Below, one piece after another: positions 1-64,000 of a stretch of DNA of 64,000 nt (position 1 is the first letter of the stretch; the number at the start of each line of letters is the position of its first letter). This DNA comes from a bacterium (GTDB lineage: Bacteria; Cyanobacteriota; Vampirovibrionia; Gastranaerophilales; Gastranaerophilaceae), in NCBI GenBank assembly GCA_017941035.1, contig JAGAXG010000039.1:1-64000 (forward strand). Direction: 5' to 3'. The position numbers and the translations under genes were made by a program. Below the pieces are notes generated by a model. It ran no database searches and was not told the DNA's origin. It saw only the letters and a list, made by a program, of their open reading frames with translations.

Positions 1-41
1 CATTGGAGTCCCATCTCCCAATACTATTCCCGCTATATCTG

Positions 42-78
42 TATAATTCCTCTGTATTCTTTTTATAAACTATGTTTT
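42..78 (-). repeat. Promoter/leader repeat, copy 1 (copy 2 at 61866-61902)
   Basis: This 37-base stretch matches 61866-61902 at 32 of 37 positions in the same orientation. Both copies carry the core TTCCTCTGTAT and TTATAAACTAT on the + strand. In copy 2 the repeat lies just upstream of a minus-strand prepilin (pseudo)gene. Copy 1 therefore probably belongs to a related gene that starts left of the window. No complete gene can be read in bases 1-41. Confidence 0.55.
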
Positions 79-90
79 AAGTTTTCGCAA
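63..90 (-). promoter_or_regulatory. Predicted sigma70 promoter reading out of the window to the left
   Basis: Read on the minus strand there is a -35 TTGCGA (85-90), a 16-base spacer and a -10 TTATAA (63-68). The pilin-like locus at 61.9 kb has the same layout (TTGAAA, 16 bases, TTATAA), which supports the reading. It diverges from the rpsB promoter. Confidence 0.4.
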
Positions 91-122
91 GGGAATAAAT
101 GTAATATTTTTTAACCTGAAAT

Positions 123-150
123 TTGCATATTTCTATGTTTATTGTATATT
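123..150 (+). promoter_or_regulatory. Predicted promoter of rpsB-tsf
   Basis: TTGCAT (123-128), 16 bases, then TATATT (145-150). It leaves a leader of about 90 bases before rpsB. Leaders of S2 genes are often autoregulated in other bacteria, but I see no recognisable S2 leader motif here. Confidence 0.45.
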
Positions 151-248
151 ACTAGTAGTTACACTGGTTCGATAGGTTTTGCCCTAGTTCAGTTTTGAAT
201 GGAGCTTTGTAACTCGTAGTACAACACATAAAATAAAGGAGAAAAGCG

Positions 249-1022
249 ATGCCAGTAGCATCTATGATTGAACTTTTAGAAGCAGGTGTACATTTCGGAC
301 ACCAAACACAAAGATGGAACCCTAAAATGAAACCGTATATTTACGGTGCTCGTAATGGAATTTACGTTATTGATTTAAGAAAAACAACAGATTTACTTGA
401 CGAAGCTTATGATTTAGTAAGAGAATACGCGGCTAAAGGACGTAATGTTCTTTTTGTCGGAACTAAAAAACAAGCCTCAGAAGTTGTTGCTGATGAAGCA
501 AAAAGATGTGGCGCATACTACATCAACAGACGTTGGTTAGGAGGTATGCTTACAAACTTTGAAACTATCAGAGGAAGAGTTAACAAATTGAAAGAATTGG
601 AAGAATTTATTTCTAGCGGTCACATCGAAAAACTTCCGAAAAAAGAAGTTTCTCAAATCAATAGACAACTTTCTAAATTATCTAAAACTTTAGGCGGGAT
701 AAAAGATATGAGAGGTTTGCCTGATATAATCTTCGTTGTTGACCAAGAAAAAGAAGAAATAGCAATTAAAGAAGCTAACAAATTAGGAATTCCTATTATA
801 TGTTTAGCAGACACTAATGCTAATCCTGACGGAATTGACAAAATTATTCCAGGGAACGATGATGCAATACGTTCTATTCAATTAATTGCATCTAAACTAG
901 CAGATGCTGTTTTAGAAGGAAAACAATTGAGAGAAAATAAAGCTGCTGAAGCTAAGAAAATTCAGAAAATTTCAGCTGAAGATGCAGGTGCAGTAGAAGA
1001 AACTGCTAAAGTAGAAGAATAA
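249..1022 (+). CDS. rpsB: 30S ribosomal protein S2
   Basis: S2 sits in the small ribosomal subunit near the mRNA exit and is needed to recruit S1. The 257-residue product has the family hallmarks: [12 protein letters not shown] near residues 16-27, [12 protein letters not shown] around 93-104, and the PDIIFVVDQ segment in the second half. The C-terminal ~30 residues are an Ala/Glu/Lys-rich tail of the kind that varies between species. The start ATG is fixed by an AAGGAG Shine-Dalgarno nine bases upstream. It is the first gene of the common rpsB-tsf pair, and tsf follows after 126 bases holding a hairpin. The identification is secure. Confidence 0.98.
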
Positions 1023-1040
1023 TTAAAGATAATAAGGTTC

Positions 1041-1088
1041 TAAGGCACTAAGTTATTAAGAAATAATTTATTAATCTTAGTGCTTTAT
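1041..1088 (+). terminator. Hairpin between rpsB and tsf, possible attenuator or processing site
   Basis: The arms AAGGCACTAAG and CTTAGTGCTTT pair with one bulged G around an AT-rich loop that could fold further. Only a short T run follows, so it may be a partial terminator or an RNase site tuning tsf relative to rpsB. Confidence 0.4.
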
Positions 1089-1148
1089 GAACTTAATATC
1101 TTAGTATCTTCAATAAAGTAGTATTAATTAATATAGGAGAGATACAAA

Positions 1149-2012
1149 ATGACAATTACAGCTCAAATGGTAAAAGAACTACGTGATAAAACCGGAGCAG
1201 GTATGATGGATGCAAAAAAAGCTTTAGTTGAAGCTGAAGGCGATATGGAAAAAGCTCAAGAAGTTTTACGTCAGAAAGGTATTGCTTCTGCTGATAAGAA
1301 AATGGGCAGAATTGCTGCAGAAGGTCGTGTAGATTCTTTTATCGATGAAAACGGCGGTGCGATGATTGAAGTAAACTGCGAAACTGACTTTGTAGCAAAA
1401 AATGAAGAATTCAAAGCTTTAACTGCAGGTTTGGCAAAGAATGTTGAACTTCAAAAACCTGCTGATGTTGATGCTTTACTTGGAATGACTTGCAAAGATT
1501 GCGGTAAAGTTATTGCTGACGCATTGAAAGAAAAAATCGCTTCTATAGGTGAAAAAATCACTGTAAGAAGATTCGTAAGATACGAAGGCGCTGTTGCTAC
1601 ATATATACACAACGGTAAAATAGGTGTTTTATTAAACACTGATACTAAAAACGATGAGTTAGCAAATGATTTGTGCTTGCACATTGCTTCTTGCGCTCCT
1701 CAGTTCGTTACAAGAGATGAAATTCCTCAATCTGTAATCGAAGAAGAAACAAGAATTGAAATGGGTAAAGAAGATTTACTTAAAAAACCTGAACAAATCA
1801 GGGGGAAAATTGTTGAAGGTAGAATTAACAAGTTAATGGCTGAAAGATGTTTACTTGATCAAGCTTTTGTTAAAGATCCAAGTGTTACAGTAGGTGAATT
1901 AATTCAAGGAAAATTAACTGTTAAAGCATTTACAAGATACGAATTGGGCGAAGGTCTTGAAAAACGTCAAGACAATTTTGCTGAAGAAGTTATGAATCAA
2001 GTTAATGGATAA
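1149..2012 (+). CDS. tsf: Elongation factor Ts
   Basis: EF-Ts is the guanine-nucleotide exchange factor that recycles EF-Tu from GDP to GTP. The 287-residue protein has the N-terminal UBA-like domain (KTGAGMMDAKKAL, 14-26) and the diagnostic TDFVAKNEEF (79-88) that inserts into EF-Tu. The rest is the two-subdomain core seen in E. coli-like EF-Ts rather than the short form of some cyanobacteria. The ATG is preceded by AGGAGA at good spacing. It follows rpsB on the same strand and is closed by a strong hairpin terminator. Confidence 0.98.
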   Translation: MTITAQMVKELRDKTGAGMMDAKKALVEAEGDMEKAQEVLRQKGIASADKKMGRIAAEGRVDSFIDENGGAMIEVNCETDFVAKNEEFKALTAGLAKNVELQKPADVDALLGMTCKDCGKVIADALKEKIASIGEKITVRRFVRYEGAVATYIHNGKIGVLLNTDTKNDELANDLCLHIASCAPQFVTRDEIPQSVIEEETRIEMGKEDLLKKPEQIRGKIVEGRINKLMAERCLLDQAFVKDPSVTVGELIQGKLTVKAFTRYELGEGLEKRQDNFAEEVMNQVNG

Positions 2013-2036
2013 ACTTAACTTCTAAAACTTAAAAAA

Positions 2037-2065
2037 TAAACCTCTCTATATTTTAGAGAGGTTTA
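2037..2065. terminator. Bidirectional terminator between tsf and ribD
   Basis: A 12-bp perfect stem TAAACCTCTCTA/TAGAGAGGTTTA with a 5-base loop. T-rich tracts lie on both sides, so it can end transcription of tsf (+) and of ribD (-), which converge here. Confidence 0.85.
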
Positions 2066-2067
2066 TT

Positions 2068-3108
2068 TTATTTCTTCGAAAATATAAGTAATATATCCGG
2101 TGAATAAATTTCAGAGTGCTGCAAAACAAAATCTTCGCATTCGGATATGTTATTTATCCTACGTCCTGCGAAACAAGAAATTCCTTGATTATCGCCTGAA
2201 ATCTTAGGAGCGATAAACTGATATATTTTATCGACAAAAGGAAGGAAACTTCCGTTTAATTTCCCGCCTGCTTCAACTAATATGCTCATTATTCCTATTT
2301 CATAAAGTTTGTTTAATACAGATTCAATATCAAGTTTTTCCTTGTTTACAGGTACTCCTATAAATTTAATATTTTCAGTATCTGGATGAGAGAATTTTTC
2401 ATCATGGAAAACATAAATTTCCCCTTGATTATATATTTCAAAATTCAAATCTGTTTTTAATTCTCTATCTAAAATTATTTTTTTCTTATGAAGCATTGCC
2501 GGATTATCTGCAATTACAGTTGATGACGATGTTAGAATTGCATCGTATTTATTGCGAATATATTTAACTTGGTTTCGAGCTTTGGAAGATGTTATCCATT
2601 TTGAACTGCCATTTTTACATGCTATTTTTCCGTCAATTGTTGTTGCAGTTTTTATCGCGATAAAAGGCTTATGCTCTGTATGGTTTTTAACAAATGCTTC
2701 ATTAAGTTCAATACATTCTTTTTCTAACACAGGTCCGACAATTTCTATACCCGCATCCTGTAATTTTTGTAAACCTTTCCCAGAAACCAGAGGATTCGGA
2801 TCTTTCATACCGTATACAACCCGTTTTATACCTTTTTCAATAATTAAATCAGTACATGGAGGAGTTTTTCCATGGTGGCAACAAGGTTCAAGATTTACCA
2901 CTAAAGTGCAATCTTTTGCATCGTCAAGCTTTGATAGTGCACTTCTTTCAGCATGATATTCACCATATCTTATATGGCAACCGGTAGAAAGAATTTTTCC
3001 TTTAGAATTTAAAATTACACAACCGACTAACGGATTCGGAGAAGTATTTCCTTGAGCAATCTTAGCCAGTTTGATGCATTTTTTCATTTCATTTATATAC
3101 TTTTTCAT
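2068..3108 (-). CDS. ribD: Bifunctional riboflavin deaminase/reductase RibD
   Basis: RibD carries out two successive steps of riboflavin synthesis: deamination of the pyrimidine formed by GTP cyclohydrolase II, then NADPH-dependent reduction of its ribosyl chain. The N-terminal deaminase domain shows the zinc site H52-A-E54 and PCC(76-77)...C85 within PCCHHGKTPPC. The C-terminal ~200 residues form the RibD-C reductase with the TTIDGKIA motif. At 346 residues it is close to the usual 360. It stands alone, without ribE/ribB/ribH nearby, and no FMN riboswitch is visible in the 60 bases upstream. Confidence 0.95.
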   Translation of the reverse strand: MKKYINEMKKCIKLAKIAQGNTSPNPLVGCVILNSKGKILSTGCHIRYGEYHAERSALSKLDDAKDCTLVVNLEPCCHHGKTPPCTDLIIEKGIKRVVYGMKDPNPLVSGKGLQKLQDAGIEIVGPVLEKECIELNEAFVKNHTEHKPFIAIKTATTIDGKIACKNGSSKWITSSKARNQVKYIRNKYDAILTSSSTVIADNPAMLHKKKIILDRELKTDLNFEIYNQGEIYVFHDEKFSHPDTENIKFIGVPVNKEKLDIESVLNKLYEIGIMSILVEAGGKLNGSFLPFVDKIYQFIAPKISGDNQGISCFAGRRINNISECEDFVLQHSEIYSPDILLIFSKK

Positions 3109-3168
3109 GATTGTATTTTACACTAAACCATGATAGATTGAAATAGGTTAGAAATTGGAGAGCACAAT

Positions 3169-3840
3169 ATGGTTGATATAAGATACATTCATCACAGCGC
3201 ATTTGAATTTAAAAATAATGATAAAGCTATTTTGATTGACCCATGGGTTGATAAAAATTCTGATTATAATTGGAAAGATTCCCCAATTACAGATATTTTT
3301 TTAACTCACGCACACGGCGATCATCTTGGCAATGCCGTAGAAATTGCAAAAGACAAAGATATACCTATAACAGCGATTTTTGAAACAGCAAATTATTTAA
3401 AAGACAAATTTGGAGTAAAAATTAGACCTGTAGGACAAGGAGGATGGATTAATTATTCTTGGGGACGCGCAATATTTTTACCGGCTTTTCATTCTAATTC
3501 TTTGCCGGATGGCACATACGCAGGAGTCGCTTCAAGTATTTTGTTAGACATAGACAATGTAAGAATTTTCCATGCAGGTGATACATGTTTAACAAGCGAA
3601 ATGAAAACTATTAGAGAACTTTATGCACCACAAATAGCCCTTCTGCCTATTGGGGGTAATTATACAATGGATGCAGATCACGCAGCGCTTGCGGCAAAAT
3701 GGCTTGGAGTTAAAACTGTAGTGCCAATGCATTACGGAACTTTCCCTGAAATTGAAGCAGATTTAAAACGTTTCGCTTCTTTAATTTCTTTAGGAAACAC
3801 CAATTGCCAAATATTTGAACAACAACCTGCAAATAAATAG
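3169..3840 (+). CDS. Metallo-beta-lactamase-fold hydrolase, UPF0173-like
   Basis: A 223-residue protein with the dinuclear metal motif HAHGDH (H47, H49, D51, H52). The further ligands are FHAGDT in the middle and the MHYGTF histidine near residue 187. Length and motif spacing match the UlaG/UPF0173 branch of stand-alone metal-dependent hydrolases, whose substrates are mostly unknown. A GGAG lies upstream of the ATG. The next gene begins nine bases after its stop, so the two are probably co-transcribed. The physiological substrate cannot be read from the sequence. Confidence 0.85.
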   Translation: MVDIRYIHHSAFEFKNNDKAILIDPWVDKNSDYNWKDSPITDIFLTHAHGDHLGNAVEIAKDKDIPITAIFETANYLKDKFGVKIRPVGQGGWINYSWGRAIFLPAFHSNSLPDGTYAGVASSILLDIDNVRIFHAGDTCLTSEMKTIRELYAPQIALLPIGGNYTMDADHAALAAKWLGVKTVVPMHYGTFPEIEADLKRFASLISLGNTNCQIFEQQPANK

Positions 3841-3849
3841 AGAGGTTTT

Positions 3850-4827
3850 ATGAACATATTATTTATTATCGATAGAATTGAATTAAAATATTTTGAATTC
3901 AATAAGTTGGTGACAAATTTTTGGATTATAAAAAGTCTGTTAGAAAGAGAAAATAATGTTAAAATAGCCACAATAGATATGCTTAAATTGAAATTAGGGA
4001 AAGCATATTGCTCTTGCTATGATTCATACTTATTAAATGAAAATATCTTTTACAAAAAGAACAGCTTGACTGAAATTGAAATTGAAAAATTTGATATAGT
4101 AATGTTCAGACCTGATCCTCCTGTAGATTTAGACTACATAAATGCGACTTATATACTTGACTTTGTAGATAGAAACAAAACTTTAATTTTAAATAACACT
4201 AATGCTATACGAAACTTTAATGAAAAACTTCATGCAGTTTTGTTCAATGATCTAATGCCTAAAAATATTGTAACTTCCTCATTTATAGATATTTTAAAAT
4301 TTTTAGACGAAAATGAAGAAATTATCTTAAAACCGCTAAATCAATGTTTTGGCGGTGGGGTTATGTATTTAAAAAAAGGAGATAAAAATACTGCTGTTAT
4401 TATAAATCAAATGACACAAAACAGTAAAAGAATGCTTATGGTGCAAAAGTATATCCCACAAGCTCAATATGGAGACAAAAGAGTATTATTTTTGGGAGAA
4501 GAAATTTTACCTTACTGCGTACAAAAAGTTCCTTCAAATAATGATTTTAAATTTTGCGAGCACTCAGATGCAAATATTTTGAAAGCAGTTCTGTCTGATG
4601 ATGAAATAAAAAAATTTAAACCTGTAGCTAAAAAATTAAATTCGATGGGAATACCTATGGTTGGACTTGACGTTATTGATGGAAAAATTATAGAAATTAA
4701 TGTTACAAGTCCATGCTACTTTATAAAAGAAATTAACGGTCATTTTGGATGCCACATTGAAAATGATATTGCGGATTTTATACTATCTCAAGCCCTAGAA
4801 AAAACTTCGACATCAATATCATCATAA
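3850..4827 (+). CDS. GshB-like ATP-grasp protein (glutathione-synthetase family)
   Basis: The N-terminal half resembles glutathione synthetase, which joins gamma-glutamylcysteine and glycine with ATP. FRPDPPVDLDY (86-96) followed by NATYILD is the GshB signature. The ATP-grasp core has KPLNQCFGGGV (around 158-168) and a late EINVTSP acidic/Asn metal site. The substrate-binding stretch after GDKRVLF is divergent from classical GshB, so another peptide or amino-acid ligation is possible. No gshA is visible. The last 40 bases overlap the 3' end of tsaD on the opposite strand. Confidence 0.7.
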   Translation: MNILFIIDRIELKYFEFNKLVTNFWIIKSLLERENNVKIATIDMLKLKLGKAYCSCYDSYLLNENIFYKKNSLTEIEIEKFDIVMFRPDPPVDLDYINATYILDFVDRNKTLILNNTNAIRNFNEKLHAVLFNDLMPKNIVTSSFIDILKFLDENEEIILKPLNQCFGGGVMYLKKGDKNTAVIINQMTQNSKRMLMVQKYIPQAQYGDKRVLFLGEEILPYCVQKVPSNNDFKFCEHSDANILKAVLSDDEIKKFKPVAKKLNSMGIPMVGLDVIDGKIIEINVTSPCYFIKEINGHFGCHIENDIADFILSQALEKTSTSISS

Positions 4828-5840
4828 GTATTTGTATTAAAATATGCACAAGATGCAACCATAGAAGCATTGTCAGTACAATATTTCATTATAGGAGCAT
4901 TTACTCTGTAACCGTATTTTTCAAATTCAAATATTTTACGTCGTATTTCGGAATTTGCTGCTACACCGCCTGCAATAACAACTTGTTCGTAGCCGCGTTC
5001 ATTTAGCGCTTTTTTTAGTTTTTTAGCTAATGTTTTAGATACACACTCTTGAAAACTTGCGCAAACATCTTTTACTTGTTTTTCTGATAATTCTCCGTTG
5101 TTTTCTTCCTTCAATTTTTTAACCAAACGCAAAACAGCAGTTTTTAAGCCACTAAAACTGAAATTGTAATCCTCAACTCTTGATATAGGAAGCTCATATG
5201 CCATAGGATTACCTTCCTGAGCCAGTTTATCTAATTTTGGGCCTCCTGGGTATGGCAAACCAATTAAACGAGCAACTTTATCATAAGCCTCTCCAACTGC
5301 ATCATCAATAGTTTCCCCTAAAATTGTCTGCTTTGAATAAGATTCAACATCAATAATTTGAGTATGTCCTCCACTTATCAAAAGAGCCATAAATGGAGGT
5401 TTTAAATCTGTATCAATATAATTTGCACAAAGATGAGCATTAAGGTGATTTACTCCTATGAATGGCTTATCATGAACTAATGCTAAGGTTTTAGCAGCAT
5501 TTAATCCTACTAAAAGACACCCAACAAGACCAGGACCAACTGTTCCGGCAAAAGCGGTTATATCTTCCGGCTTAAGTCCTGATTTAGAAAATGCTTCTTC
5601 AACAACGATATTAATAGCATCCATATGTTCTCGAGCAGCAATTTCAGGAATTACTCCACCATATTTTTCATGGGTTTTGATTTGAGAAGCAACAATATTT
5701 GCGATAACCTCACGTCCATTTTTTACTATTGCACAAGCAGTTTCATCACAACTGGATTCAATTGCCATTATATAATTATCGTAACCTGAATCAGGTCCGA
5801 TTTTTACCGTTTTTTCACTAAATAAGCATTTCTTTTTCAT
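4788..5840 (-). CDS. tsaD: tRNA N6-threonylcarbamoyladenosine transferase TsaD
   Basis: TsaD transfers the threonylcarbamoyl group from its AMP ester to A37 of ANN-decoding tRNAs, together with TsaB and TsaE. The ASKHA/Kae1 fold is seen in AIESSCDETACAIV (26-39), AAREHMDAI (68-76) and SGGHTQI, and the C-terminal VIAGGVAANS loop is present. The frame runs 24 residues upstream of the usual start, and no good ribosome site precedes either Met1 or Met25. The true start may be within this extension. It overlaps the ATP-grasp gene tail to tail by 40 bases. Confidence 0.95.
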   Translation of the reverse strand: MKKKCLFSEKTVKIGPDSGYDNYIMAIESSCDETACAIVKNGREVIANIVASQIKTHEKYGGVIPEIAAREHMDAINIVVEEAFSKSGLKPEDITAFAGTVGPGLVGCLLVGLNAAKTLALVHDKPFIGVNHLNAHLCANYIDTDLKPPFMALLISGGHTQIIDVESYSKQTILGETIDDAVGEAYDKVARLIGLPYPGGPKLDKLAQEGNPMAYELPISRVEDYNFSFSGLKTAVLRLVKKLKEENNGELSEKQVKDVCASFQECVSKTLAKKLKKALNERGYEQVVIAGGVAANSEIRRKIFEFEKYGYRVNAPIMKYCTDNASMVASCAYFNTNTYDDIDVEVFSRA

Positions 5841-5860
5841 AACTAAATAGTACTACAAAA

Positions 5861-5892
5861 AAAAATAATACCTTATATAGGTATTATTTTTT
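5861..5892 (-). terminator. Terminator downstream of the 104-residue hypothetical gene
   Basis: Stem AAAAATAATACC/GGTATTATTTTT with a short TTATATA loop and A/T runs on both sides. On the minus strand it separates the 5915-6229 gene from tsaD. Confidence 0.7.
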
Positions 5893-5914
5893 TTATTTAA
5901 ATTGTGATAATCAT

Positions 5915-6229
5915 CTATTCTATATCAAGATTATCTGCGGCTTGAAGCTGTTGTTTCATGATATTATTCATTACTGCATCCACTAATAACTCATAGGATT
6001 TCTTGTTTTCAATACCAGGAAACTCCTCTTTGAGTTGGGCTCTGACCATTGCTTCCAGCTCATTTGTGTCAGAAAAAGTTCCAAGATCAACACCGGTTAT
6101 AGATTCTAAATAATCGGTCGTGCTCTTATCTAAATTATTTTTGTTCGAAAATAACGTCCAACGAGATTTGGGACTAATACTTTCCTGTAATTTACGTACA
6201 ATCTTTAAATTTTTAATACGGTCAAACAT
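5915..6229 (-). CDS. Hypothetical protein, 104 residues
   Basis: No family is recognised. The product is soluble-looking, charged and probably mostly helical, with a basic N-terminus (MFDRIKNLKIVRKL) and an acidic second half. There is no signal peptide, membrane segment or cysteine motif. It lies between glyS and tsaD on the same strand and is followed by a clear terminator, so it is probably a real short transcript. A weak AGGT lies upstream of the ATG. Confidence 0.6.
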   Translation of the reverse strand: MFDRIKNLKIVRKLQESISPKSRWTLFSNKNNLDKSTTDYLESITGVDLGTFSDTNELEAMVRAQLKEEFPGIENKKSYELLVDAVMNNIMKQQLQAADNLDIE

Positions 6230-6342
6230 TTACTACCTCTAACCTTTTTTACTATCTTGTACTATTGTAAAATATACTCAAAAAAATAATTGACTTATTT
6301 ACAAGTTTTATTTACAAAATTTAACAATTACTTAAAACTCAA

Positions 6343-8331
6343 TTATAGTTTGCTAAAATCAGTTATGAACTCATATTTCTGTTTTAACAAACTTAACAAT
6401 GCAATTCTATTATTCTTAATATTTTCATCTTTATCCATGACAAGAACATCTTCAAAGAATTTTTCAACTGCCGGATTAAGATTTTCTAATTGAGAAAGAT
6501 AATTTTTATAATTATCGGTTTCTTTAATTTCTATTACTTTGTCATAAAGAATTTTTTCTGCTTGAACAGTAAAATATTTTTCATCAACACTTGCAAACGT
6601 ATCGTCTTTAATTATCCTTATTACACGATTTGCATTTTCTATAAGCTCATTTGCATCTAACTCTTTTACAATTTCAACGCGTTTAACATAGTCAGATATA
6701 TCTTTTAAAGGATTTTTTGATGCACAAGCTTCAAGAATATTTTTATTATATTTTTCTAAAAGGAAAATTATCATTCTTTGAACGAAAAATTCTTTAACTT
6801 CTTCAAAGCAAGAACTCTGCACCGGCAAATTATCTATAGCGATTTGAATATATTTTTCTACATCAATTTTCAATCCGCTGTCAAGAATCGTTTTTATCAC
6901 TCCTAACGCACAACGTCTCACCCCTAGCGGGTCTGACGAACCTGTAGGTTTTTTCCCTCCGGCAAAAACAGCACAAACAGTATCTATTTTGTCTGCTATA
7001 CCAACAATTTGACCTTCTATGCCGACAGCCGTCTCACTTTCAGCATTGATAGGGAAATAGTGTTCTTTAATACCTTGAACAACTTTTTCATTTTCACCTG
7101 AAACTTTTGCATAATCAGCACCTATAAAACCTTGTAATTCAGTAAACTCAAATACTAAATGTGTAGTTAAATCTGCCTTACACAAAAGAGCAGTACGCTC
7201 TATATTTTCAGTATTTAAACCTAACTCTTGACCAATTTGTTTTGATAGATTTATAATCCTTTGAGTCTTATCAAACATAGACCCCATACCTTTTTGAAAA
7301 GTAACACCTTTTAAACTTTCAACATAATCTATCAAAGGTTTTTTAGTATCATCTTTAAAAAAGAATACGGCATCATCAAGTCTTGCCTTAATAACACGAA
7401 CATTTCCTTCTTTAATATTTTTGAATTCATTACCTATATAATTTGTCATAGTGATAAATTTATTTATCAACTTTCCATCTTTTTTCAAAGGGAAATAACG
7501 CTGATGAGAAGTCATTACAGTAACACAAACTTCTTGTGGAATAGTTAAATACACAGGATCAAATTCGCAAACAACAGGAACTGGATATTCAGTTATAAAT
7601 GTAACTTCTTCCAATAAATCATCTGTCATATATGGTTCTGCACCAAGTTTTAACGCTTCTTCATTTGCTCGTTTAATTATAAGTTCTCTTCTTTCATTTT
7701 GATTAACAATAACACAAGCATTACGCATAGATTCAACGTAATCTTCAGGTTTACTAATAATTACTTGTTGCTGAGCAAATCTGTGACCTCGAGAAATTCT
7801 ACCTGACTCTTTATCAATTATCTTAATTTTTACTTCTTCATTATCCAAAATTGAAACAATCCATTTTATCGGACGTGAAAATTTTTCATCATTATAACCC
7901 CAGCGCATAAAATGAGCACCCTGAAGCCTCATAAATATAGAAGAAACATTTTCGGCTAACAAATCTTTTACAGGTTTACCTGATACAAGAATTTTTGCCT
8001 GCACATAATTATTATCTACGTACAAATCACAAGGATTTAAACCATTTTTAGAAGCAAAACCTTCTCCTGCTTTTGTCAAATTACCATTCTCATCAAAAGC
8101 AATTTTAGCAATAGGGCCTTTAACAATTTTTATTTCATCGGCAGTTTTTTCACCCAAGCCGTAAACTAATACCGCTAAACGGCGAGGGGTAGCATATACA
8201 TCTATGTTACTATAATTAATTTTGTTATCTGCTAAAAATTTATTAAACCCAGATTTTAATTGCCCAACAGCCTGCGGAATGAATTTGTAAGGTAATTCTT
8301 CTGTTCCGACTTCCAATAAATATGTACTCAT
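6343..8331 (-). CDS. glyS: Glycyl-tRNA synthetase beta subunit
   Basis: This is the beta chain of the heterotetrameric (alpha2beta2) bacterial glycyl-tRNA synthetase, which carries tRNA recognition while GlyQ holds the aminoacylation site. It begins with the conserved LLEVGTEELP and has YATPRRLAVLV, MRWG, and the central HD-like region with GSSDPLGVRR. At 662 residues it is slightly shorter than typical (about 690). glyQ is not in this window. Its start ATG follows an AGAGAGGAAT Shine-Dalgarno. Confidence 0.96.
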   Translation of the reverse strand: MSTYLLEVGTEELPYKFIPQAVGQLKSGFNKFLADNKINYSNIDVYATPRRLAVLVYGLGEKTADEIKIVKGPIAKIAFDENGNLTKAGEGFASKNGLNPCDLYVDNNYVQAKILVSGKPVKDLLAENVSSIFMRLQGAHFMRWGYNDEKFSRPIKWIVSILDNEEVKIKIIDKESGRISRGHRFAQQQVIISKPEDYVESMRNACVIVNQNERRELIIKRANEEALKLGAEPYMTDDLLEEVTFITEYPVPVVCEFDPVYLTIPQEVCVTVMTSHQRYFPLKKDGKLINKFITMTNYIGNEFKNIKEGNVRVIKARLDDAVFFFKDDTKKPLIDYVESLKGVTFQKGMGSMFDKTQRIINLSKQIGQELGLNTENIERTALLCKADLTTHLVFEFTELQGFIGADYAKVSGENEKVVQGIKEHYFPINAESETAVGIEGQIVGIADKIDTVCAVFAGGKKPTGSSDPLGVRRCALGVIKTILDSGLKIDVEKYIQIAIDNLPVQSSCFEEVKEFFVQRMIIFLLEKYNKNILEACASKNPLKDISDYVKRVEIVKELDANELIENANRVIRIIKDDTFASVDEKYFTVQAEKILYDKVIEIKETDNYKNYLSQLENLNPAVEKFFEDVLVMDKDENIKNNRIALLSLLKQKYEFITDFSKL

Positions 8332-8462
8332 GTTATTCCTCTCTATACTAAACTGATTATATAAAAAGCATAGATAGATGTAAAGTTACTTTGTAAAAAT
8401 CCATGTTCCCTTTGGAGTAGTATATACAGTAGGTTTCTTTTCGACAGTTTTATATTTATACT

Positions 8463-10334
8463 TTATGACGATTTCTTCGTTCTTTTTTTTCTCTTTTTTT
8501 TTTGGGCTACTTTTTTCTCCAAAGGTTTTATTTCGTTGAATGCACTTGCCATCAAAGTAGAAGTATATACAGGTGTAGTATGGGCATAATCAAACAATAT
8601 TACACCATTTGCATTCATTTTCCTTGTTTCAAAAATTTGTCTGATTAAATCCTCAGAAGAGCCGCCCATAAAAGTTACAAAAAGACCTGCATAAAGCTCA
8701 GTTTGAGAAGATTTTGAACTTATTACATCATTCATCATTGAAGATAACATTTTTGAATCATAAGTTAAAAACAGCGGAGTGAAACCATCTATATAATTAT
8801 TAAAAGACCAATTTCTCCAATCTTGCTGTTTTGAAGCCAGAGCTGAGGCTATATCAGGGAAAATAACAGCACTTACATATACATTATATTTTTTACCAAT
8901 TTCACCAACAGATTTTACGAATTTTGTAACATTATTTCTTCGATAAGAATTCCAATCATACCAAAGAGCATCTGCGGTTGTAAGTTCTAAAGGATCAACT
9001 CCGTAAATATTTTGAAAATCATTTCTTGCAAATTCTGTAAATCCCCAAGCAGATAAGTCACTTCTTGAACTTGAATTAGGATATCTGATATAATCCAAAT
9101 TTATACCATCAGGCTTATATTCTGTAATAATCTCAGTAATTAATTCTTTCAAAAACTCGTGTACTTCAGGATTCGCAGGATCTAAGAAATAACCGTTATG
9201 TTCAGAAACAGATTTTGTAGCCTTCAGAGAATTTGCATACTGTTTCGTTTTATTTCCCCAATCAGGATGAATTGAAAGAATAGATGTCTGGTCATAATCT
9301 GGATTTTTGTTACCTACATAAAATGATTGAAACCATGTATGAACTTTTATTCCTCGTTTATGTGCTTCTTCTATCCAAATCTTTAGGGGGTCAAAATTTG
9401 AAAAATCTTCATTTTGGACAGTAAAACCATATTTATTCATAGTTTTACTTGGGAAAATTGTTTTGCCGTGAAAGTATGTTTCTAAAAATACACTATTAAA
9501 ACCTGTTGATTTTAAATTATCTAAAGTTGCAATAATCTGTTCTGCACTTTTTTCTGTAGGTCTTAACCAAATGCCTTTTAGTTCTTCCGATTTGTATGGC
9601 AAAGAAGTTTTTATAGCCATATTAGCTTCATCAATAGCCTCTTGAGTGTATTGTTTTAATATCGCCATATTTTTGTTTGAACTTTCGGCCATTTTTAAAT
9701 AATTTTGCGCCATTTGTATATGCCCTAAAGCAAGTTGTGAATTATAATTAGGTAAAGTATTTTTATAATAATCAATATAATACTGAGCTTCTTTAATTTT
9801 GGCTTGAGCATCAAAAATTAAACTTTCAGATGTAGTATAAACTGTAATAGTCGAATTAATCATATCAATAAAAATTTTAGAACCAACAGAAACATTCTGT
9901 GAGATCCAATTTTTCGCAAGACCGTGACCACTTATTACTACACCATCAGAAGGGATAGAAGAATCAGCTCCACTTAATGAAGTAACTATATTCCCTTCTA
10001 CAATTGCTTCAGTCCCAAATTCATTTGTACCAGTGTGCATTCCGTAAGACGAAGTATAAATAACGAGCTTGTTAGGACCTCTTCCTCCAGGATAAGAACT
10101 TGCGCCATAAACTGGATCTATTAAATCTATCCTTTTAGTAGCTTGCTTGAATACAACTTCAGAAGAATTTAAAGTTATTGGGGTAAATACTTTTGCAAGC
10201 GCAGGTTGTTCAATTTCTTCTGAAATTATTGAATCTTGAGAAAATATAACACCGGAATTAACATCTTCCGCTTTTACATTTGTACAAGATATAAACAGGG
10301 TTAAAAGTATAATTGTTAAATATTTTAATTTCAA
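8463..10334 (-). CDS. Exported GH10-like glycoside hydrolase (DUF187/GHL10 family)
   Basis: The product has an N-terminal signal peptide (KLKYLTIILLTLFISCT; the Cys could be a lipobox, though F at -3 is unusual). A beta-rich domain follows, with the SSYGMHTGTNEFG and ISGHG motifs. A helical linker leads to the GHL10 TIM barrel from about residue 245, with ELKGIWLRPT, HTWFQS, DGINLDYIRYP and GFTPLF. Members of this family are probably cell-wall or polysaccharide hydrolases. The zero-frame protein (623 residues) ends in a Lys-rich tail inside A runs. A -1 shift there would add about 36 residues and end at 8386. It is third in an operon, two bases after the TPR gene. Confidence 0.8.
   Translation of the reverse strand: MKLKYLTIILLTLFISCTNVKAEDVNSGVIFSQDSIISEEIEQPALAKVFTPITLNSSEVVFKQATKRIDLIDPVYGASSYPGGRGPNKLVIYTSSYGMHTGTNEFGTEAIVEGNIVTSLSGADSSIPSDGVVISGHGLAKNWISQNVSVGSKIFIDMINSTITVYTTSESLIFDAQAKIKEAQYYIDYYKNTLPNYNSQLALGHIQMAQNYLKMAESSNKNMAILKQYTQEAIDEANMAIKTSLPYKSEELKGIWLRPTEKSAEQIIATLDNLKSTGFNSVFLETYFHGKTIFPSKTMNKYGFTVQNEDFSNFDPLKIWIEEAHKRGIKVHTWFQSFYVGNKNPDYDQTSILSIHPDWGNKTKQYANSLKATKSVSEHNGYFLDPANPEVHEFLKELITEIITEYKPDGINLDYIRYPNSSSRSDLSAWGFTEFARNDFQNIYGVDPLELTTADALWYDWNSYRRNNVTKFVKSVGEIGKKYNVYVSAVIFPDIASALASKQQDWRNWSFNNYIDGFTPLFLTYDSKMLSSMMNDVISSKSSQTELYAGLFVTFMGGSSEDLIRQIFETRKMNANGVILFDYAHTTPVYTSTLMASAFNEIKPLEKKVAQKKKRKKRTKKSS
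8493..8499 (-). other. A AAA AAG slippery heptamer near the end of the GH10-like gene
   Basis: On the minus strand the zero-frame codons read CAA AAA AAA AAG AGA, which contains the efficient -1 heptamer A AAA AAG known from dnaX. A second A8 run follows. After a -1 slip the open frame runs to a TAA at 8386-8388 and encodes a tail with PTVYTTPKGTWIFTK, whereas the zero frame stops at 8463. Programmed slippage, transcript slippage or a recent indel are all possible. Confidence 0.5.
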
Positions 10335-10335
10335 T

Positions 10336-11004
10336 TTATTGTCCTTTATAATAATTAGTGTTTTGATATTTAATACTCTCTATTTCTCGTATTTTGTCAG
10401 GTATTTCTTCACTTGACGGATTTTTTAGAAACATTTTTTTATAATAAATAGAAGCTTTTTGCAAATCTCCAAATTTTTCATATATTACAGCCATTTTTTC
10501 AAGATTTTTTGAATTTTCATTCAAACCAAATTCAAATGCTTTTTTGTAGTATTTCAATGCTTGTTTGTAATTATTTCTTCTGTAATAAAAATCACCAAAA
10601 TAGTAATTTAAGAGCGGGTCTTTATAATTTATACCTATACCTTGTGAAAAATACGCTTTAGCATATCTATCTTCTCCGGAAAAGTCATAAAGTCTTGCTA
10701 ACATGGTTACAGCATGGAGATTTTTTTTATCTGCAAGAGCAACTATATTATACTGCGCTTTTGCATTTAGAACGTAAGCTTTTTGTCTTTCTATGTCAGT
10801 TTCTACCATTGCCATTGCAAAAGACTCATCCGCATTTTTTAATACAATATCTTTGTCTATTTTTGAATAATCAATGGCTATACTACTATTGTCTATATGC
10901 CCAAATTTTGTAGAATAAGAAGGGCACAAAGAAAAAGATATAATAGCAAATATAAATGCAATTCTTTTACAAATCTGTATAACTTGGAGATGGAAGTGTG
11001 TCAT
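10336..11004 (-). CDS. Exported tetratricopeptide-repeat protein
   Basis: A 222-residue protein with a signal peptide (basic CKR, then IAFIFAIISFSLCPSYS). At least three TPR units follow; clear 34-residue helical pairs occur at LNYYFGDFYYRRNNYKQALKY and KMAVIYEKFGDLQKASIYY. TPRs scaffold protein-protein contacts, so it probably acts in the periplasm or at the envelope with its neighbours. The start lies inside the 3' end of the preceding small gene (38-base overlap). It ends two bases before the GH10-like start, so the three are translationally linked. Confidence 0.75.
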   Translation of the reverse strand: MTHFHLQVIQICKRIAFIFAIISFSLCPSYSTKFGHIDNSSIAIDYSKIDKDIVLKNADESFAMAMVETDIERQKAYVLNAKAQYNIVALADKKNLHAVTMLARLYDFSGEDRYAKAYFSQGIGINYKDPLLNYYFGDFYYRRNNYKQALKYYKKAFEFGLNENSKNLEKMAVIYEKFGDLQKASIYYKKMFLKNPSSEEIPDKIREIESIKYQNTNYYKGQ

Positions 11005-11287
11005 GATGATAAAAAGAATAATCCTCTGCTGCAGGGTCCAAATATTGATATAATTTTCGCCAGAATTTTTTTGCTTTATTTGATTTCATATATTTTATTT
11101 CTTCACTTGAATAATATGCCTCTCCCAAAGCTCTTGCACGACTAACATTAACAGTATCATAAACTTGCTTTGAGTAACCATTGTTTCTTAAGTATTCCTC
11201 TGTTATAGTTTTGTCAACGGAAACTGCAGAATTAGCTTGAATCTGAAGAACCATAAATAACGTTACTAATAATAAAATTTTTCTCAT
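10967..11287 (-). CDS. Small exported hypothetical protein
   Basis: About 106 residues from the ATG at 11287, chosen because GAGGTG sits just upstream; a longer frame to 11308 has no better site. The N-terminus (MRKILLLVTLFMVLQIQANSA) is a signal peptide. The mature part is rich in Tyr, Ser and Lys, with no known domain. It is the first gene of the operon with the TPR and GH10-like proteins and has an excellent promoter upstream. The function is unknown. Confidence 0.65.
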   Translation of the reverse strand: MRKILLLVTLFMVLQIQANSAVSVDKTITEEYLRNNGYSKQVYDTVNVSRARALGEAYYSSEEIKYMKSNKAKKFWRKLYQYLDPAAEDYSFYHHDTLPSPSYTDL

Positions 11288-11306
11288 AATCACCTCTTTG
11301 CAAAAC

Positions 11307-11335
11307 ATTATATCTTTATTTTAAATGGTTTGCAA
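11307..11335 (-). promoter_or_regulatory. Predicted promoter of the small protein-TPR-GH10 operon
   Basis: On the minus strand TTGCAA (11330-11335), 17-base spacer, TATAAT (11307-11312), ten bases before the ribosome site. It is one of the closest matches to the sigma70 consensus in the window. Confidence 0.7.
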
Positions 11336-11372
11336 TTATATTATAAATTATTTACATAAAAAAATGCATAGA

Positions 11373-12428
11373 TTATTTGTATGATTTTATAATAATTTCT
11401 TCAAATTTGTCCAATAACTCCTTTTCTGGGACTCTTGCTATAATTTCACCTTTTTTAAAAATATAGCCTTCCTTTATTCCTCCCGCAATTCCAAAATCAG
11501 CATGTTTAGCCTCTCCGGGGCCATTTACTGCGCAACCCATCACCGCAATAGTTATATTTTTATCAAAGTTTTTAAATCTCGCTTCTACTTTTTTTGCAAG
11601 ATTAATAAGATCAATTTGAGTACGACCGCAAGTTGGACAAGAAATAAAATTTACTCCCTTTTGCCTCAAATTTAAACTTTTTAAAATATCATATCCGGCA
11701 TAAACTTCTTCGACAGGATTTTCTGTTAAAGAAACTCTTATCGTATCACCAATACCTTCTGCAAGAAGAGCTCCAATACCAATTGATGATTTTATAAGTC
11801 CGCCGCGCATAGTACCTGCTTCAGTCAGTCCAATATGAAGAGGATAATCAACTTTTTGTGCAATAGAACGGTAAGCCTCTATTGTGGTAAAAACATCTGA
11901 AGATTTTAATGAAATTTTAATCAAATCAAAATCCAAATCTTCCAATATTTTTACGTGATTTAAAGCACTTTCAACCATTTTTTCAAAAAGTGGGATATTA
12001 CGCTCTTGCAAAGATTTTTCTAACGATCCCGCATTCACGCCTATTCTTATAGGAATTTTTTGTTGTTTTGCCAGTTTAACAACTTCTTGAGTGTGTTCAA
12101 TTTTTCCTATATTTCCCGGATTCAATCTTAATGCTGAAATACCATTATTTATACATTGAATTGCTAACCTATAATCAAAATGAATATCTGCAATCAAAGG
12201 GACAGGCGAAATTTTCACAAGTTCTTTTATAGCTTCTCCGGCATCTTTATTTAAAACAGCTAGCCTTATAAGCTCGCAACCTGCATCTGCCAGTTCTTTT
12301 ATTTGTCTTGATGTAGATTTTATATCCCGTGTATCCGTATTACACATGGATTGAACACTTATAGGATTATTATTACCAATTTTTACATTCCCAATGTAAA
12401 GTTCTTTTGATTTTCGTCTTTTTATCAT
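11373..12428 (-). CDS. ispG: 4-hydroxy-3-methylbut-2-enyl diphosphate synthase
   Basis: IspG (GcpE) reduces methylerythritol cyclodiphosphate to HMBPP in the non-mevalonate isoprenoid pathway, using a [4Fe-4S] cluster. The 351-residue protein shows the N-terminal TIM barrel (PISVQSMCNTDTRD, LIRLAVLN, ALRLNPGNIG). The C-terminal cluster domain has SCPTCGRT and MGCAVNGPGEAKHADFG, which supply the three cysteines and the glutamate ligand. This is the compact bacterial form. It is divergent from the phosphoesterase gene at 12470. Confidence 0.97.
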   Translation of the reverse strand: MIKRRKSKELYIGNVKIGNNNPISVQSMCNTDTRDIKSTSRQIKELADAGCELIRLAVLNKDAGEAIKELVKISPVPLIADIHFDYRLAIQCINNGISALRLNPGNIGKIEHTQEVVKLAKQQKIPIRIGVNAGSLEKSLQERNIPLFEKMVESALNHVKILEDLDFDLIKISLKSSDVFTTIEAYRSIAQKVDYPLHIGLTEAGTMRGGLIKSSIGIGALLAEGIGDTIRVSLTENPVEEVYAGYDILKSLNLRQKGVNFISCPTCGRTQIDLINLAKKVEARFKNFDKNITIAVMGCAVNGPGEAKHADFGIAGGIKEGYIFKKGEIIARVPEKELLDKFEEIIIKSYK

Positions 12429-12469
12429 AAAATAATTGTATCACAATAACGAAAGAAACGGAGAAAATT

Positions 12470-13204
12470 ATGAGAGTTGCAGTATTATCGGATATTCACG
12501 GAAATGTTCAAGCTCTTGAAGCAGTAATGACTGATGTCATTAACCAAAAATGCGAACATGTATATTGTCTTGGAGACTTGGCTCTTGCAGGACCTCAGCC
12601 TAAAGAAATTATAGACTATGTAATGGAGCAAGAAAATTGGACAGTAATACAAGGAAATACTGATAAAATGATTGCTAATTTTGGACCTGAAGTTTTAGAA
12701 TTTTTAGAAGCTCAATATCCAATAATGGCAAATGCTCTTGCTGATGATGTTAAACAGCTTGATGACTTATACAGAGCATATATGTCAGCACTGCCACCTC
12801 AATTGAGTCAAATTCTTGAAGGCAATTCTGTTTTATTTGTCCATGGATCTCCTAGAGCGAATAATGAAGATATATTACCTGAGATGCCATTAGAAGAAAT
12901 TGAAGAAATTATAGATGGGACTTCTGAAAAATTAATTCTTTGCGGACACACTCATATTCCTTGCGGGTATCAGACAAATACAGGACAGACAGTAGTAAAT
13001 GTTGGAAGTGTAGGACGTCCAATGACAGATAAACCTCTTGCTTGTTATGTCGTTATTGATTTTGAAGAAGGTTCTTTTGAATTAAGACATAGATTTATAC
13101 CATATGATAATCACACAGCAGCTCGATTAATGTCTTCAAGAGGTTTTGTCGGAGCTGACAGATTATCGGATTTATTATTGACTCCAACAAGCAGGCACAT
13201 ATAA
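12470..13204 (+). CDS. Calcineurin-like metallophosphoesterase (YfcE/MJ0936 type)
   Basis: A 244-residue cytosolic phosphoesterase with the dinuclear metal motifs in order: DIHGN (8-12), GDLALAG (35-41), GNTD, and GHTHIP near residue 163. Members hydrolyse phosphodiesters of unsettled physiological identity. GGAG precedes the ATG. rlmN begins three bases after its stop codon, so the two genes are probably one transcript. The enzyme class is solid; the substrate is unknown. Confidence 0.88.
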   Translation: MRVAVLSDIHGNVQALEAVMTDVINQKCEHVYCLGDLALAGPQPKEIIDYVMEQENWTVIQGNTDKMIANFGPEVLEFLEAQYPIMANALADDVKQLDDLYRAYMSALPPQLSQILEGNSVLFVHGSPRANNEDILPEMPLEEIEEIIDGTSEKLILCGHTHIPCGYQTNTGQTVVNVGSVGRPMTDKPLACYVVIDFEEGSFELRHRFIPYDNHTAARLMSSRGFVGADRLSDLLLTPTSRHI

Positions 13205-13206
13205 TC

Positions 13207-14226
13207 ATGCAAATACTATCTGGACTTACACTAAACGAAATCGAAAATTTAACAGCCAAATTAGGGGCCAGCAAATTTCGCGCCCGTCAAATTCACAACT
13301 GGATTTATCTTAAATCTGTAAAAGAAATTGACGAAATGACTGATTTATCTAAAAAGTTTCGTGATGAATTAAAAACAATTGCCAAAATATCAGAAATAAA
13401 GCTTAAAGTAAAACAAGTAAGTACTGATGGAACAATTAAATATCTTTTGGAATTTCCGGATGGTGAGTGCGTAGAAACAGTACTAATGAGATTTGACAAT
13501 AGAGCGAATCTTACTGCATGCGTGAGCTCTCAAGTCGGCTGTGCCGTAAATTGCTCATTTTGTGCGACAGGTAAAAGAGGATTTATAAGGAATTTAACAT
13601 ACAAAGAAATTATAGAACAAGTCTTGATGATTCAGCGCGATACTGGATTAAAGGTTACAAATGTTGTTTTTATGGGACAGGGAGAACCTTTATTAAATCT
13701 TGACAATGTTTTAAAAGCAATGGAAATTTTTAACAAAGATTTCCAAATTGGAGCTAGACGTTTAACAATATCAACATCTGGAATAATTCCAAAAATAAAT
13801 GAGCTTGCGAATATCAATATGCAATCAACACTTGCGCTATCTTTACATGCCCCAAATCATGAGATTCGATCTAAAATTATGCAGATTGAAAACAAATATC
13901 CTATGGATAAGCTTCATACAGCTCTAAAAAATTACACTGATAAAACAGGGAGAAGAATAACTATAGAATATCTTTTGATAAAAGACTTGAATGATACAGC
14001 TGAGAGTGCAAAGCAACTTGCACATTATCTTTATGATATAAAATGCAACATTAATTTAATTCCATATAACCCAACAGAAAAAAATGACTATCAGCGCCCA
14101 TCAAATAATTCTATAATGAAATTCAAATATTTAATTGAACATGCCGGCAAAAAAGTGACAGTCAGATTGGAACGTGGAGCAGATATCGATGCAGCATGCG
14201 GACAATTAAGAGGAAAAGTTAATTAA
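13207..14226 (+). CDS. rlmN: Dual-specificity 23S rRNA/tRNA adenine-C2 methyltransferase RlmN
   Basis: RlmN is a radical-SAM enzyme that methylates A2503 of 23S rRNA and A37 of some tRNAs. The radical-SAM cluster motif is CAVNCSFCATG, and the flanking FMGQGEPLLN and LALSLHAPNHEIR are family signatures. The C-terminal catalytic Cys is in DAACGQLRG. Length (339) is normal. It follows the phosphoesterase gene almost directly and lacks its own clear promoter. Confidence 0.96.
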   Translation: MQILSGLTLNEIENLTAKLGASKFRARQIHNWIYLKSVKEIDEMTDLSKKFRDELKTIAKISEIKLKVKQVSTDGTIKYLLEFPDGECVETVLMRFDNRANLTACVSSQVGCAVNCSFCATGKRGFIRNLTYKEIIEQVLMIQRDTGLKVTNVVFMGQGEPLLNLDNVLKAMEIFNKDFQIGARRLTISTSGIIPKINELANINMQSTLALSLHAPNHEIRSKIMQIENKYPMDKLHTALKNYTDKTGRRITIEYLLIKDLNDTAESAKQLAHYLYDIKCNINLIPYNPTEKNDYQRPSNNSIMKFKYLIEHAGKKVTVRLERGADIDAACGQLRGKVN

Positions 14227-14277
14227 AAAAATTTTTTATTAGCATAAAAATTTTTTACAAGTTTTTATTGAAATAAA

Positions 14278-15771
14278 ATGACAAAAATTATTCCAATTAA
14301 TTCAGAAACTACAAAAACCAGTATCTTTTATATAAATGATTTTCACGGAAAAACAATAAATATGGAGCGTACAGTAAGCGCTTCAAATTGTTTTGACGCA
14401 AAAAATAAAAATCGAAAAGATTTAGATACTTTAAAGCTCTCATCAGGCGATATTATGCTTGGAGAAAATATTACAACAAACAAAATATCAGTAATCTTCC
14501 AAAATGTTATAGGCGTTGACGCTTCTACATTAGGAAATCATGAATTTGATATTCAAGAAAATGCAAAATATATAATTCCTGATATCAAATATGATGTAAT
14601 TTCAAGCAATATAAAAATTAATCCTGAAAATCCTTTATCTAAAGTTGTAAAATCTTCAGTAATAGAAGAAAAAAACGGGAACAAATACGGAATAATTGGA
14701 ATTACCCCTATTGATTTATTTGAGCGTTCTAAACAAGGAATTATACAAAAAGATATTTCCGTAGATAACCCGACCCAAACTCTTAAAGATATTCAAACAG
14801 AAATAAATAAATTAAAAAGCAAAAGTATAAACAAAATAATATTACTATCCCATCTTGGTTATACTTTAGACAAGATAGTTGCAACTAAAACAACAGGACT
14901 TGATATAATTATAGGAGGGCATTCACACGAACTTGTATTTGATGTAAAAGAGGGTGAAAATCTTTTCTACAACAAAAACGGGGAACCGGTAGTAATAACT
15001 CAAGCAGGACGCGACGGAGAAAACTTTGGAATCCTGAATTTGGAATTTGATAAAAATGGAATTATTAAAAAAGTTCAAAATAATATCGGATACACCAAAG
15101 ATTTTAGACGAAATCTCTGTGCAAAATATTTATTTGATAAAATATTTGGGGATAATAAGACCTACGGGCAAATAAAATTTGCCCCTCCAAAACCAAATAA
15201 TGAATTGATTGATAAAAATCCTCACGCATATTTTATTGCAGACTGCATTCGAAAAGATTTAAATGCAGATATTGTATTGCTTCCGTCTGCAAATTTAAGA
15301 GGATATTTTGAACAGGGAGAAATTAATGCCAGAATATTAAATGACATTATGCCATTTAAAAATAAACTTTACAAAGTAAATTATTCGGAAAAAGATATCG
15401 TTGACGCAATTAAAGAAGGGGCAAAATCATTCATACATACAGCAAATAAACCGGGAATATTCTATTGTTCAGGATTAAAATATAAATTATCTTCAAATGG
15501 GGATGTTTTATCACTTTCATATGTACACAAAAACGGTAAAGAAACTCCCATAGATATAAATAACCCTGACCACAATAAATATTACCAAACAATAATTAAT
15601 GATTACTGTGCACAAGGAAACGACAAATTTACAATGCTGAATAAGCCTGACAAAATACTTGCTAAATACTCATTTGATGCATCAAAATGTGTTATAAATA
15701 CACTGAAAAAAACATCAAAGCCTATTGAAATTAAAGATGATAACAGAATTGAAATTATTAAATCTTCTTAA
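14278..15771 (+). CDS. 5'-nucleotidase/UshA-family phosphoesterase without a signal peptide
   Basis: A two-domain protein of 497 residues. The N-terminal metallophosphoesterase domain has INDFHGK, SSGDIMLGE, TLGNHEFD, LSHLGY and GGHSHEL. The C-terminal 5-nucleotidase domain starts around residue 300. Classical members are exported and degrade nucleotides or UDP-sugars, but here the N-terminus (MTKIIPINSETTKTS) has no signal peptide, so it is cytosolic or exported another way. Upstream is only an AT-rich 50-base gap with no clear ribosome site. The last 14 bases overlap the converging membrane-protein gene. Confidence 0.8.
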   Translation: MTKIIPINSETTKTSIFYINDFHGKTINMERTVSASNCFDAKNKNRKDLDTLKLSSGDIMLGENITTNKISVIFQNVIGVDASTLGNHEFDIQENAKYIIPDIKYDVISSNIKINPENPLSKVVKSSVIEEKNGNKYGIIGITPIDLFERSKQGIIQKDISVDNPTQTLKDIQTEINKLKSKSINKIILLSHLGYTLDKIVATKTTGLDIIIGGHSHELVFDVKEGENLFYNKNGEPVVITQAGRDGENFGILNLEFDKNGIIKKVQNNIGYTKDFRRNLCAKYLFDKIFGDNKTYGQIKFAPPKPNNELIDKNPHAYFIADCIRKDLNADIVLLPSANLRGYFEQGEINARILNDIMPFKNKLYKVNYSEKDIVDAIKEGAKSFIHTANKPGIFYCSGLKYKLSSNGDVLSLSYVHKNGKETPIDINNPDHNKYYQTIINDYCAQGNDKFTMLNKPDKILAKYSFDASKCVINTLKKTSKPIEIKDDNRIEIIKSS

Positions 15772-16510
15772 GGATTTTGACAAGGTTATGAGCATATATT
15801 AATTGAACCAGATATAAAATATAAAATATTAAACACAGTGCAAGAATTCTTAATCCTAATTGAAAACTTCTTAACATAGCAAAATAATCAGAAAACTCGA
15901 AAATTTTCAATATAAAGAATCCTGAAAACATCAAAAATAAAACTACTTGACAATTTAATGACACAACTTTTTTAAAATTATTTTTTATAACTTCAAATAA
16001 AAATAAAGGGGAAAACACATCTTTTTTCATTCCACATAAATATAAATAACAAATCATCAATACAAATGGATATAAAAATATAATCAAAAAATTATACAAA
16101 TAAAAACCAAAAGTACCAATTTTAAAAAATATCAAACTCAGAAAAAACAAAAATAAATAATAAAATCCCCAAATAATAATAACAGGCAACGCTTTTACAA
16201 AAACGACAAAAGAATGTAAGGATATTTCTGGAAGTTTTACACTATCATTCTCAAATAAACTTAAAGTAAATTTATATGTATACCCTAAAATAAAAATTCC
16301 AAGAACAATTCCTATAATCATATTAAAACATATAACCAACTTATCTGACGGAGGATAACCTAGAAATGCACTATAAAAAGAACCTATGACACTTGAAGCA
16401 CAGTTATTAAAATAAATAACCATAATTCCGATTAATGAAAAAATAGATAATTGGTTTAATAAATTTTCCTGACCAGTAAATATATATTTTAAAGAATTTA
16501 AAATGTTCAT
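15758..16510 (-). CDS. Integral membrane protein, perhaps DUF4013-like
   Basis: A 250-residue, very hydrophobic protein with about six predicted membrane helices (clear ones near 22-40, 60-78, 105-130, 138-160, 190-210 and 220-240). The loop between helices 2 and 3 contains LPEISLHSFVVFVKALPVII, which resembles the conserved loop of DUF4013 proteins. The protein at 32874-33653 has the same size and a similar loop (FNPFTLLISLLKG), so the two may be distant paralogues. No function can be assigned. Confidence 0.6.
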   Translation of the reverse strand: MNILNSLKYIFTGQENLLNQLSIFSLIGIMVIYFNNCASSVIGSFYSAFLGYPPSDKLVICFNMIIGIVLGIFILGYTYKFTLSLFENDSVKLPEISLHSFVVFVKALPVIIIWGFYYLFLFFLSLIFFKIGTFGFYLYNFLIIFLYPFVLMICYLYLCGMKKDVFSPLFLFEVIKNNFKKVVSLNCQVVLFLMFSGFFILKIFEFSDYFAMLRSFQLGLRILALCLIFYILYLVQLIYAHNLVKILKKI

Positions 16511-16576
16511 ATCTTAAACAATTATAACAATATTAAAATCAATTGCAAGAGAGGATTTTTATTATAAAATTTAATT

Positions 16577-17663
16577 ATGGAAACAGAATTAAAACAAGAA
16601 ATAAATAGTCTAAAACCACGCATTGAAAAATTAAAGGAGTGTCTTTGACCCTGTAAAATTAGGGGAAGAAATTATTGAACTGGAAAAACAAATGCAGTCA
16701 CCTGAAATTTGGAATGACAGTAGTAAAGTTTCAATAATAGGTTCTGAATTAAAAGAAAAAAAAGAATCATTAGAAAAAATAAATTTTTGGATACAAACAA
16801 TTGAAGATAGTGAAATTGCAATAGATTTGGGAGATATAGAACTTATAGAACAATCTTTTCGTGATATACAAGATTTAAAAAAATCACTTGATAAATTCGA
16901 ACTTCAACAAATGCTTTCAGGAGAATATGATGAAGCAGATGCAATTTTAACTATTAATTCCGGTGCAGGAGGCACAGACGCTCAAGATTGGGCAAGCATG
17001 CTTTTAAGAATGTATCTGCGCTGGATAGAAAATCGAGGTTGGAAATCAGAATTGCTTGACAAACTCGACGGAGAAGAAGCCGGAATAAAATCTGCAACAA
17101 TAAAAATTACAGGGAAATATGCATTTGGATACGCAAAAGCAGAAAAAGGCGTTCATCGTCTTGTCAGAATATCACCATTCAACGCAAACGGGAAAAGGCA
17201 AACAAGCTTTGCTTCAGTTGATGTTTCTCCTATAATTGAAGATTTTGAAAAAACGATTACAATTCCGCCAGAGGACTTAGAAATTACAACAATGCGCTCA
17301 GGAGGTGCAGGCGGTCAAAATGTTAACAAAGTTGAAACAGCAGTAAGAGTTCTACATAAACCATCTGGGATTGTTGTAAAATGTCAGCAAGAACGTTCTC
17401 AACTTCAAAATAAAGAATATGCAATACAAATTTTAGTTTCAAAATTGCTTGCTATTAAAGAAGCAGAGCAAGAAAAGAAAATGGCAGAACTTAGAGGTGA
17501 AACTGCCAACATTGATTTCGGCTCGCAAATTCGTTCATATGTTTTCCACCCATACAAAATGGTAAAAGACCACAGAACAGGATTTGAAGAAGGAAATATC
17601 GATTCTATTATGGACGGAAATTTAGATGATTTTATCGAAAGTTTTTTAAGAACAAAAGTGTAA
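16577..17663 (+). CDS. prfB: Peptide chain release factor 2, with programmed +1 frameshift
   Basis: RF2 terminates translation at UGA and UAA. The gene starts at ATG 16577, reads 23 codons to CTT (16643-16645), meets an in-frame TGA (16646-16648), and continues in the +1 frame from GAC (16647) to 17663, giving about 361 residues. The zero-frame peptide MET...LKECL and the downstream DPVKLGEE fit the family N-terminus, so the true start is 16577. The peptidyl-hydrolysis motif GGQ lies in [17 protein letters not shown]2 levels feed back on the shift, so expression is autoregulated. Confidence 0.95.
16633..16649 (+). promoter_or_regulatory. prfB +1 frameshift signal
   Basis: AGGAG stands a few bases before CTTTGAC. 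That is the classical arrangement of an internal Shine-Dalgarno, a CUU slippery codon and a UGA stop followed by C. When RF2 is scarce the ribosome pauses at UGA and slips forward one base. Confidence 0.92.
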
Positions 17664-17700
17664 AAATCTAATTATGTCATTATTGACTAATCCTGCCAGA

Positions 17701-18315
17701 TTAAAGCCAATCAATTAGAGGTTTTATTTCCCCAAAATCTATATCCATAATCTCTTTACCAAACTTTTCCATAAGAAAATCATTGCTTAAATTATATGCC
17801 ATAGGCTCTTTTTTAAAATTGCCTTTTTTAAATTTTTCATTGGAAAAAGTATTTTTCTCTACATCATAAACTTCACTATAATTTAGCCCATTTTGCATAC
17901 AGCAAAATGGTACTTTTATAATATTACTTCCTTTTTGTTTATCTGCTAAAGTAAAATAAGAAAGGCCAAAAGTCCTGCAAATAATCATTCTAAATTTATA
18001 AACACTGCATTTATTATCGATAAGGAAAGGACATTCGTAAATGAATTTTTCACCATTGTTGCACAAGACCTGCTGTTGTTTTAATTTTTCTACTTTTTCA
18101 ACTATAATTTTTTGAATATTATGTTCTAAAGACATAAAACCTATTTTTAAAAATTCAAATTCCAGTTCAGAGCAAGGGTATTCTCCATTTTGACAGCATA
18201 ATGAACAACCTTCCCTACATTTTATATATTCTTTTTGGTCATCAAAATGACTATTAATTCTCTCCATTATTACACGTATGAATTGGCAATATTTTTCAAT
18301 CTGATTTTCTTTCAT
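17701..18315 (-). CDS. YkgJ-family cysteine-cluster protein (Zn/Fe-chelating domain)
   Basis: The protein carries the CxxCxxCC-type cluster: C-REG-C-SL-CC near residue 40, then CPFLIDNKCSVY and RMIICRTFG further on. This is the pattern of the putative zinc- or iron-chelating domain family (UPF0153/YkgJ). These are small cytosolic proteins of uncertain function. I place the start at ATG 18315 (204 residues), because the longer frame to 18333 would need a TTG. It faces prfB tail to tail with about 35 bases between. Confidence 0.75.
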   Translation of the reverse strand: MKENQIEKYCQFIRVIMERINSHFDDQKEYIKCREGCSLCCQNGEYPCSELEFEFLKIGFMSLEHNIQKIIVEKVEKLKQQQVLCNNGEKFIYECPFLIDNKCSVYKFRMIICRTFGLSYFTLADKQKGSNIIKVPFCCMQNGLNYSEVYDVEKNTFSNEKFKKGNFKKEPMAYNLSNDFLMEKFGKEIMDIDFGEIKPLIDWL

Positions 18316-18443
18316 TTCAACATAGTAACACAACTTTATTAATTTTTAGCCATCTGTATGATTTATTTTTTATTTATAGCCTAATGGATAATGTACAGGC
18401 GTGGATTTAAGCAATAAGATTAGAAGAAAACAAAGGCTAAATT

Positions 18444-18707
18444 ATGAGAAAGAGAAAAGAATCAACTAAAAAATTAAGTGAAAGAGAACAAAATGTTTTA
18501 ATGTGTGTATTAAAGGGTATGACTAATATTGAAATAGGAAAAACAATGGTGATATCTCCACATACAGCAAAAGCACATTTATCTTCAGCTCTAAAAAAGA
18601 TTAATTGCAAAAACAGACTATGCTTTGTACTAAAAGCTCTCAAAATGGGGATTATAACTCTTGAAGATATCCATATAGAGGATTTTAACAGAAAAGACAA
18701 TTATTAA
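18444..18707 (+). CDS. Stand-alone LuxR/GerE-type DNA-binding protein
   Basis: An 87-residue protein that is essentially only a LuxR-type helix-turn-helix: LSEREQNVL (15-23), GMTNIEIGKTMVISPHTAKAH (30-50), then the LKKINCKNR helix end. There is no receiver or ligand-binding domain, so it resembles GerE or the small cyanobacterial PedR-type regulators. Its signal, if any, is not visible; PedR-like proteins respond to redox, and C75 within this HTH segment is the only notable cysteine near the C-terminus. It is isolated between two minus-strand genes. Confidence 0.8.
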   Translation: MRKRKESTKKLSEREQNVLMCVLKGMTNIEIGKTMVISPHTAKAHLSSALKKINCKNRLCFVLKALKMGIITLEDIHIEDFNRKDNY

Positions 18708-18718
18708 ATTATTTAAAT

Positions 18719-19363
18719 TTAATTTGCTAACAACAATGTCCAATTTTTAATATCCTTTGAAACCTTTAAAGATTCTCTAATTTTTTGAAGAGATTTTTTA
18801 TAAGTAGTTCTATCTAAATGACAATGTTTTGATTTTAAATAATCCATACATTTATTTGGATATTTTCCCATTATAGTAGCAATTGCCCACGCAACACCCA
18901 TTTGTGAATAATAGTCATCAGTATTTAATTCATCTAAAACTTTTATAACTTTATCTATATATTCATCATTCAAATAATGAGAAAGCAATACTACCGAAAC
19001 AATTCTTGACTCAAATTCATTCTTTGAATCTCTATACTTCATAAGGAAATCCCAAACTTGCCTAGGATATTTTCTAGCGATTTTGAAATTTTGGCACAGC
19101 GAATCATTTACAGCCCAATGATCTACTTGAGGAATAAAATTTTCGAAATATTTTAAAAGGATATTTATATCTTCATTTATATAGCCTATAAGAAATGCAT
19201 GAAGAAGTTTTTGTTCAAAAGTTTCATAATCATCCTCTTTAATATATTCCTGATAATTCTCTTTTGCCAATTTTTTAGCAAATCTTCTAAGCTCTGGAAT
19301 AGATATCCCAAAACTTGTCCGCTTTATACTTTTAAGCTCTTTTTTTACCTCAACCAAATTCAT
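18719..19363 (-). CDS. AlkD-like DNA alkylation repair / HEAT-repeat protein
   Basis: A 214-residue all-helical protein. Helical HEAT-like repeats carry the motifs ISIPELRRFAKKLAK, VDHWAVNDSLC (around 115-125) and YYSQMGVAWAIA, which are typical of the AlkC/AlkD DNA-glycosylase superfamily. AlkD removes bulky or cationic alkylated purines without base flipping. Whether this divergent member is a glycosylase is not certain. It is a single gene between a LuxR-type regulator and a DtxR-type regulator. Confidence 0.78.
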   Translation of the reverse strand: MNLVEVKKELKSIKRTSFGISIPELRRFAKKLAKENYQEYIKEDDYETFEQKLLHAFLIGYINEDINILLKYFENFIPQVDHWAVNDSLCQNFKIARKYPRQVWDFLMKYRDSKNEFESRIVSVVLLSHYLNDEYIDKVIKVLDELNTDDYYSQMGVAWAIATIMGKYPNKCMDYLKSKHCHLDRTTYKKSLQKIRESLKVSKDIKNWTLLLAN

Positions 19364-19429
19364 ATAATAATATTACAAGAATTACAGAAATCTGGCAATT
19401 AAAATATTGTTTATAAAAAAAATATATAA

Positions 19430-19453
19430 ATATTTATGCTAAATTATAAATAT
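19430..19453 (+). promoter_or_regulatory. Palindrome over the DtxR-like gene start, candidate operator
   Basis: ATATTTAT and ATAAATAT are perfect inverted repeats eight bases apart, and the second arm runs into the start codon. Autorepression at such a site is common for metal regulators. The surroundings are very AT-rich, so it may be chance. Confidence 0.25.
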
Positions 19454-19943
19454 GAACAAAAAATTAACTGAAAGTCTTGAAACATATCTTCTAGCAATAG
19501 ATTTTTTATTGGAAGTAAAAAAAACAATAATAGTTAAAGATGTTGCACAATACTTAAATTTTGGCGGAGCTACCACATCTAATGCAATAAAAAAATTAAA
19601 AGAAAAAGGTTATCTTAATTATGAACCTTATGGAAATATAACTCTAACTTCACTGGGCGAAAAGACAGTTATAATAAAAAAATATCGTCATAATACAATA
19701 ATCAAATTTTTAAATAAAGTTTTAAATATTGATAAAAAAAATGCTGAGTACAATGCAAAACAAATGGAATATTACATGACAGATGATGTGCTTGAAAGGC
19801 TCGTTAATTTCCTTGATTTTATGGAACAATGTTCATGCTCCGAACCAAAATGGATCAACAGTTGTAAATCTTCTATTGAAACAGGAGAATTAAATAAAAA
19901 ATGTAAATCTTGTTCCGGCGGATGTTGCTGCTTTAGCAAATAA
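19452..19943 (+). CDS. DtxR/MntR-family metal-dependent regulator with Cys-rich tail
   Basis: The N-terminal ~60 residues form a winged helix-turn-helix (SLETYLLAIDFLL, VKDVAQYL, ATTSNAIKKLKEKGYL, YEPYGNITLT). A DtxR-type dimerisation/metal domain follows, with LTSLGEKTVIIKKYRHN and the MEQCSC segment. Such proteins repress iron- or manganese-uptake genes when metal is bound. Unusually, the last ~35 residues hold nine cysteines (CSC, C, CKSC, CCC), which could form an additional metal or redox site. No transporter gene is adjacent, so the regulon is elsewhere. Confidence 0.8.
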   Translation: MNKKLTESLETYLLAIDFLLEVKKTIIVKDVAQYLNFGGATTSNAIKKLKEKGYLNYEPYGNITLTSLGEKTVIIKKYRHNTIIKFLNKVLNIDKKNAEYNAKQMEYYMTDDVLERLVNFLDFMEQCSCSEPKWINSCKSSIETGELNKKCKSCSGGCCCFSK

Positions 19944-19999
19944 TATGTTATGCTATACCTTAACATATTGTAATTATTTAACTTCACCTAATTTACTTA

Positions 20000-20028
20000 T
20001 TGACAAATAAATTCATTCATGCTTTAAA
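20000..20028 (+). promoter_or_regulatory. Candidate promoter of the structured leader
   Basis: A perfect -35 TTGACA (20000-20005) is followed after 17 bases by the weaker TTTAAA (20023-20028). It would start the RNA just before the folded leader at 20059-20172. Confidence 0.4.
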
Positions 20029-20058
20029 GATAATATGAGATTTATAAATTTGAACAAT

Positions 20059-20172
20059 AAAATCTGTTGTTGCTGTAAGTTTTACTGTTAAAGAACTTAC
20101 TTATAATTTTGCGTACAGATTTTAATTAAAAATATTATAAACAAGTTCTTACAAAAGTGAGAACTTGTTTTT
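20059..20172 (+). ncRNA. Structured leader with terminator: attenuator, riboswitch or small RNA
   Basis: AAAATCTGT (20059-20067) pairs with ACAGATTTT (20115-20123). Inside it GTAAGTT (20075-20081) pairs with AACTTAC (20094-20100). A 14-bp terminator hairpin follows (20139-20170) with a T run, ending three bases before the AAGGAG of the next gene. AAGAACTT (20091-20098) can also pair with the terminator 5' arm AAGTTCTT (20143-20150), so the two folds compete. It matches no class I know; a terminated small RNA is the alternative. Confidence 0.5.
20139..20172 (+). terminator. Terminator-like hairpin just before the 20188 gene
   Basis: AAACAAGTTCTTAC and GTGAGAACTTGTTT form a 14-bp stem with one G-U pair and an AAAA loop, then TTTTT. 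Its position directly before a ribosome site suggests premature termination control. Confidence 0.65.
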
Positions 20173-20187
20173 AAGGAGAAATTACAA

Positions 20188-21726
20188 ATGAAAATAAATA
20201 ATATTAATACCCCATCAATAAAGTTTAACGGTTCTATGGGAACATTATCAAATGCTCTTTACACTTTAAGCAACAATGATATGCTAAACGCATCTTTTGT
20301 TGATATTTTTGCAATGGACACTCCAAGAACAATCGTAGAAACAAAGAATCGAGGGAAACAAGCAGGAATTGAAATGGGATTTAGAGAATACACCGGAACG
20401 TTTATTGCGGAATTTTCGGCTGCAGTTTTTGCGATTATTGCTTCTAAATTTATTTCTAAAATAATTGCTCCTGAAATTAAAGTAAATTCTGGTTCTTGGA
20501 TTACAAATAACGGGTTAAATGTTTTTTCTGATATTTATAAAAAATCAGACAAAACTCCAAAAGGATATATAGAAAAAGTACTAAATTCTATGTCCGGTTT
20601 AGTCGGTGCAAAAACTAAGAACTTTGCAGATATTGATAGTGAAAAAACAAAACCGATTATTAAAAATTTAACAAAATTAATTACAGACAAAACGTATGAT
20701 AAAAAAACAAGGGAATACATTTTAGAAGATGTTAAAAATAGAATTATTGATTTATTAGGTGCAGACAATTCTATAACAATAAAATCTGAAAAAAATAAAT
20801 TGACGTCAAACCTTACACATTCTTTGAGAGATATTATTGATTCTGGTAAAAACATTTTCTTTACAGAATCAAAACTAGAATCAGAAGAAATTTTATCAAA
20901 GCTAAAACTAATGAATAAATTAAGAATTGGTATAGCAATACCTTTATCTATGGGACTTGCAATTACTAACCAATATATAAATCGTTATTTAACAAAAAAA
21001 AGAACAGGGATTGATAATTTTGTTGGTGAAAATAATTATGAAAATAATGTAGCCTCAAAAAATGAAAAGAAAAATGAAAAAGGTCTTTGGCTGAAAAAGA
21101 TAATATCAGCAGGAATTTTCATATTAATGCTTGCAAAAGTTATGGGAGTTAAAAAACCTACGGATTTGATTAAAAAATTAGAATTTGACGGGCCAGCAAC
21201 AAGTGGCGATGCTATTAAAACAATATATGGTACACTTATCTTAGGAAGAATTTTTGCATCCAAAGATTCAACAGAACTAAGAGAAACTAATGTAAGAGAT
21301 TATCTAGGCTTCTTAAATTGGCTTGTATTAGGAGGTTTTGTAGCAAAAGGTGTAGGTCAAATATTAGATCCTAAACAGAAAAAATTATTCAATATTTCAA
21401 AACAAGGAAAGGGTATAAAACATTGGCTTCAAAACGTATCACTTAAATCACAAAAAGAAATAATAGCACAGGGAGGGAATGTAAAATCAAATTTGAGAAA
21501 ATTAAATATCGCTCAAATGTCAGGGATTGCATATTCCAGTATAATGCTTGGTGTGCTCCTGCCTAAATTAAACATTTGGATGACGAGAAATAAATTTGAT
21601 AAAAAACAATATAATCAAAACTACGAAAAACAAAATAACGTCGTATTTAAATCAAACTATATTTCAATGGATGAATTCACTAAACGCAAAACTGAAAATT
21701 TTAATAAATTTGCGACAAACAAATAA
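20188..21726 (+). CDS. Large hypothetical membrane protein
   Basis: A 512-residue protein of unknown function. It starts with a short polar N-terminus (NTPSIKFNGSMG). A predicted membrane segment lies near 75-95 (FIAEFSAAVFAIIASKFIS), a long charged helical region spans 110-240, and further hydrophobic helices lie near 250-268, 305-322 and 380-400. It resembles the size and style of the protein at 61931-63577, though I cannot show homology by eye. AAGGAG sits at ideal distance from the ATG. The upstream structured leader suggests regulated expression. Confidence 0.6.
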   Translation: MKINNINTPSIKFNGSMGTLSNALYTLSNNDMLNASFVDIFAMDTPRTIVETKNRGKQAGIEMGFREYTGTFIAEFSAAVFAIIASKFISKIIAPEIKVNSGSWITNNGLNVFSDIYKKSDKTPKGYIEKVLNSMSGLVGAKTKNFADIDSEKTKPIIKNLTKLITDKTYDKKTREYILEDVKNRIIDLLGADNSITIKSEKNKLTSNLTHSLRDIIDSGKNIFFTESKLESEEILSKLKLMNKLRIGIAIPLSMGLAITNQYINRYLTKKRTGIDNFVGENNYENNVASKNEKKNEKGLWLKKIISAGIFILMLAKVMGVKKPTDLIKKLEFDGPATSGDAIKTIYGTLILGRIFASKDSTELRETNVRDYLGFLNWLVLGGFVAKGVGQILDPKQKKLFNISKQGKGIKHWLQNVSLKSQKEIIAQGGNVKSNLRKLNIAQMSGIAYSSIMLGVLLPKLNIWMTRNKFDKKQYNQNYEKQNNVVFKSNYISMDEFTKRKTENFNKFATNK

Positions 21727-21777
21727 ATAATTTTTAACAGTATTGTAATCTACATTATTATATGATAATTTCAGCAT

Positions 21778-22323
21778 ATGAAAATTGACTCTGAATCTAA
21801 ATTTGCATACAAATATACAGTAAACAAAATAATGCACCCAGCCCAAAATATATTTGATATTTATGATATAAATACATCAAAAAAAGTGGGTACATTAGTA
21901 TGTCATAAAACAGAATTGCCATTAAGACCAAATTGTAATAATTCAGTATTGGCAATAGATTTTCTTGAAGTTAGTTCTAAAAATAAAGGAATTGGAACTA
22001 AAATATTAAAATTTGCAGAAGAATATAGCAAGCACATTGGTTGTAACGGCTTTTTAATAGTAAAAGCAGATGGTTCTTTTACACCTCAGAGAATACCTCA
22101 TATTTTCTATCGTAAATTTGGTTTTTCAACTTTTGATAAAAGGACAGATATTAAATTAGACAAATTTATAAAAGAGAATCGCAGTGCTACAAAAAAGGAT
22201 TTTCCTTGTTTAATAATGCACTATCCACCAAAAACACCGAAATCAACAAAATTTATAAAAAAAATTGTAAAAATAATAGAGCGGATTAAGCAAAGTTTTT
22301 CTATGACAGCATGTAAATTATAG
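21778..22323 (+). CDS. GNAT-family N-acetyltransferase-like protein
   Basis: A 181-residue protein whose middle (residues 60-85: AIDFLEVSSKNKGIGTKILKFA) matches the acetyl-CoA-binding motif A of GNAT enzymes, with the KNKGIGT pyrophosphate loop. A RKFGF motif B-like turn follows. The C-terminal 40 residues are Lys-rich and lack a domain. The acceptor is unknown. It lies between the large membrane protein and the repeat region, with no clear ribosome site before the ATG. Confidence 0.7.
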   Translation: MKIDSESKFAYKYTVNKIMHPAQNIFDIYDINTSKKVGTLVCHKTELPLRPNCNNSVLAIDFLEVSSKNKGIGTKILKFAEEYSKHIGCNGFLIVKADGSFTPQRIPHIFYRKFGFSTFDKRTDIKLDKFIKENRSATKKDFPCLIMHYPPKTPKSTKFIKKIVKIIERIKQSFSMTACKL

Positions 22324-22328
22324 ATATT

Positions 22329-22370
22329 TCTCAATTTTACTATAATACACATAGCCATAAAAAATTGAGA
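22329..22370 (+). terminator. Hairpin after the GNAT-like gene
   Basis: TCTCAATTTT and AAAATTGAGA can form a 10-bp stem with a 22-base loop, six bases after the stop codon. No T run follows, so a terminator role is weak. Confidence 0.3.
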
Positions 22371-22445
22371 GAGCAATTATATAAGATTCAAACCTTATTG
22401 TGAGAATTTTGATTTTCTTCATTTAAGTTTTAATAATGAGTAAAC

Positions 22446-22545
22446 AATTGAACAAATAACTTCTTATAAATCATAACAATTCAGATTTTGTTTATTACAA
22501 TTAGGCAATTTTAATAAAAAAAAATACTTGTTATATATATGGGGA
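22446..22545 (+). repeat. Upstream repeat P, copy 1 (degenerate copy of 23575-23682)
   Basis: This segment and 23575-23682 share ATTGAACAAAT, TAACAATTC, TTTAGGCAATTT-like and TATATA blocks in the same order, ending at GGGGAA. Both lie directly before an accessory gene. The first 45 bases look like a decayed coding tail (TIEQI...). The last part (TTGTTATATATATGG) could be a promoter -10 region. Confidence 0.55.
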
Positions 22546-23189
22546 ATTTATTATCAAAAGTGATTAAATATATAACCAATGCAGATGGGCATATAATGGC
22601 GCCAAAATTGTGTTGGAGAACCAGCTTGATTGGTTCAAAATGCAATTACTTATTAAACTCCGTTAAAGATTGTTTAAGACCAAACAAAACAGGAAATGAA
22701 TTTCTTAATATAATGGCGAGTTCGCCAAGTGCTCAAGATATAAAACGAGCTTGTGATCTTTTTGAAAAAGAAACAGGTATAAAAATGCTAATGACAAATC
22801 CTAAAGGTGCAATGAGTTTTAGCACAAATGCAAATATTTTAATAAGAGATATAAAAAAAGAACGTTTCCCTAAAAATATAAAATATATTGTCATCGGACA
22901 TGGAGAAGGGACAATATTAAATGATACATGGCATGTAGCTTATGCCCCACAAGTAAAAATATTTGACTTTATCGAACAAAATATACCAAAAGGAGAAATG
23001 GTACTTGTAAATTGCTGTGAAACAACACCTAAAGAACTAAAGCATTTAATTCCTAAAAATAAACCTGCAATAGGGAGAATTGTAACAGAGTTTGATAGTA
23101 GTTATAAAACCCCTGCAAAGATTGTTATTAGTGGAACGCGCGAAATTGTTGGCGGATATGCGAACGGATTTTTAACTTTATACAAATAA
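22539..23189 (+). CDS. Hypothetical protein with caspase-like (clan CD) motifs
   Basis: A 216-residue protein I cannot assign to a named family. Two motifs stand out: YIVIGHGEG near 116-124, a hydrophobic strand ending in His-Gly, and MVLVNCCETTP near 158-168, a hydrophobic strand ending in Cys. This order and spacing is what clan CD cysteine peptidases and related CHAT/DUF4347-type domains show for their catalytic dyad. There is no signal peptide. It lies between repeat P and repeat R, so it is the first cassette of the accessory array. The enzymatic role is inference. Confidence 0.55.
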   Translation: MGNLLSKVIKYITNADGHIMAPKLCWRTSLIGSKCNYLLNSVKDCLRPNKTGNEFLNIMASSPSAQDIKRACDLFEKETGIKMLMTNPKGAMSFSTNANILIRDIKKERFPKNIKYIVIGHGEGTILNDTWHVAYAPQVKIFDFIEQNIPKGEMVLVNCCETTPKELKHLIPKNKPAIGRIVTEFDSSYKTPAKIVISGTREIVGGYANGFLTLYK

Positions 23190-23215
23190 AAATTTTTTAC
23201 TTTTTTGTAATATAA

Positions 23216-23300
23216 AGTTCGAACCCTGAAAGCCCTTATCGTTCCTAATGAAAAAGCACCCGAAGGTGCTAATTCAATAAATGGGGCGAGTAGTGGGATT
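23216..23300 (-). repeat. Repeat R copy 1: tRNA-3'-like end plus terminator
   Basis: These 85 bases match 24665-24749 at 70 of 85 positions. Both start about 30 bases after the stop codon of the preceding gene. Read on the minus strand the order is T-arm half, acceptor-like 7-mer, C, CCA, ten bases, then a TTCG-loop hairpin and T run, like the end of a tRNA gene with its terminator. The hairpin (23255-23270, AGCACC/GGTGCT) keeps pairing in copy 2 by paired changes. Confidence 0.65.
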
Positions 23301-23405
23301 GTCTTGCTCGTTCACCATAAACGTGTCTACGCTTGAAGCCTTGAATAAATAAAATATTTTCAAGCCTTCAAGGCTTCGTACTCGGCTCACTCGCGCTCGA
23401 ACCCA
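23282..23405 (-). pseudogene. tRNA-like 3' half with T-loop interrupted by a 96-base insert (element 1)
   Basis: On the + strand TGGGGCGAGTAGTGGGATT (23282-23300) resumes as TCGAACCCA at 23397. Together these would make a normal reversed tRNA T-arm, as in the intact tRNA-His (TGGGATTCGAACCCA). The 96 bases between (23301-23396) share GTCTTG and TAAACGTGTCTnCG with the 94-base insert at 25530-25623. Like that insert they hold an inner inverted repeat (CTTGAAGCCTTGAA/TTCAAGCCTTCAAG). No anticodon arm can be recognised. Confidence 0.5.
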
Positions 23406-23454
23406 AACATACCTATCGGTTTGTTGGATTCTCAAAATACCATAAAAGCTCATA

Positions 23455-23490
23455 CTAAAAAGCAGATAACAAAAGTTATCTGCTTTTTAG
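23455..23490 (-). terminator. Perfect 16-bp terminator hairpin followed by a tRNA-3'-like end
   Basis: CTAAAAAGCAGATAAC and GTTATCTGCTTTTTAG pair fully around AAAA. The + strand continues TGGGGCAAGCTATGGGTT, again CCA plus acceptor and T-arm half when read on the minus strand. It is therefore a third tRNA-end/terminator unit. Confidence 0.7.
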
Positions 23491-23620
23491 TGGGGCAAGC
23501 TATGGGTTGAACTTCGAACCTGGGGTAAATGATATTGTTAAATTTGCACACCTTTGTTTGTATGATGAAGAAACGATTGAACAAATTAAGGAATTTCTTA
23601 TTAATTGTAACAATTCTTGA
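23459..23620 (+). pseudogene. Remnant open frame without a start codon
   Basis: The frame runs from the hairpin through the tRNA-like end to a TGA at 23618 and reads ...SGASYGLNFEP...FAHLCLYDEETIEQIKEFLINCNNS. Its tail resembles the tail of the frame at 24735-24833 (NGATNGIRLEP...FAELAIHETKLLEEICKFL). No initiation site is visible, so it is either the 3' relic of a lost gene or a fortuitous frame. Confidence 0.35.
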
Positions 23621-23682
23621 TTTGCTCGTTACATTTAGGCAATTTCTAAAAAGAAAATGACTATATATAAACATAGGGGAAA
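23575..23682 (+). repeat. Upstream repeat P, copy 2
   Basis: The partner of 22446-22545, about 70 percent alike by eye. It contains the end of the remnant frame, TTTAGGCAATTTCT and TGACTATATATAAAC, and ends just before the L,D-transpeptidase gene. The TATATA block is a plausible -10. Confidence 0.55.
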
Positions 23683-23699
23683 CACAGGAATAGTTTTAT

Positions 23700-24632
23700 A
23701 TGAACTTGTCATTATGTAAAAATATTTGTGCACGAATACCTTTTAAAAGAGTATTACCTTTTTTAAAACACTCACGTACAGTACAATTGTCTGGAGCAAC
23801 AAGAGATGCAATGGAAACAGGATTAAATCAGGCTAGAGTATCAAGATGTGGTTTATTTCCTAGTACACGATTAAGTGAAGTACCCCAGATATCTATTAAC
23901 CTTGGTAATGTACCAGAAAGAACAATTGGTATATTTGCAGCAACAAGAAATAATTTGAAAGAACTAATAAACTCTATTGGGGATGATTTATCAAAAATAT
24001 TAAAATATAACAAAATAACACGGCCAAATGGAAGATTTATAGTTATAGATAAAGCTAATAGCAAAGCCATGCTTTATGAAGGAGATAAAGTAATTACACG
24101 TTTTGATGTTGGAGTTGGTGAATCTATTGGAGATACTTTAAATAATGTGTCATATAATTATGCGACTAAGACATTTGGGAAAGTTGGTAGAACCACTCCT
24201 TCAGGGGAATTTAGAACTGCTATGCTCCCTGAAAATTGTGGTAATAAATCAGATTATATAGCTAATGGAAAAACTAATATTGTGCTATTAAATGGAGTGA
24301 TGCACCCCGCCAGTTATGGTCAAAATACTTCACTAGCATTACATCAATTTCCGAACAATGTATATGAACAGCGTTTACAAGTCCTTAACTCCGAAATAAA
24401 AAGAAAAGGAGTATCTACAGGTTGTATTAATTTTAAAACAGAAGATATACAATATTTAGCAGAACAATTACCTGAAGGTACACCTGTTTACGTGTTACCA
24501 GAAGAAGTCGGTAATTCATTAAAATTAGTAGAATTACCTAACAATAAAATGTGGTTCAGAACACTGTATAAAGATAATGAAAGAAACAATGATCTTGAAA
24601 TTGCAATAAATAAATATTTCGGTTTTAATTAG
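23700..24632 (+). CDS. L,D-transpeptidase (YkuD) domain protein
   Basis: A 310-residue protein. The N-terminal ~95 residues are unassigned. The YkuD domain begins at GRFIVIDKANSKAMLYEGD (around 100-118), continues with the GRTTPSGEFRT substrate loop, ALHQFP (the catalytic-site His region), and STGCINF with the nucleophilic Cys. YkuD enzymes make 3-3 peptidoglycan cross-links or attach lipoproteins. Here no signal peptide is visible, which is odd for a wall enzyme and suggests toxin-like or non-classical use. It sits between repeats P and R like the preceding gene. Confidence 0.8.
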   Translation: MNLSLCKNICARIPFKRVLPFLKHSRTVQLSGATRDAMETGLNQARVSRCGLFPSTRLSEVPQISINLGNVPERTIGIFAATRNNLKELINSIGDDLSKILKYNKITRPNGRFIVIDKANSKAMLYEGDKVITRFDVGVGESIGDTLNNVSYNYATKTFGKVGRTTPSGEFRTAMLPENCGNKSDYIANGKTNIVLLNGVMHPASYGQNTSLALHQFPNNVYEQRLQVLNSEIKRKGVSTGCINFKTEDIQYLAEQLPEGTPVYVLPEEVGNSLKLVELPNNKMWFRTLYKDNERNNDLEIAINKYFGFN

Positions 24633-24664
24633 CATATGTGTTGGGTAATACTCGATGATTACAT

Positions 24665-24749
24665 AGTTCGAACCCTGAAAATCCTTATCATTCCTAATGA
24701 AAAAGACCCCGAAGGGTCAAATTCTTTAAATGGGGCAACCAATGGGATA
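24665..24749 (-). repeat. Repeat R copy 2: tRNA-3'-like end plus terminator
   Basis: The second copy of 23216-23300. The hairpin is GACCC (24705-24709), CGAA, GGGTC (24714-24718), differing from copy 1 yet still paired. On the minus strand it gives tRNA-like CCCAT, acceptor, CCCA, then the terminator. It starts 33 bases after the L,D-transpeptidase stop. A 65-codon open frame across it (24636-24833) has no separate support. Confidence 0.65.
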
Positions 24750-24888
24750 AGGTTAGAACCCTATTGCATACAATTTGCAGAACTTGCAATTCATGAAACA
24801 AAACTATTGGAAGAAATTTGCAAATTTCTATAGTAATTTATCGAAATTTTATTTATAATGCTAATAAATCTTATTAATAGGTATAATT

Positions 24889-25473
24889 ATGATAAATAAA
24901 ATATTGAGTGTAGAAAAAATCAGAGAATTAATGAAAACAGGGACACTGATAGAGTATGGTTCTGACCTGTTGTTCTCTTTCGGGGAATATGCGCAAGAAG
25001 CATTAAAAATCACAATGGAGTTGAATACAAAATATAATCCACCGGAAAAAATCAGAGAACTTTTTTCTGCATTAACAGCAAGCAAAATTGATGAAAGTTG
25101 TTTTATAATGCCTCCTTTTTATACTGAATTTGGGAAAAATATAAAAATAGGGAAACATGTTTTTATTAATTCTTGTTGTCATTTTCAGGATAATGGCGGA
25201 ATAGAAATAGGCGACAGAACGATGATAGGACCAAATGTTACCATTGTCACAATAAATCACGATATAAAACCTAAAACAAGAATTAACGCAATGCCAAAAC
25301 CCATTAAAATTGGTAAAAATGTTTGGATAGGTGCAGACTGCACAATTCTCCCAGGTATAACAATTGGAGATAATTCAATAATTGGAGCAGGAAGTGTTGT
25401 TACAAAAGACGTACCGTATAATGTTATTGTGGCAGGAAACCCGGCAAGAATAATAAAAAAGATAAAAGAATAA
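24889..25473 (+). CDS. Hexapeptide-repeat acetyltransferase (maltose/galactoside O-acetyltransferase family)
   Basis: A 194-residue LacA/Maa-type enzyme that transfers acetyl from acetyl-CoA to a sugar or sugar-like hydroxyl. The N-terminal helices precede a left-handed beta helix built from hexapeptide repeats ([60 protein letters not shown]). The catalytic His is in VTINHDI. It ends with the usual [12 protein letters not shown]. It is the third gene of the repeat-flanked accessory array and lies just upstream of the E2 unit and tRNA-His. The sugar acceptor is unknown. Confidence 0.88.
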
Positions 25474-25482
25474 TTTAAAAAC

Positions 25483-25500
25483 TGATGACTTTTGTCATTA
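25483..25500 (-). terminator. Hairpin terminator between the acetyltransferase and element 2
   Basis: TGATGAC and GTCATTA pair around TTTT. On the minus strand the hairpin is followed by a TTTTT run, as expected after the tRNA-like end at 25511. Confidence 0.5.
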
Positions 25501-25510
25501 ACTTTTTAAA

Positions 25511-25633
25511 TGGGGCGCCTGGTGGGATTGTCTTGGATTTTTTGCGTTAAACGTGTCTTCGTGTTTTGCCTGCGTGATTTACATCACTTGGCAAAAGCAC
25601 TCCGCACTCTGCAAAAAATCCGCTCGAACTCCA
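25511..25633 (-). pseudogene. tRNA-like 3' half with T-loop interrupted by a 94-base insert (element 2)
   Basis: TGGGGCGCCTGGTGGGATT (25511-25529) resumes as TCGAACTCCA at 25624. The insert (25530-25623) has terminal inverted repeats GGATTTTTTGC/GCAAAAAATCC and an inner hairpin TTTTGCC...GGCAAAA with a nested GTGAT/ATCAC. It shares GTCTTG, TAAACGTGTCTnCG and the flanking T-arm context with element 1. This looks like a small structured element inside a tRNA-like gene end. Confidence 0.5.
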
Positions 25634-25681
25634 CAAAATGCTTTCGCATTTTAGTAGCTTCTCACCCTCACACACTCAAAT

Positions 25682-25715
25682 AAAAAAGGTCTTGGCAAAA
25701 GCCAAGACCTTTTTT
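25682..25715 (-). terminator. Terminator of tRNA-His
   Basis: A 15-bp perfect stem AAAAAAGGTCTTGGC/GCCAAGACCTTTTTT with an AAAA loop, starting two bases after the CCA end of the tRNA on the minus strand. Confidence 0.9.
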
Positions 25716-25716
25716 A

Positions 25717-25793
25717 TGGGGCGGATAGTGGGATTCGAACCCACGCATATCGGAACCACAATCCGAGGTCTTAACCGCTTGACGATATCCGCC
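25717..25793 (-). tRNA. tRNA-His (anticodon GTG)
   Basis: Read on the minus strand it folds into a full cloverleaf. The acceptor is GCGGATA/TATCCGC with the extra G-1 opposite C73, which is the tRNA-His identity pair. The D-stem is GTC/GAC, the anticodon stem is TCGGA/TCCGA with loop TTGTGGT (anticodon GTG), and the T-arm is GTGGG-TTCGAAT-CCCAC. CCA is encoded. The small open frame over it on the + strand is not a gene. Confidence 0.97.
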
Positions 25794-25820
25794 ATTTATC
25801 CTATCAACATATTACCAAAA

Positions 25821-25849
25821 AAATACTGCGGGTCAACCCCGCAGTATTT
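25821..25849 (-). terminator. Terminator of rpaB
   Basis: AAATACTGCGGG and CCCGCAGTATTT form a 12-bp GC-rich stem with T runs on both strands. It lies about 20 bases after the rpaB stop. Confidence 0.88.
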
Positions 25850-25870
25850 TTATTATATATGATTTATCCC

Positions 25871-26617
25871 TTAATTTATTCTTTGAAACATATAACCTAT
25901 TCCACGCGCTGTCAATATTAACTCAGGATTTGCAGGATCTGTTTCAAGTTTTGAACGCAATCTTGATATATGAACATCAACTACTCTTGTATCTATTCTG
26001 TGATCAGGCGGATATGCCCATACATGCTGCAAAATTTCGTTTCTTGAAAATGCTTGACCGGAATTGTTTACAAGTAACTCTAATAAACTAAACTCCATGC
26101 CTGTCAATCTTATTCTTTCATTTTTTCTATAAACTTGACGGCGCGCTGTATCTATTTTTATATTGCCTGTTGTTATTACATTTTTAGTAACTTTTCCTGT
26201 TGAAGTTGATATTTCACGATTATTTGTTCTACGTAAAACTGCTTTTACACGAGCTTCAAGCTCTTTTGGTGAAAAAGGCTTTATTACATAATCATCTGCA
26301 CCCAACTCTAAACCGGTAATTCTTTCTGAAACATCGCCTAAAGCAGTCAATATTATAATCGGAACATCTGATGTTCTTCTGATTTCACGAGTAACACCAT
26401 ATCCATCCATTTTTGGCATCATTACATCCAGTACAACCAAGTCAGGATTATACTTATTAAATGAAGCAACTGCTTCTTCACCATCTTGAGCTGTATAAAC
26501 ATCATAACCCGCCATTTTTAATCGAGTTTCCAAAATTCTTCTAATACTAGACTCATCGTCTGCTAAAAGGATTCTCTGACGATCTTCCTTTTCATTAGCT
26601 TCTACATTTTCTGACAT
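25871..26617 (-). CDS. rpaB: OmpR-family response regulator RpaB
   Basis: A 248-residue regulator with a receiver domain (acidic pair D20-D21, phospho-acceptor D64 in VVLDVMMP, T91, K113) and a C-terminal winged helix (EFSLLELLV to RGIGYMF). The sequence strongly resembles cyanobacterial RpaB, which binds HLR1 boxes and in photosynthetic relatives controls high-light and stress genes under the kinase NblS/Hik33. No kinase gene is nearby. An HLR1-like box lies upstream, consistent with autoregulation. The orthology call is from recognition, not alignment. Confidence 0.9.
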   Translation of the reverse strand: MSENVEANEKEDRQRILLADDESSIRRILETRLKMAGYDVYTAQDGEEAVASFNKYNPDLVVLDVMMPKMDGYGVTREIRRTSDVPIIILTALGDVSERITGLELGADDYVIKPFSPKELEARVKAVLRRTNNREISTSTGKVTKNVITTGNIKIDTARRQVYRKNERIRLTGMEFSLLELLVNNSGQAFSRNEILQHVWAYPPDHRIDTRVVDVHISRLRSKLETDPANPELILTARGIGYMFQRIN

Positions 26618-26710
26618 AGCCTTTTCCTACCTTAAATCTAACACTTACTAATACATAAATATAAAAAAATATTACGTTTTGTTTCTTTTTCTATACTTTT
26701 ATAACATTAT

Positions 26711-26726
26711 GTTACACTAAGTTACA
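26711..26726 (-). promoter_or_regulatory. HLR1-like RpaB-binding box upstream of rpaB
   Basis: GTTACA occurs twice with a 10-base period (26711-26716 and 26721-26726), about 95 bases before the rpaB start. The cyanobacterial HLR1 consensus is two (G/T)TTACA hexamers with this period. The two following W positions match only partly. Confidence 0.55.
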
Positions 26727-26752
26727 TGAAATTGCAAGGGGTTGATAGAAAT

Positions 26753-27487
26753 TTATAGTAAATTTGATTCAATTATTTTTCTGAATTTCTCTAAATCCTC
26801 GCGTGTATCAATCCCTACAGGAACAAAATCAACAACGGTTGTTTTTATTTTCATTCCGTTTTCCAATGCTCTCAATTGTTCAAGACTTTCAGACATTTCA
26901 AGCGGAGTTTGAGCCAATCTTGTCATAGCTTCTAAGGCTTTCCTTTTATATCCATAGATCCCAAGATGACCGTAATAATCAGCGAAACCTGAATTTCTTT
27001 CGTAAGGAATTTTTGAGCGAGAAAAATACAATGCGAATCCATTTTTATCTATTACACACTTCACAAGATTCTGATTTTCTGCATCTTGGGGAGTTATTTT
27101 TCGTATTAATGTCGAAATATCAGCATTGGCATCTTCTATAACATTTTTTATAACAGCATCAATACTTTCAGATTTTATTAACGGTTCATCTCCCTGTAAA
27201 TTACAGATATAATCAATTTCAGGATGACGAGAAACAACCTCCATAATTCTATCTGAACCGCATTTATGATCTATTGAAGTCATTTCTACCACTCCGCCAA
27301 AGCTTGTTACAGTATCAAATATGCGTTTATCATCAGTTGCAACGATTATCAAATCCGCCAATGTTGAAGATTCTGCTTTTTCATAAACCCATTGTATTAC
27401 AGGTTTGTCTGCAACTTTCAATAAAGGTTTCCCTTCCAATCTTGAAGATCCGTACCTCGCAGGTATTATTATTGCCGTTTTTCCCAT
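26753..27487 (-). CDS. kdsB: 3-deoxy-manno-octulosonate cytidylyltransferase (CMP-Kdo synthetase)
   Basis: KdsB activates Kdo with CTP for transfer to lipid A, so the cell makes lipopolysaccharide. The 244-residue protein begins with IIPARYGSSRLEGKPL (the CTP-binding loop) and has ATDDKRI, NLQGDEPLI (metal site), YFSRSKIPY, the GHLGIYGYK segment and the LEQLRALENGMKI motif. It is the last gene of a minus-strand run accD-accA-prmA-kdsB, 11 bases after prmA. Confidence 0.96.
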   Translation of the reverse strand: MGKTAIIIPARYGSSRLEGKPLLKVADKPVIQWVYEKAESSTLADLIIVATDDKRIFDTVTSFGGVVEMTSIDHKCGSDRIMEVVSRHPEIDYICNLQGDEPLIKSESIDAVIKNVIEDANADISTLIRKITPQDAENQNLVKCVIDKNGFALYFSRSKIPYERNSGFADYYGHLGIYGYKRKALEAMTRLAQTPLEMSESLEQLRALENGMKIKTTVVDFVPVGIDTREDLEKFRKIIESNLL

Positions 27488-27498
27488 TAAAAATCTCC

Positions 27499-28419
27499 TT
27501 ATTTAGTAACTACAAATGATGTCCACTGATCTTGCTTTATTTCTTCAACGATTTTAAGATTTTCACGTTCGATTGCATCTATAACCATTTGCTTTTTTTC
27601 ATCTAAAATACCGCTTAGTGACATTAAAGCACCATCTTTCATTATATTTTTTAAATCACTCATAATTTCAGCAAGAACAAAATGAAGAATATTTGCTACA
27701 ACAAAGTCAAATTTGTCGTGAATTTTGTCTGCTGTTCCAAGTTCAAAAGTACAAATTTCACCATTTTTAGCAGCATTTTCTTTTGCCACTTCAATGACTG
27801 TTTCATCATTATCACATCCATACACATATGAAGCACCAAGCTTTTTAGCTAAAATAGATAGTATCCCTGAGCCCATACCAATATCTGCTACCTTGTATCC
27901 ATTTTTCATGTATTTTTCAAGTGCTTTCATGCAAAGCTGCGTAGTTTGATGAGTCCCCGTACCAAAAGCACAACCAGGTTCAAGTTTAATTACTACTTCA
28001 CTATCTTTCGGATGATAAACAATCCAATCAGGAACAACTGCTATTCTATCAGTTACATGGGTTACATCCCATTTTTCTTTCCATTTTTTTGACCAATCTT
28101 CAGATTTTTTTTCTTCAAGCTCAAAATCCCATGAACCAAGCTCAAATTCTGTCATCCCACGGGATAAAAACTCAAGTCTGTACATATCCAAAATATTTTC
28201 TATATCAAACTTTAAATCCTCAAAATTATCATCACTATTAAGAAAAACTCTTAACATTCCTTGAGTAGTATCAACCATTTCAAGATCTTTGTAAGTTTCT
28301 TCAGCAAGAATAACACCTTCGCAGTTAAAGTTATCAAAGAAAATTTCGGAAACCAAATCTTCCATTAACGGATTAATTTTTATTTTTAATTCATAATAAC
28401 TGTTATTCAATGAATGCAC
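27499..28419 (-). CDS. prmA: Ribosomal protein L11 methyltransferase
   Basis: PrmA trimethylates lysines and the N-terminus of ribosomal protein L11, with SAM as donor. The N-terminal substrate-binding domain (about 1-95) is followed by the Rossmann methyltransferase domain with FGTGTHQTT, the SAM loop VADIGMGSGILSI, and NILHFVLAE (family NPPY-like N-I motif). Length is 306 residues, as usual. It overlaps the end of accA by 17 bases and is probably co-translated with it. Confidence 0.93.
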   Translation of the reverse strand: MHSLNNSYYELKIKINPLMEDLVSEIFFDNFNCEGVILAEETYKDLEMVDTTQGMLRVFLNSDDNFEDLKFDIENILDMYRLEFLSRGMTEFELGSWDFELEEKKSEDWSKKWKEKWDVTHVTDRIAVVPDWIVYHPKDSEVVIKLEPGCAFGTGTHQTTQLCMKALEKYMKNGYKVADIGMGSGILSILAKKLGASYVYGCDNDETVIEVAKENAAKNGEICTFELGTADKIHDKFDFVVANILHFVLAEIMSDLKNIMKDGALMSLSGILDEKKQMVIDAIERENLKIVEEIKQDQWTSFVVTK

Positions 28420-29356
28420 CCATAGCGCGATATTTATCGTAACGTTGATTTCTTAATTCTTCGCCTGACATAGAGTCTAAATCTTTTAGTGCATCTAATA
28501 TGGTTGACTTCATTTCCAAAGCTATTTTTTCATAATCAGTATGTGCCCCGCCAGTTGGCTCTTTAATCATACCGTCTATAATATTAAACTTCATCAAATC
28601 AGGAGCAGTAATTTTTAATGCAGTAGCAGCTTCAAGATTTTTAGAAGCATCACGCCATAAAATTGATGCACATCCCTCAGGTGAAATAACGGTATAATAA
28701 GCATGCTCAAGCAAATAAACTTTATTTGCAACAGCAAGCCCCAATGCTCCGCCAGAGCAACCTTCTCCTGATACTATCGCAATCACGGGAACTTTTAATT
28801 TTTGCATTTCTTTTAGATTGTACGCAATTGCAGCACCTTGAGCGTGTTTTTCGGCGCTAATACCGGGATATGCACCTGGAGTATCAATAATAGTAACAAT
28901 CGGAATATTAAATTTGTTAGCATGATAAAATAGTCTCAATGCCTTACGATACCCTTCAGGTTGAGGCATACCAAAATTGTATTCAAGATTTTCTTTAGTA
29001 GACTTACCCTTCATAGTTCCGATAATCATAATCGGTCTACCGTCAATTTTTGCTAATCCACCAACTATAGCCCTATCATCAGTACCAACTCTGTCACCGT
29101 GAAGTTCGACAAAATCAGTACACATTATATTCACATAATCCAAAAATTTTGGGCGTTCAGGATGGCGTGCAATCTGCATTTTTTGAGCAGGATTTAGATT
29201 CTCAAAAAGTTCTTTTTTAAAATCTTCTGCTTCGTGTTCTAAAATTTCAATATCTTTATTTAAATCCATGCCGGATTCTAAACTCATTTTTTTCAATTCC
29301 TCAATTTTCCTTTGAATTTCTAATATCGGCTTTTCAAAATCCATAGCTGTTGACAT
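28403..29356 (-). CDS. accA: Acetyl-CoA carboxylase carboxyltransferase subunit alpha
   Basis: With AccD this forms the carboxyltransferase that moves CO2 from carboxybiotin to acetyl-CoA, giving malonyl-CoA for fatty acids. The protein (317 residues) has the typical N-terminal helices (LEIQRKIEELKK), the RHPERPKFLDYV segment and the crotonase-fold core with GMPQPEGYRKALRL, DTPGAYPGI and GEGCSGGALG. It lies ten bases after accD, and its last 17 bases overlap prmA. Confidence 0.96.
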   Translation of the reverse strand: MSTAMDFEKPILEIQRKIEELKKMSLESGMDLNKDIEILEHEAEDFKKELFENLNPAQKMQIARHPERPKFLDYVNIMCTDFVELHGDRVGTDDRAIVGGLAKIDGRPIMIIGTMKGKSTKENLEYNFGMPQPEGYRKALRLFYHANKFNIPIVTIIDTPGAYPGISAEKHAQGAAIAYNLKEMQKLKVPVIAIVSGEGCSGGALGLAVANKVYLLEHAYYTVISPEGCASILWRDASKNLEAATALKITAPDLMKFNIIDGMIKEPTGGAHTDYEKIALEMKSTILDALKDLDSMSGEELRNQRYDKYRAMGAFIE

Positions 29357-29365
29357 TTTTATCTC

Positions 29366-30229
29366 CTATTCGTGCATAGCCAGAATATTAGCTAACACAC
29401 CTTTCAAATCTTTTCTGGATGCAACAATATCGACCTGACCATATTTCATTAAATATTCTGCTGTTTGAAAGTCCGCTGGGAGTTTTTGCCTTATTGTCTG
29501 TTCAATAACTCTTCTCCCTGCAAAACCTACCCTTGCTCCTTGTTCAGCAACAATAATATCACCTAATGTCCCAAAACTTGCAGTAACACCGCCAAATGTT
29601 GGATCCGTAATCAAATTAATATATAACAAACCTGCATCATCCAGCTTTGCACATGCGCAAGAAGTTTTTGCCATTTGCATTAAACTTAACGCGCTTTCCT
29701 GCATCCTCGCTCCTCCAGATGAAGTGACAGCAAGAACAGGAAGTTTTAGTTCAATTGCCTTCTCTATAATTCTTGTAACTTTTTCTCCCACAACACTACC
29801 CATAGATCCGCCCATAAAATCAAAATCCATAACCGCCGTCGCGACTTTATGACCTTCTATGGTTCCGATTCCGGCAATAACAGCATCGTTTAATCCAGTT
29901 TTCTCCTGAGCTTTTGCAACTCTGTCTTTGTAACTTTCAGTATCAACAAAGTCTAAAGGATCAGTAGGCTTCAAATTTTCAAAAAATTCCTCAAATGAAC
30001 CTTCGTCAAAAAGTTGCTCGATTCTTGTTCTTGCATTGACCCTGAAATGATAATCACAAACAGGGCAAACCATATAATTTTCTTCTATATCTTTTTTTAA
30101 TAATTGAGCGCCGCAATGAACACATTGTGTCCATAAATCGGGGTTTGCTTCTATTTCGACTCTTGCTTCAAGAGCTCTGCGTTGAATTTGCGCTTCTTTA
30201 CGCTTTTCAAACCAATCTTGAACTGTCAT
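29366..30229 (-). CDS. accD: Acetyl-CoA carboxylase carboxyltransferase subunit beta
   Basis: The partner of AccA. The N-terminus carries the four-cysteine zinc ribbon: C36 and C39 (CVHC) with CPVC near 55-58. It is followed by the crotonase-fold core (GSMGSVVGEK, TSSGGARMQES, PTFGGVTASFG, GFAGRRVIEQT). Length is 287 residues. It is the first gene of the accD-accA-prmA-kdsB series, with about 97 bases of AT-rich sequence between it and recF, where I see no clear signal. Confidence 0.97.
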   Translation of the reverse strand: MTVQDWFEKRKEAQIQRRALEARVEIEANPDLWTQCVHCGAQLLKKDIEENYMVCPVCDYHFRVNARTRIEQLFDEGSFEEFFENLKPTDPLDFVDTESYKDRVAKAQEKTGLNDAVIAGIGTIEGHKVATAVMDFDFMGGSMGSVVGEKVTRIIEKAIELKLPVLAVTSSGGARMQESALSLMQMAKTSCACAKLDDAGLLYINLITDPTFGGVTASFGTLGDIIVAEQGARVGFAGRRVIEQTIRQKLPADFQTAEYLMKYGQVDIVASRKDLKGVLANILAMHE

Positions 30230-30326
30230 ATTATATATATCCCTATAAATAAAATTCTACTTACTAATTTATATTATAACAAAAATTTTAGAGTGGCAAA
30301 ATCTTAATAAATTCTGAATATAATTT

Positions 30327-31430
30327 TTACAAAACATTGCCGTTTTCTATTTTATAAATCTGAACATCTTTCAAAAATTCATCTTCAAAAAGTATAGTAT
30401 CTACTGAGGTTATAATTGTTTGAGTATTAGAGTTTATAGACTTTAAAAGATAATTCTGCCTTATATCATCAAGTTCAGCTAATACATCGTCTAATAGCAA
30501 AACAGGTTCATCTCCTGTTTTATCAGCAATTATATCCAATTCTGAGAGTTTTAGAGAAAGAACAATCGTTCGTTGCTGACCTTGAGACGCAAATTTTGTA
30601 CTTTCAAAACCGTTTATATAAAAAATTATATCATCTCTATGCGGACCAACACAAGATTGTCCTCTGCGAATTTCTTCTATTCGGTGTTCTTTTAAAGAAT
30701 TGTCAAATGCTGATTTTATTTCATTTATATCTTTTTCATTATTCAAAAAAGAACAATCGTATTTTATACTCAAATTCTCATTTTCACTTATCGTTTGGTG
30801 TTTAGTTTTTGCAATTTGTTCAATTTCTTCAAGATATTTTTTACGAATATATATAATATTACTTCCTGCTACAGAAAGTTGCTGGTTATATACATCCAAT
30901 AATGCGTCATCTGAATCTCCGGTTTTAAGACACTCTTTTAAAAAATTATTCTTTTGGACTCTAATTTTATCATACTTTGACAATCGATCATCATAAGCCG
31001 GATATATTTGAGAAATCGCTCTATCCAGCCAATCACGCCTATCCTGTGGAGCTCCTCTTAATAAGAGCAAATCAGAAGTTGAAAAAAGAACAGTTTTTAA
31101 TACAGATTTAAAATCTTTAATTGTTGATTTTACATCGTTTACCTTTGCTTCTCGTTTTTTTTCTTTTGTATAACTGTAAGATAGCTTTATGTCAGTATTT
31201 GATTTCAAAATTTCTGCATCAATTTTAAAGCAAGATTTATTTATATTTATCAGTTCTGAGAAATTTGAAGTTCTAGGACTTTTTAAAGTTGATAAAAAAT
31301 AAATACTTTCAAGTATATTAGTTTTTCCTTGAGCATTTTTCCCGATTATTAGTGTTTTACATTTGTCGAAATAAAGCTCAATACTCGCACAATTCCGATA
31401 ATCCCTTAGTTTCAAATCCATTAGTTTCAT
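30327..31430 (-). CDS. recF: DNA replication and repair protein RecF
   Basis: RecF is an SMC-like ATPase that loads RecA at gaps with RecO and RecR. It begins LKLRDYRNC and has Walker A GKNAQGKTNILE, the CVGPHRDD motif, the ABC signature FASQGQQRT and Walker B PVLLLDDVLAELD. I place the start at ATG 31430 (about 367 residues), because family members begin here; the frame continues upstream to 31487. It stands apart from dnaA/dnaN. It is divergent from the small gene before pilT. Confidence 0.95.
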   Translation of the reverse strand: MKLMDLKLRDYRNCASIELYFDKCKTLIIGKNAQGKTNILESIYFLSTLKSPRTSNFSELININKSCFKIDAEILKSNTDIKLSYSYTKEKKREAKVNDVKSTIKDFKSVLKTVLFSTSDLLLLRGAPQDRRDWLDRAISQIYPAYDDRLSKYDKIRVQKNNFLKECLKTGDSDDALLDVYNQQLSVAGSNIIYIRKKYLEEIEQIAKTKHQTISENENLSIKYDCSFLNNEKDINEIKSAFDNSLKEHRIEEIRRGQSCVGPHRDDIIFYINGFESTKFASQGQQRTIVLSLKLSELDIIADKTGDEPVLLLDDVLAELDDIRQNYLLKSINSNTQTIITSVDTILFEDEFLKDVQIYKIENGNVL

Positions 31431-31534
31431 ATTCAAATTATACTTTAAATATATGATTTTAGCTAAAATATAGACATCATATTTCAAAATTGTGTATAAT
31501 ATAATGAGTTAACAATACATAAGGATTTTTTATT

Positions 31535-31786
31535 ATGCTTCCGATAATTACAGAAGATATATCTCAAAAAGCGTTCGATGAAATTTTTAAAGACATGCCT
31601 GAGTGGCGAAAAAAAATGATTCACTACATTAAAGATGAGAATCCTGAAATAAACACAGCTATTATCGAAGCCTCAAATAAAACTGATTTAGATCCTAAGG
31701 CTGTTGCTCTTGGGGCATATATGACATACATAATGCTTGAAATGGCTTCCAAAGAAAATGATGCTATACTTAATTATACAGAATAA
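31535..31786 (+). CDS. Small hypothetical protein upstream of pilT
   Basis: An 83-residue acidic, helical protein with no recognised domain. It contains PEWRKKMIHYIK and a mid-segment rich in Asp/Asn, and has no signal peptide or membrane segment. It begins after AAGGA and ends a few bases before pilT, so it is probably in the pilT operon and could be an accessory factor for twitching. The function is unknown. Confidence 0.6.
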   Translation: MLPIITEDISQKAFDEIFKDMPEWRKKMIHYIKDENPEINTAIIEASNKTDLDPKAVALGAYMTYIMLEMASKENDAILNYTE

Positions 31787-31801
31787 AGATTGGATAAAAT
31801 T

Positions 31802-32872
31802 ATGATTATTGAAGACTTATTAACAGAATTGGTAAATAAAGGCGGTTCAGATTTACATATCTCAAGCGGATTACAGCCTATTGGACGTGTGGACGGCAAA
31901 TTAGAAAGACTTGATCATCCTGTTTTAAAAGCTGAAGAAGTTGAAAAACTTCTATTTCCGGCCCTAACAAATGATCAAAGGCGCAGGCTTGAACAAGATT
32001 GGGAATTAGATTTTTCATACGGTATAGAAGGAATAGGCAGATTTCGTGTTAACTATTACAAAGATAAAGGGTGCTATGCAGCAGCATTCAGAACGATTTC
32101 TACAAACGCACCAAAACTTGAAGATATGGGAATGCCTCCAATTGTAACTAAAATTGCTGAAAAACCCCGAGGCTTGTGTTTGGTAACAGGTCCTACCGGA
32201 TCAGGTAAATCTACAACTCTTGCTGCGATGATAGATTATATAAACAGAACAAGAGCAGAACATATACTGACAATTGAAGACCCGATAGAATTCGTTCATA
32301 CTTCAAAATTAAGTGTAATTCATCAACGCGAACTCGGTATGGATACGAGATCTTTTGCTAATGCACTAAAATCAGCACTTCGTGAAGATCCTGATATTAT
32401 ATTGGTAGGTGAAATGCGTGACCACGAAACAATTGGTCTTGCACTAACGGCTGCTGAAACAGGTCACTTGGTTTTTGGAACTTTACACACATCATCAGCA
32501 TCACAAACCGTAGACCGTATTGTTGACGTTTTCCCTGAAGGACAGCAACAACAAATTCGTGTTCAACTGGCAAACTCTTTAATTGCAGTTTTTGCTCAAA
32601 CCCTTTTACCTAAAAGACAACCTGACGGTACAAAAAAAGGTCGTGTTATGGCTCAAGAAATTATGGTTGTTACACCTGCAATTGCTAACCTTATAAGAGA
32701 ATCAAAAGCTGCACAAATTTATTCTACAATTCAAACAAGTTCAAGCTCAGGAATGCAGACTCTTGAAATGGCTCTTGCAGATTTGGTCAGAAGGAATCTC
32801 GTTACATATGAAGATGCGATGACTAAATCTTCCAGACCTGCTGAATTAAAACGATTAATACAAGGAGGATAA
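31802..32872 (+). CDS. pilT: Type IV pilus retraction ATPase PilT
   Basis: PilT is a hexameric ATPase at the cytoplasmic face that depolymerises type IV pili and drives twitching. It has GGSDLHIS near the N-terminus, Walker A GPTGSGKSTT, the Asp box EDPIEFVH, Walker B DPDIILVGEMRD and the His box TAAETGHLVFGTLHT. The C-terminal AIRE-like region is conserved. I prefer ATG 31802 (356 residues); the frame opens at a TTG, 31790, without better support. The last codons GGA GGA overlap the Shine-Dalgarno of the next gene. Confidence 0.95.
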   Translation: MIIEDLLTELVNKGGSDLHISSGLQPIGRVDGKLERLDHPVLKAEEVEKLLFPALTNDQRRRLEQDWELDFSYGIEGIGRFRVNYYKDKGCYAAAFRTISTNAPKLEDMGMPPIVTKIAEKPRGLCLVTGPTGSGKSTTLAAMIDYINRTRAEHILTIEDPIEFVHTSKLSVIHQRELGMDTRSFANALKSALREDPDIILVGEMRDHETIGLALTAAETGHLVFGTLHTSSASQTVDRIVDVFPEGQQQQIRVQLANSLIAVFAQTLLPKRQPDGTKKGRVMAQEIMVVTPAIANLIRESKAAQIYSTIQTSSSSGMQTLEMALADLVRRNLVTYEDAMTKSSRPAELKRLIQGG

Positions 32873-32873
32873 A

Positions 32874-33653
32874 TTGTCTTCTATTATAGATGCTTTTAAC
32901 GAAACATTTACAGAAAAACAGGCATATTTGAAATTTTTTGTATACGCTATACCTGTATTTTTCACGGCAAAAGCATTTATAAACGGGCAAATGTCTTTAT
33001 TTTGGTTCTATGGATTTTTAACAGCAATGTTAATATTTGCCCTGCTTACAAGTGCAATAAGTAATGTTAGAATGAATAAGCAAGAAATTCTTACTTTTAA
33101 TCCTTTTACTCTTTTAATTTCGCTATTAAAAGGATTATTAGCAATGATTCCACAGCTCATATTATTTTTTGTAATAGGGAATTTACTTATAAAAATTCAA
33201 ATACCAATTGATATTCCTCACATTCAACAAATCTATGAAATTATAGTCTATATCATTATATCCTCAATTATTTTAACATCATATATGGCATTTGCAAAAT
33301 ATCTTGAAATAAAGCAAGCCTATAATTACAAAGTAATTCTTGAATCCTGTATAGATATTATTGTTAATTTAATGTTTTTTATTCCCCAATGGCTAATCGC
33401 AAATACAATTATTGTCGGACCAATCTTATATATATATTCACTATTTCACATCCCTTATTCTCACTGGACTTTTATTTTTTATTGTTCTATGGTTACGATT
33501 GCAAACATTTCTATAATTGCAAATTATTTATCTCAAACCTCATACGAACTTATTAAGGGTGAAGGACAAGAATATAACGATAATTATGAAATAAAATCCG
33601 CAAATGAACTCAGCGAAGAAGAAATAAAAGAATTTAAGAAAAGAAAAAGATAA
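32874..33653 (+). CDS. Integral membrane protein coupled to pilT
   Basis: A 259-residue protein with about six predicted membrane helices and an acidic, charged C-terminal tail (ELSEEEIKEFKKRKR). It starts at TTG 32874, directed by a strong AAGGAGG inside the end of pilT, one base after its stop, so the two are translationally coupled. The size and the NPFTLLISLLKG loop recall the protein at 15758-16510. It has no known role; the context suggests a pilus-related membrane protein, but that is inference. Confidence 0.65.
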   Translation: MSSIIDAFNETFTEKQAYLKFFVYAIPVFFTAKAFINGQMSLFWFYGFLTAMLIFALLTSAISNVRMNKQEILTFNPFTLLISLLKGLLAMIPQLILFFVIGNLLIKIQIPIDIPHIQQIYEIIVYIIISSIILTSYMAFAKYLEIKQAYNYKVILESCIDIIVNLMFFIPQWLIANTIIVGPILYIYSLFHIPYSHWTFIFYCSMVTIANISIIANYLSQTSYELIKGEGQEYNDNYEIKSANELSEEEIKEFKKRKR

Positions 33654-35639
33654 TTACTTCATTTCTCTAAGTTTTTTAAGTTGATCTCTAATTTGTGCAG
33701 CCCGTTCAAAATCAAGAATTTTTGCAGCTTTATGCATATCTTTTTCAAGCTTAGAAATAAGTTTTGGTAAATCTCTTTTTTCGATGCCCATTTCAACCAT
33801 TTCTTCGGCAACAACATCTTCCAAATTTCTGTAGCTTGCAATTAGAGACAATAGATTATTTTCAATAGGTTTTTTAATCGTCTGAGGAATAATCCCGTAT
33901 TTTTTATTATATTCAATTTGTATATTACGCCTGCGCTCAGTTTCTTTAATTGCATTGGTCATCGAATCAGTCACTTTATCAGCATACATAATAACTTCTC
34001 CGCACGAATTTCTTGCAGCACGCCCAATTGTCTGAATTAAACTTGATTCAGATCGTAAAAAGCCTTCTTTATCCGCATCCATAATAGCAACTAAAGAAAC
34101 CTCAGGGATATCAAGACCTTCCCTTAAAAGATTAACCCCAACCAAAACATCAAATTCTCCAAGACGCAGATCTCTTAATATTTCAACCCTTTCAATTGAT
34201 TTAATTTCAGAATGCAAATATCTGACTCTTATTCCTTCCTGTAGAAAAAAATCTGTTAAATCTTCTGCCATGCGTTTTGTTAATGTAGTAATTAAAACAC
34301 GTTCGTTTTTATCAGCACGTTTCTTTATTTCCATCTTCAAATCTTGTATTTGAGAATCTATAGGTCTTACAGAAATTTTAGGATCCAAAAGACCTGTTGG
34401 ACGAATAATTTGTTCTACTATATTTGAAGAAGTATTTCTTTCAAATTCCGCAGGAGTAGCCGAAATATAAATTTTCTGCCCAACTCTTTCATAAAACTCA
34501 TCATTTGTAAGCGGTCTGTTATCCTTTGCACATGGGAGCCTGAAACCATAGTCAACAAGCACTTGTTTTCGTGCTCTGTCTCCATTAAACATTCCTTTAA
34601 TTTGAGGTAAAGTGACATGAGATTCATCTACAATAGTTAGAAAATTCTTTGGGAAATAATCTAAAAGAGTCGCAGGAGGAGTTCCTGGGGCACGGCGTTC
34701 AAGTATACGCGAATAATTTTCTATCCCAGTACAATAGCCCATTTCTTTAATCATCTCTATATCATATTTAACCCTTTGTTCAAGTCTTTGAGCCTCAACA
34801 AGTTTATTTTCAGAATTCAATTCTGCGAGACGACTTTGCAATTCTTGTCTTATAAGGCGAATTGTTTCTTCTTGATCATCATCATCGGTTATATAGTGAA
34901 CTGCCGGATAAATCACGATTTCTTGCGGAGTATCAATAATTTCTCCGGATACATTGTCAATTTTTACTATTTTTTCTATTTCATCACCAAAAAGATAAAT
35001 TCTCGTAACTACTTTTTCATAAGGGGGCATGATTTCAACTATGTCACCCCTGACTCTAAAAGTTGAATATTTCAATTCTAAATCGTTTCTTTCATATCTA
35101 ATTTCAACAAGATATTTTAACAATGCATCTCTATCTATTTCATCTCCGACATGCAAAGCAAACGTACCTTTAAAATAGTTTTCCGGTACTCCTAAACCAT
35201 AAATACAACTTACAGAAGAAACAACAATTACATCATCTCTTTCGTAAAGACTTCTTGTTGTATTGTGACGAAGACGATCAATTTCTTCATTTATGCTTGA
35301 TGATTTCTCAATATAAGTATCAGTTCTCGGTATATATGCTTCCGGCTGATAATAATCATAATAACTAATAAAATATTCTACAGCATTATTAGGAAATAAT
35401 TCCTTGAATTCATTATAAAGTTGAGCTGCAAGGGTCTTATTATGGGCAATAATAAGTGTTGGCCGCTGAACCTTTTCTATAACATTTGCAATTGTAAATG
35501 TTTTACCTGAGCCTGTAATACCCAATAATGTTTGAGAATCAATACCATCATTGACACCTTTAACAAGACTTTCTATCGCTTTTGGCTGATCACCTGAGGG
35601 TTTATATTTTGAAGATATTTTAAATAATTTGTGTTCCAT
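33654..35639 (-). CDS. uvrB: Excinuclease ABC subunit B
   Basis: UvrB is the damage-verifying helicase-like subunit of nucleotide excision repair. It has Walker A GITGSGKT, the beta-hairpin [21 protein letters not shown] (motif II), the [10 protein letters not shown] and RAARN helicase motifs. The C-terminal UVR domain for UvrC binding is present ([19 protein letters not shown]). Length (661) is normal. Its start overlaps the preceding 97-residue gene by 20 bases. Confidence 0.97.
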
Positions 35640-35913
35640 TATCGCGAATATTATCTAGTATATTTTTAACAAAATTCATTTTTTCATTTTGATTCATAAT
35701 AACATTTCCCCTATGTAATTTTGTATCAAAATATTTGCTAATCATTCTTTCCTGTGCTTTTATTGAATATTCATTCCAATATGGAGTGTTTTGAATTTTA
35801 TTCAATGTTTCTACTTTCAATTCTTCAACAAAAGGGGGTTCTTTTTTTTCGCTTTCAACAGTAAAAATTTCATTTGTTTTCAATTCGTTTTTAAATCTGT
35901 CTGCTAATCCCAT
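35620..35913 (-). CDS. Small hypothetical protein between the CpaE-like gene and uvrB
   Basis: A 97-residue charged, helical protein with no known domain. It has a repeated Lys/Glu pattern and no signal or membrane segment. It starts after AGGAG, overlaps the uvrB start by 20 bases and follows the CpaE-like gene by ten, so the three are one transcript. It could belong functionally to the CpaE-like ATPase. No function can be stated. Confidence 0.6.
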
Positions 35914-35923
35914 TTAATCTCCT

Positions 35924-37063
35924 TTAATTATTTAATATATTTTCAAATTTTTCTATAGTATTTGCTTTAAAAACATCATCAGATATATATTTTGCAAGTT
36001 CCCTATAACTTTGAGCAACATTGGTAGATGAGCTTATTTCATTAACAGGTATTCCCTTGTTTATTGCGGACATTATAGCAAAATAATTATTTGGTATTTT
36101 CCAATAAATTTCTCTGGAAAGTACCTTTTCAATATCTTGTTCTTTTATTTCGTCATTTTCCATAAATCTATTTACAACAATTTTTATTTTATCTTTTTCA
36201 TAACCTAATTTTTCAAATAATTCAAGACACCTTTGGGTATTTCTTAATGCTGGGAGGTTAGCAACAGTAACAAGCAGTATCATATCCGAGTTATCAAGGG
36301 CAGAGATATTTTTACCGTCAAAACTTGCTTCTGCATCAACAATTATATACGAAAAAGTTTCTTTTAATATATTAAAGAGTTTTGTAATTTGCTTAGGTTG
36401 TATATTATCGGCCTGTTTAAAGTAAGGAGGATCAGCAAGAACATATAAATTTGTTCTTTTATAACGTTCAAGAGTACTTAATAAAAATGTTTCATTTATT
36501 TTATCCAAATTCTCGAGCATATAAGAAATATTAAAAGAAGGTTTCAAATCAAGAAATGTTGTAATATCACCCGTTTGAAAATTTAAATCAATAAGAGCAG
36601 TATTTTCTTTAGTTATTTTTGCTAACTCCAATGCCAAATTAGATGCTAAAGAAGTTTTACCGATACCTCCTTTGTTTGAAAATACAGTTATTATTTTGCA
36701 TTTATTTTTTTCTTTTAAATTTTTATATTCAGATAGTAATTTTTGAACAGAAAAGAGAAACTCATTTTTAATTAAGGGCAAAGGTATAAATTCTTTTGCA
36801 CCTGCACGCATAATTTCAATAATCAAACTAACTGAAGGATTATCTGAAAGAGCTAAAACCTTTACATTTTTATTATTTTTAGTTAAATCATTTATAAAAT
36901 TAATTTTTTTGTCCTTATCATGAGATAAATCAACTATATAAACAGAATCATCATATGGAGCAAACTCACATATTTCAATATTTTCAAATTCGCTTAAATA
37001 AAGTTTTAGTAATTCTGTTGTTGAAGATTCATCGGATAAAACAAAAACTTTTTGCATACACAT
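35924..37063 (-). CDS. CpaE/TadZ-like ParA-family ATPase
   Basis: A 379-residue two-domain protein. Residues 1-110 form a receiver-like (pseudo-receiver) domain (VFVLSDES, ALSDNPSV, MRAGAKEFIPLP). The rest is a MinD/ParA ATPase with the deviant Walker A FSNKGGIGKTS (around 129-139), the FQTGDIT switch and VDAEASFDG. TadZ/CpaE proteins localise Tad/Flp pilus machinery or other polar complexes. No Tad genes are adjacent. A second in-frame Met at residue 3 may be the real start. Upstream lies the 6S-like RNA. Confidence 0.82.
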   Translation of the reverse strand: MCMQKVFVLSDESSTTELLKLYLSEFENIEICEFAPYDDSVYIVDLSHDKDKKINFINDLTKNNKNVKVLALSDNPSVSLIIEIMRAGAKEFIPLPLIKNEFLFSVQKLLSEYKNLKEKNKCKIITVFSNKGGIGKTSLASNLALELAKITKENTALIDLNFQTGDITTFLDLKPSFNISYMLENLDKINETFLLSTLERYKRTNLYVLADPPYFKQADNIQPKQITKLFNILKETFSYIIVDAEASFDGKNISALDNSDMILLVTVANLPALRNTQRCLELFEKLGYEKDKIKIVVNRFMENDEIKEQDIEKVLSREIYWKIPNNYFAIMSAINKGIPVNEISSSTNVAQSYRELAKYISDDVFKANTIEKFENILNN

Positions 37064-37120
37064 TCCTTTTACAATATGAGTATATCATATTGACTTATGT
37101 AATGCAAATAAGATAACAAT

Positions 37121-37298
37121 AAAAAAAAGCCCCATACAGGAGGATTTTGTTACCTGCTAGTCTCGCAGGTGGGTGAGAACCCTGAGTAATCCGTTTCCCG
37201 CAGGCGATAAAATCGGCGGGTATACTTCAATCTCAATTGGAGTTAACTCTCCCTATTTATAAAAATGTAGGAACAAAATTAACACCTGTACAGAACTT
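37121..37298 (-). ncRNA. Rod-shaped RNA resembling 6S RNA
   Basis: About 178 nt, driven by a strong promoter and ending in a T8 run. The closing stem pairs TACAGG (37290-37285) with CCTGTA (37140-37135), then ATTTTGTT with AACAAAAT. An internal bubble follows, AU-rich on its 5' side and with a small hairpin ACCTGC/GCAGGT on its 3' side. Above it an irregular stem (GGGAGAG/CTCACCC, TTGAG/CTCAG) ends in CCCGC...GCGGG. Length, bubble and 3' mini-hairpin fit 6S RNA, the RNA polymerase regulator. Identification is by structure only. Confidence 0.55.
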
Positions 37299-37304
37299 AA
37301 CAAC

Positions 37305-37334
37305 ATTATATAATACAATTAAAAAAAAGGTCAA
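37305..37334 (-). promoter_or_regulatory. Promoter of the 6S-like RNA
   Basis: On the minus strand TTGACC (37329-37334), 18 bases, TATAAT (37305-37310). It places the RNA start near 37298, just before the closing stem. Confidence 0.65.
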
Positions 37335-37382
37335 GCAACAATTTTATATACAACCAGTGTAAAAAAATAGTTAAGAGTGTTT

Positions 37383-38303
37383 TTATTTATTCTCAAATAC
37401 AACTTGTTTTATTGCTTCAATCATTCCTTCAGGATTTGCAATATTTTTCCCCGCAATATCAAATGCAGTTCCATGTCCCGGAGAAGTCCTTATTATATCC
37501 AAACCTATTGTAGTATTTACCGTCTTAATACCCGCAACGGTTTTTATAGGTATAAGTCCCTGATCATGATAATTTGCGATATAACAATCATATTCATCTT
37601 TTGTTTTATTTAAATAGTTCATACCTGCGTTTATAAATAATGTATCAGATGGTTTTGGCATGGATATATCAATACCTTGAGAATTTAATATATTTACCGC
37701 AGGTATTAAAATATCTATTTCTTCATTTCCCAAAATCCCATCTTCACCCGCATGAGGATTAAAACCGCAAAGTGCCAGCTTTGGAGATTTTATTCCGAAT
37801 TTTTTTTGAAGAACCTTTACAAGATTTTGAACTTTTATTATCACTAATTCTTTAGTTAAATTAACTTCTTTCAAAGCACAATGCCTTGTCAAAAGCAAAA
37901 CTCTAAAATCTCCTGCTACAAAAAGCATCTCAGCTAATTGCCCATCATGCGAAAGATATTTTTGAATAATTTCGGTTTGTCCGTTAAAATTATGACCGGC
38001 GAGATGGAGAGCATTTTTTGCAACAGGGCCTGTAACAATCGCTTTTGGTTTTAACTCGCAAACTTTAACAAGTGATTTAAATGAAAATTCTCCGGCAGCT
38101 CTTGTTACATGACCATAATCTATATCACTTTTACTATAAGGAATTTCAATAATTTCATAATCTTTATCCAAATCTTTTAGTAAAATTTTGTTAGAAACAA
38201 TTACTATTTTATCTTTTGGCAAATTAAGAGCTTTTAATGCCTTAACAGTTATTTCAGCTCCTATACCATTTGGATCTCCAGTTGTAATTGCAATTTTATT
38301 CAT
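37383..38303 (-). CDS. PdxA-family 4-phospho-hydroxy-acid dehydrogenase (PdxA or PdxA2)
   Basis: A 306-residue NAD-dependent dehydrogenase with TTGDPNGIGAEI at the start, TGPVAKNALHLAGH, the metal-binding His residues and NYHDQGLIPIK near 245. True PdxA oxidises 4-hydroxythreonine phosphate in vitamin B6 synthesis. PdxA2 acts on 4-phospho-D-threonate or -erythronate next to a DUF1537 kinase. The upstream neighbour here is exactly such a kinase, so PdxA2 is plausible. I chose ATG 38303; the frame extends to a TTG at 38318. It overlaps the kinase gene by eight bases. Confidence 0.85.
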   Translation of the reverse strand: MNKIAITTGDPNGIGAEITVKALKALNLPKDKIVIVSNKILLKDLDKDYEIIEIPYSKSDIDYGHVTRAAGEFSFKSLVKVCELKPKAIVTGPVAKNALHLAGHNFNGQTEIIQKYLSHDGQLAEMLFVAGDFRVLLLTRHCALKEVNLTKELVIIKVQNLVKVLQKKFGIKSPKLALCGFNPHAGEDGILGNEEIDILIPAVNILNSQGIDISMPKPSDTLFINAGMNYLNKTKDEYDCYIANYHDQGLIPIKTVAGIKTVNTTIGLDIIRTSPGHGTAFDIAGKNIANPEGMIEAIKQVVFENK

Positions 38304-39621
38304 CTGTATGCCTATCAAAATACTGCAAAATTTCCACCAAAGTACTTACACCGCCCAAATTCCCCGATTTTGTAACTATCCATTGATCAGAATTTTTACT
38401 TTTACTTAACGCTATTGCAGGCAAAACCTCATCTATTAAAGTTAATTGATTTGCACCAATTGCATTGCAACATTTATAAGAAGTTTCTCCACCCAGTGTA
38501 ATCAAGACCGCTTTTGTTTTTTTCAGAACCTGTCTTGTCAAATCTGCAAGAAAATCAGTAATAATATTTGCCAATCCAGATTTTGTCAAATCAGCTTTTA
38601 CAACATCTTCAGCAAATCCATCAAAGTTACCCAAAAGCTTTGACGTATGAATGAGAACTATATTATCATTTTTAAGATTTTCGCTAATACGGCTGACAAG
38701 ATTTTCTTCCACCCCTGATAAAACAGTATTCATATTCAGTTCAATAATTAAACATTTCTCTTCATAACTTCCACTTTGCTCAAGTTTTTGTATTTGATTA
38801 GCAGTTATTTGAGTCGCACTTCCGGAAACAATAAGCTTTGGAAGCTTCGGCAGTTTTGGAGGCAGTATATCAGTTTGAATTTCTTGTGGAGGGAACCATT
38901 CATTACTTAATACTTTTGCTGCAGCTGCATTCCCAACCGGAAGAATTTTAAATCCGGATTTTTTAATAGCCAAAACTATTTGTTCAATATCAGTTGTTGA
39001 AACAGAATCTGCTATAATAATTTTTTTACCGCTTTTCACAAGTTCTTTTATTTTCATAACAATCGGACCTGCACCATCAAGCACTGTTTTTAAATCAATT
39101 GTTCCTATTAAATTCGCTAAATTTTGACCAAGCTGACTTGCAAACAATGCGGGCAAATAAGACTCTGTAATTGGAGAATGAGGGTCAATAGCCATCTCCG
39201 TACGTTCAATAGGTACACCTTTTAAAAGCTGGTATCCGCCAACAGTTATTCTTCCTTCTTGCGGGAAAGCCGGTATTACAACAGAAGCATCATATTCCAA
39301 TAAATTTAGTAAAGACATAATCTCGACTGCTATATTCCCTCTAACCGTCGAATCTATTTTTTTATAAAAATAATCAGGGCTTAGTTCATCTAAAAATAAT
39401 TCGGCTGCATTTTTGACTTTTTCAAATGCTTCAGCAGGAAGAACATTTCTTGATTCTGTAGATATTGCCCATGCTTGAGGACAGTGTTCTTTAGATTTAG
39501 AAATATTTTTATCCAGTAAAATATTTGTTTCCGCCCCATTAAGCATGAATTGTAGAGCTGTATCATTAGCTCCAGTTAAATCATCTGCAATAATACCAAC
39601 AATAGTAGAATTAATTATCAT
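38296..39621 (-). CDS. Four-carbon acid-sugar kinase family protein (DUF1537)
   Basis: A 441-residue two-domain kinase. The N-terminal domain has IIADDLTGANDTA (around 9-21) and YKKIDSTVRGN. The C-terminal nucleotide-binding domain has LIVSGSATQITANQI and LITLGGETSYKC. Members phosphorylate four-carbon acid sugars such as threonate, erythronate or 3-oxo-tetronate. The pairing with a PdxA-like dehydrogenase, overlapping in translation, suggests a two-enzyme route for a phosphorylated tetronate. The third enzyme (aldolase/decarboxylase) is not seen nearby. Confidence 0.85.
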   Translation of the reverse strand: MIINSTIVGIIADDLTGANDTALQFMLNGAETNILLDKNISKSKEHCPQAWAISTESRNVLPAEAFEKVKNAAELFLDELSPDYFYKKIDSTVRGNIAVEIMSLLNLLEYDASVVIPAFPQEGRITVGGYQLLKGVPIERTEMAIDPHSPITESYLPALFASQLGQNLANLIGTIDLKTVLDGAGPIVMKIKELVKSGKKIIIADSVSTTDIEQIVLAIKKSGFKILPVGNAAAAKVLSNEWFPPQEIQTDILPPKLPKLPKLIVSGSATQITANQIQKLEQSGSYEEKCLIIELNMNTVLSGVEENLVSRISENLKNDNIVLIHTSKLLGNFDGFAEDVVKADLTKSGLANIITDFLADLTRQVLKKTKAVLITLGGETSYKCCNAIGANQLTLIDEVLPAIALSKSKNSDQWIVTKSGNLGGVSTLVEILQYFDRHTDE

Positions 39622-39965
39622 AATACAGCTTCTTCAACATCTCTTTTTGAACCGAGTAAACGAATATTATTCGCTAATATATAAAAAGATTCTCTTTCTT
39701 CTCCGGTTTGTCGGTCATTCCACTTTCTATTTGAAATTCTACCGTCAACGGCAATTAATCTTCCTTTCTTTATATATTCTGCTGCAAATTCTGCTTGTTT
39801 GTCCCAAACATCAATGTTAAACCAGTCAGTAACTTCAGATTTTGTCTTTGAATCCCATCTGTTTACAGCTATTGAAAATGTTGCTTTTGTTTTTCCTGAT
39901 TCAAAAGATGTAAAATTCTCTGAAGCATCTCGTCCGACTCTACCGACAATAGTAACTATATTCAT
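39618..39965 (-). CDS. ssb: Single-stranded DNA-binding protein
   Basis: A short SSB (about 115 residues from ATG 39965, chosen for the GGGGA before it and the start VTIVGRVGRD). The OB fold is seen in ATFSIAVNRW, DWFNIDVWDKQAEFAAEYIKKG and DGRISNRKW. It lacks the long Gly/Gln-rich spacer and the usual acidic DDDIPF tail, as in small cyanobacterial SSBs. Its last four bases overlap the kinase gene start (ATGA). It follows the MlaE permease gene start region after a short gap. Confidence 0.88.
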   Translation of the reverse strand: MNIVTIVGRVGRDASENFTSFESGKTKATFSIAVNRWDSKTKSEVTDWFNIDVWDKQAEFAAEYIKKGRLIAVDGRISNRKWNDRQTGEERESFYILANNIRLLGSKRDVEEAVL

Positions 39966-40006
39966 GTTATTTTCCCCTTCTTTAATCATTATATATCAAA
40001 ATCTAT

Positions 40007-40756
40007 TTAAGCAATGTAAAATAGCAAATTTATTAAGAAATCTGCAACAAGCATATAAATTGTTGAAAGAATTGCTGCTTGAGTAGTTGATTTACCTACT
40101 TCTTTAGCTCCGCCAACCGTTTCATAACCTTTTGACGCACAAACAAGAGCTATCAGTCCCCCAAAAACACAAGCTTTCAATAAACTTATATATATATCTT
40201 TTACTCTCATCCAAGCCCAAGCAGATGCCATATATCTTGCAGGATGTAGAGAAATAGTTTCATAAGAAACAAACATTCCGCCAAAAATCCCTATAAATTC
40301 CGCAAGTAAAACAACCATAGGAACAGTAATCATTGCCGCTAATATTCTGGGAGTAAAATAATATCCGACAGGATTAATTTTTAAAGTTTTTATAGCATCA
40401 ACTTGAGAAGTAACCTGCATGTTTGCAATTTCAGCAGAAATTGCAGTTCCCGCGCGGGCTCCAATAGCTAAAGCAACAAAGCCAGGAGCTATTTCTCTTA
40501 TCATAACTATAGCAATAGTTCCTCCAATGTAAGCTTCTGCTCCGGTCATAAGAAATTCCTTAGAAACTTGAATAGCAATAACAGCCGCAGATATAAAAGC
40601 AATAATAAATGAAATCTGTAATGAATCAAAACTTATTAAAGCAGCCTGATTTATAACTTCTCTGAAACGAACATTTCTGTCAAAAAGATACTTTATACAT
40701 TCTATGAGGTTTTGTACACAAACTCCTAAAAATCTTATCAAAATTCCGCCTTTCAT
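40007..40756 (-). CDS. mlaE: MlaE-family ABC transporter permease
   Basis: A 249-residue membrane protein of the MlaE/YrbE family (former DUF140), the permease of ABC systems moving phospholipids or other lipids between membranes. It has five to six hydrophobic segments, the signature EIAPGFVALAIGARAGTAISAE and the AEIANMQVTSQVDA helix. The matching ATPase (mlaF) and MCE-domain protein (mlaD) are not in this window. It is consistent with a diderm envelope. Confidence 0.9.
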   Translation of the reverse strand: MKGGILIRFLGVCVQNLIECIKYLFDRNVRFREVINQAALISFDSLQISFIIAFISAAVIAIQVSKEFLMTGAEAYIGGTIAIVMIREIAPGFVALAIGARAGTAISAEIANMQVTSQVDAIKTLKINPVGYYFTPRILAAMITVPMVVLLAEFIGIFGGMFVSYETISLHPARYMASAWAWMRVKDIYISLLKACVFGGLIALVCASKGYETVGGAKEVGKSTTQAAILSTIYMLVADFLINLLFYIA

Positions 40757-40802
40757 AAATAATATATCACAAAATTAGAATTTTGATTTTATTTTTTTTA
40801 CA

Positions 40803-41465
40803 TTATCTTTTTTTACTTACAGAAGCTATAAATTTTACAGCTTCATTTGAAGGGATAGCAAATCCTATACCAATATTTGAAATATTATGATCCGGATTAT
40901 AAATTGATTGACTTATCCCTATAACTTCACCAGAAGAATTTAAAACCGGTCCTCCTGAGCATCCTGGGTTGATTGCAGCATCAGTTTGAAAACGATTTTT
41001 TACATAATCTATTCTTGAAATAATTCCCTGAGTTAAAGTATTGTTGAACCCAAAAGGATTACCTATAGTTAATACTTTTTGTCCGACCTTTACATCCTCC
41101 GAATCAGCAAATGAAACAGTAGAAAGATCTTCTTTCGGGGTAATTTTTACAATTGCTAAGTCTTTTTTATTTTCCATTTTTGCAATAAATTTTCCTTTGT
41201 AAGTTTGACCATTAGAAGTAGTTATTTCAATTTCCTTAGCTCCTTCAACAACATGAAGCCCGGTCAAAATATATCCGTCTGTCGAAATTATACAACCGGT
41301 ACCGGCTGATACACCGTCTTCCAGTTGAGCATCAATTGCAACAATTGCAGGACTGATTTTTTCATAAACATTTATATTTCTTTGTTCTTCTGCATCGTAA
41401 TTAATATTTGCATTAACAGGCATAACAAATATCAACATTAAAAAAGTAATTAACAATTTTTTCAT
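40803..41465 (-). CDS. Exported trypsin-like serine protease (HtrA-type, no PDZ)
   Basis: A 220-residue periplasmic protease with signal peptide MKKLLITFLMLIFVMPVNA. The S1C catalytic triad is visible: His in LTGLHVVEGA, Asp in KKDLAIVKI, and Ser in NPGCSGGPV (the usual NPGNSGGPL with Cys before the nucleophile). Unlike DegP, no PDZ domain follows, so substrate handling differs. It is separated from the MlaE permease gene by 47 bases and probably has its own promoter. It is a likely envelope quality-control enzyme. Confidence 0.88.
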   Translation of the reverse strand: MKKLLITFLMLIFVMPVNANINYDAEEQRNINVYEKISPAIVAIDAQLEDGVSAGTGCIISTDGYILTGLHVVEGAKEIEITTSNGQTYKGKFIAKMENKKDLAIVKITPKEDLSTVSFADSEDVKVGQKVLTIGNPFGFNNTLTQGIISRIDYVKNRFQTDAAINPGCSGGPVLNSSGEVIGISQSIYNPDHNISNIGIGFAIPSNEAVKFIASVSKKR

Positions 41466-41546
41466 ATTTACCCCTTTGTTTTCCTGATTATGCTGATATT
41501 TTTTAAGTTAAAACATTCACTTTACGGGATTTTTTAGGATTAGTTC

Positions 41547-41575
41547 TTGAAAATATTAAAATATTAATGTATAAT
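41547..41575 (+). promoter_or_regulatory. Predicted promoter of the Ycf23-like gene
   Basis: TTGAAA (41547-41552), 17-base spacer, TATAAT (41570-41575), followed by a short leader and AAGGAG before ATG 41612. Confidence 0.65.
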
Positions 41576-41611
41576 TCAAAAGTCAGTTTAATTAATAAAA
41601 AGGAGAACATT

Positions 41612-42370
41612 ATGTCAAGAATCGATTTATTTAAACAACATTTAGATCAAAAACGTGCAGTAAAAGTTATTGCAGGTATTGATAACTTTGATATTGAAAA
41701 TATTAAAAAAGTTGTTTCAGCAGCAGAAAAATCAGGAGCAAGTGCTGTTGATATCTGCGCAAAAGAAGAAATTATTTCTGAAATTCGCTCAATGACAGAT
41801 ATGCCTATTTTTGTATCTTCAGTTGTCCCTTCTGAATTGGTAAGAGCGGTAGAACTTGGAGCAGATGCCATTGAACTTGGTAATTTTGATGTACTTTATA
41901 AAACAGGAAAAACATTCTCTGCTCAAGACGTTCTTAACCTTGTTTCTGAAACTAAAACACTATTAGGCGAAAGAGAAGTATTTTTCTGCGTAACAATTCC
42001 TGGAGAAATTTCAACTGCAGATCAAATAGAATTAGCTCAAAAATTAGAAGCAATGAATATTGATTTGATTCAAACAGAAGGTCATTATAATTCTGATATC
42101 AAATTAGAAGGAGCAAGAGCATTAATGGATAGAGCAGAATTAACTTTATCAAACACCGTAGAACTTGTAAGAAATGTTGATGTTCCTGTAATGACAGCAA
42201 CCGGCATCAATCCTACAACAGCTCCTTTTGCATTCGCTGCAGGAGCAAGTGCTATCGGATGCGGTACTTGCATTAACAAATTAAATTCAGAAATTGCTAT
42301 GATTGCAACATCAACAGCTCTAGTTGAAATTGCAAAGAGGAATTCTTCAAAATTAGTTGAACTTGTTTAG
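41612..42370 (+). CDS. Ycf23/DUF561 family protein
   Basis: A 252-residue protein that looks like a TIM barrel: AVKVIAGIDNFD at the start, GASAVDICA, VPSELVRAVELGADAIELGNFD, VTIPGEISTADQIELAQKL and the C-terminal VMTATGINPTTAPFAFAAGASAIGCGT phosphate-binding-like loop. This is the Ycf23 family of cyanobacteria and plastids, of unknown function. ATG 41612 is fixed by AAGGAG; a longer frame to 41567 has no site. The gene has its own promoter and a strong terminator, so it is monocistronic. Confidence 0.85.
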   Translation: MSRIDLFKQHLDQKRAVKVIAGIDNFDIENIKKVVSAAEKSGASAVDICAKEEIISEIRSMTDMPIFVSSVVPSELVRAVELGADAIELGNFDVLYKTGKTFSAQDVLNLVSETKTLLGEREVFFCVTIPGEISTADQIELAQKLEAMNIDLIQTEGHYNSDIKLEGARALMDRAELTLSNTVELVRNVDVPVMTATGINPTTAPFAFAAGASAIGCGTCINKLNSEIAMIATSTALVEIAKRNSSKLVELV

Positions 42371-42388
42371 TTTATACAAAATTTTGGT

Positions 42389-42418
42389 AAAACCCGCCAT
42401 TTAAAAATGGCGGGTTTT
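42389..42418 (+). terminator. Terminator of the Ycf23-like gene
   Basis: AAAACCCGCCATTT and AAATGGCGGGTTTT form a 14-bp stem followed by T residues. The next 130 bases to 42551 hold two further AT-rich inverted repeats (CCTTG/CAAGG near 42437 and CTTTATATA/TATATAAAG near 42483) and no gene. Confidence 0.9.
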
Positions 42419-42551
42419 TATATACAAAAAAAAGACCTTGAGTATTTTCCAAGGCCTATCCGTTTAAATAAGAAGAGAGAGCTTTATATATTTATATAAA
42501 GTATGCTAAATATAAAAAATTGCTAAATTTATTCATTGAAGTTTACAAAAG

Positions 42552-43322
42552 TTAATATTTGCCATTTTTCAAACAATTTATTCCATAACCAAATATTGCA
42601 AAATCATATTTTATCGGATCTTGGGGGCAAAATTCTTTTAATTTTTCTGTTAATTCAATAACAGATATAAAATCATTAGCACTCCTTGTTAAAATCCCCA
42701 TAGCTCTGGAAACACGACCTACATGAACATCTAAAGGAATATATAATTCTGAAGGTGATATAAAACTCCAAATTCCCAAATCAACAGGACCTTTTCTTAC
42801 CATCCAACGTAAATACATACACATACGTTTCATCGCACCTCCGTTACGAGGATTCGGTATCATATGATAAAAACCATGTCCAGAATTTTTATCAGCACGA
42901 GAATAAAAATAATCCACAACTGTTTCAAACATTTTCCCTTGATGATAACCGTATTCAAAAAGTTCTTCCAGACCTTTTGAAGTATTGTATAACTCTTTTA
43001 AAATTTTAAAAATTGATATAAAATCATTAGGTTTACCAAATCTGTAATTAAAATTCCCAATAATTTTAGGTTCAAAATTTTGAATAAAATTCAACGGTTC
43101 ATTTTGAGCAACATTAATGAACAAATCCTCAAGTTTATTAATAAACTGCTTTCTACTTCCATAAGCAAGTAAAGAAGATATAAAACCTGCTAATTCAACA
43201 TCTTTTTTATCTTTATATCGATGAGGGAACTGAATCGGATCATCGAAAATAAATTCAGGTTTTTCATATTTTTCAACGAATTTATCAAGTTCAAATTTTG
43301 TAATCACAACAACAGTATACAA
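42552..43322 (-). CDS. TIGR02757/DUF2400 family protein
   Basis: A 256-residue protein of the TIGR02757 family, which is widespread and uncharacterised. Recognisable stretches are DPIQFPHRYKDKKDVELAGFISSLLAYG near the N-terminus, GHGFYHM, KRMCMYLRWMVRK, LDVHVGRVSRAMGIL and the C-terminal PIKYDFAIFGYGI. The fold is probably helical, related to HhH DNA glycosylase-like proteins, though no activity is proven. The frame opens at TTG 43322; no ATG lies within the first conserved residues. Confidence 0.85.
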   Translation of the reverse strand: MYTVVVITKFELDKFVEKYEKPEFIFDDPIQFPHRYKDKKDVELAGFISSLLAYGSRKQFINKLEDLFINVAQNEPLNFIQNFEPKIIGNFNYRFGKPNDFISIFKILKELYNTSKGLEELFEYGYHQGKMFETVVDYFYSRADKNSGHGFYHMIPNPRNGGAMKRMCMYLRWMVRKGPVDLGIWSFISPSELYIPLDVHVGRVSRAMGILTRSANDFISVIELTEKLKEFCPQDPIKYDFAIFGYGINCLKNGKY

Positions 43323-43377
43323 TAAAAATCATCCGAACGACCTATTACAAAAAACCAGAAAGTGTTAAAATAAAATT

Positions 43378-44244
43378 ATGAAAAAGATTATTATTATACT
43401 TTCAATTTTTGTAATAAACATAATTTTTACAAATCCATCGCACGCAATAAAAATAGGATTATTGACACAGGTCGATCAAGCAGGAGTAGGAACAGACATA
43501 AATGGAAGAATGATTAGCGTTCATTCAAACAAAACCGTAATGACAACAGAAGCATTAAAAGGCTACGTGTTAGTACCATATAATAATCAAATTGCTGTAA
43601 AAAACGGAAGTAAATATTTCCCCCTTGGAACTGATTCTTTGGTTTTAAGAACAGACACTGAAGGATTTGTAAGCACAAAAGGCAAATGGTATAGAGGGAA
43701 ATTGTTTGTCAAAATGTTTAACGGGAAATTAACTGTTATAAATGACTTAGATATAGAAGACTATCTCCGCGGAGTCGTACCATCTGAAATGCCTCCATCT
43801 TGGGAATTTGAAGCTTTAAAAGCACAAGCAATCGCAGCAAGAAGTTATGCCCTTGCCAATTTGGGAAAACAAGGCAGATATGGCTACGATTTAAAAGATA
43901 ATACCGAAGATCAAGCATACGGCGGTGCATCAGCAGAAACTAACCGAACTAATAAAGCAGTAGAAGATACTTTAGGACTCGTATTAACATACGATATGAA
44001 AATTATTTCCGCATACTATTCTGCTTCTGCCGGAGGAATGACTAACACAAATGCCTGGGGAAACAATTTACCTTATTTACATTCAGTATTTTCATTTGAT
44101 GAAAATGTAAAGAAAAACGGACACGGTGTTGGCATGAGTCAGCATGGAGCAAATAATCTTGCCAAACAAGGATATAATGCTTATCAAATTTTGCAATATT
44201 TCTATCAAAATGTTAAATTCGCAAAGTTGAATAATGAAGTATAA
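43378..44244 (+). CDS. Exported SpoIID/LytB-domain protein
   Basis: A 288-residue protein with signal peptide KKIIIILSIFVINIIFTNPSHA. The SpoIID domain has DIEDYLRGVVPSEMPPSWEFEALKAQAIAARSYAL (around 122-156), YYSASAGGMT and the C-terminal GHGVGMSQHGANNLA. SpoIID-type enzymes are lytic transglycosylases acting on denuded peptidoglycan, and LytB forms stimulate amidases. Outside spore formers they act in wall turnover, as expected here. It is 33 bases upstream of the HU promoter. Confidence 0.92.
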   Translation: MKKIIIILSIFVINIIFTNPSHAIKIGLLTQVDQAGVGTDINGRMISVHSNKTVMTTEALKGYVLVPYNNQIAVKNGSKYFPLGTDSLVLRTDTEGFVSTKGKWYRGKLFVKMFNGKLTVINDLDIEDYLRGVVPSEMPPSWEFEALKAQAIAARSYALANLGKQGRYGYDLKDNTEDQAYGGASAETNRTNKAVEDTLGLVLTYDMKIISAYYSASAGGMTNTNAWGNNLPYLHSVFSFDENVKKNGHGVGMSQHGANNLAKQGYNAYQILQYFYQNVKFAKLNNEV

Positions 44245-44276
44245 CAGGGATTTTAAAGAAATTTTTCGCAAAATGC

Positions 44277-44304
44277 TTGACAGTAAAAGGGTAAGTGGTA
44301 TAAT
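44277..44304 (+). promoter_or_regulatory. Consensus promoter of the HU gene
   Basis: TTGACA (44277-44282) and TATAAT (44299-44304), both perfect, 16 bases apart. It is the strongest sigma70 match in the window and fits a highly expressed nucleoid protein. Confidence 0.85.
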
Positions 44305-44371
44305 AAGTCTGTCGATTAAACAAAACTGCGGAAAAATGGTAAACCGTGGTATAGGAAGAAGGAGGTTCATA

Positions 44372-44644
44372 ATGAACAAAGAAGAATTAGTAAAAGAATT
44401 ATCAAAGAAAACAAAAGTTTCTCAAAAAGCTGCTGCAAATATTTTAGCGGCAACTTTAGAAACAATTGAAAAAACAGTTTCTAAAGGTAAAAAAGTTACA
44501 TTAGTAGGTTTTGGAACTTTTGAATCACGCAAAAGAGCTGCTAGAACAGGAAGAAATCCTCAAACAGGTGCAACTTTGAAGATTGCAGCTAAAAAAGTTC
44601 CTGCTTTCTCAGCTGGTAAAAAATTCAAAGAACTTGTAAAATAG
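44372..44644 (+). CDS. hup: HU family nucleoid-associated protein
   Basis: HU binds and bends DNA as a dimer and compacts the nucleoid. The 90-residue product is full length: MNKEELVKELSKK at the start, KVTLVGFGTFE, then the DNA-binding beta arm with ARTGRNPQTG, ending in GKKFKELVK. ATG 44372 follows a strong AGGAGG. The frame extending upstream to 44234 is not coding, because the consensus promoter lies inside it. A long hairpin follows the stop. Confidence 0.96.
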   Translation: MNKEELVKELSKKTKVSQKAAANILAATLETIEKTVSKGKKVTLVGFGTFESRKRAARTGRNPQTGATLKIAAKKVPAFSAGKKFKELVK

Positions 44645-44668
44645 TTTTTCTTTGATTTGAAAATAATT

Positions 44669-44703
44669 GAAAGCGCAGATTATTTGTTATAATCTGCGCT
44701 TTC
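44669..44703 (+). terminator. Terminator of the HU gene
   Basis: A 15-bp stem GAAAGCGCAGATTAT/ATAATCTGCGCTTTC with a TTGTT loop; the T run is short (TTTCC). Confidence 0.8.
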
Positions 44704-44769
44704 CTTCGTTACAATTACTTGAATAAAATAAATAGTTATGATATTGTGGAATTAAGGGGTGAGATATTT

Positions 44770-45444
44770 ATGAAAAGTTCTACAATCAAAAGATCTGCTC
44801 TCTCAAGAGAAACTATAGATGTAATTGAAAATATAGCACAAGAGGAAAGTATGAATAACAATTATAAAGAAGAAGAAAATTATTTACCTAGAGAATACGT
44901 TAGAGAAGATAAATCTTCATCAGAACGAGACAATAAATCTCAAGAAATAGATTTATTATGGCAGACTTTTAAATCTGCGCAATTTAATACCAATTCTCCT
45001 ATAATACAGATAGTTGGAGGATTTTTCCTTGGAATTATTTCTACTATTATTGTATTCTCACTTCTTGGAGTGTTTGCATTAAATTCAAATTCAGGCTCAA
45101 AAATTCTAACCATAAACTTTGGAGCTTTAAATAAATCTCAACCTGTAAAAACAGCAACTGTTGAAGAAAACTCTGTAACTGCACAAATCGCAGGAGATGA
45201 AGAAAATATTGTTGAAGAAAATTCAAATGAAGAAGAAACAATCCAAGAAACATCTTCCAATTCTAATCTTGAAATTGTAAAAAAATACACAATTAAAGAT
45301 GGAGATACAGTAGAAGCAATTATAAGAAAAAATTACGGAACGTACAACCCTGAAATAGCACAGGCAATTATGAAAGCCAATAATTTGTCTAATTTAGATA
45401 GAATAAGCATAGGACAAGTTTTGCTTCTTCCTGCTATTAAATAA
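44770..45444 (+). CDS. LysM-domain membrane-anchored protein
   Basis: About 224 residues from ATG 44770, which has GGGGTGAG upstream; the frame to 44719 is less likely. A charged cytoplasmic N-terminal part is followed by one membrane helix (around 75-100, GGFFLGIISTIIVFSLLGVFAL). An acidic Asn/Glu-rich linker then leads to a C-terminal LysM domain (YTIKDGDTVEAIIRKNYG to ISIGQVLLLP). LysM binds peptidoglycan, so this is a bitopic wall-binding protein. It precedes the GH13 gene by 16 bases. Confidence 0.85.
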   Translation: MKSSTIKRSALSRETIDVIENIAQEESMNNNYKEEENYLPREYVREDKSSSERDNKSQEIDLLWQTFKSAQFNTNSPIIQIVGGFFLGIISTIIVFSLLGVFALNSNSGSKILTINFGALNKSQPVKTATVEENSVTAQIAGDEENIVEENSNEEETIQETSSNSNLEIVKKYTIKDGDTVEAIIRKNYGTYNPEIAQAIMKANNLSNLDRISIGQVLLLPAIK

Positions 45445-45460
45445 TTCGGAGCATTTTAAT

Positions 45461-46999
45461 ATGAAAATAAATAAAATAATTTCGCTGGCTGTTTTTCTAT
45501 TTTTAGCAGTTCAGACAAGTGTTGTCGCTCAAGAATGGAAAAACGATTTGCGAACGAAATTTTTAAATAACGAAACAATTATTATGGAGATTAATATTCG
45601 TTCATTTAATTCCAACGATATTGATGGAGACGGTTTTATTGAAGAAGAAAAAGGAGAAAGACGAGGGACTTTTTTAAATGCGATAGAAAGGCTTGACGAA
45701 TTAAAAAATATTGGAGTAAACACTTTGCATGTATTACCTATTACTCCTGTTGGGAAATTAAAGGCTCTTGGGACAGCAGGGAGTCTATATTCAGCCGCGG
45801 ATTTTTCATCTTTGAACAAAGACATGTATGATGAAAAATCAGAATTAACTTTAGAACAACAAGCGAAAAAATTTATTGAAGAAGCTCATAATAGAGGAAT
45901 CCGAGTAATAGTAGATGTCCCTGCATGCGGTTCATACGATTTATATCTTCAAAGACCTGATTTATTTGTTTCCGGAAATCAAGGTGAGCCTGTTTTACCA
46001 TCTGATTGGACAGATGTAAGACTGCTATCAACAGGAACAGAAGATAAAGTAGATTCTAATGTCTATGGATTATATAAAGACTTTTTCAAATACATGAAAA
46101 ATCTAGGAGTTGACGGTATAAGAGCAGATGTTGCACACTCTAAAACAGCTTTATTTTGGAAAGAATTGATAGAATATTCACATCGCAAGGATCCTGAATT
46201 TTTATGGTTAGCAGAGTCTTCTGAATCATGGAATGATGCAATATCTTCTTATGCTGTTTTTACTCCATACAATAAACTTTTAGAAGCCGGTTTTGACGGT
46301 TACTACGGATCTTTTATGAATTTAAAAAATTGGAAAAAATCAGAGGAACTTTACAATCAATTTAATCAGACTTTTGGAGAATTAAAAAAATTTAACACAC
46401 CTAAAAGTGTCATCGGAAGCTTTACAACTCACGATGAAGTAAGCCCTATACTCATTAAAGGAGAAGCTTTTAGTGATATGATAATTTGGTTGAATGCAAC
46501 TTTACCTGTTAATTCCTATTTTGTAGATGGATTTCAAACCGGAGATGATTATAAATATTTAATGGGAAATAAGACCGCGCCTCATACAAACACTGATGAT
46601 GATATTTTTTTCATACATGAAGGTAAAATTGATATATTCAATCTTTCGCGCAAACCTCAAGGGAATAATACAAAATTAAAAAATGATTTTCTTCTTGCTA
46701 ATAATGTAAAAACAAATATTTTACCAATATTAAACAACGGAAATTTTATTCCTATAAAAATAAAAAATTCTAATATTTTTGCATATATGTTCAATTATAA
46801 TAAAAAATCAGTAATTACTATCGGAAATATTGATTTTAAAAATGAACATAAAATATCTTTCAAAATCCCAAAATATAATAAAAACAGTACTCTACTCCCC
46901 ATAAAAATTTCTTCAATGCCGGAAGTTAAAAACGGGAAAATAAATCATACAATGAAAGCAGGAGAAATTATTGTTCTTATTATAAATGAAGATTCTTAA
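45461..46999 (+). CDS. Exported alpha-amylase-family (GH13) glycoside hydrolase
   Basis: A 512-residue enzyme with signal peptide (KINKIISLAVFLFLAVQTSVVA). The GH13 barrel shows the motifs in order: LKNIGVNTLHVLPITPVG, GIRVIVDVPA (region I), GVDGIRADVAHS (region II, nucleophile Asp), FLWLAESSE (region III, acid Glu) and SFTTHDEVSP (region IV). A beta-sandwich-like C-terminal domain follows. It probably acts on alpha-glucans or related polymers outside the cytoplasm. Its end overlaps the converging CFeSP-like gene by 20 bases. Confidence 0.88.
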   Translation: MKINKIISLAVFLFLAVQTSVVAQEWKNDLRTKFLNNETIIMEINIRSFNSNDIDGDGFIEEEKGERRGTFLNAIERLDELKNIGVNTLHVLPITPVGKLKALGTAGSLYSAADFSSLNKDMYDEKSELTLEQQAKKFIEEAHNRGIRVIVDVPACGSYDLYLQRPDLFVSGNQGEPVLPSDWTDVRLLSTGTEDKVDSNVYGLYKDFFKYMKNLGVDGIRADVAHSKTALFWKELIEYSHRKDPEFLWLAESSESWNDAISSYAVFTPYNKLLEAGFDGYYGSFMNLKNWKKSEELYNQFNQTFGELKKFNTPKSVIGSFTTHDEVSPILIKGEAFSDMIIWLNATLPVNSYFVDGFQTGDDYKYLMGNKTAPHTNTDDDIFFIHEGKIDIFNLSRKPQGNNTKLKNDFLLANNVKTNILPILNNGNFIPIKIKNSNIFAYMFNYNKKSVITIGNIDFKNEHKISFKIPKYNKNSTLLPIKISSMPEVKNGKINHTMKAGEIIVLIINEDS

Positions 47000-48086
47000 C
47001 AAATTCCCCAATTTCAGAAGCTTCACGAGTCCCTTCAATAAACTCGAAATCAGAACATGCCATATTTAATTCTTCTTTTGCATCGCCTAATAAACCTGGG
47101 ATTATTATTTTGCGAGTATTTATTTTATTTTTTATATCAAGTTCTTTTAAAGTTTTTGAAACAATTTCAGCATTAAAAGTTTCTGCAGACCATGCAGTTA
47201 ATACACTCATTCCATCAGATGGTAAAACAATAAGATAAGATGGAACATTTAAATTTTGCAGTTCATTTGAAACAGCAAAAAATGTCAATGCAAAATTTGT
47301 AGTCATAAAAACAATAGCATTTTTATCAGGATTATTAAATCTATACAATCCCGGATCAACCTGCAAAGTTTTTTGCGGATCCGTAAAAATATTAGCTCTC
47401 AATGCAAACAAAGCAGAAAACATTTCTTCATCAAAATTTTCAAACAAAAGCACATTTGCATATTTGCATAAATAATAAGATGCCCTTGCACATTGTGAAA
47501 ATAAATCATCATTTTTGATTTTTACGCAAACAGGATCTGAAGAACTTTCATCTTTTTCTAAAATAGCCTTCTTTCGTTTACATATTAGATAATTTTTTGT
47601 TTCCTCAAAATCTTTTTCGTCAACTACATCAAGTTTCAAAGACAAAAAATCTTCATAACTCAAATACTTGCTGTCTTTACCATCTTTGAGAATGATTAAA
47701 TCTACTTTAACAATTTTATTAAGAATATTTACACCAAAATTTTCTATACGTCTGATTAAATCACTAAAGTGAGGTTTTGAACAATCTACTAAAACACAAA
47801 TTGCTGTTGGATTTATAAAAGTTTTCTCATGTCGATACAGAACATTTTCTCCACCAATTTTTAAATTTTCTATTTGAACAATTTTTTGCGAATGTTTTAT
47901 ACTATGCAAATATTTTTCTTTTAAATCTTCAGGCAGATATGGGCAAGTACTTATATCTGCCTGCTGTTTAGCAAGTTTTAATGAATAAGCCATACAAGTT
48001 GCATATCCACATTTTTTACAATTTGCTTCCTGTTTTTTTTGTCCTGCAGGTGTATATTTGAAAATTTGAAGTCCTGTCATTTCCAT
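46980..48086 (-). CDS. Corrinoid iron-sulfur protein gamma-subunit-like protein (AcsC/CdhE family)
   Basis: The N-terminus matches the Fe-S domain of the large CFeSP subunit of the acetyl-CoA synthase pathway: MTGLQIFKYTPAG, then C23-x2-C26-x4-C31-x16-C48, giving a [4Fe-4S] motif. The following barrel (about 80-230) and C-terminal domain (ACSDFEFIEGTREASEIG) also fit that family at 368 residues. In Wood-Ljungdahl organisms CFeSP carries a methyl group on a corrinoid. Here no acsA, acsB or acsE is near. It follows its small-subunit-like partner by two bases. Confidence 0.75.
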   Translation of the reverse strand: MEMTGLQIFKYTPAGQKKQEANCKKCGYATCMAYSLKLAKQQADISTCPYLPEDLKEKYLHSIKHSQKIVQIENLKIGGENVLYRHEKTFINPTAICVLVDCSKPHFSDLIRRIENFGVNILNKIVKVDLIILKDGKDSKYLSYEDFLSLKLDVVDEKDFEETKNYLICKRKKAILEKDESSSDPVCVKIKNDDLFSQCARASYYLCKYANVLLFENFDEEMFSALFALRANIFTDPQKTLQVDPGLYRFNNPDKNAIVFMTTNFALTFFAVSNELQNLNVPSYLIVLPSDGMSVLTAWSAETFNAEIVSKTLKELDIKNKINTRKIIIPGLLGDAKEELNMACSDFEFIEGTREASEIGEFVKNLHL

Positions 48087-48088
48087 AC

Positions 48089-48736
48089 TTAAACAAGTCC
48101 TTTCAAAATTTTTATATTCTCAGGATAATGTACTATAAAAATATCTGCTCCGGCGGCAATTGCTCCTGAAACAGAAGTCAGCTCATACATTTTAGCCATT
48201 TTCTCAGAGCTTGTAGCCTCCTTAGTTTTCAAAGCCTCTGTAGAAGCTTCAGTGATTATGGGGAAACTAAGATATTCATCATTTTTTTCAAGTTTAATCT
48301 TTTCAATCATACTATAACCGTATTCATAACCATAACCAAGCCCGCCAATATCAGTATTCATTATGATTTTATCCCTTGTTAGACCCATCTCAAGAACAAG
48401 AATGTTTAATTCTTTTGCAAGATTTATATCGATTGGTGTTTTTAAAACCAATTGATGACCTCCATTAATAACAGAAGGAACAATACTTTTATAATTTTTT
48501 TCTGTTGCAAAAGAAATTATACACTCACGATCCAATACATTAATAAAATCAGGTAATAATTTTGCATCAATTTCATCTTTACCGGAACCGCAAATCATAA
48601 GAGGTTTGTCTATTAAAGGCAAAATTGATTTTAATTCTTCCGGACTGCTTGGTTTTATAGAAACAGCATCACAATATGAAGGAATATTGAGGTAATTATT
48701 TGTATATAATACGAAAAACCTACCCCTGTCTTGCAC
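48089..48736 (-). CDS. Corrinoid iron-sulfur protein delta-subunit-like protein (AcsD/CdhD family)
   Basis: A 215-residue protein resembling the TIM-barrel small CFeSP subunit: [63 protein letters not shown] and [13 protein letters not shown]. Family members are about 300 residues, so the N-terminal part is shortened. It starts at a GTG (48736) overlapping the end of ftsH and precedes the gamma-like subunit by two bases. The pair probably forms a methyl-carrying complex; its methyltransferase partner is not in the window. Confidence 0.7.
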
Positions 48737-50606
48737 TTTTTACTCTATCCATAATTTCTGTAAATTCTTTTTCATCAATAGTTTCTTTTTCAAGAAGTTC
48801 TTTTGAAATAACTTCAAGCATATCTCTATTTTCAATTAAAAGTTTTTTTGCAAGCTCATATCTTTCTTCAACAATTGATTTAATTTCTTCATCAATTTCG
48901 TAAGCAATTTGTTCAGAATAATCTCGCTGATGACCAAAATCGCGTCCCATAAAAACATTTTCTTGATTTTTACCATAAGTAAGAGGTCCCAATTTTTCTG
49001 ACATACCCCAAGCTGTAACCATTTTTCTGGCTGTTGTAGTAACATTTATAAGATCTTGAGAAGCACCTGTACTTACATTATCTTTACCATAGACTATTTC
49101 TTCAGCTGCACGACCGCCAAGAGCCATAGCAATTTGAGCCATAAGTTTTGCTTTACTTACATGGACACTTTCATCTTTTGGTCTTGTCCAAGTAACACCG
49201 AGCGCCATTCCACGAGGTATAATAGAAACCTTGTGAAGTTCATTCGCTTCAGGTAAAAGTTTATCTATTAAAGCATGACCCACTTCATGATAAGAAGTTA
49301 ACTCTTTATCTTTATCAGTTAATACACGACTTTTTTTCTCTACGCCGGCGATTACTCGATCAATTGATACATCAACATCTTCCATACCTATTTTATCTTT
49401 ATTTTTACGAGCAGCTAGAAGAGCTGATTCATTCAAAAGATTTTGCAAATCCGCTCCAGTAAATCCCGGAGTACGTTTTGCAAGGACTTTTAAATCTACA
49501 TCATTATCAAGTTTTTTATTTTTTGCATGAACTTCCAGAATCTGCTCGCGACCTTTTACATCCGGAGCATTTATATAAATTTGTCTGTCAAATCTACCAG
49601 GTCTTAATAGTGCATTATCTAAAATATCAGGTCTGTTTGTTGCCGCAATTACAATAATATTTGTATTTACATCAAAACCATCCATTTCAACGAGTAATTG
49701 ATTTAAAGTTTGCTCTCTTTCATCATGCCCCCCGCCTAAACCTGCACCTCTCTGACGTCCTACAGCATCAATTTCATCTATAAAAATTATACAAGGCTGG
49801 TGCTTCTTGGCCTGTTCAAACAAATCACGAACACGACTTGCTCCAACACCAACAAACATTTCTACAAAATCTGAACCTGAAATTGAGAAAAACGGAACAT
49901 TCGCTTCCCCTGCAACAGCTTTTGCCATAAGAGTTTTACCTGTTCCAGGAGGTCCGACCAGCAAAACTCCCTTTGGTATTTTTGCTCCAAGTTTCATATA
50001 TTTTTCGCTACTTTTCAGGAAATCTACAATTTCTTCAAGTTCTTTTTTCTCTTCATCAATTCCGGCAACATCTTTGAATGTCGTTTTAACTTTAGAATCT
50101 AAAAGCATTTTTGCTTTACTTTTGCCAAAAGACATAGCCTGTGCACCGCCAGATTGAATTGCTTTAATCATTAACCCTAGAGATATAATAGCAAACAGAA
50201 CTATTAAAAAAGTTCCTATATTTCCCATTAGCTGATTTGATTCGGGTGCTTTTTTTACAGTAACATCAGCCCCTGAATCATTTAATTTAGTTAACAATGA
50301 CTCGTCATTAGAAGGTATTTGAACCTTATATTGAAACAAAGGAGCCTGAGATTGCTGAACAAGAAACGGAGAATTTTGAGCTGACTCATGTTTCACCGGT
50401 TGAGGCTGATCTTTTGGAATCGCTACTATAACATCATCATATTTTTCTATTTTATTAAACTCTTTATTTTCTAATCTTTGTAAAAAATTTGTATATGAAA
50501 TTTCAGATGTATTAGTTGACGGACCTGTCATAAAAATTGTAGACAAGAAAACTACAACTATTATTGCTAATATAACATACATACCGGTAGATTGATTTTT
50601 GTTCAT
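48720..50606 (-). CDS. ftsH: ATP-dependent zinc metalloprotease FtsH
   Basis: FtsH is a membrane-bound hexameric AAA protease that degrades misfolded membrane and regulatory proteins. It has an N-terminal membrane helix ([17 protein letters not shown]), a short periplasmic domain, and a second helix near 130-150. The AAA module shows GPPGTGKT, the second region of homology and [19 protein letters not shown]. The zinc protease motif is HEVGH. Length is 628. Its last 17 bases overlap the CFeSP delta-like gene. It is downstream of gcvPA. Confidence 0.98.
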
Positions 50607-50686
50607 AACTAACCTTTCAAAATAATAACTCTTACATAAAGTATAACTTAAACAGGATAAAATGTGTATACTTTAAATATATCGAA

Positions 50687-51934
50687 TTATACTAATTCTA
50701 TATATTTTTCTATATCTTCATCAGAAATCATTTCGGTAACAGCGACAAGAACTTCTTTACTGTTTAGTTTTATACCGCCTAATATTTCGCCTCTTTCAAG
50801 ATTTGATAAAAATACATTTGAATCATCTGTTTCAACAACAAATTCATTAAAGAAATTTTTATTTTTTATTTTATATCCTTTTTGCTCCAGTTTATTGGCA
50901 AGATTATGAGCATTCTTTGTTGATAAATATCCGGCTTGATAAAAACCTTTTTCACCCATAACTGATAAGTACAGAGCAGAACACAAACCAACGAGAGCCT
51001 GATTTGAACATATATTGCTTGTTGCTTTTTCTCGTTTTATATGCTGTTCGCGTGTTTGAATCGTTAAACAAAAAGCTTGTTTCCCATCTTTATCCAAAGT
51101 TCTTCCTGCTAACCTTCCGGGTAATTGACGCATATATTTTTCACGGCAAGCAATAAAACCTGCACTTGGTCCTCCATAATTCATAGGGATTCCCAGAGAT
51201 TGAATATCCCCAACAACAATATCTGCACCATATTCACTTGGAGGCTTCAATATAGACAAAGAGGAAACATCAGTACAAACAATTAATAAACAATCGTCTT
51301 TTTTTACCGGTTCAATAATTTCCCCGTAATAGTCAGGTGTTTGATATAAAATACACGCATATTTCGAAGTATCAGAAGGCAATTCTTCAATCCAATCAAT
51401 TTCAATATTTTGTGGGTGAGAATAAGTGTTTATAACTGTTTTGTATTCAGGATTAATATGCCCTACAACACAAGCTTTGTATTTTTTAGTTATTCTGCAA
51501 GCCATTAAAATAGATTCTGCACAAGCGCTTCCACCATCATAAACTGTTGCATTTGATATATCCATGCCTGTCAAACGGCATATCATTGTTTGAAATTCGT
51601 ACATTATTTGAAGCGTACCTTGAGAGATTTCCGGTTGATAAGGAGTATACGCTGTATTAAATTCAAATCTATTAGCGATTTGAGAAATACAAGCCGGAAC
51701 AAATTTGTTATAAATTCCTCCGCCCAAAAATGATATATAATCCGACTTATTGGATTTAGCACATCTTTTAATTTTACGCTGTACCTCCATTTCAGATATA
51801 CCTTCAGGTAGATTTAAACCTTTTATCTTTACATTTGAAGGAATTTGTTTGAATAATTCCTCAACAGACTTTATACCTATTTCATCGCACATTTGTGCAA
51901 TAACATCTTCACTATGTACTAAAAAATTTTTCAT
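50687..51934 (-). CDS. gcvPA: Glycine dehydrogenase (decarboxylating) subunit 1
   Basis: The alpha subunit of the split P-protein of the glycine cleavage system, which decarboxylates glycine onto the lipoyl arm of GcvH. It begins FLVHSEDVIAQMCDEIG and has the FLGGGIYNKFVPACI, AYTPYQPEISQGTLQ and GGSACAESILMACR stretches typical of GcvPA (about 415 residues here). The PLP lysine is expected in the second subunit (GcvPB), which is not in the window. It follows gcvH by six bases. Confidence 0.93.
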   Translation of the reverse strand: MKNFLVHSEDVIAQMCDEIGIKSVEELFKQIPSNVKIKGLNLPEGISEMEVQRKIKRCAKSNKSDYISFLGGGIYNKFVPACISQIANRFEFNTAYTPYQPEISQGTLQIMYEFQTMICRLTGMDISNATVYDGGSACAESILMACRITKKYKACVVGHINPEYKTVINTYSHPQNIEIDWIEELPSDTSKYACILYQTPDYYGEIIEPVKKDDCLLIVCTDVSSLSILKPPSEYGADIVVGDIQSLGIPMNYGGPSAGFIACREKYMRQLPGRLAGRTLDKDGKQAFCLTIQTREQHIKREKATSNICSNQALVGLCSALYLSVMGEKGFYQAGYLSTKNAHNLANKLEQKGYKIKNKNFFNEFVVETDDSNVFLSNLERGEILGGIKLNSKEVLVAVTEMISDEDIEKYIELV

Positions 51935-51940
51935 AAATTA

Positions 51941-52312
51941 TTATTCCACTTCTGCTTTATATTCTACATAAGTTAACAAATCAGTGATATCACTATCATA
52001 ATTATCAGGTTCAATTTTTACAAGCCATCCGTTCTCATAACAATCTTCATTTAATTTTTCCGGTTCTTCAACAACGGCATCGTTTACCTCAATAATTTTA
52101 CCCGATACAGGCATATAAATTTCAGATGCTGCCTTTACAGATTCTATATTTCCGAACACATCACCTTTTGCAAATACATCACCTACAGATGGAAGTTCTA
52201 AGAAAACGATATCTCCCAACTGTTCTACCGCATAATCTGTAAGTCCGACAATATTTTTTTCTGCTATATACTCATGTGATTTTGAACACAACATATTTTC
52301 CTTAAAACTCAT
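51941..52312 (-). CDS. gcvH: Glycine cleavage system H protein
   Basis: A 123-residue lipoyl-carrier protein that shuttles the aminomethyl group between P, T and L proteins. The lipoylated lysine is in ESVKAASE (around residue 60). The flanking YAVEQLGDIVFLELP and PVSGKIIEVN strands are typical, and the C-terminus NGWLVKIEPD is conserved. It lies between gcvT (25 bases upstream) and gcvPA. Confidence 0.96.
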   Translation of the reverse strand: MSFKENMLCSKSHEYIAEKNIVGLTDYAVEQLGDIVFLELPSVGDVFAKGDVFGNIESVKAASEIYMPVSGKIIEVNDAVVEEPEKLNEDCYENGWLVKIEPDNYDSDITDLLTYVEYKAEVE

Positions 52313-52337
52313 ACTTCTTTCTCCTATTTTTATATAT

Positions 52338-53438
52338 TTATACCCTATTTCTCTTTTGTATAAAAGGACGTTTCACAACTTTAGCGTCATGAAGTTTTTC
52401 TCTTATCATAACCTGAATAATTGAATTTGTACCAATTTCAGGAAGATTTTTTACATACCCGAGTGCTATATTTTTCCCTGTACTAGGGGACACGCAACCA
52501 CTTGTTATATTCCCGACCTTTTGGTCTTTGTAATAAATATCGTAGCCATGACGTGCAATATTTTTATCAAGCATTTCAAGTCCAATTATTTTTTTTTCGA
52601 CACCGTTTAAAATTTGATTCACAATAACTGATTTACCATTGTAATCAAAAGTTTTATCCTTTGGAATAGACCAAGATAAACCTGCTTCAATCGGAGTAGT
52701 TGTTTCATCAAGGTCATTTCCATAAAGATGTAAAGCAGCTTCAAGCCTTAATGTATCCCTTGCTCCAAGTCCTATTGGTTTAATTCCAAATTCCATTCCG
52801 TGTTCTAAAATTTTGTCCCAAAGAAACTCAGAATACTCATTTTCAACCATAAGTTCAAATCCATCTTCGCCAGTATATCCGGTCCTTGACACTAAAAGCT
52901 TTATACCTTCAATTTTATCATGCTTTATAGTGAAAGATTTTTGATTTTCTATTGAATATCCGAGTTTCCTCATCAAATCAATTGCTTTTGGGCCTTGAAC
53001 AGCCAAAAGCGAATAGTTGTGAGATTGATTATCAATTTTTACATCAAGTCCGCGTTTATTACGCACCAGCCAGTTTAAATCTTCATCAATACGCGATGCA
53101 TTACAAATTACAAGATAATTTTCAATTCCGATTTTATAAATAATTAAATCATCAATTAAACCACCGTTTTTATTCGTTAACTGGCAATAAACAGCCTTTT
53201 CGTAAGGCAATTTATCAATTGACTGCGGCACAACTTTATTTAAGAATAAAGTTGCATCATTTCCTGACACAAAAACTTCTCCCATGTGAGAAACATCAAA
53301 AAGACCAACTGCATTTCTTACAGTTTTATGTTCTTCAATAATAGAAGTATACTGAACCGGCATATGCCAACCGGCAAAATCAACCATCTTTGCTCCAAGA
53401 GCAACATGCTTGTCATGTAAATATGTCTCTTTCACCAT
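52338..53438 (-). CDS. gcvT: Glycine cleavage system T protein (aminomethyltransferase)
   Basis: GcvT transfers the methylene unit from the aminomethyl-lipoyl arm of GcvH to tetrahydrofolate, releasing ammonia. It shows MVDFAGWHMPVQY, GLFDVSHMGE (folate-site Asp), SRTGYTGEDGFEL and the GLGARDTLRLEA motif, at 366 residues. It leads the gcvT-gcvH-gcvPA series. The 67 bases upstream are too short for a tandem glycine riboswitch, and none is seen. Confidence 0.96.
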   Translation of the reverse strand: MVKETYLHDKHVALGAKMVDFAGWHMPVQYTSIIEEHKTVRNAVGLFDVSHMGEVFVSGNDATLFLNKVVPQSIDKLPYEKAVYCQLTNKNGGLIDDLIIYKIGIENYLVICNASRIDEDLNWLVRNKRGLDVKIDNQSHNYSLLAVQGPKAIDLMRKLGYSIENQKSFTIKHDKIEGIKLLVSRTGYTGEDGFELMVENEYSEFLWDKILEHGMEFGIKPIGLGARDTLRLEAALHLYGNDLDETTTPIEAGLSWSIPKDKTFDYNGKSVIVNQILNGVEKKIIGLEMLDKNIARHGYDIYYKDQKVGNITSGCVSPSTGKNIALGYVKNLPEIGTNSIIQVMIREKLHDAKVVKRPFIQKRNRV

Positions 53439-53505
53439 AATAAATTATCCCCCTAAACTAAAAAAATTTTCTCACACTCATGAACTTGTGTCAACGAATA
53501 AATTA

Positions 53506-54531
53506 TTATAGCATTTGACGGTACAAATCTATTTGTTTATCTGTTAGTTTTTCAGGCAGAGATATTTTTATTCTTGCATTTAAATTACCGTAACCGCCTG
53601 ATTTCTTAGGTAAACCAAGATTTTTTAGACGTAATGTTTTACCAGTTGTTGTCATAGCAGGAACTTTTATTCCAACATAACCATGAAGAGTTTGAATCTC
53701 CTTTTTACATCCTAAAACTGCTTCCGGAGGAGTAATTTCAATATCTTTAGTTAAATCAGAGCCATTTATCTCATATTCACTGTCTTTTGGAGTAATTATT
53801 AAATATAAATCACCTTTTTGTCCATAAGAATCAGTTCTTCCTTCTCCTTTTAAACGGATTTTTTGACCTTCCTTAATTTCTTTTGGCAATTTTACTCTTA
53901 TATTTTTAGTTTCATTGACAATACCTGTTCCTCCGCAATTAGAACAGTATCCTCCGCCGGAACATAGATTGCACTTTACCATGTCTGTAAATTTGACATT
54001 TATTGGCTCAGAAGAAAACAAATCTTTAGCTGTAACAGTCAAATTTTTTGTAATATCTAAATCCTGTGATTTTGGAGGTTTCCTTTTCTGTTGAGACTGA
54101 TACTGTGCTCCTCCCATATTACCGAAATCAAATCCTGAAAAACCACTTCGATTAGCTCGAGAACCGGAACCCATCATATCACCGAATAATGAACTGAAGA
54201 AGTCAGAGAATCCTCCCATATCTCCTCCGCCAAAACTAAATTGCTGATATCCGTTTCCTCCGTGAAAACCAAAATTCTCAAACCCAGGAGGAGGCGTATA
54301 ATCTGCTCCGCCCTGCCAGCCTGAGCCTAAACTATCATATCTTTGACGCTTCTGTTTATCTCCTAAAACTTCATAAGCCTCATTTATCTCTTTAAATTTA
54401 TCTTCTGCTTCTTTTGTTTTATTAACATCAGGATGGTATTTACGTGCAAGCTTTCTGTATGCTGATTTGATTTCAGATTCTGAAGCTTCACGTTTTACAC
54501 CCAATATTTCATAATAATCTTTGTACTTCAT
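53506..54531 (-). CDS. DnaJ-like co-chaperone with a reduced zinc region
   Basis: A J-domain protein (341 residues) that stimulates DnaK. The J-domain spans 1-70 with HPD (33-35). A long Gly/Phe-rich linker (about 75-148) follows, then the two client-binding beta domains. Classical DnaJ has four CxxCxGxG repeats, but here only C187-x2-C190 and C196-x2-C199 remain, enough for one zinc site. CbpA has none, so this is intermediate. Its AGGAG (54541-54545) lies in the 3' arm of a long hairpin. Confidence 0.85.
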
Positions 54532-54535
54532 AATA

Positions 54536-54576
54536 AAAATCTCCTATACTGATTTTAATACAGAATAGGAGATTTT
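54536..54576 (-). terminator. Hairpin holding the dnaJ-like gene Shine-Dalgarno
   Basis: On the minus strand AAAATCTCCTAT pairs with ATAGGAGATTTT, with an inner CTG/CAG, and a TTTTT run follows. It can terminate the upstream winged-helix gene. It also buries AGGAG nine bases before the dnaJ-like ATG, so it could control that start. Confidence 0.65.
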
Positions 54577-54614
54577 TTATTATTTTTAATTATTTCTTAA
54601 TTATGTAAATCTGA

Positions 54615-54836
54615 TTAACGTAAACTTACCTTAACTGCAGGTCCTTTTTGTTGAATTTCAACTTTGTTTTCTCTGGCTAACCAGCCTAAACCTAAATCAG
54701 CAAAGTTACCTTTCAAATCTAGTTCCTTTTTCATTTTTGCAAATGAAGTTGTTCCGTTTTCATGAAGATAATTATAAATTTCACCAGCTGAAAATCCAAT
54801 TTGCTCTTCTAACGTTAATTTCGATGATACTGTCAT
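54615..54836 (-). CDS. Small winged-helix protein, DUF2582-like
   Basis: About 73 residues from the ATG at 54836, preceded by GAAGGAG; the frame runs five codons further to 54851. The pattern IGFSAGEIYNYLHENGTTSFAKMKKEL, then LGLGWLARENKVEI, is that of the DUF2582 winged helix family found in many anaerobes. It probably binds DNA or RNA; the target is unknown. It precedes the dnaJ-like gene on the same strand, separated by the hairpin at 54536-54576. Confidence 0.78.
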   Translation of the reverse strand: MTVSSKLTLEEQIGFSAGEIYNYLHENGTTSFAKMKKELDLKGNFADLGLGWLARENKVEIQQKGPAVKVSLR

Positions 54837-54987
54837 TTTTTCTCCTTCCATTTTTGCGAATAATTGTATCTATAACACTTTTTCTATACACCAATTGTAA
54901 TATGCTTTCTTATTTTAAACATCATTCCAAAAATGTAGATTCTTGGATAAATTTTATGCTAAAATACTCTATAAGGAGTATTGAGAT

Positions 54988-57900
54988 TTGTTTATTGAAG
55001 GAAGTATAGCATCAAATAAAACAGAATTACTTATTGATAATTATGCGAAGCTTATTAATAGCGGAATTCCTGCATCTGAAATACTCGTACTTGTTCAAAA
55101 TTCAACTTTAAAAAAAAATTTTATTAACGAATCTATGAATAAAATTGATGTTGATTGTCTTGAAAGACTTCAAGTGCATTCCTTTTATTCTCTTGTTTAC
55201 AATACTATAAGTGATAATTGGGCTTTTTTAGAAGATAGAAACATTTATGATAATCCTACTGTTTTGCCAAATTTATCTGGATTAGAAGTTTCACAATTTA
55301 TATTAAAAGATATTTTAAAAGAGGTTAAATTCAAGGGTTATAATTCAAGAATGTCTTTAATTCAACAAATTTTTAGAAGATATTCATTGATAATTCAAAA
55401 TAATCTTACTTCAAAGGAAGTTGAAAGACGTGCAGAAATTTTAAAAGAAGGATTTTCTGATGAAGCTTCACTGGCAATAAAAAAACTTTTAAAGAAAACA
55501 CTTAAACTTCGCGGATTCGACTACTTACGCCAGTGTCTTTTGTTCAATTTCATATATAAAAATACAACATATTTTGACAATATAAAATATTTAATTGTTG
55601 ATGATGCGGATGAATGCACTCCAATATGTATAGATTTTATAGAATATTTAGCACCAAAATTACAAGAAGCTTATATTTCTATTGATCCTTTGGGTTCAAG
55701 CAGATGCGGATATTTGAGTGCAGATAAAAATAATTACGAAAAACTCAAAAAGATATTTAAAACAGATATAGTTAAAATAGGTGATAATAACGAATCAATT
55801 TCTTTATATAACAATGTAAAAAACAACGAACACAACATTTTGAAAAATTTTTCGTATACTTCTTTTTCAAAGCGTTCGGAAATGACAGATGAAGCCATAA
55901 AAAAAATAAAAACGCTTTTGGCAAGCGGAGTTTCGCCTTCAGAAATTTCTATAATTTCTCCAATAATTGACGAAATGTTAAAATTTGATTTAAAAGAAAA
56001 TTTTAAAAATACCAATTTATTATTTCTTTCAGGAAGTGAAAAACTTATTCAAAACAGACTTGTAATGACGGCTATTACAATTTTAAAACTTAATACAGAA
56101 TTGAAAAATTCCCTTTCAGAATTTGATATAAGAGTAATCTTATCTGAATTTTTGCATATACCTTTAAAATATTGTCAGGAAATATTATTAAAATTTGATA
56201 AAACAAAAGAACTTATCCCATTTGAATTTGAGGATAATGAATATTCTCAAAAATATTCCGAATTTATAAAACTCGTTCAGGTTTTGTCAATATCAGATAA
56301 AAAAATTTCAGAACAAATAATAGAAATTTATGAAAAACTATTTCAATTCGATAAAATTGAAAAAAATGAAATTAACAAATTCAATTTTTTTATTAAACAA
56401 ATTAAAGATTTTGAAGAAATTTTCGGAGAAGAATTTAATAAAAGGAAATCAGATATAATTTTGCAAACTGAAAACTCTGTAATATCTGAAAATCCTTATT
56501 CTGTTTTAGAAATAGAAGAAAATGATTTAATTATCTCAACTCCACAAAAAATAATTGATAATCAAATAAAAACAAAATTTCAATTTTGGCTTGATATTAC
56601 AAATTCTGAATGGATAAAATCAGATACCGGACCTTTGTATAACGCTTGGGTTTTCCAAAAAGACTGGGACAAGGATGATTATACCATCGAAGATAATATA
56701 AATTTATCCAAAGATAAAAATTCTCGTGTTCTTCGAAAGCTTTCACTTTGCGCAAGTAATCATATTTATTGTTATTCAAGCCTTTTTGACTCAAATGGAA
56801 TTGAAAACTACGGAGCATTAGAAGATTTTATTATAACAGAAGAAGTAGCAGACAATAATCAAACTGAAAACCAAAATTTCAAAATTATTCCCAGAGAAGA
56901 TCAGAAACCTGTACTTGAATACGAAAGAGGATATATGGGAATTTCGGCTGTACCAGGAGCAGGGAAAACCACAATTCTTCTTGCTCTTATAATTAAACTT
57001 CTGGAACGCGGAATAAATCCTGAGAACATTTTTGTACTTACATATATGGATTCGGCAGCGAGAAATTTTAGAGAACGCATAAAAAATATAAGAAAGAATT
57101 CTTCAAAAATGCCTAATATAAGTACTATCCATGGATTAGCTCTTAGAATTTTAAAAGAAAACGGAAACTACGAGAAACTTGGTCTTAATGCTGATTTTGA
57201 AATTTGTGACGATTCTCAACGCGGAAGAATTTTGAGAGAAATTTCTTCAAAGCTTAATATCAAACAAAAAAATGCCGAAGAATTTGAGCGGGCAGTTTCG
57301 GTATTTAAAATGAGCGGAGGAAAATTTCCACAAATTATTTCAGATACAAAACTGAAACAATTTAAAACTTTTTACGATTTATATATAGAAACTTTGCAAA
57401 CAAATAATCTTATTGACTATGATGATATGCTAACAGGTTCTGTTAAAATACTTGAACAAAATCAAGATATTCTCGCTCATTACCAAAATATTTGCGAATT
57501 TATAATTGAAGACGAAGCTCAGGATTCATCTTTAATTCAGCAAAAATTAATATCTCTTTTAGGAGGGAAATATAAAAATATTATAAGATGCGGAGATGTT
57601 AATCAATCAATTACAGCGACATTTTCTAATGCCGATGTTGAAGGATTCAGAAAGTTCATTACCGAAAACAATAATGTTAGTATGAACTGTTCTCAACGAT
57701 GTACAAAAGATGTTTGGGAATGTGCTAATCAACTTGTAAAAATAAGTTTAAATAATGAAGCAAGCAAAAATTCATTTTTTGAAATGTATATGGCTCCTGT
57801 TGAAGGGAAAAATCCTATAGAAAAAAATGGTGTTAATCTTCAGATTTTCGAAACTCCAAGAGATGAAAAGAATTTCATACTAAAAGTAATTAAAAACACT

Positions 57901-58848
57901 CTTTCAAAACATCCTGAATATACAGTAGGAATACTTTTACGTAATAATTATCAAGTAGAATCTTGGCAAAATTTAATTGAAAATAGCGGATTTAAAGTAA
58001 TAACACGAAATACCTGTTTAGAACAAAAAAGTATTTTTAAAACAGTTTTTGCAGTTTTAAAAATTATTCTTAATCCTTTTGATAATGAAAATCTCGGAAC
58101 AAATTATAATATTTTAGCTGATTATGGAATTTACAAAACAGGATTAGGTTCAGAAATTAAAAAATATGAAAATCCTTTTATTAACATAAATTGCGACAAT
58201 ATAAATAATCTTAGTTTAGAACAATTTTATTGGGATGTAAATTATTGGATTTCACTTTCATATATGAGTGCCCATGAACTTGTTGTAAAAATTGCACGTG
58301 ATTTAGGGCTTTTAAAATCTGATATTGATAAGTCAAATATTCATTTAATTTCTACACTAATAAAAAGAATTTGCATAAAAAATAACTCTTTGGAATATGC
58401 AGTACAAAGATTATCAGAATTATCGAAAAGACCTAATTTAAGCGGATTTAAATTTTTCTCAGAAGAAGATGAAGATGATAAGAAATCACTTCAGGGCAAA
58501 GTTCAAATTATGACAATGCACAAATCAAAAGGAGACGAATTTAACATTGTATTTATACCTGAAATGAGTGAAAACAAGCTTCCATTAACAATTGAAGGAA
58601 TAAATTTAAAATCTGCCGATTTTATTGAACTTGTCCGTTCCTTAAATCCTAATTACAGGGGGAAATCAGATTTTGAATTAAAACAAGAAATTCTTTCAGA
58701 AAATTTAAGATTATTGTACGTGGCAATTACACGAGCAAAAAATAAACTTTATATAACTACAAGCAGTAAAGAAAGTAGTTTCGGAAAATTAAAAGACTCC
58801 AATCCCAGTATAATTTTTGAAAAAATGAAGGAACAATATGATAAATAA
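54988..58848 (+). CDS. UvrD/AddAB-like protein with an inactive and an active helicase half
   Basis: A 1286-residue protein starting at TTG 54988 (AAGGAG nine bases upstream). Residues 1-640 resemble a decayed SF1 helicase: GSIASNKTE in place of Walker A, LIVDDADECTP in place of motif II and SIDPLGSSRCGY in place of motif III. From about 640 there is an intact one: VPGAGKTTIL, TYMDSAARNFRERI, EDEAQDSSL, GDVNQSITATFSNAD, MTMHKSKGDEF and LLYVAITRAKNKL. This is the inactive-plus-active arrangement of AddAB/AdnAB on one chain. The nuclease is the next gene, which overlaps by 11 bases. Probable role: double-strand-break end resection. Confidence 0.8.
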   Translation: MFIEGSIASNKTELLIDNYAKLINSGIPASEILVLVQNSTLKKNFINESMNKIDVDCLERLQVHSFYSLVYNTISDNWAFLEDRNIYDNPTVLPNLSGLEVSQFILKDILKEVKFKGYNSRMSLIQQIFRRYSLIIQNNLTSKEVERRAEILKEGFSDEASLAIKKLLKKTLKLRGFDYLRQCLLFNFIYKNTTYFDNIKYLIVDDADECTPICIDFIEYLAPKLQEAYISIDPLGSSRCGYLSADKNNYEKLKKIFKTDIVKIGDNNESISLYNNVKNNEHNILKNFSYTSFSKRSEMTDEAIKKIKTLLASGVSPSEISIISPIIDEMLKFDLKENFKNTNLLFLSGSEKLIQNRLVMTAITILKLNTELKNSLSEFDIRVILSEFLHIPLKYCQEILLKFDKTKELIPFEFEDNEYSQKYSEFIKLVQVLSISDKKISEQIIEIYEKLFQFDKIEKNEINKFNFFIKQIKDFEEIFGEEFNKRKSDIILQTENSVISENPYSVLEIEENDLIISTPQKIIDNQIKTKFQFWLDITNSEWIKSDTGPLYNAWVFQKDWDKDDYTIEDNINLSKDKNSRVLRKLSLCASNHIYCYSSLFDSNGIENYGALEDFIITEEVADNNQTENQNFKIIPREDQKPVLEYERGYMGISAVPGAGKTTILLALIIKLLERGINPENIFVLTYMDSAARNFRERIKNIRKNSSKMPNISTIHGLALRILKENGNYEKLGLNADFEICDDSQRGRILREISSKLNIKQKNAEEFERAVSVFKMSGGKFPQIISDTKLKQFKTFYDLYIETLQTNNLIDYDDMLTGSVKILEQNQDILAHYQNICEFIIEDEAQDSSLIQQKLISLLGGKYKNIIRCGDVNQSITATFSNADVEGFRKFITENNNVSMNCSQRCTKDVWECANQLVKISLNNEASKNSFFEMYMAPVEGKNPIEKNGVNLQIFETPRDEKNFILKVIKNTLSKHPEYTVGILLRNNYQVESWQNLIENSGFKVITRNTCLEQKSIFKTVFAVLKIILNPFDNENLGTNYNILADYGIYKTGLGSEIKKYENPFININCDNINNLSLEQFYWDVNYWISLSYMSAHELVVKIARDLGLLKSDIDKSNIHLISTLIKRICIKNNSLEYAVQRLSELSKRPNLSGFKFFSEEDEDDKKSLQGKVQIMTMHKSKGDEFNIVFIPEMSENKLPLTIEGINLKSADFIELVRSLNPNYRGKSDFELKQEILSENLRLLYVAITRAKNKLYITTSSKESSFGKLKDSNPSIIFEKMKEQYDK

Positions 58849-59470
58849 TTTTTCTCCAAATATGTTAAAAACATATCAAACTTGTCCGAAAAAATTTTAT
58901 TATAAATATATAGAGAACATAAATGTCCCTCAATCATCAACACCGTTTGAAAAAGGTAAAAAAATTCATGCTCTTGCAAATTACTGCATGCAAGGGATAA
59001 ATATCGATAGAATTAAAACTGCTTTAAATAAAGAGGAACAAAAAGTTTGGAATTTACTCTTAAAAAATTCTTATTTTAATAAAGATAAATTCAAATCAGA
59101 ATTTACTTTAACCTGTCGATTATCTGATATATGGATTGGCGGGCGTTTAGATGCTATAGTCCAAGATTTTGATAAATTTTATATTCTTGATTATAAAACA
59201 GGTTCAGCTCCAAAAAATGCAAAATACGATTATCAAACAATGATTTATTTATTGTGCGCAGATAAATACTTAAAAGACTACGGAGCACTATCTTTTGTAT
59301 ATATTGATTTGAAAAATGATAAAAATGAAATTATTGAACTTAATCAAAATCTTAAAACAGAATACGAAAGTAAAATTATTTCAGCATGCAAAAAAATAAA
59401 TTCCGACACGATATATCAATGTAATACAGAAGAATGCGCGAGATGTGAATATAAAAAATTTTGTAATTAG
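58838..59470 (+). CDS. PD-(D/E)XK nuclease of the Cas4/RecB/AddB type with Fe-S cysteines
   Basis: A 210-residue exonuclease-like protein. The first Cys is in [12 protein letters not shown] (around 14-25), followed by [17 protein letters not shown] and [10 protein letters not shown] (the catalytic D-xn-D-x-K core). The C-terminal [15 protein letters not shown] completes a four-cysteine iron-sulfur site, as in Cas4 and AddB. There is no CRISPR nearby, and it overlaps the helicase gene by 11 bases, so it is the nuclease partner of that helicase. Strand resection is the inferred role. Confidence 0.85.
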
Positions 59471-60327
59471 CCATTTATCGCAAAATAAACATCCTTTAAG
59501 CGTTTTTTAGTAATATGTGTATAAAGTTGCGTAGTTGAGACATCACTATGACCTAACAACTCTTGAACAACTCTTAAATCTGCTCCATTTTCTAAAAGAT
59601 GAGTTGCAAAAGTATGACGTAATGTGTGCGGAGAAATGTGCTTGTGAATTTTTTCTCCAAGTTTTCGAACAAAATTATAAACATCTTGCCGAGTGATTGA
59701 TTTCCCGTTCTCTCGCAGAAAAAGCGTTTTATTATTCTGTATTTTATTTTTTAAAATGATTAAATCACGAGTTTTTAAATAGTTGTTTATAGCATTTTGC
59801 GCGTTTGTACCAAAAGGAACAACCCTTTCTTTTGATCCTTTCCCGTAGCATTGTATATATTTAGATTTCAAATCTATATTGTTTAATTTTAAATTAACAA
59901 GCTCAGAAACTCTAAGACCACAATCGTACAAAAGTTCGACTATTAAAGCTTCTTCACTATTTAACTTTTCTTTAAAAATAGTTTTAATTTCTTCCAATGT
60001 TATAATTTTTGGGAGTCTTTTTGGAAGTTTAGGTTGTTCAAGAGTTTGTGCCGGATTTATTGAAATATAATCATTGGCGCAAAGCCACTTGAAAAATCCA
60101 CGTAAAGAAGCGATTTTGCGAACTACAGTACGCGGGTTAAACTTTCTTTCCCTGAGATTTAAAATGTATGAATTTAAATGATTTCTTGAAATTTGATTGT
60201 ATTCATCTGTATTACAAAATTCTAAAAAATCACCCAAATCACGCCTATATGCTTCAACAGTATTTGACGCAAGTCCTTTTTCAACATCGATGTATTCAAG
60301 ATATTCAGACAAAAGATCTAAATTCAT
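59467..60327 (-). CDS. xerD: Tyrosine recombinase XerD/XerC
   Basis: A 286-residue site-specific recombinase that resolves chromosome dimers at dif with FtsK. The N-terminal SAM-like DNA-binding domain ([16 protein letters not shown]) is followed by the catalytic domain with R in [11 protein letters not shown]-x-x-R in [14 protein letters not shown], and YTHITK with the nucleophilic Tyr. Length and motifs match Xer rather than a phage integrase. It overlaps the nuclease gene tail to tail by four bases. XerC versus XerD cannot be told by eye. Confidence 0.9.
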
Positions 60328-60336
60328 ATAACTCCT

Positions 60337-61362
60337 TTACATTTTATCTGCGATGTTTGCTAACTTGAATAAAAAATCATCTTTAGTTCCATTTTTAAAT
60401 CCTTCAGGAATAAAGTTTTGTTTATATCTTTCAATAGCATAACGGTCAGTCATTCCGGAAATATAATCGACAACAACCTGTACACATTTTTCCGGCGGAC
60501 AAATATTTTTAACCATATCGAGATATAAATAAAAAAGTTCTTTTATTAGGCGTCTTGCCTTGCATTCTTCCAGTTTTGCAGGGGAATCAATATATACATT
60601 TTCAAACATCCATTTTCGAAGTTTTGTAGTATATTCCCATCCTTCTTCACTCATAGAAATTTTAGATTTCCCTATAGAATTGTTTACTACTTCAAGTATC
60701 ATTTTATTCAAACGTTCACTTTGATTAGATGAAAAATATTTTATACATTCTTTAGGTAAATCACTTTCAGAAATAACTCCTCCTCTTATCGAATCTTCAA
60801 TATCATGATTAATATAAGCAATTTTATCAGCAAGTTGAACAACTTTTCCTTCGGCAGTTGTCGGCTCAAATCCCCAAGAATGAGTTTTAATACCTTCAAT
60901 AGTTTCTTGGCATAAATTTAAATGTTCTAAAACCTCTACGACACGAACACTTTGAAGATTGTGATGAAATCCGCCTTCAACAAGTTCGTTTAAAACTCCT
61001 TCACCACAATGTCCAAAAGGTGTATGTCCCAAATCATGTCCAAGAGCTATTGCTTCAGTTAAATCTTCGTTTAAATCAAGAGCGCGCGAAATAGTACGTG
61101 CGATTTGAGAAACTTCAAGAGTATGAGTTAAACGTGTTCTGAAATGATCATCAAACGGGGAAAGAAAAACCTGTGTTTTATGTTTTAAACGCCTAAAAGC
61201 TTTTGAATGAAGTATTCTATCGCGATCTCTTTGAAAATCAGTTCTTAGATCACAAGGTTCATCCTTTTCCTTTCGCCCTTTTGAATAAACAGATTTTGCA
61301 GCAAACTTACTTAAATATTTAAGCTCACGTTTTTCGAGTTTTTCTTTTATCGTTTCAGTCAT
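60337..61362 (-). CDS. dgt: dGTPase-like deoxynucleotide triphosphohydrolase
   Basis: An HD-domain hydrolase (about 341 residues from ATG 61362, preceded by AGGGG; a frame to 61398 lacks a site). It shows RDRDRILHSKAFRRLKHKTQVF, RLTHTLEVSQIARTI, GHDLGHTPFGHCGE (the HD motif) and DKIAYINHDIED. Such enzymes cleave dNTPs to deoxynucleoside and triphosphate, balancing dNTP pools. It lies just upstream of xerD, nine bases apart. Confidence 0.93.
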   Translation of the reverse strand: MTETIKEKLEKRELKYLSKFAAKSVYSKGRKEKDEPCDLRTDFQRDRDRILHSKAFRRLKHKTQVFLSPFDDHFRTRLTHTLEVSQIARTISRALDLNEDLTEAIALGHDLGHTPFGHCGEGVLNELVEGGFHHNLQSVRVVEVLEHLNLCQETIEGIKTHSWGFEPTTAEGKVVQLADKIAYINHDIEDSIRGGVISESDLPKECIKYFSSNQSERLNKMILEVVNNSIGKSKISMSEEGWEYTTKLRKWMFENVYIDSPAKLEECKARRLIKELFYLYLDMVKNICPPEKCVQVVVDYISGMTDRYAIERYKQNFIPEGFKNGTKDDFLFKLANIADKM

Positions 61363-61433
61363 AAATTCCCCTTTTAGCAAGATTTTAACAAAAATCAAAT
61401 CGAAAATTTATCCTTTTTTTAGAGGAAATTATA

Positions 61434-61844
61434 TTATTTAACCACACAAAAAGCTTTACGAGCAAGACTATAAGTACGTTCCGTAAATTGACCACTATTT
61501 CTTAAAATGGCACCATTGCTATTAAAAACCATCATATAAGAATGAGAAGAATCTATAACTTGACTTGACCAAATACTTTGAAATACATCTAGTGTACCCA
61601 AACCCGTATTCTATATTCAATAAATCTGTTCCTTTGGATAGTTTGCGCTCAAAAACTGCTATTTTATTTTTGGTTACTGTATCATTTATTTTCGTTAGCA
61701 AAGCTGGCAATGTCAGCGCTGATACGACACCAATTATGACAAGAGCAATCAATGTTTCAGTAAGGTAAAGGCTTTCTTCTTTTGATCAAGGAGATTAACT
61801 AAAAATACCCCCCTAAAATTGGCTCTGCGACTACGTTTTAGCAT
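61434..61844 (-). pseudogene. Frameshifted type IV prepilin-like gene
   Basis: ATG 61844 follows AGGAGAG and encodes a leader ending KKKAFTL, then the frame breaks. The pilin core continues one frame over as LTETLIALVIIGVVSALTLPALLT, consistent with loss of one C in a CCC. A second shift after NIEYGFG puts the rest (LDVFQSIWSSQVID, ending SLARKAFCVVK) in a third frame, with stop at 61434. Intact prepilins have the AFTLTE cleavage site followed by such a hydrophobic helix. It is probably a recently lost minor pilin. Confidence 0.7.
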
Positions 61845-61865
61845 TGTTATCTCTCCTTTTATTCC

Positions 61866-61902
61866 GTTAATTCCTCTGTATGCTTGTTATAAACTATATT
61901 TT
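61866..61902 (-). repeat. Promoter/leader repeat, copy 2 (copy 1 at 42-78)
   Basis: Matches 42-78 at 32 of 37 positions. Here it lies 22 bases before the prepilin start codon and includes the -10 of its promoter and the first transcribed bases. Confidence 0.55.
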
Positions 61903-61914
61903 GAAAATTTTCAA
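61887..61914 (-). promoter_or_regulatory. Predicted promoter of the prepilin-like pseudogene
   Basis: On the minus strand TTGAAA (61909-61914), 16 bases, TTATAA (61887-61892), then about 40 bases to the ATG with an AGGAG site between. Confidence 0.5.
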
Positions 61915-61930
61915 TATTTTGTTATAATAA

Positions 61931-63577
61931 CTACGCTTTTTTGGAAGAATAATTCATAAACAAATCATTTGAAATGTCTCCGATTTTACCTACTAAAAAC
62001 GCTGATATTGCTCCGAAAAACAATGATTTTGATCCGGCGAAAAGCCTTGCACTACAAAATAATGATGTCCCTATTGCTGCCATAGCTGGTAATCCATATT
62101 TTAAACCGATTGACACTCGTTCTTTATTATTATCAGAAGTCGCTAAATAATAACTTAACGTACTAAATGCTCCCAATATAGACAATACATCAGTTGGGGC
62201 ACTACCTAATACTAAATCTCTTACTTTAGAGAAAAAGTCCTCTGTCTCAATTTTTATAGCATTATCTAATGATCTGATTGATCCTTTATAAACATGTTCA
62301 ACATCCGCAAATTCTTTTGGAGAAAGTAAATGTTTATAAATATTCAATATCTTTTCCATATTACCATTTCTAAAATTAAGATATGTATTTTCTAATTTTG
62401 TGATTTGTTTTAAAAGTTTTCTATTAACTTTATCAGAATGATTCTCGGATATTTCTTTTTTAAATATTGAAATATCTTCCAAAATTTTCTGTTCAATTAG
62501 AGATTTTTCTTCTTTTGTACCTGCTTTTGCAAGGTTTTTAAAATTTTCTCTTATATTTCTTAGAGTTTTTATTTTTTCGATATCATCAAAACTCACTAAC
62601 TTTGTCATTTTTATAATTCTTTCTTCAGCATCATTTGAAAGATCTGACAAAGAATAAGAAAGTTGTCTGCGCATCATTTTAACTTGTCTTTGGAGCTTTA
62701 ATTTATCTCGCGATATTTTAGAATCAGCAACAAACTTTTCTAAAGTATCACCTGATAAAAACCAACCTATGCCTTTTTTATTAAAATCATTTTCCATTTT
62801 TTGAGCAGAACTCTTTATAGTCTTATAACGATTGAATAAGCTATTTTCATTGAAATTGTTCACAAAATTTTGTTCATATTTATTATTTAAGCCTCTTAAA
62901 ATATTTAGCCAATCTTTTAATCTTTTTGATTCGCCATCGATTGTTATAACTTTATCCAAATTTCTTGAAGAAAGTTTACGTTCCAGCATTAAATGAAGCT
63001 GTCCAATATGCGCAAATCTTTCTGAAGTTTCTTCATACGCACTGATCACAGATTTGCGTCCAATTTTTTCAAAACGCTTTGTGATCGCAGAATGAACTTT
63101 TTTCATTTTACTATTTTTAGACATTAAACCTTTAATTGCAAAATCTTTTATCGTTGTAAAATTATTTATTGTCTCAAAACGTTTAGCCACAAAATCTATT
63201 TTTCTGGCTAAAAATTCGTAAATCTTATTTATTGAAGTATTAGAATTTTGCTCAAGCTTTGCTTTCTGAACCTTTGATTCAAAAAAATCTCGCATTTTTT
63301 CAAAATTTTTAGCTAAACCCTTCGGGCCGCCCCTTAAAATAAAAAATATTGAACCTGCAGTTAATAAAGTTGCAGTTGCAATTGAAATTCCTATAATTTT
63401 GGAATTCTTTGTCTTTCTTGCTTCGGTTGGAGACATTATTTTTATATCTCCTAATTCAGTAACTACACCGGAAGAAGCGTTATTTTGCATACTGAGCCAA
63501 TAATTCGAAGGATTTTTTTTACAATCGAACGGATTATTATAATTTTTATATTCGATTCCACTAACTGAATTAATCAT
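61931..63577 (-). CDS. Large hypothetical membrane protein with coiled-coil region
   Basis: A 548-residue protein with no recognised family. It has a polar N-terminus, a membrane helix near 60-80 (IIGISIATATLLTAGSIFFIL), then about 350 residues of Lys/Glu-rich helical sequence that looks like coiled coil. Three short hydrophobic segments lie near 455-535 (DVLSILGAFSTLSYYLA, GLPAMAAIGTSLFCSARLFAG, SLFFGAISAFLVGKIG). It resembles the protein at 20188 in size and layout. Only a weak AGG precedes the ATG. The function is unknown. Confidence 0.6.
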   Translation of the reverse strand: MINSVSGIEYKNYNNPFDCKKNPSNYWLSMQNNASSGVVTELGDIKIMSPTEARKTKNSKIIGISIATATLLTAGSIFFILRGGPKGLAKNFEKMRDFFESKVQKAKLEQNSNTSINKIYEFLARKIDFVAKRFETINNFTTIKDFAIKGLMSKNSKMKKVHSAITKRFEKIGRKSVISAYEETSERFAHIGQLHLMLERKLSSRNLDKVITIDGESKRLKDWLNILRGLNNKYEQNFVNNFNENSLFNRYKTIKSSAQKMENDFNKKGIGWFLSGDTLEKFVADSKISRDKLKLQRQVKMMRRQLSYSLSDLSNDAEERIIKMTKLVSFDDIEKIKTLRNIRENFKNLAKAGTKEEKSLIEQKILEDISIFKKEISENHSDKVNRKLLKQITKLENTYLNFRNGNMEKILNIYKHLLSPKEFADVEHVYKGSIRSLDNAIKIETEDFFSKVRDLVLGSAPTDVLSILGAFSTLSYYLATSDNNKERVSIGLKYGLPAMAAIGTSLFCSARLFAGSKSLFFGAISAFLVGKIGDISNDLFMNYSSKKA

Positions 63578-63643
63578 AAATCACTGACCTATAATTAATA
63601 TAAAACTTATTTTTGCGAAAATTTGCCTATTATTAAAGTTTTA

Positions 63644-64000
63644 TTACGGCAACAATTCTCTATCGATTTCTTTAGCAGCTTCAAGAGCAGAGAATTTATC
63701 TGATAAAAGTTCTTTAACCCCACCCAGTTCTTTAATCATTGTATAGCGTTTTTCATTATCATACAAAAGTTCTTCAATATGAGAAGCTATATTTTCCGCT
63801 TTAACATCATCCTCTATAATTTCAGGAATAATGTCCTTATTCGCAATAATATTCGGTAATGAAACTTTGTTTATACATCTCACAAGCAAATAAATCCAAT
63901 AAAAAAGCTTTGGACCTCTATAGGCAATTATCATTGGAGTCTTATACAAACAAGCTTCTAATGCGACAGTTCCAGAAGCAAGTATTAAAGCATCAGAAAC
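63644..64000 (-). CDS. lpxB: Lipid-A-disaccharide synthase, C-terminal part (gene runs off the window)
   Basis: The last ~118 residues of LpxB, the GT19 enzyme that joins UDP-2,3-diacylglucosamine and lipid X in lipid A synthesis. The frame is open to the window edge and contains SDALILASGTVALEA, then TPMIIAYR, LPNIIA and the C-terminal helices, matching the nucleotide-binding end of the family. The start lies beyond base 64000. With kdsB it supports a lipopolysaccharide outer membrane. Confidence 0.9.
   Translation of the reverse strand, partial: VSDALILASGTVALEACLYKTPMIIAYRGPKLFYWIYLLVRCINKVSLPNIIANKDIIPEIIEDDVKAENIASHIEELLYDNEKRYTMIKELGGVKELLSDKFSALEAAKEIDRELLP

Follow-up and report, generated by a model that had tools for sequence, protein, structure and literature searches.

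HLR1-type direct repeats in the nonphotosynthetic Gastranaerophilales, including one in the predicted rpaB promoter

The rpaB promoter region

In the window, by which we mean the whole 64,000-nucleotide stretch of Gastranaerophilales DNA analyzed here, the genes kdsB and rpaB both lie on the minus strand and are separated by a 135-bp gap. This gap harbors two perfect GTTACA hexamers on the plus strand (26711..26716 and 26721..26726), offset by exactly 10 bp, as the first-pass annotation had stated. In cyanobacteria, RpaB has a central place in the control of acclimation to light and acts on photosynthesis genes through the HLR1 element. The Gastranaerophilales (class Vampirovibrionia), gut relatives of cyanobacteria that do not photosynthesize, are common but poorly understood. 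The features of the locus are listed below.

25871..26617, minus strand: rpaB, encoding an OmpR-family response regulator (NCBIfam NF045944) without cysteine, orthologous to cyanobacterial RpaB
26701..26736, plus strand: extended array of four half-sites at 10-bp spacing (ATAACA, GTTACA, GTTACA, ATTGCA), the outer two degenerate
26709..26714, minus strand: predicted -10 element TAACAT (TAATAT or TAAGAT in relatives), overlapping half-site 2
26711..26726, plus strand: HLR1-type direct repeat GTTACA-CTAA-GTTACA, two perfect half-sites with a period of 10 bp
26732..26737, minus strand: TTGCAA, the predicted -35 element for rpaB, separated from the -10 element by 17 bp
26753..27487, minus strand: kdsB (CMP-KDO synthetase), the upstream neighbor, whose end bounds the rpaB promoter region

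Read on the rpaB strand, positions 26711..26726 spell TGTAAC-TTAG-TGTAAC, with the hexamers on the template strand relative to rpaB. Degenerate copies flank this box in the same 10-bp register (ATAACA at 26701 and ATTGCA at 26731), the letters of 26701..26736 being ATAACATTAT GTTACACTAA GTTACATGAA ATTGCA. In a whole-genome search, exact GTTACA-N4-GTTACA occurred once in 1.8 Mb, at this box. The HLR1 element of Cyanobacteria, KTTACAWW-N2-KTTACAWW, is bound by RpaB (PMC13421787). Like it, the rpaB box has two KTTACA half-sites with four bases between them; the two bases after each half-site are CT and TG, and because two of these four positions depart from A/T, we refer to the box as HLR1-type rather than canonical HLR1. 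With a spacing of N4, it does not match the WalR/VicR box of Bacillota, TGTWAH-N5-TGTWAH (PMC4168254). Another element, CGTAATATT or TTGTAATATT, was noted at 26670..26676 on the minus strand of the window; it recurs in most Gastranaerophilales relatives (L031 to L099), including relatives that have no box, at approximately 50 to 70 bp before the rpaB start.

The predicted promoter would place the rpaB transcription start near 26702, with the box spanning roughly -24 to -9. For cyanobacteria, HLR1 at about -45 to -66 is reported to activate and HLR1 over the promoter to repress, and relative to the predicted start the rpaB box lies inside the repression zone given there, -38 to +23 (PMC13421787). 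Among rpaB loci of the genus, the box was found within the frame TTGCAA-17-TAACAT/TAATAT in 27 of 27 (TTGCTT in a few), and wherever the two promoter elements were found together in a Gastranaerophilales relative, 17 bp lie between them. Half-site 2 reads TGTAAC in 25 of these 27 loci, while half-site 1 reads TGTAAM in 19 and TGTTAC or CGTTAC in 5 and is lost in 3; the spacer TTAG is conserved too.

No comparable strict box was detected upstream of rpaB in the other genera or other families examined, and the 330 bp preceding each of 13 cyanobacterial rpaB genes likewise gave none. The one exception noted is an N5 pair, GTTACAATTTAGTTACA (recorded also as TGTAACTAAATTGTAAC), with an 11-bp period and WalR-like spacing, approximately 120 bp before rpaB in a genome of family f14 (L213, G069). 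Given what stands before rpaB in those genera and families and in Cyanobacteriia, we rejected the idea that the box is an ancient autoregulatory site. The first-pass annotation had taken it as a trace of an ancient circuit that persists at rpaB and had made its conservation before rpaB orthologues the test; the box is kept in the genus only, as far as the genera and families examined go, and its persistence at this gene is not supported. The box is a genus-level, probably autoregulatory member of the operator class described below.

A genome-wide class of intergenic repeats

The class was defined by the pattern KTTACA-N4-KTTACA, where K is G or T and a perfect site is spelled KTTACAWWNNKTTACAWW. 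The genome scan for HLR1 pairs that the first-pass annotation had proposed gave, in a full search, 15 such pairs, all of them intergenic. As a comparison, spacings outside the codon period gave 2 (N1), 2 (N2), 3 (N5), 5 (N6), 8 (N7), and 6 (N8) pairs in the same genome, and the excess at N4 over these was significant (Poisson p 5e-5), with no enrichment at N5. Peaks at N3 and N9, which are mostly coding, were set aside as codon periodicity rather than operators. At the other spacings from 0 to 20, 14 of 83 pairs were intergenic, compared to 15 of 15 at N4 (Fisher p = 4e-10); the count of 15 covers the whole genome, whereas the intergenic test was run with our own, approximate gene calls on 1.16 Mb (coding fraction, 0.91), about two-thirds of the genome, in stretches picked partly for holding hits. 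Because N4 pairs differ in this way from pairs at other spacings, the rpaB box belongs to a genuine class of operators. A scan of the genome allowing one mismatch showed no excess over the control (152 versus 149) and hid the signal, which is visible only with exact half-sites, resolved spacing, and intergenic location.

Over 53 sites from three genera, the consensus of the class is KTTACA-WWWN-KTTACA, with A or T at the three W positions in 51, 50, and 51 sites, a spacer preference in line with the HLR1 consensus. Two sites depart from A/T right after the first hexamer, and the rpaB box, with C there, is one of them. Sites with unambiguous targets in genomes G126 and G136 mostly face one way, with TGTAAM-N4-TGTAAM on the coding strand in 16 cases versus 2 by manual count. 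This main orientation was seen at 42 sites no more than 200 bp from a start codon, our own genome included, and 33 of them lie 43 to 101 bp before it. By eye, a TATAAT-like or TATACTTTATATATA sequence is found approximately 29 to 37 bp downstream of many sites, and a simple -10 scan of these regions gave a diffuse result. If read as -10 elements, these sequences would place the sites near -45 to -62, where cyanobacterial HLR1 activates.

Two further features of these regions were noted. TATACTTTATATATA, sometimes with GCAATTAT upstream, recurs after sites in L236, L237, L239, L256, L257, L266, and L269 and in C6 of our own genome, and it may be the promoter of an alternative sigma factor. Short tandem repeats stand between site and start codon in two genera (CATAGGATAGGATAGGAT in L242, L246, L248, and L269; GATAT repeats in L245).

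The neighbors of the sites in our own genome include a LysM/calpain-type protease, a weak RelA/SpoT-like match, and an AAA/M41-type protein, together with coaD, fabI, PFOR, and rpoB, which were named by eye from the sequence; many of the neighboring proteins have no Pfam match, and several sites lie in divergent gaps, which makes the true target uncertain. In relatives, the targets include a LysM-Amidase_3 cell-wall hydrolase and, by eye, HU and IF-3 genes. Five site-bearing loci are common to G126 and G136, and our own orthologues of several of these shared targets keep degenerate sites at similar distances; at the strict pattern, few individual targets are common between genera. The envelope role put forward in the first-pass annotation is plausible in that the LysM-amidase and LysM-protease targets fit it, but these are only a few of the targets. 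Two side observations concern neighboring genes and proteins. ATTACA-N4-TTTACA occurs in a divergent gap of our own genome (C36:62146..62161), 47 bp before a gene for a PAS histidine kinase. Many lineage-specific proteins, among them targets in our own genome (e.g., L001, L009, and L015) and 20188..21726 in the window, begin with a common xFxG-like or M..G(V/I)N motif in their N-terminal part, which may serve in sorting or export.

One alternative, which we consider unlikely, is that the TGTAAC repeats at rpaB are core promoter only, with TG-TAACAT as the -10 and no regulator involved, and resemble the operators by coincidence. The frame TTGCAA-17-TAAxAT indeed persists in several other genera and families without the TGTAAC repeat, the spacer TTAG is as well conserved as the half-sites, and the box breaks one consensus position; moreover, half-site 2 overlaps the -10 element, and its conservation may thus be due in part to the promoter. 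However, the box exactly matches the pattern of an operator class whose other members in its own genome are all intergenic. Half-site 1 lies in the promoter spacer, which is free of sequence demands, yet it reads TGTWAC or TGTAAA in 23 of the 27 genus loci, and the position at which it varies most is the one that the consensus lets vary.

RpaB and the distribution of the motif

The gene downstream of the box is of the RpaB type, as had been claimed. Its product passes the curated NCBIfam equivalog model NF045944 over the full length (361.8 bits; cut-off, 330), while the MtrA and WalR models score far lower on it and below their own cut-offs. In a tree, it falls into one clade with cyanobacterial RpaB (support, 100/99 and 99/96, with the bootstrap not fully settled), apart from WalR/MtrA-type and other OmpR-family regulators; its nearest named relatives are from Candidatus Gastranaerophilales. 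The recognition helix DTRVVDVH(I/V)SRLR.KLE is common to the window protein and cyanobacterial RpaB. Three OmpR-type DNA-binding domains are encoded in the genome, and the two that are not RpaB, at C6:73989 and C5:4198 of G000, have different recognition helices.

Cys59 of the cyanobacterial receiver domain is Thr in the window protein, which is free of cysteine throughout; the Cys-free form is common to the Gastranaerophilales looked at and to families f9, f14, and f15. Because a C59A substitution excluded direct redox sensing by Cys59 of cyanobacterial RpaB (reviewed in PMC13421787), we regard this residue as a trait of the cyanobacterial members that is not essential for orthology. Thiol-based redox control of the window protein is ruled out by the lack of any cysteine, and the redox role suggested in the first-pass annotation loses ground with it. 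In two genomes of family f14 (L284 in G125 and L285 in G108), RpaB matches in two segments, as if there were an insertion between the receiver and DNA-binding domains. A kinase of our own genome (L274) has the domain order HAMP-PAS-HisKA-HATPase, and its best model is NblS (NCBIfam NF045911), followed by WalK; its NblS score is 329 bits against a strict curated cut-off of 1000.

Among the 150 matches listed for 40 genomes of the genus, GTTACA pairs at spacings N1 to N9 numbered 4, 11, 16, 49, 22, 9, 9, 10, and 20, and 11 of the 49 N4 pairs listed are the rpaB box itself. Enrichment was then measured family by family as N4 pairs versus a reversed-pattern control. Our own family has 1,027 pairs versus 197, and three further families in which RpaB is present have 104 versus 16 (f9), 82 versus 3 (f14), and 42 versus 10 (f15), i.e., a 4- to 27-fold excess in four Vampirovibrionia families with RpaB. 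No enrichment was found in f10 (8 versus 9) and f11 (9 versus 11), in which other OmpR-family regulators are present and no RpaB was found. Because f8 (19 versus 62), f12 (20 versus 36), and f13 (8 versus 5) have RpaB without N4 enrichment, RpaB alone does not predict the motif; its presence is close to necessary, not sufficient, for enrichment. Two genomes of our own family rated 99% complete (G153 and G164) have no close RpaB match and an N4 motif that is still enriched, the missing RpaB being probably due to assembly gaps. The spacing peak fell at N4 again in three genomes from distant families, where 16 of the 18 loci inspected were classed as intergenic. As expected for a positive control, Cyanobacteriia showed N4 enrichment. 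Altogether, the HLR1-type operator class in this nonphotosynthetic lineage is real and conserved. An RpaB-HLR1 code without photosynthesis, as first proposed from the rpaB box, is supported by the class in our own genome, our own family, and three further families; the rpaB box itself is not ancestral.

Proposed regulation and comparison with known systems

We put at about two in three the probability that the rpaB box is an RpaB operator belonging to a genome-wide HLR1-type set through which RpaB activates most targets and represses its own gene. KTTACA-N4-KTTACA operators of this type would then serve Gastranaerophilales, Vampirovibrionales-type relatives, and Cyanobacteriia. RpaB, presumably phosphorylated by an NblS-like kinase, would activate most targets, where the repeat stands in one orientation upstream of a -10-like sequence, 43 to 101 bp before the start codon. 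At rpaB, we infer negative autoregulation because the box lies over the promoter: with RpaB bound in the stretch separating the -35 from the -10, RNA polymerase would be kept out and less RpaB would be made.

A different history, which we judge improbable, is that the regulon is real and read by RpaB and that its 10-bp likeness to HLR1 arose in parallel in Vampirovibrionia. On this view, TGTnAn direct repeats are recognized throughout the WalR/MtrA/RpaB group, and a version with a 10-bp period could have appeared separately. WalR reads TGTWAH-N5-TGTWAH (PMC4168254), the direct repeat recognized by MtrA is similar and of GTnAC type (PMC6265350), and a parallel origin of the 10-bp period keeps some weight because f8, f12, and f13 of the same class lack enrichment; against it, the half-site, the N4 spacing, the A/T bias, and the recognition helix are identical in both groups, and the RpaB proteins form one clade. 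That the N4 pairs are operators of another factor, either one of the two other OmpR-type regulators or an unrelated protein, is quite improbable: the genome does encode three OmpR-type DNA-binding domains and two genomes of our own family keep the motif without a close RpaB match, but families that lack RpaB and keep other OmpR-family regulators show no enrichment, the recognition helices of the paralogues are unlike that of RpaB, and cyanobacterial RpaB is known to use this motif (PMC13421787).

With the box taken as an RpaB operator within a conserved class, the distribution suggests that the RpaB-HLR1 code arose before it was put to use in photosynthesis, or at any rate does not depend on that use. 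Tentatively, and as a possibility that we hold at somewhat less than even, the last ancestor shared by Vampirovibrionia and Cyanobacteriia may already have had RpaB-HLR1, governing genes of cell surface and growth much as WalR and MtrA do, with photosynthesis genes added later and the Gastranaerophilales keeping it as a main regulon of lineage-specific, possibly exported proteins. The role of RpaB before photosynthesis is now testable, with the same operator code widespread in nonphotosynthetic relatives, and the set offered here is a first regulon for Gastranaerophilales. Homologues of RpaB, RpaA, and NblS in Melainabacteria have already been reported, with another function guessed (PMC3787301); as far as the portion of that report consulted goes, it deals with the proteins only and not with HLR1, operators, or a regulon. 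No paper tying HLR1 to Melainabacteria or Gastranaerophilales was found in the literature searched.

Compared to cyanobacterial HLR1, the repeats described here are alike in half-site, 10-bp period, class-wide A/T positions, and enrichment over control, and relative to predicted start sites their layout would be position dependent as well. They are unlike it in that the host is nonphotosynthetic, the targets are mostly lineage-specific proteins, binding is predicted, and the Gastranaerophilales rpaB copy breaks the A/T rule. The WalR/VicR box shares the half-site, the direct repeat, and a related regulator family, and some targets here are LysM cell-wall proteins, a kind of gene under WalR control; unlike here, its period is 11 bp rather than 10 bp, and the window protein passes the RpaB score and not the WalR score. 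MtrA of Actinomycetota, which controls cell wall and division, is likewise a related regulator with a GTnAC-type direct repeat (PMC6265350), but its half-site is more degenerate and its curated score is not reached here. All of the WalR/MtrA/RpaB group probably share this half-site, and it is the 10-bp period that marks the HLR1 kind.
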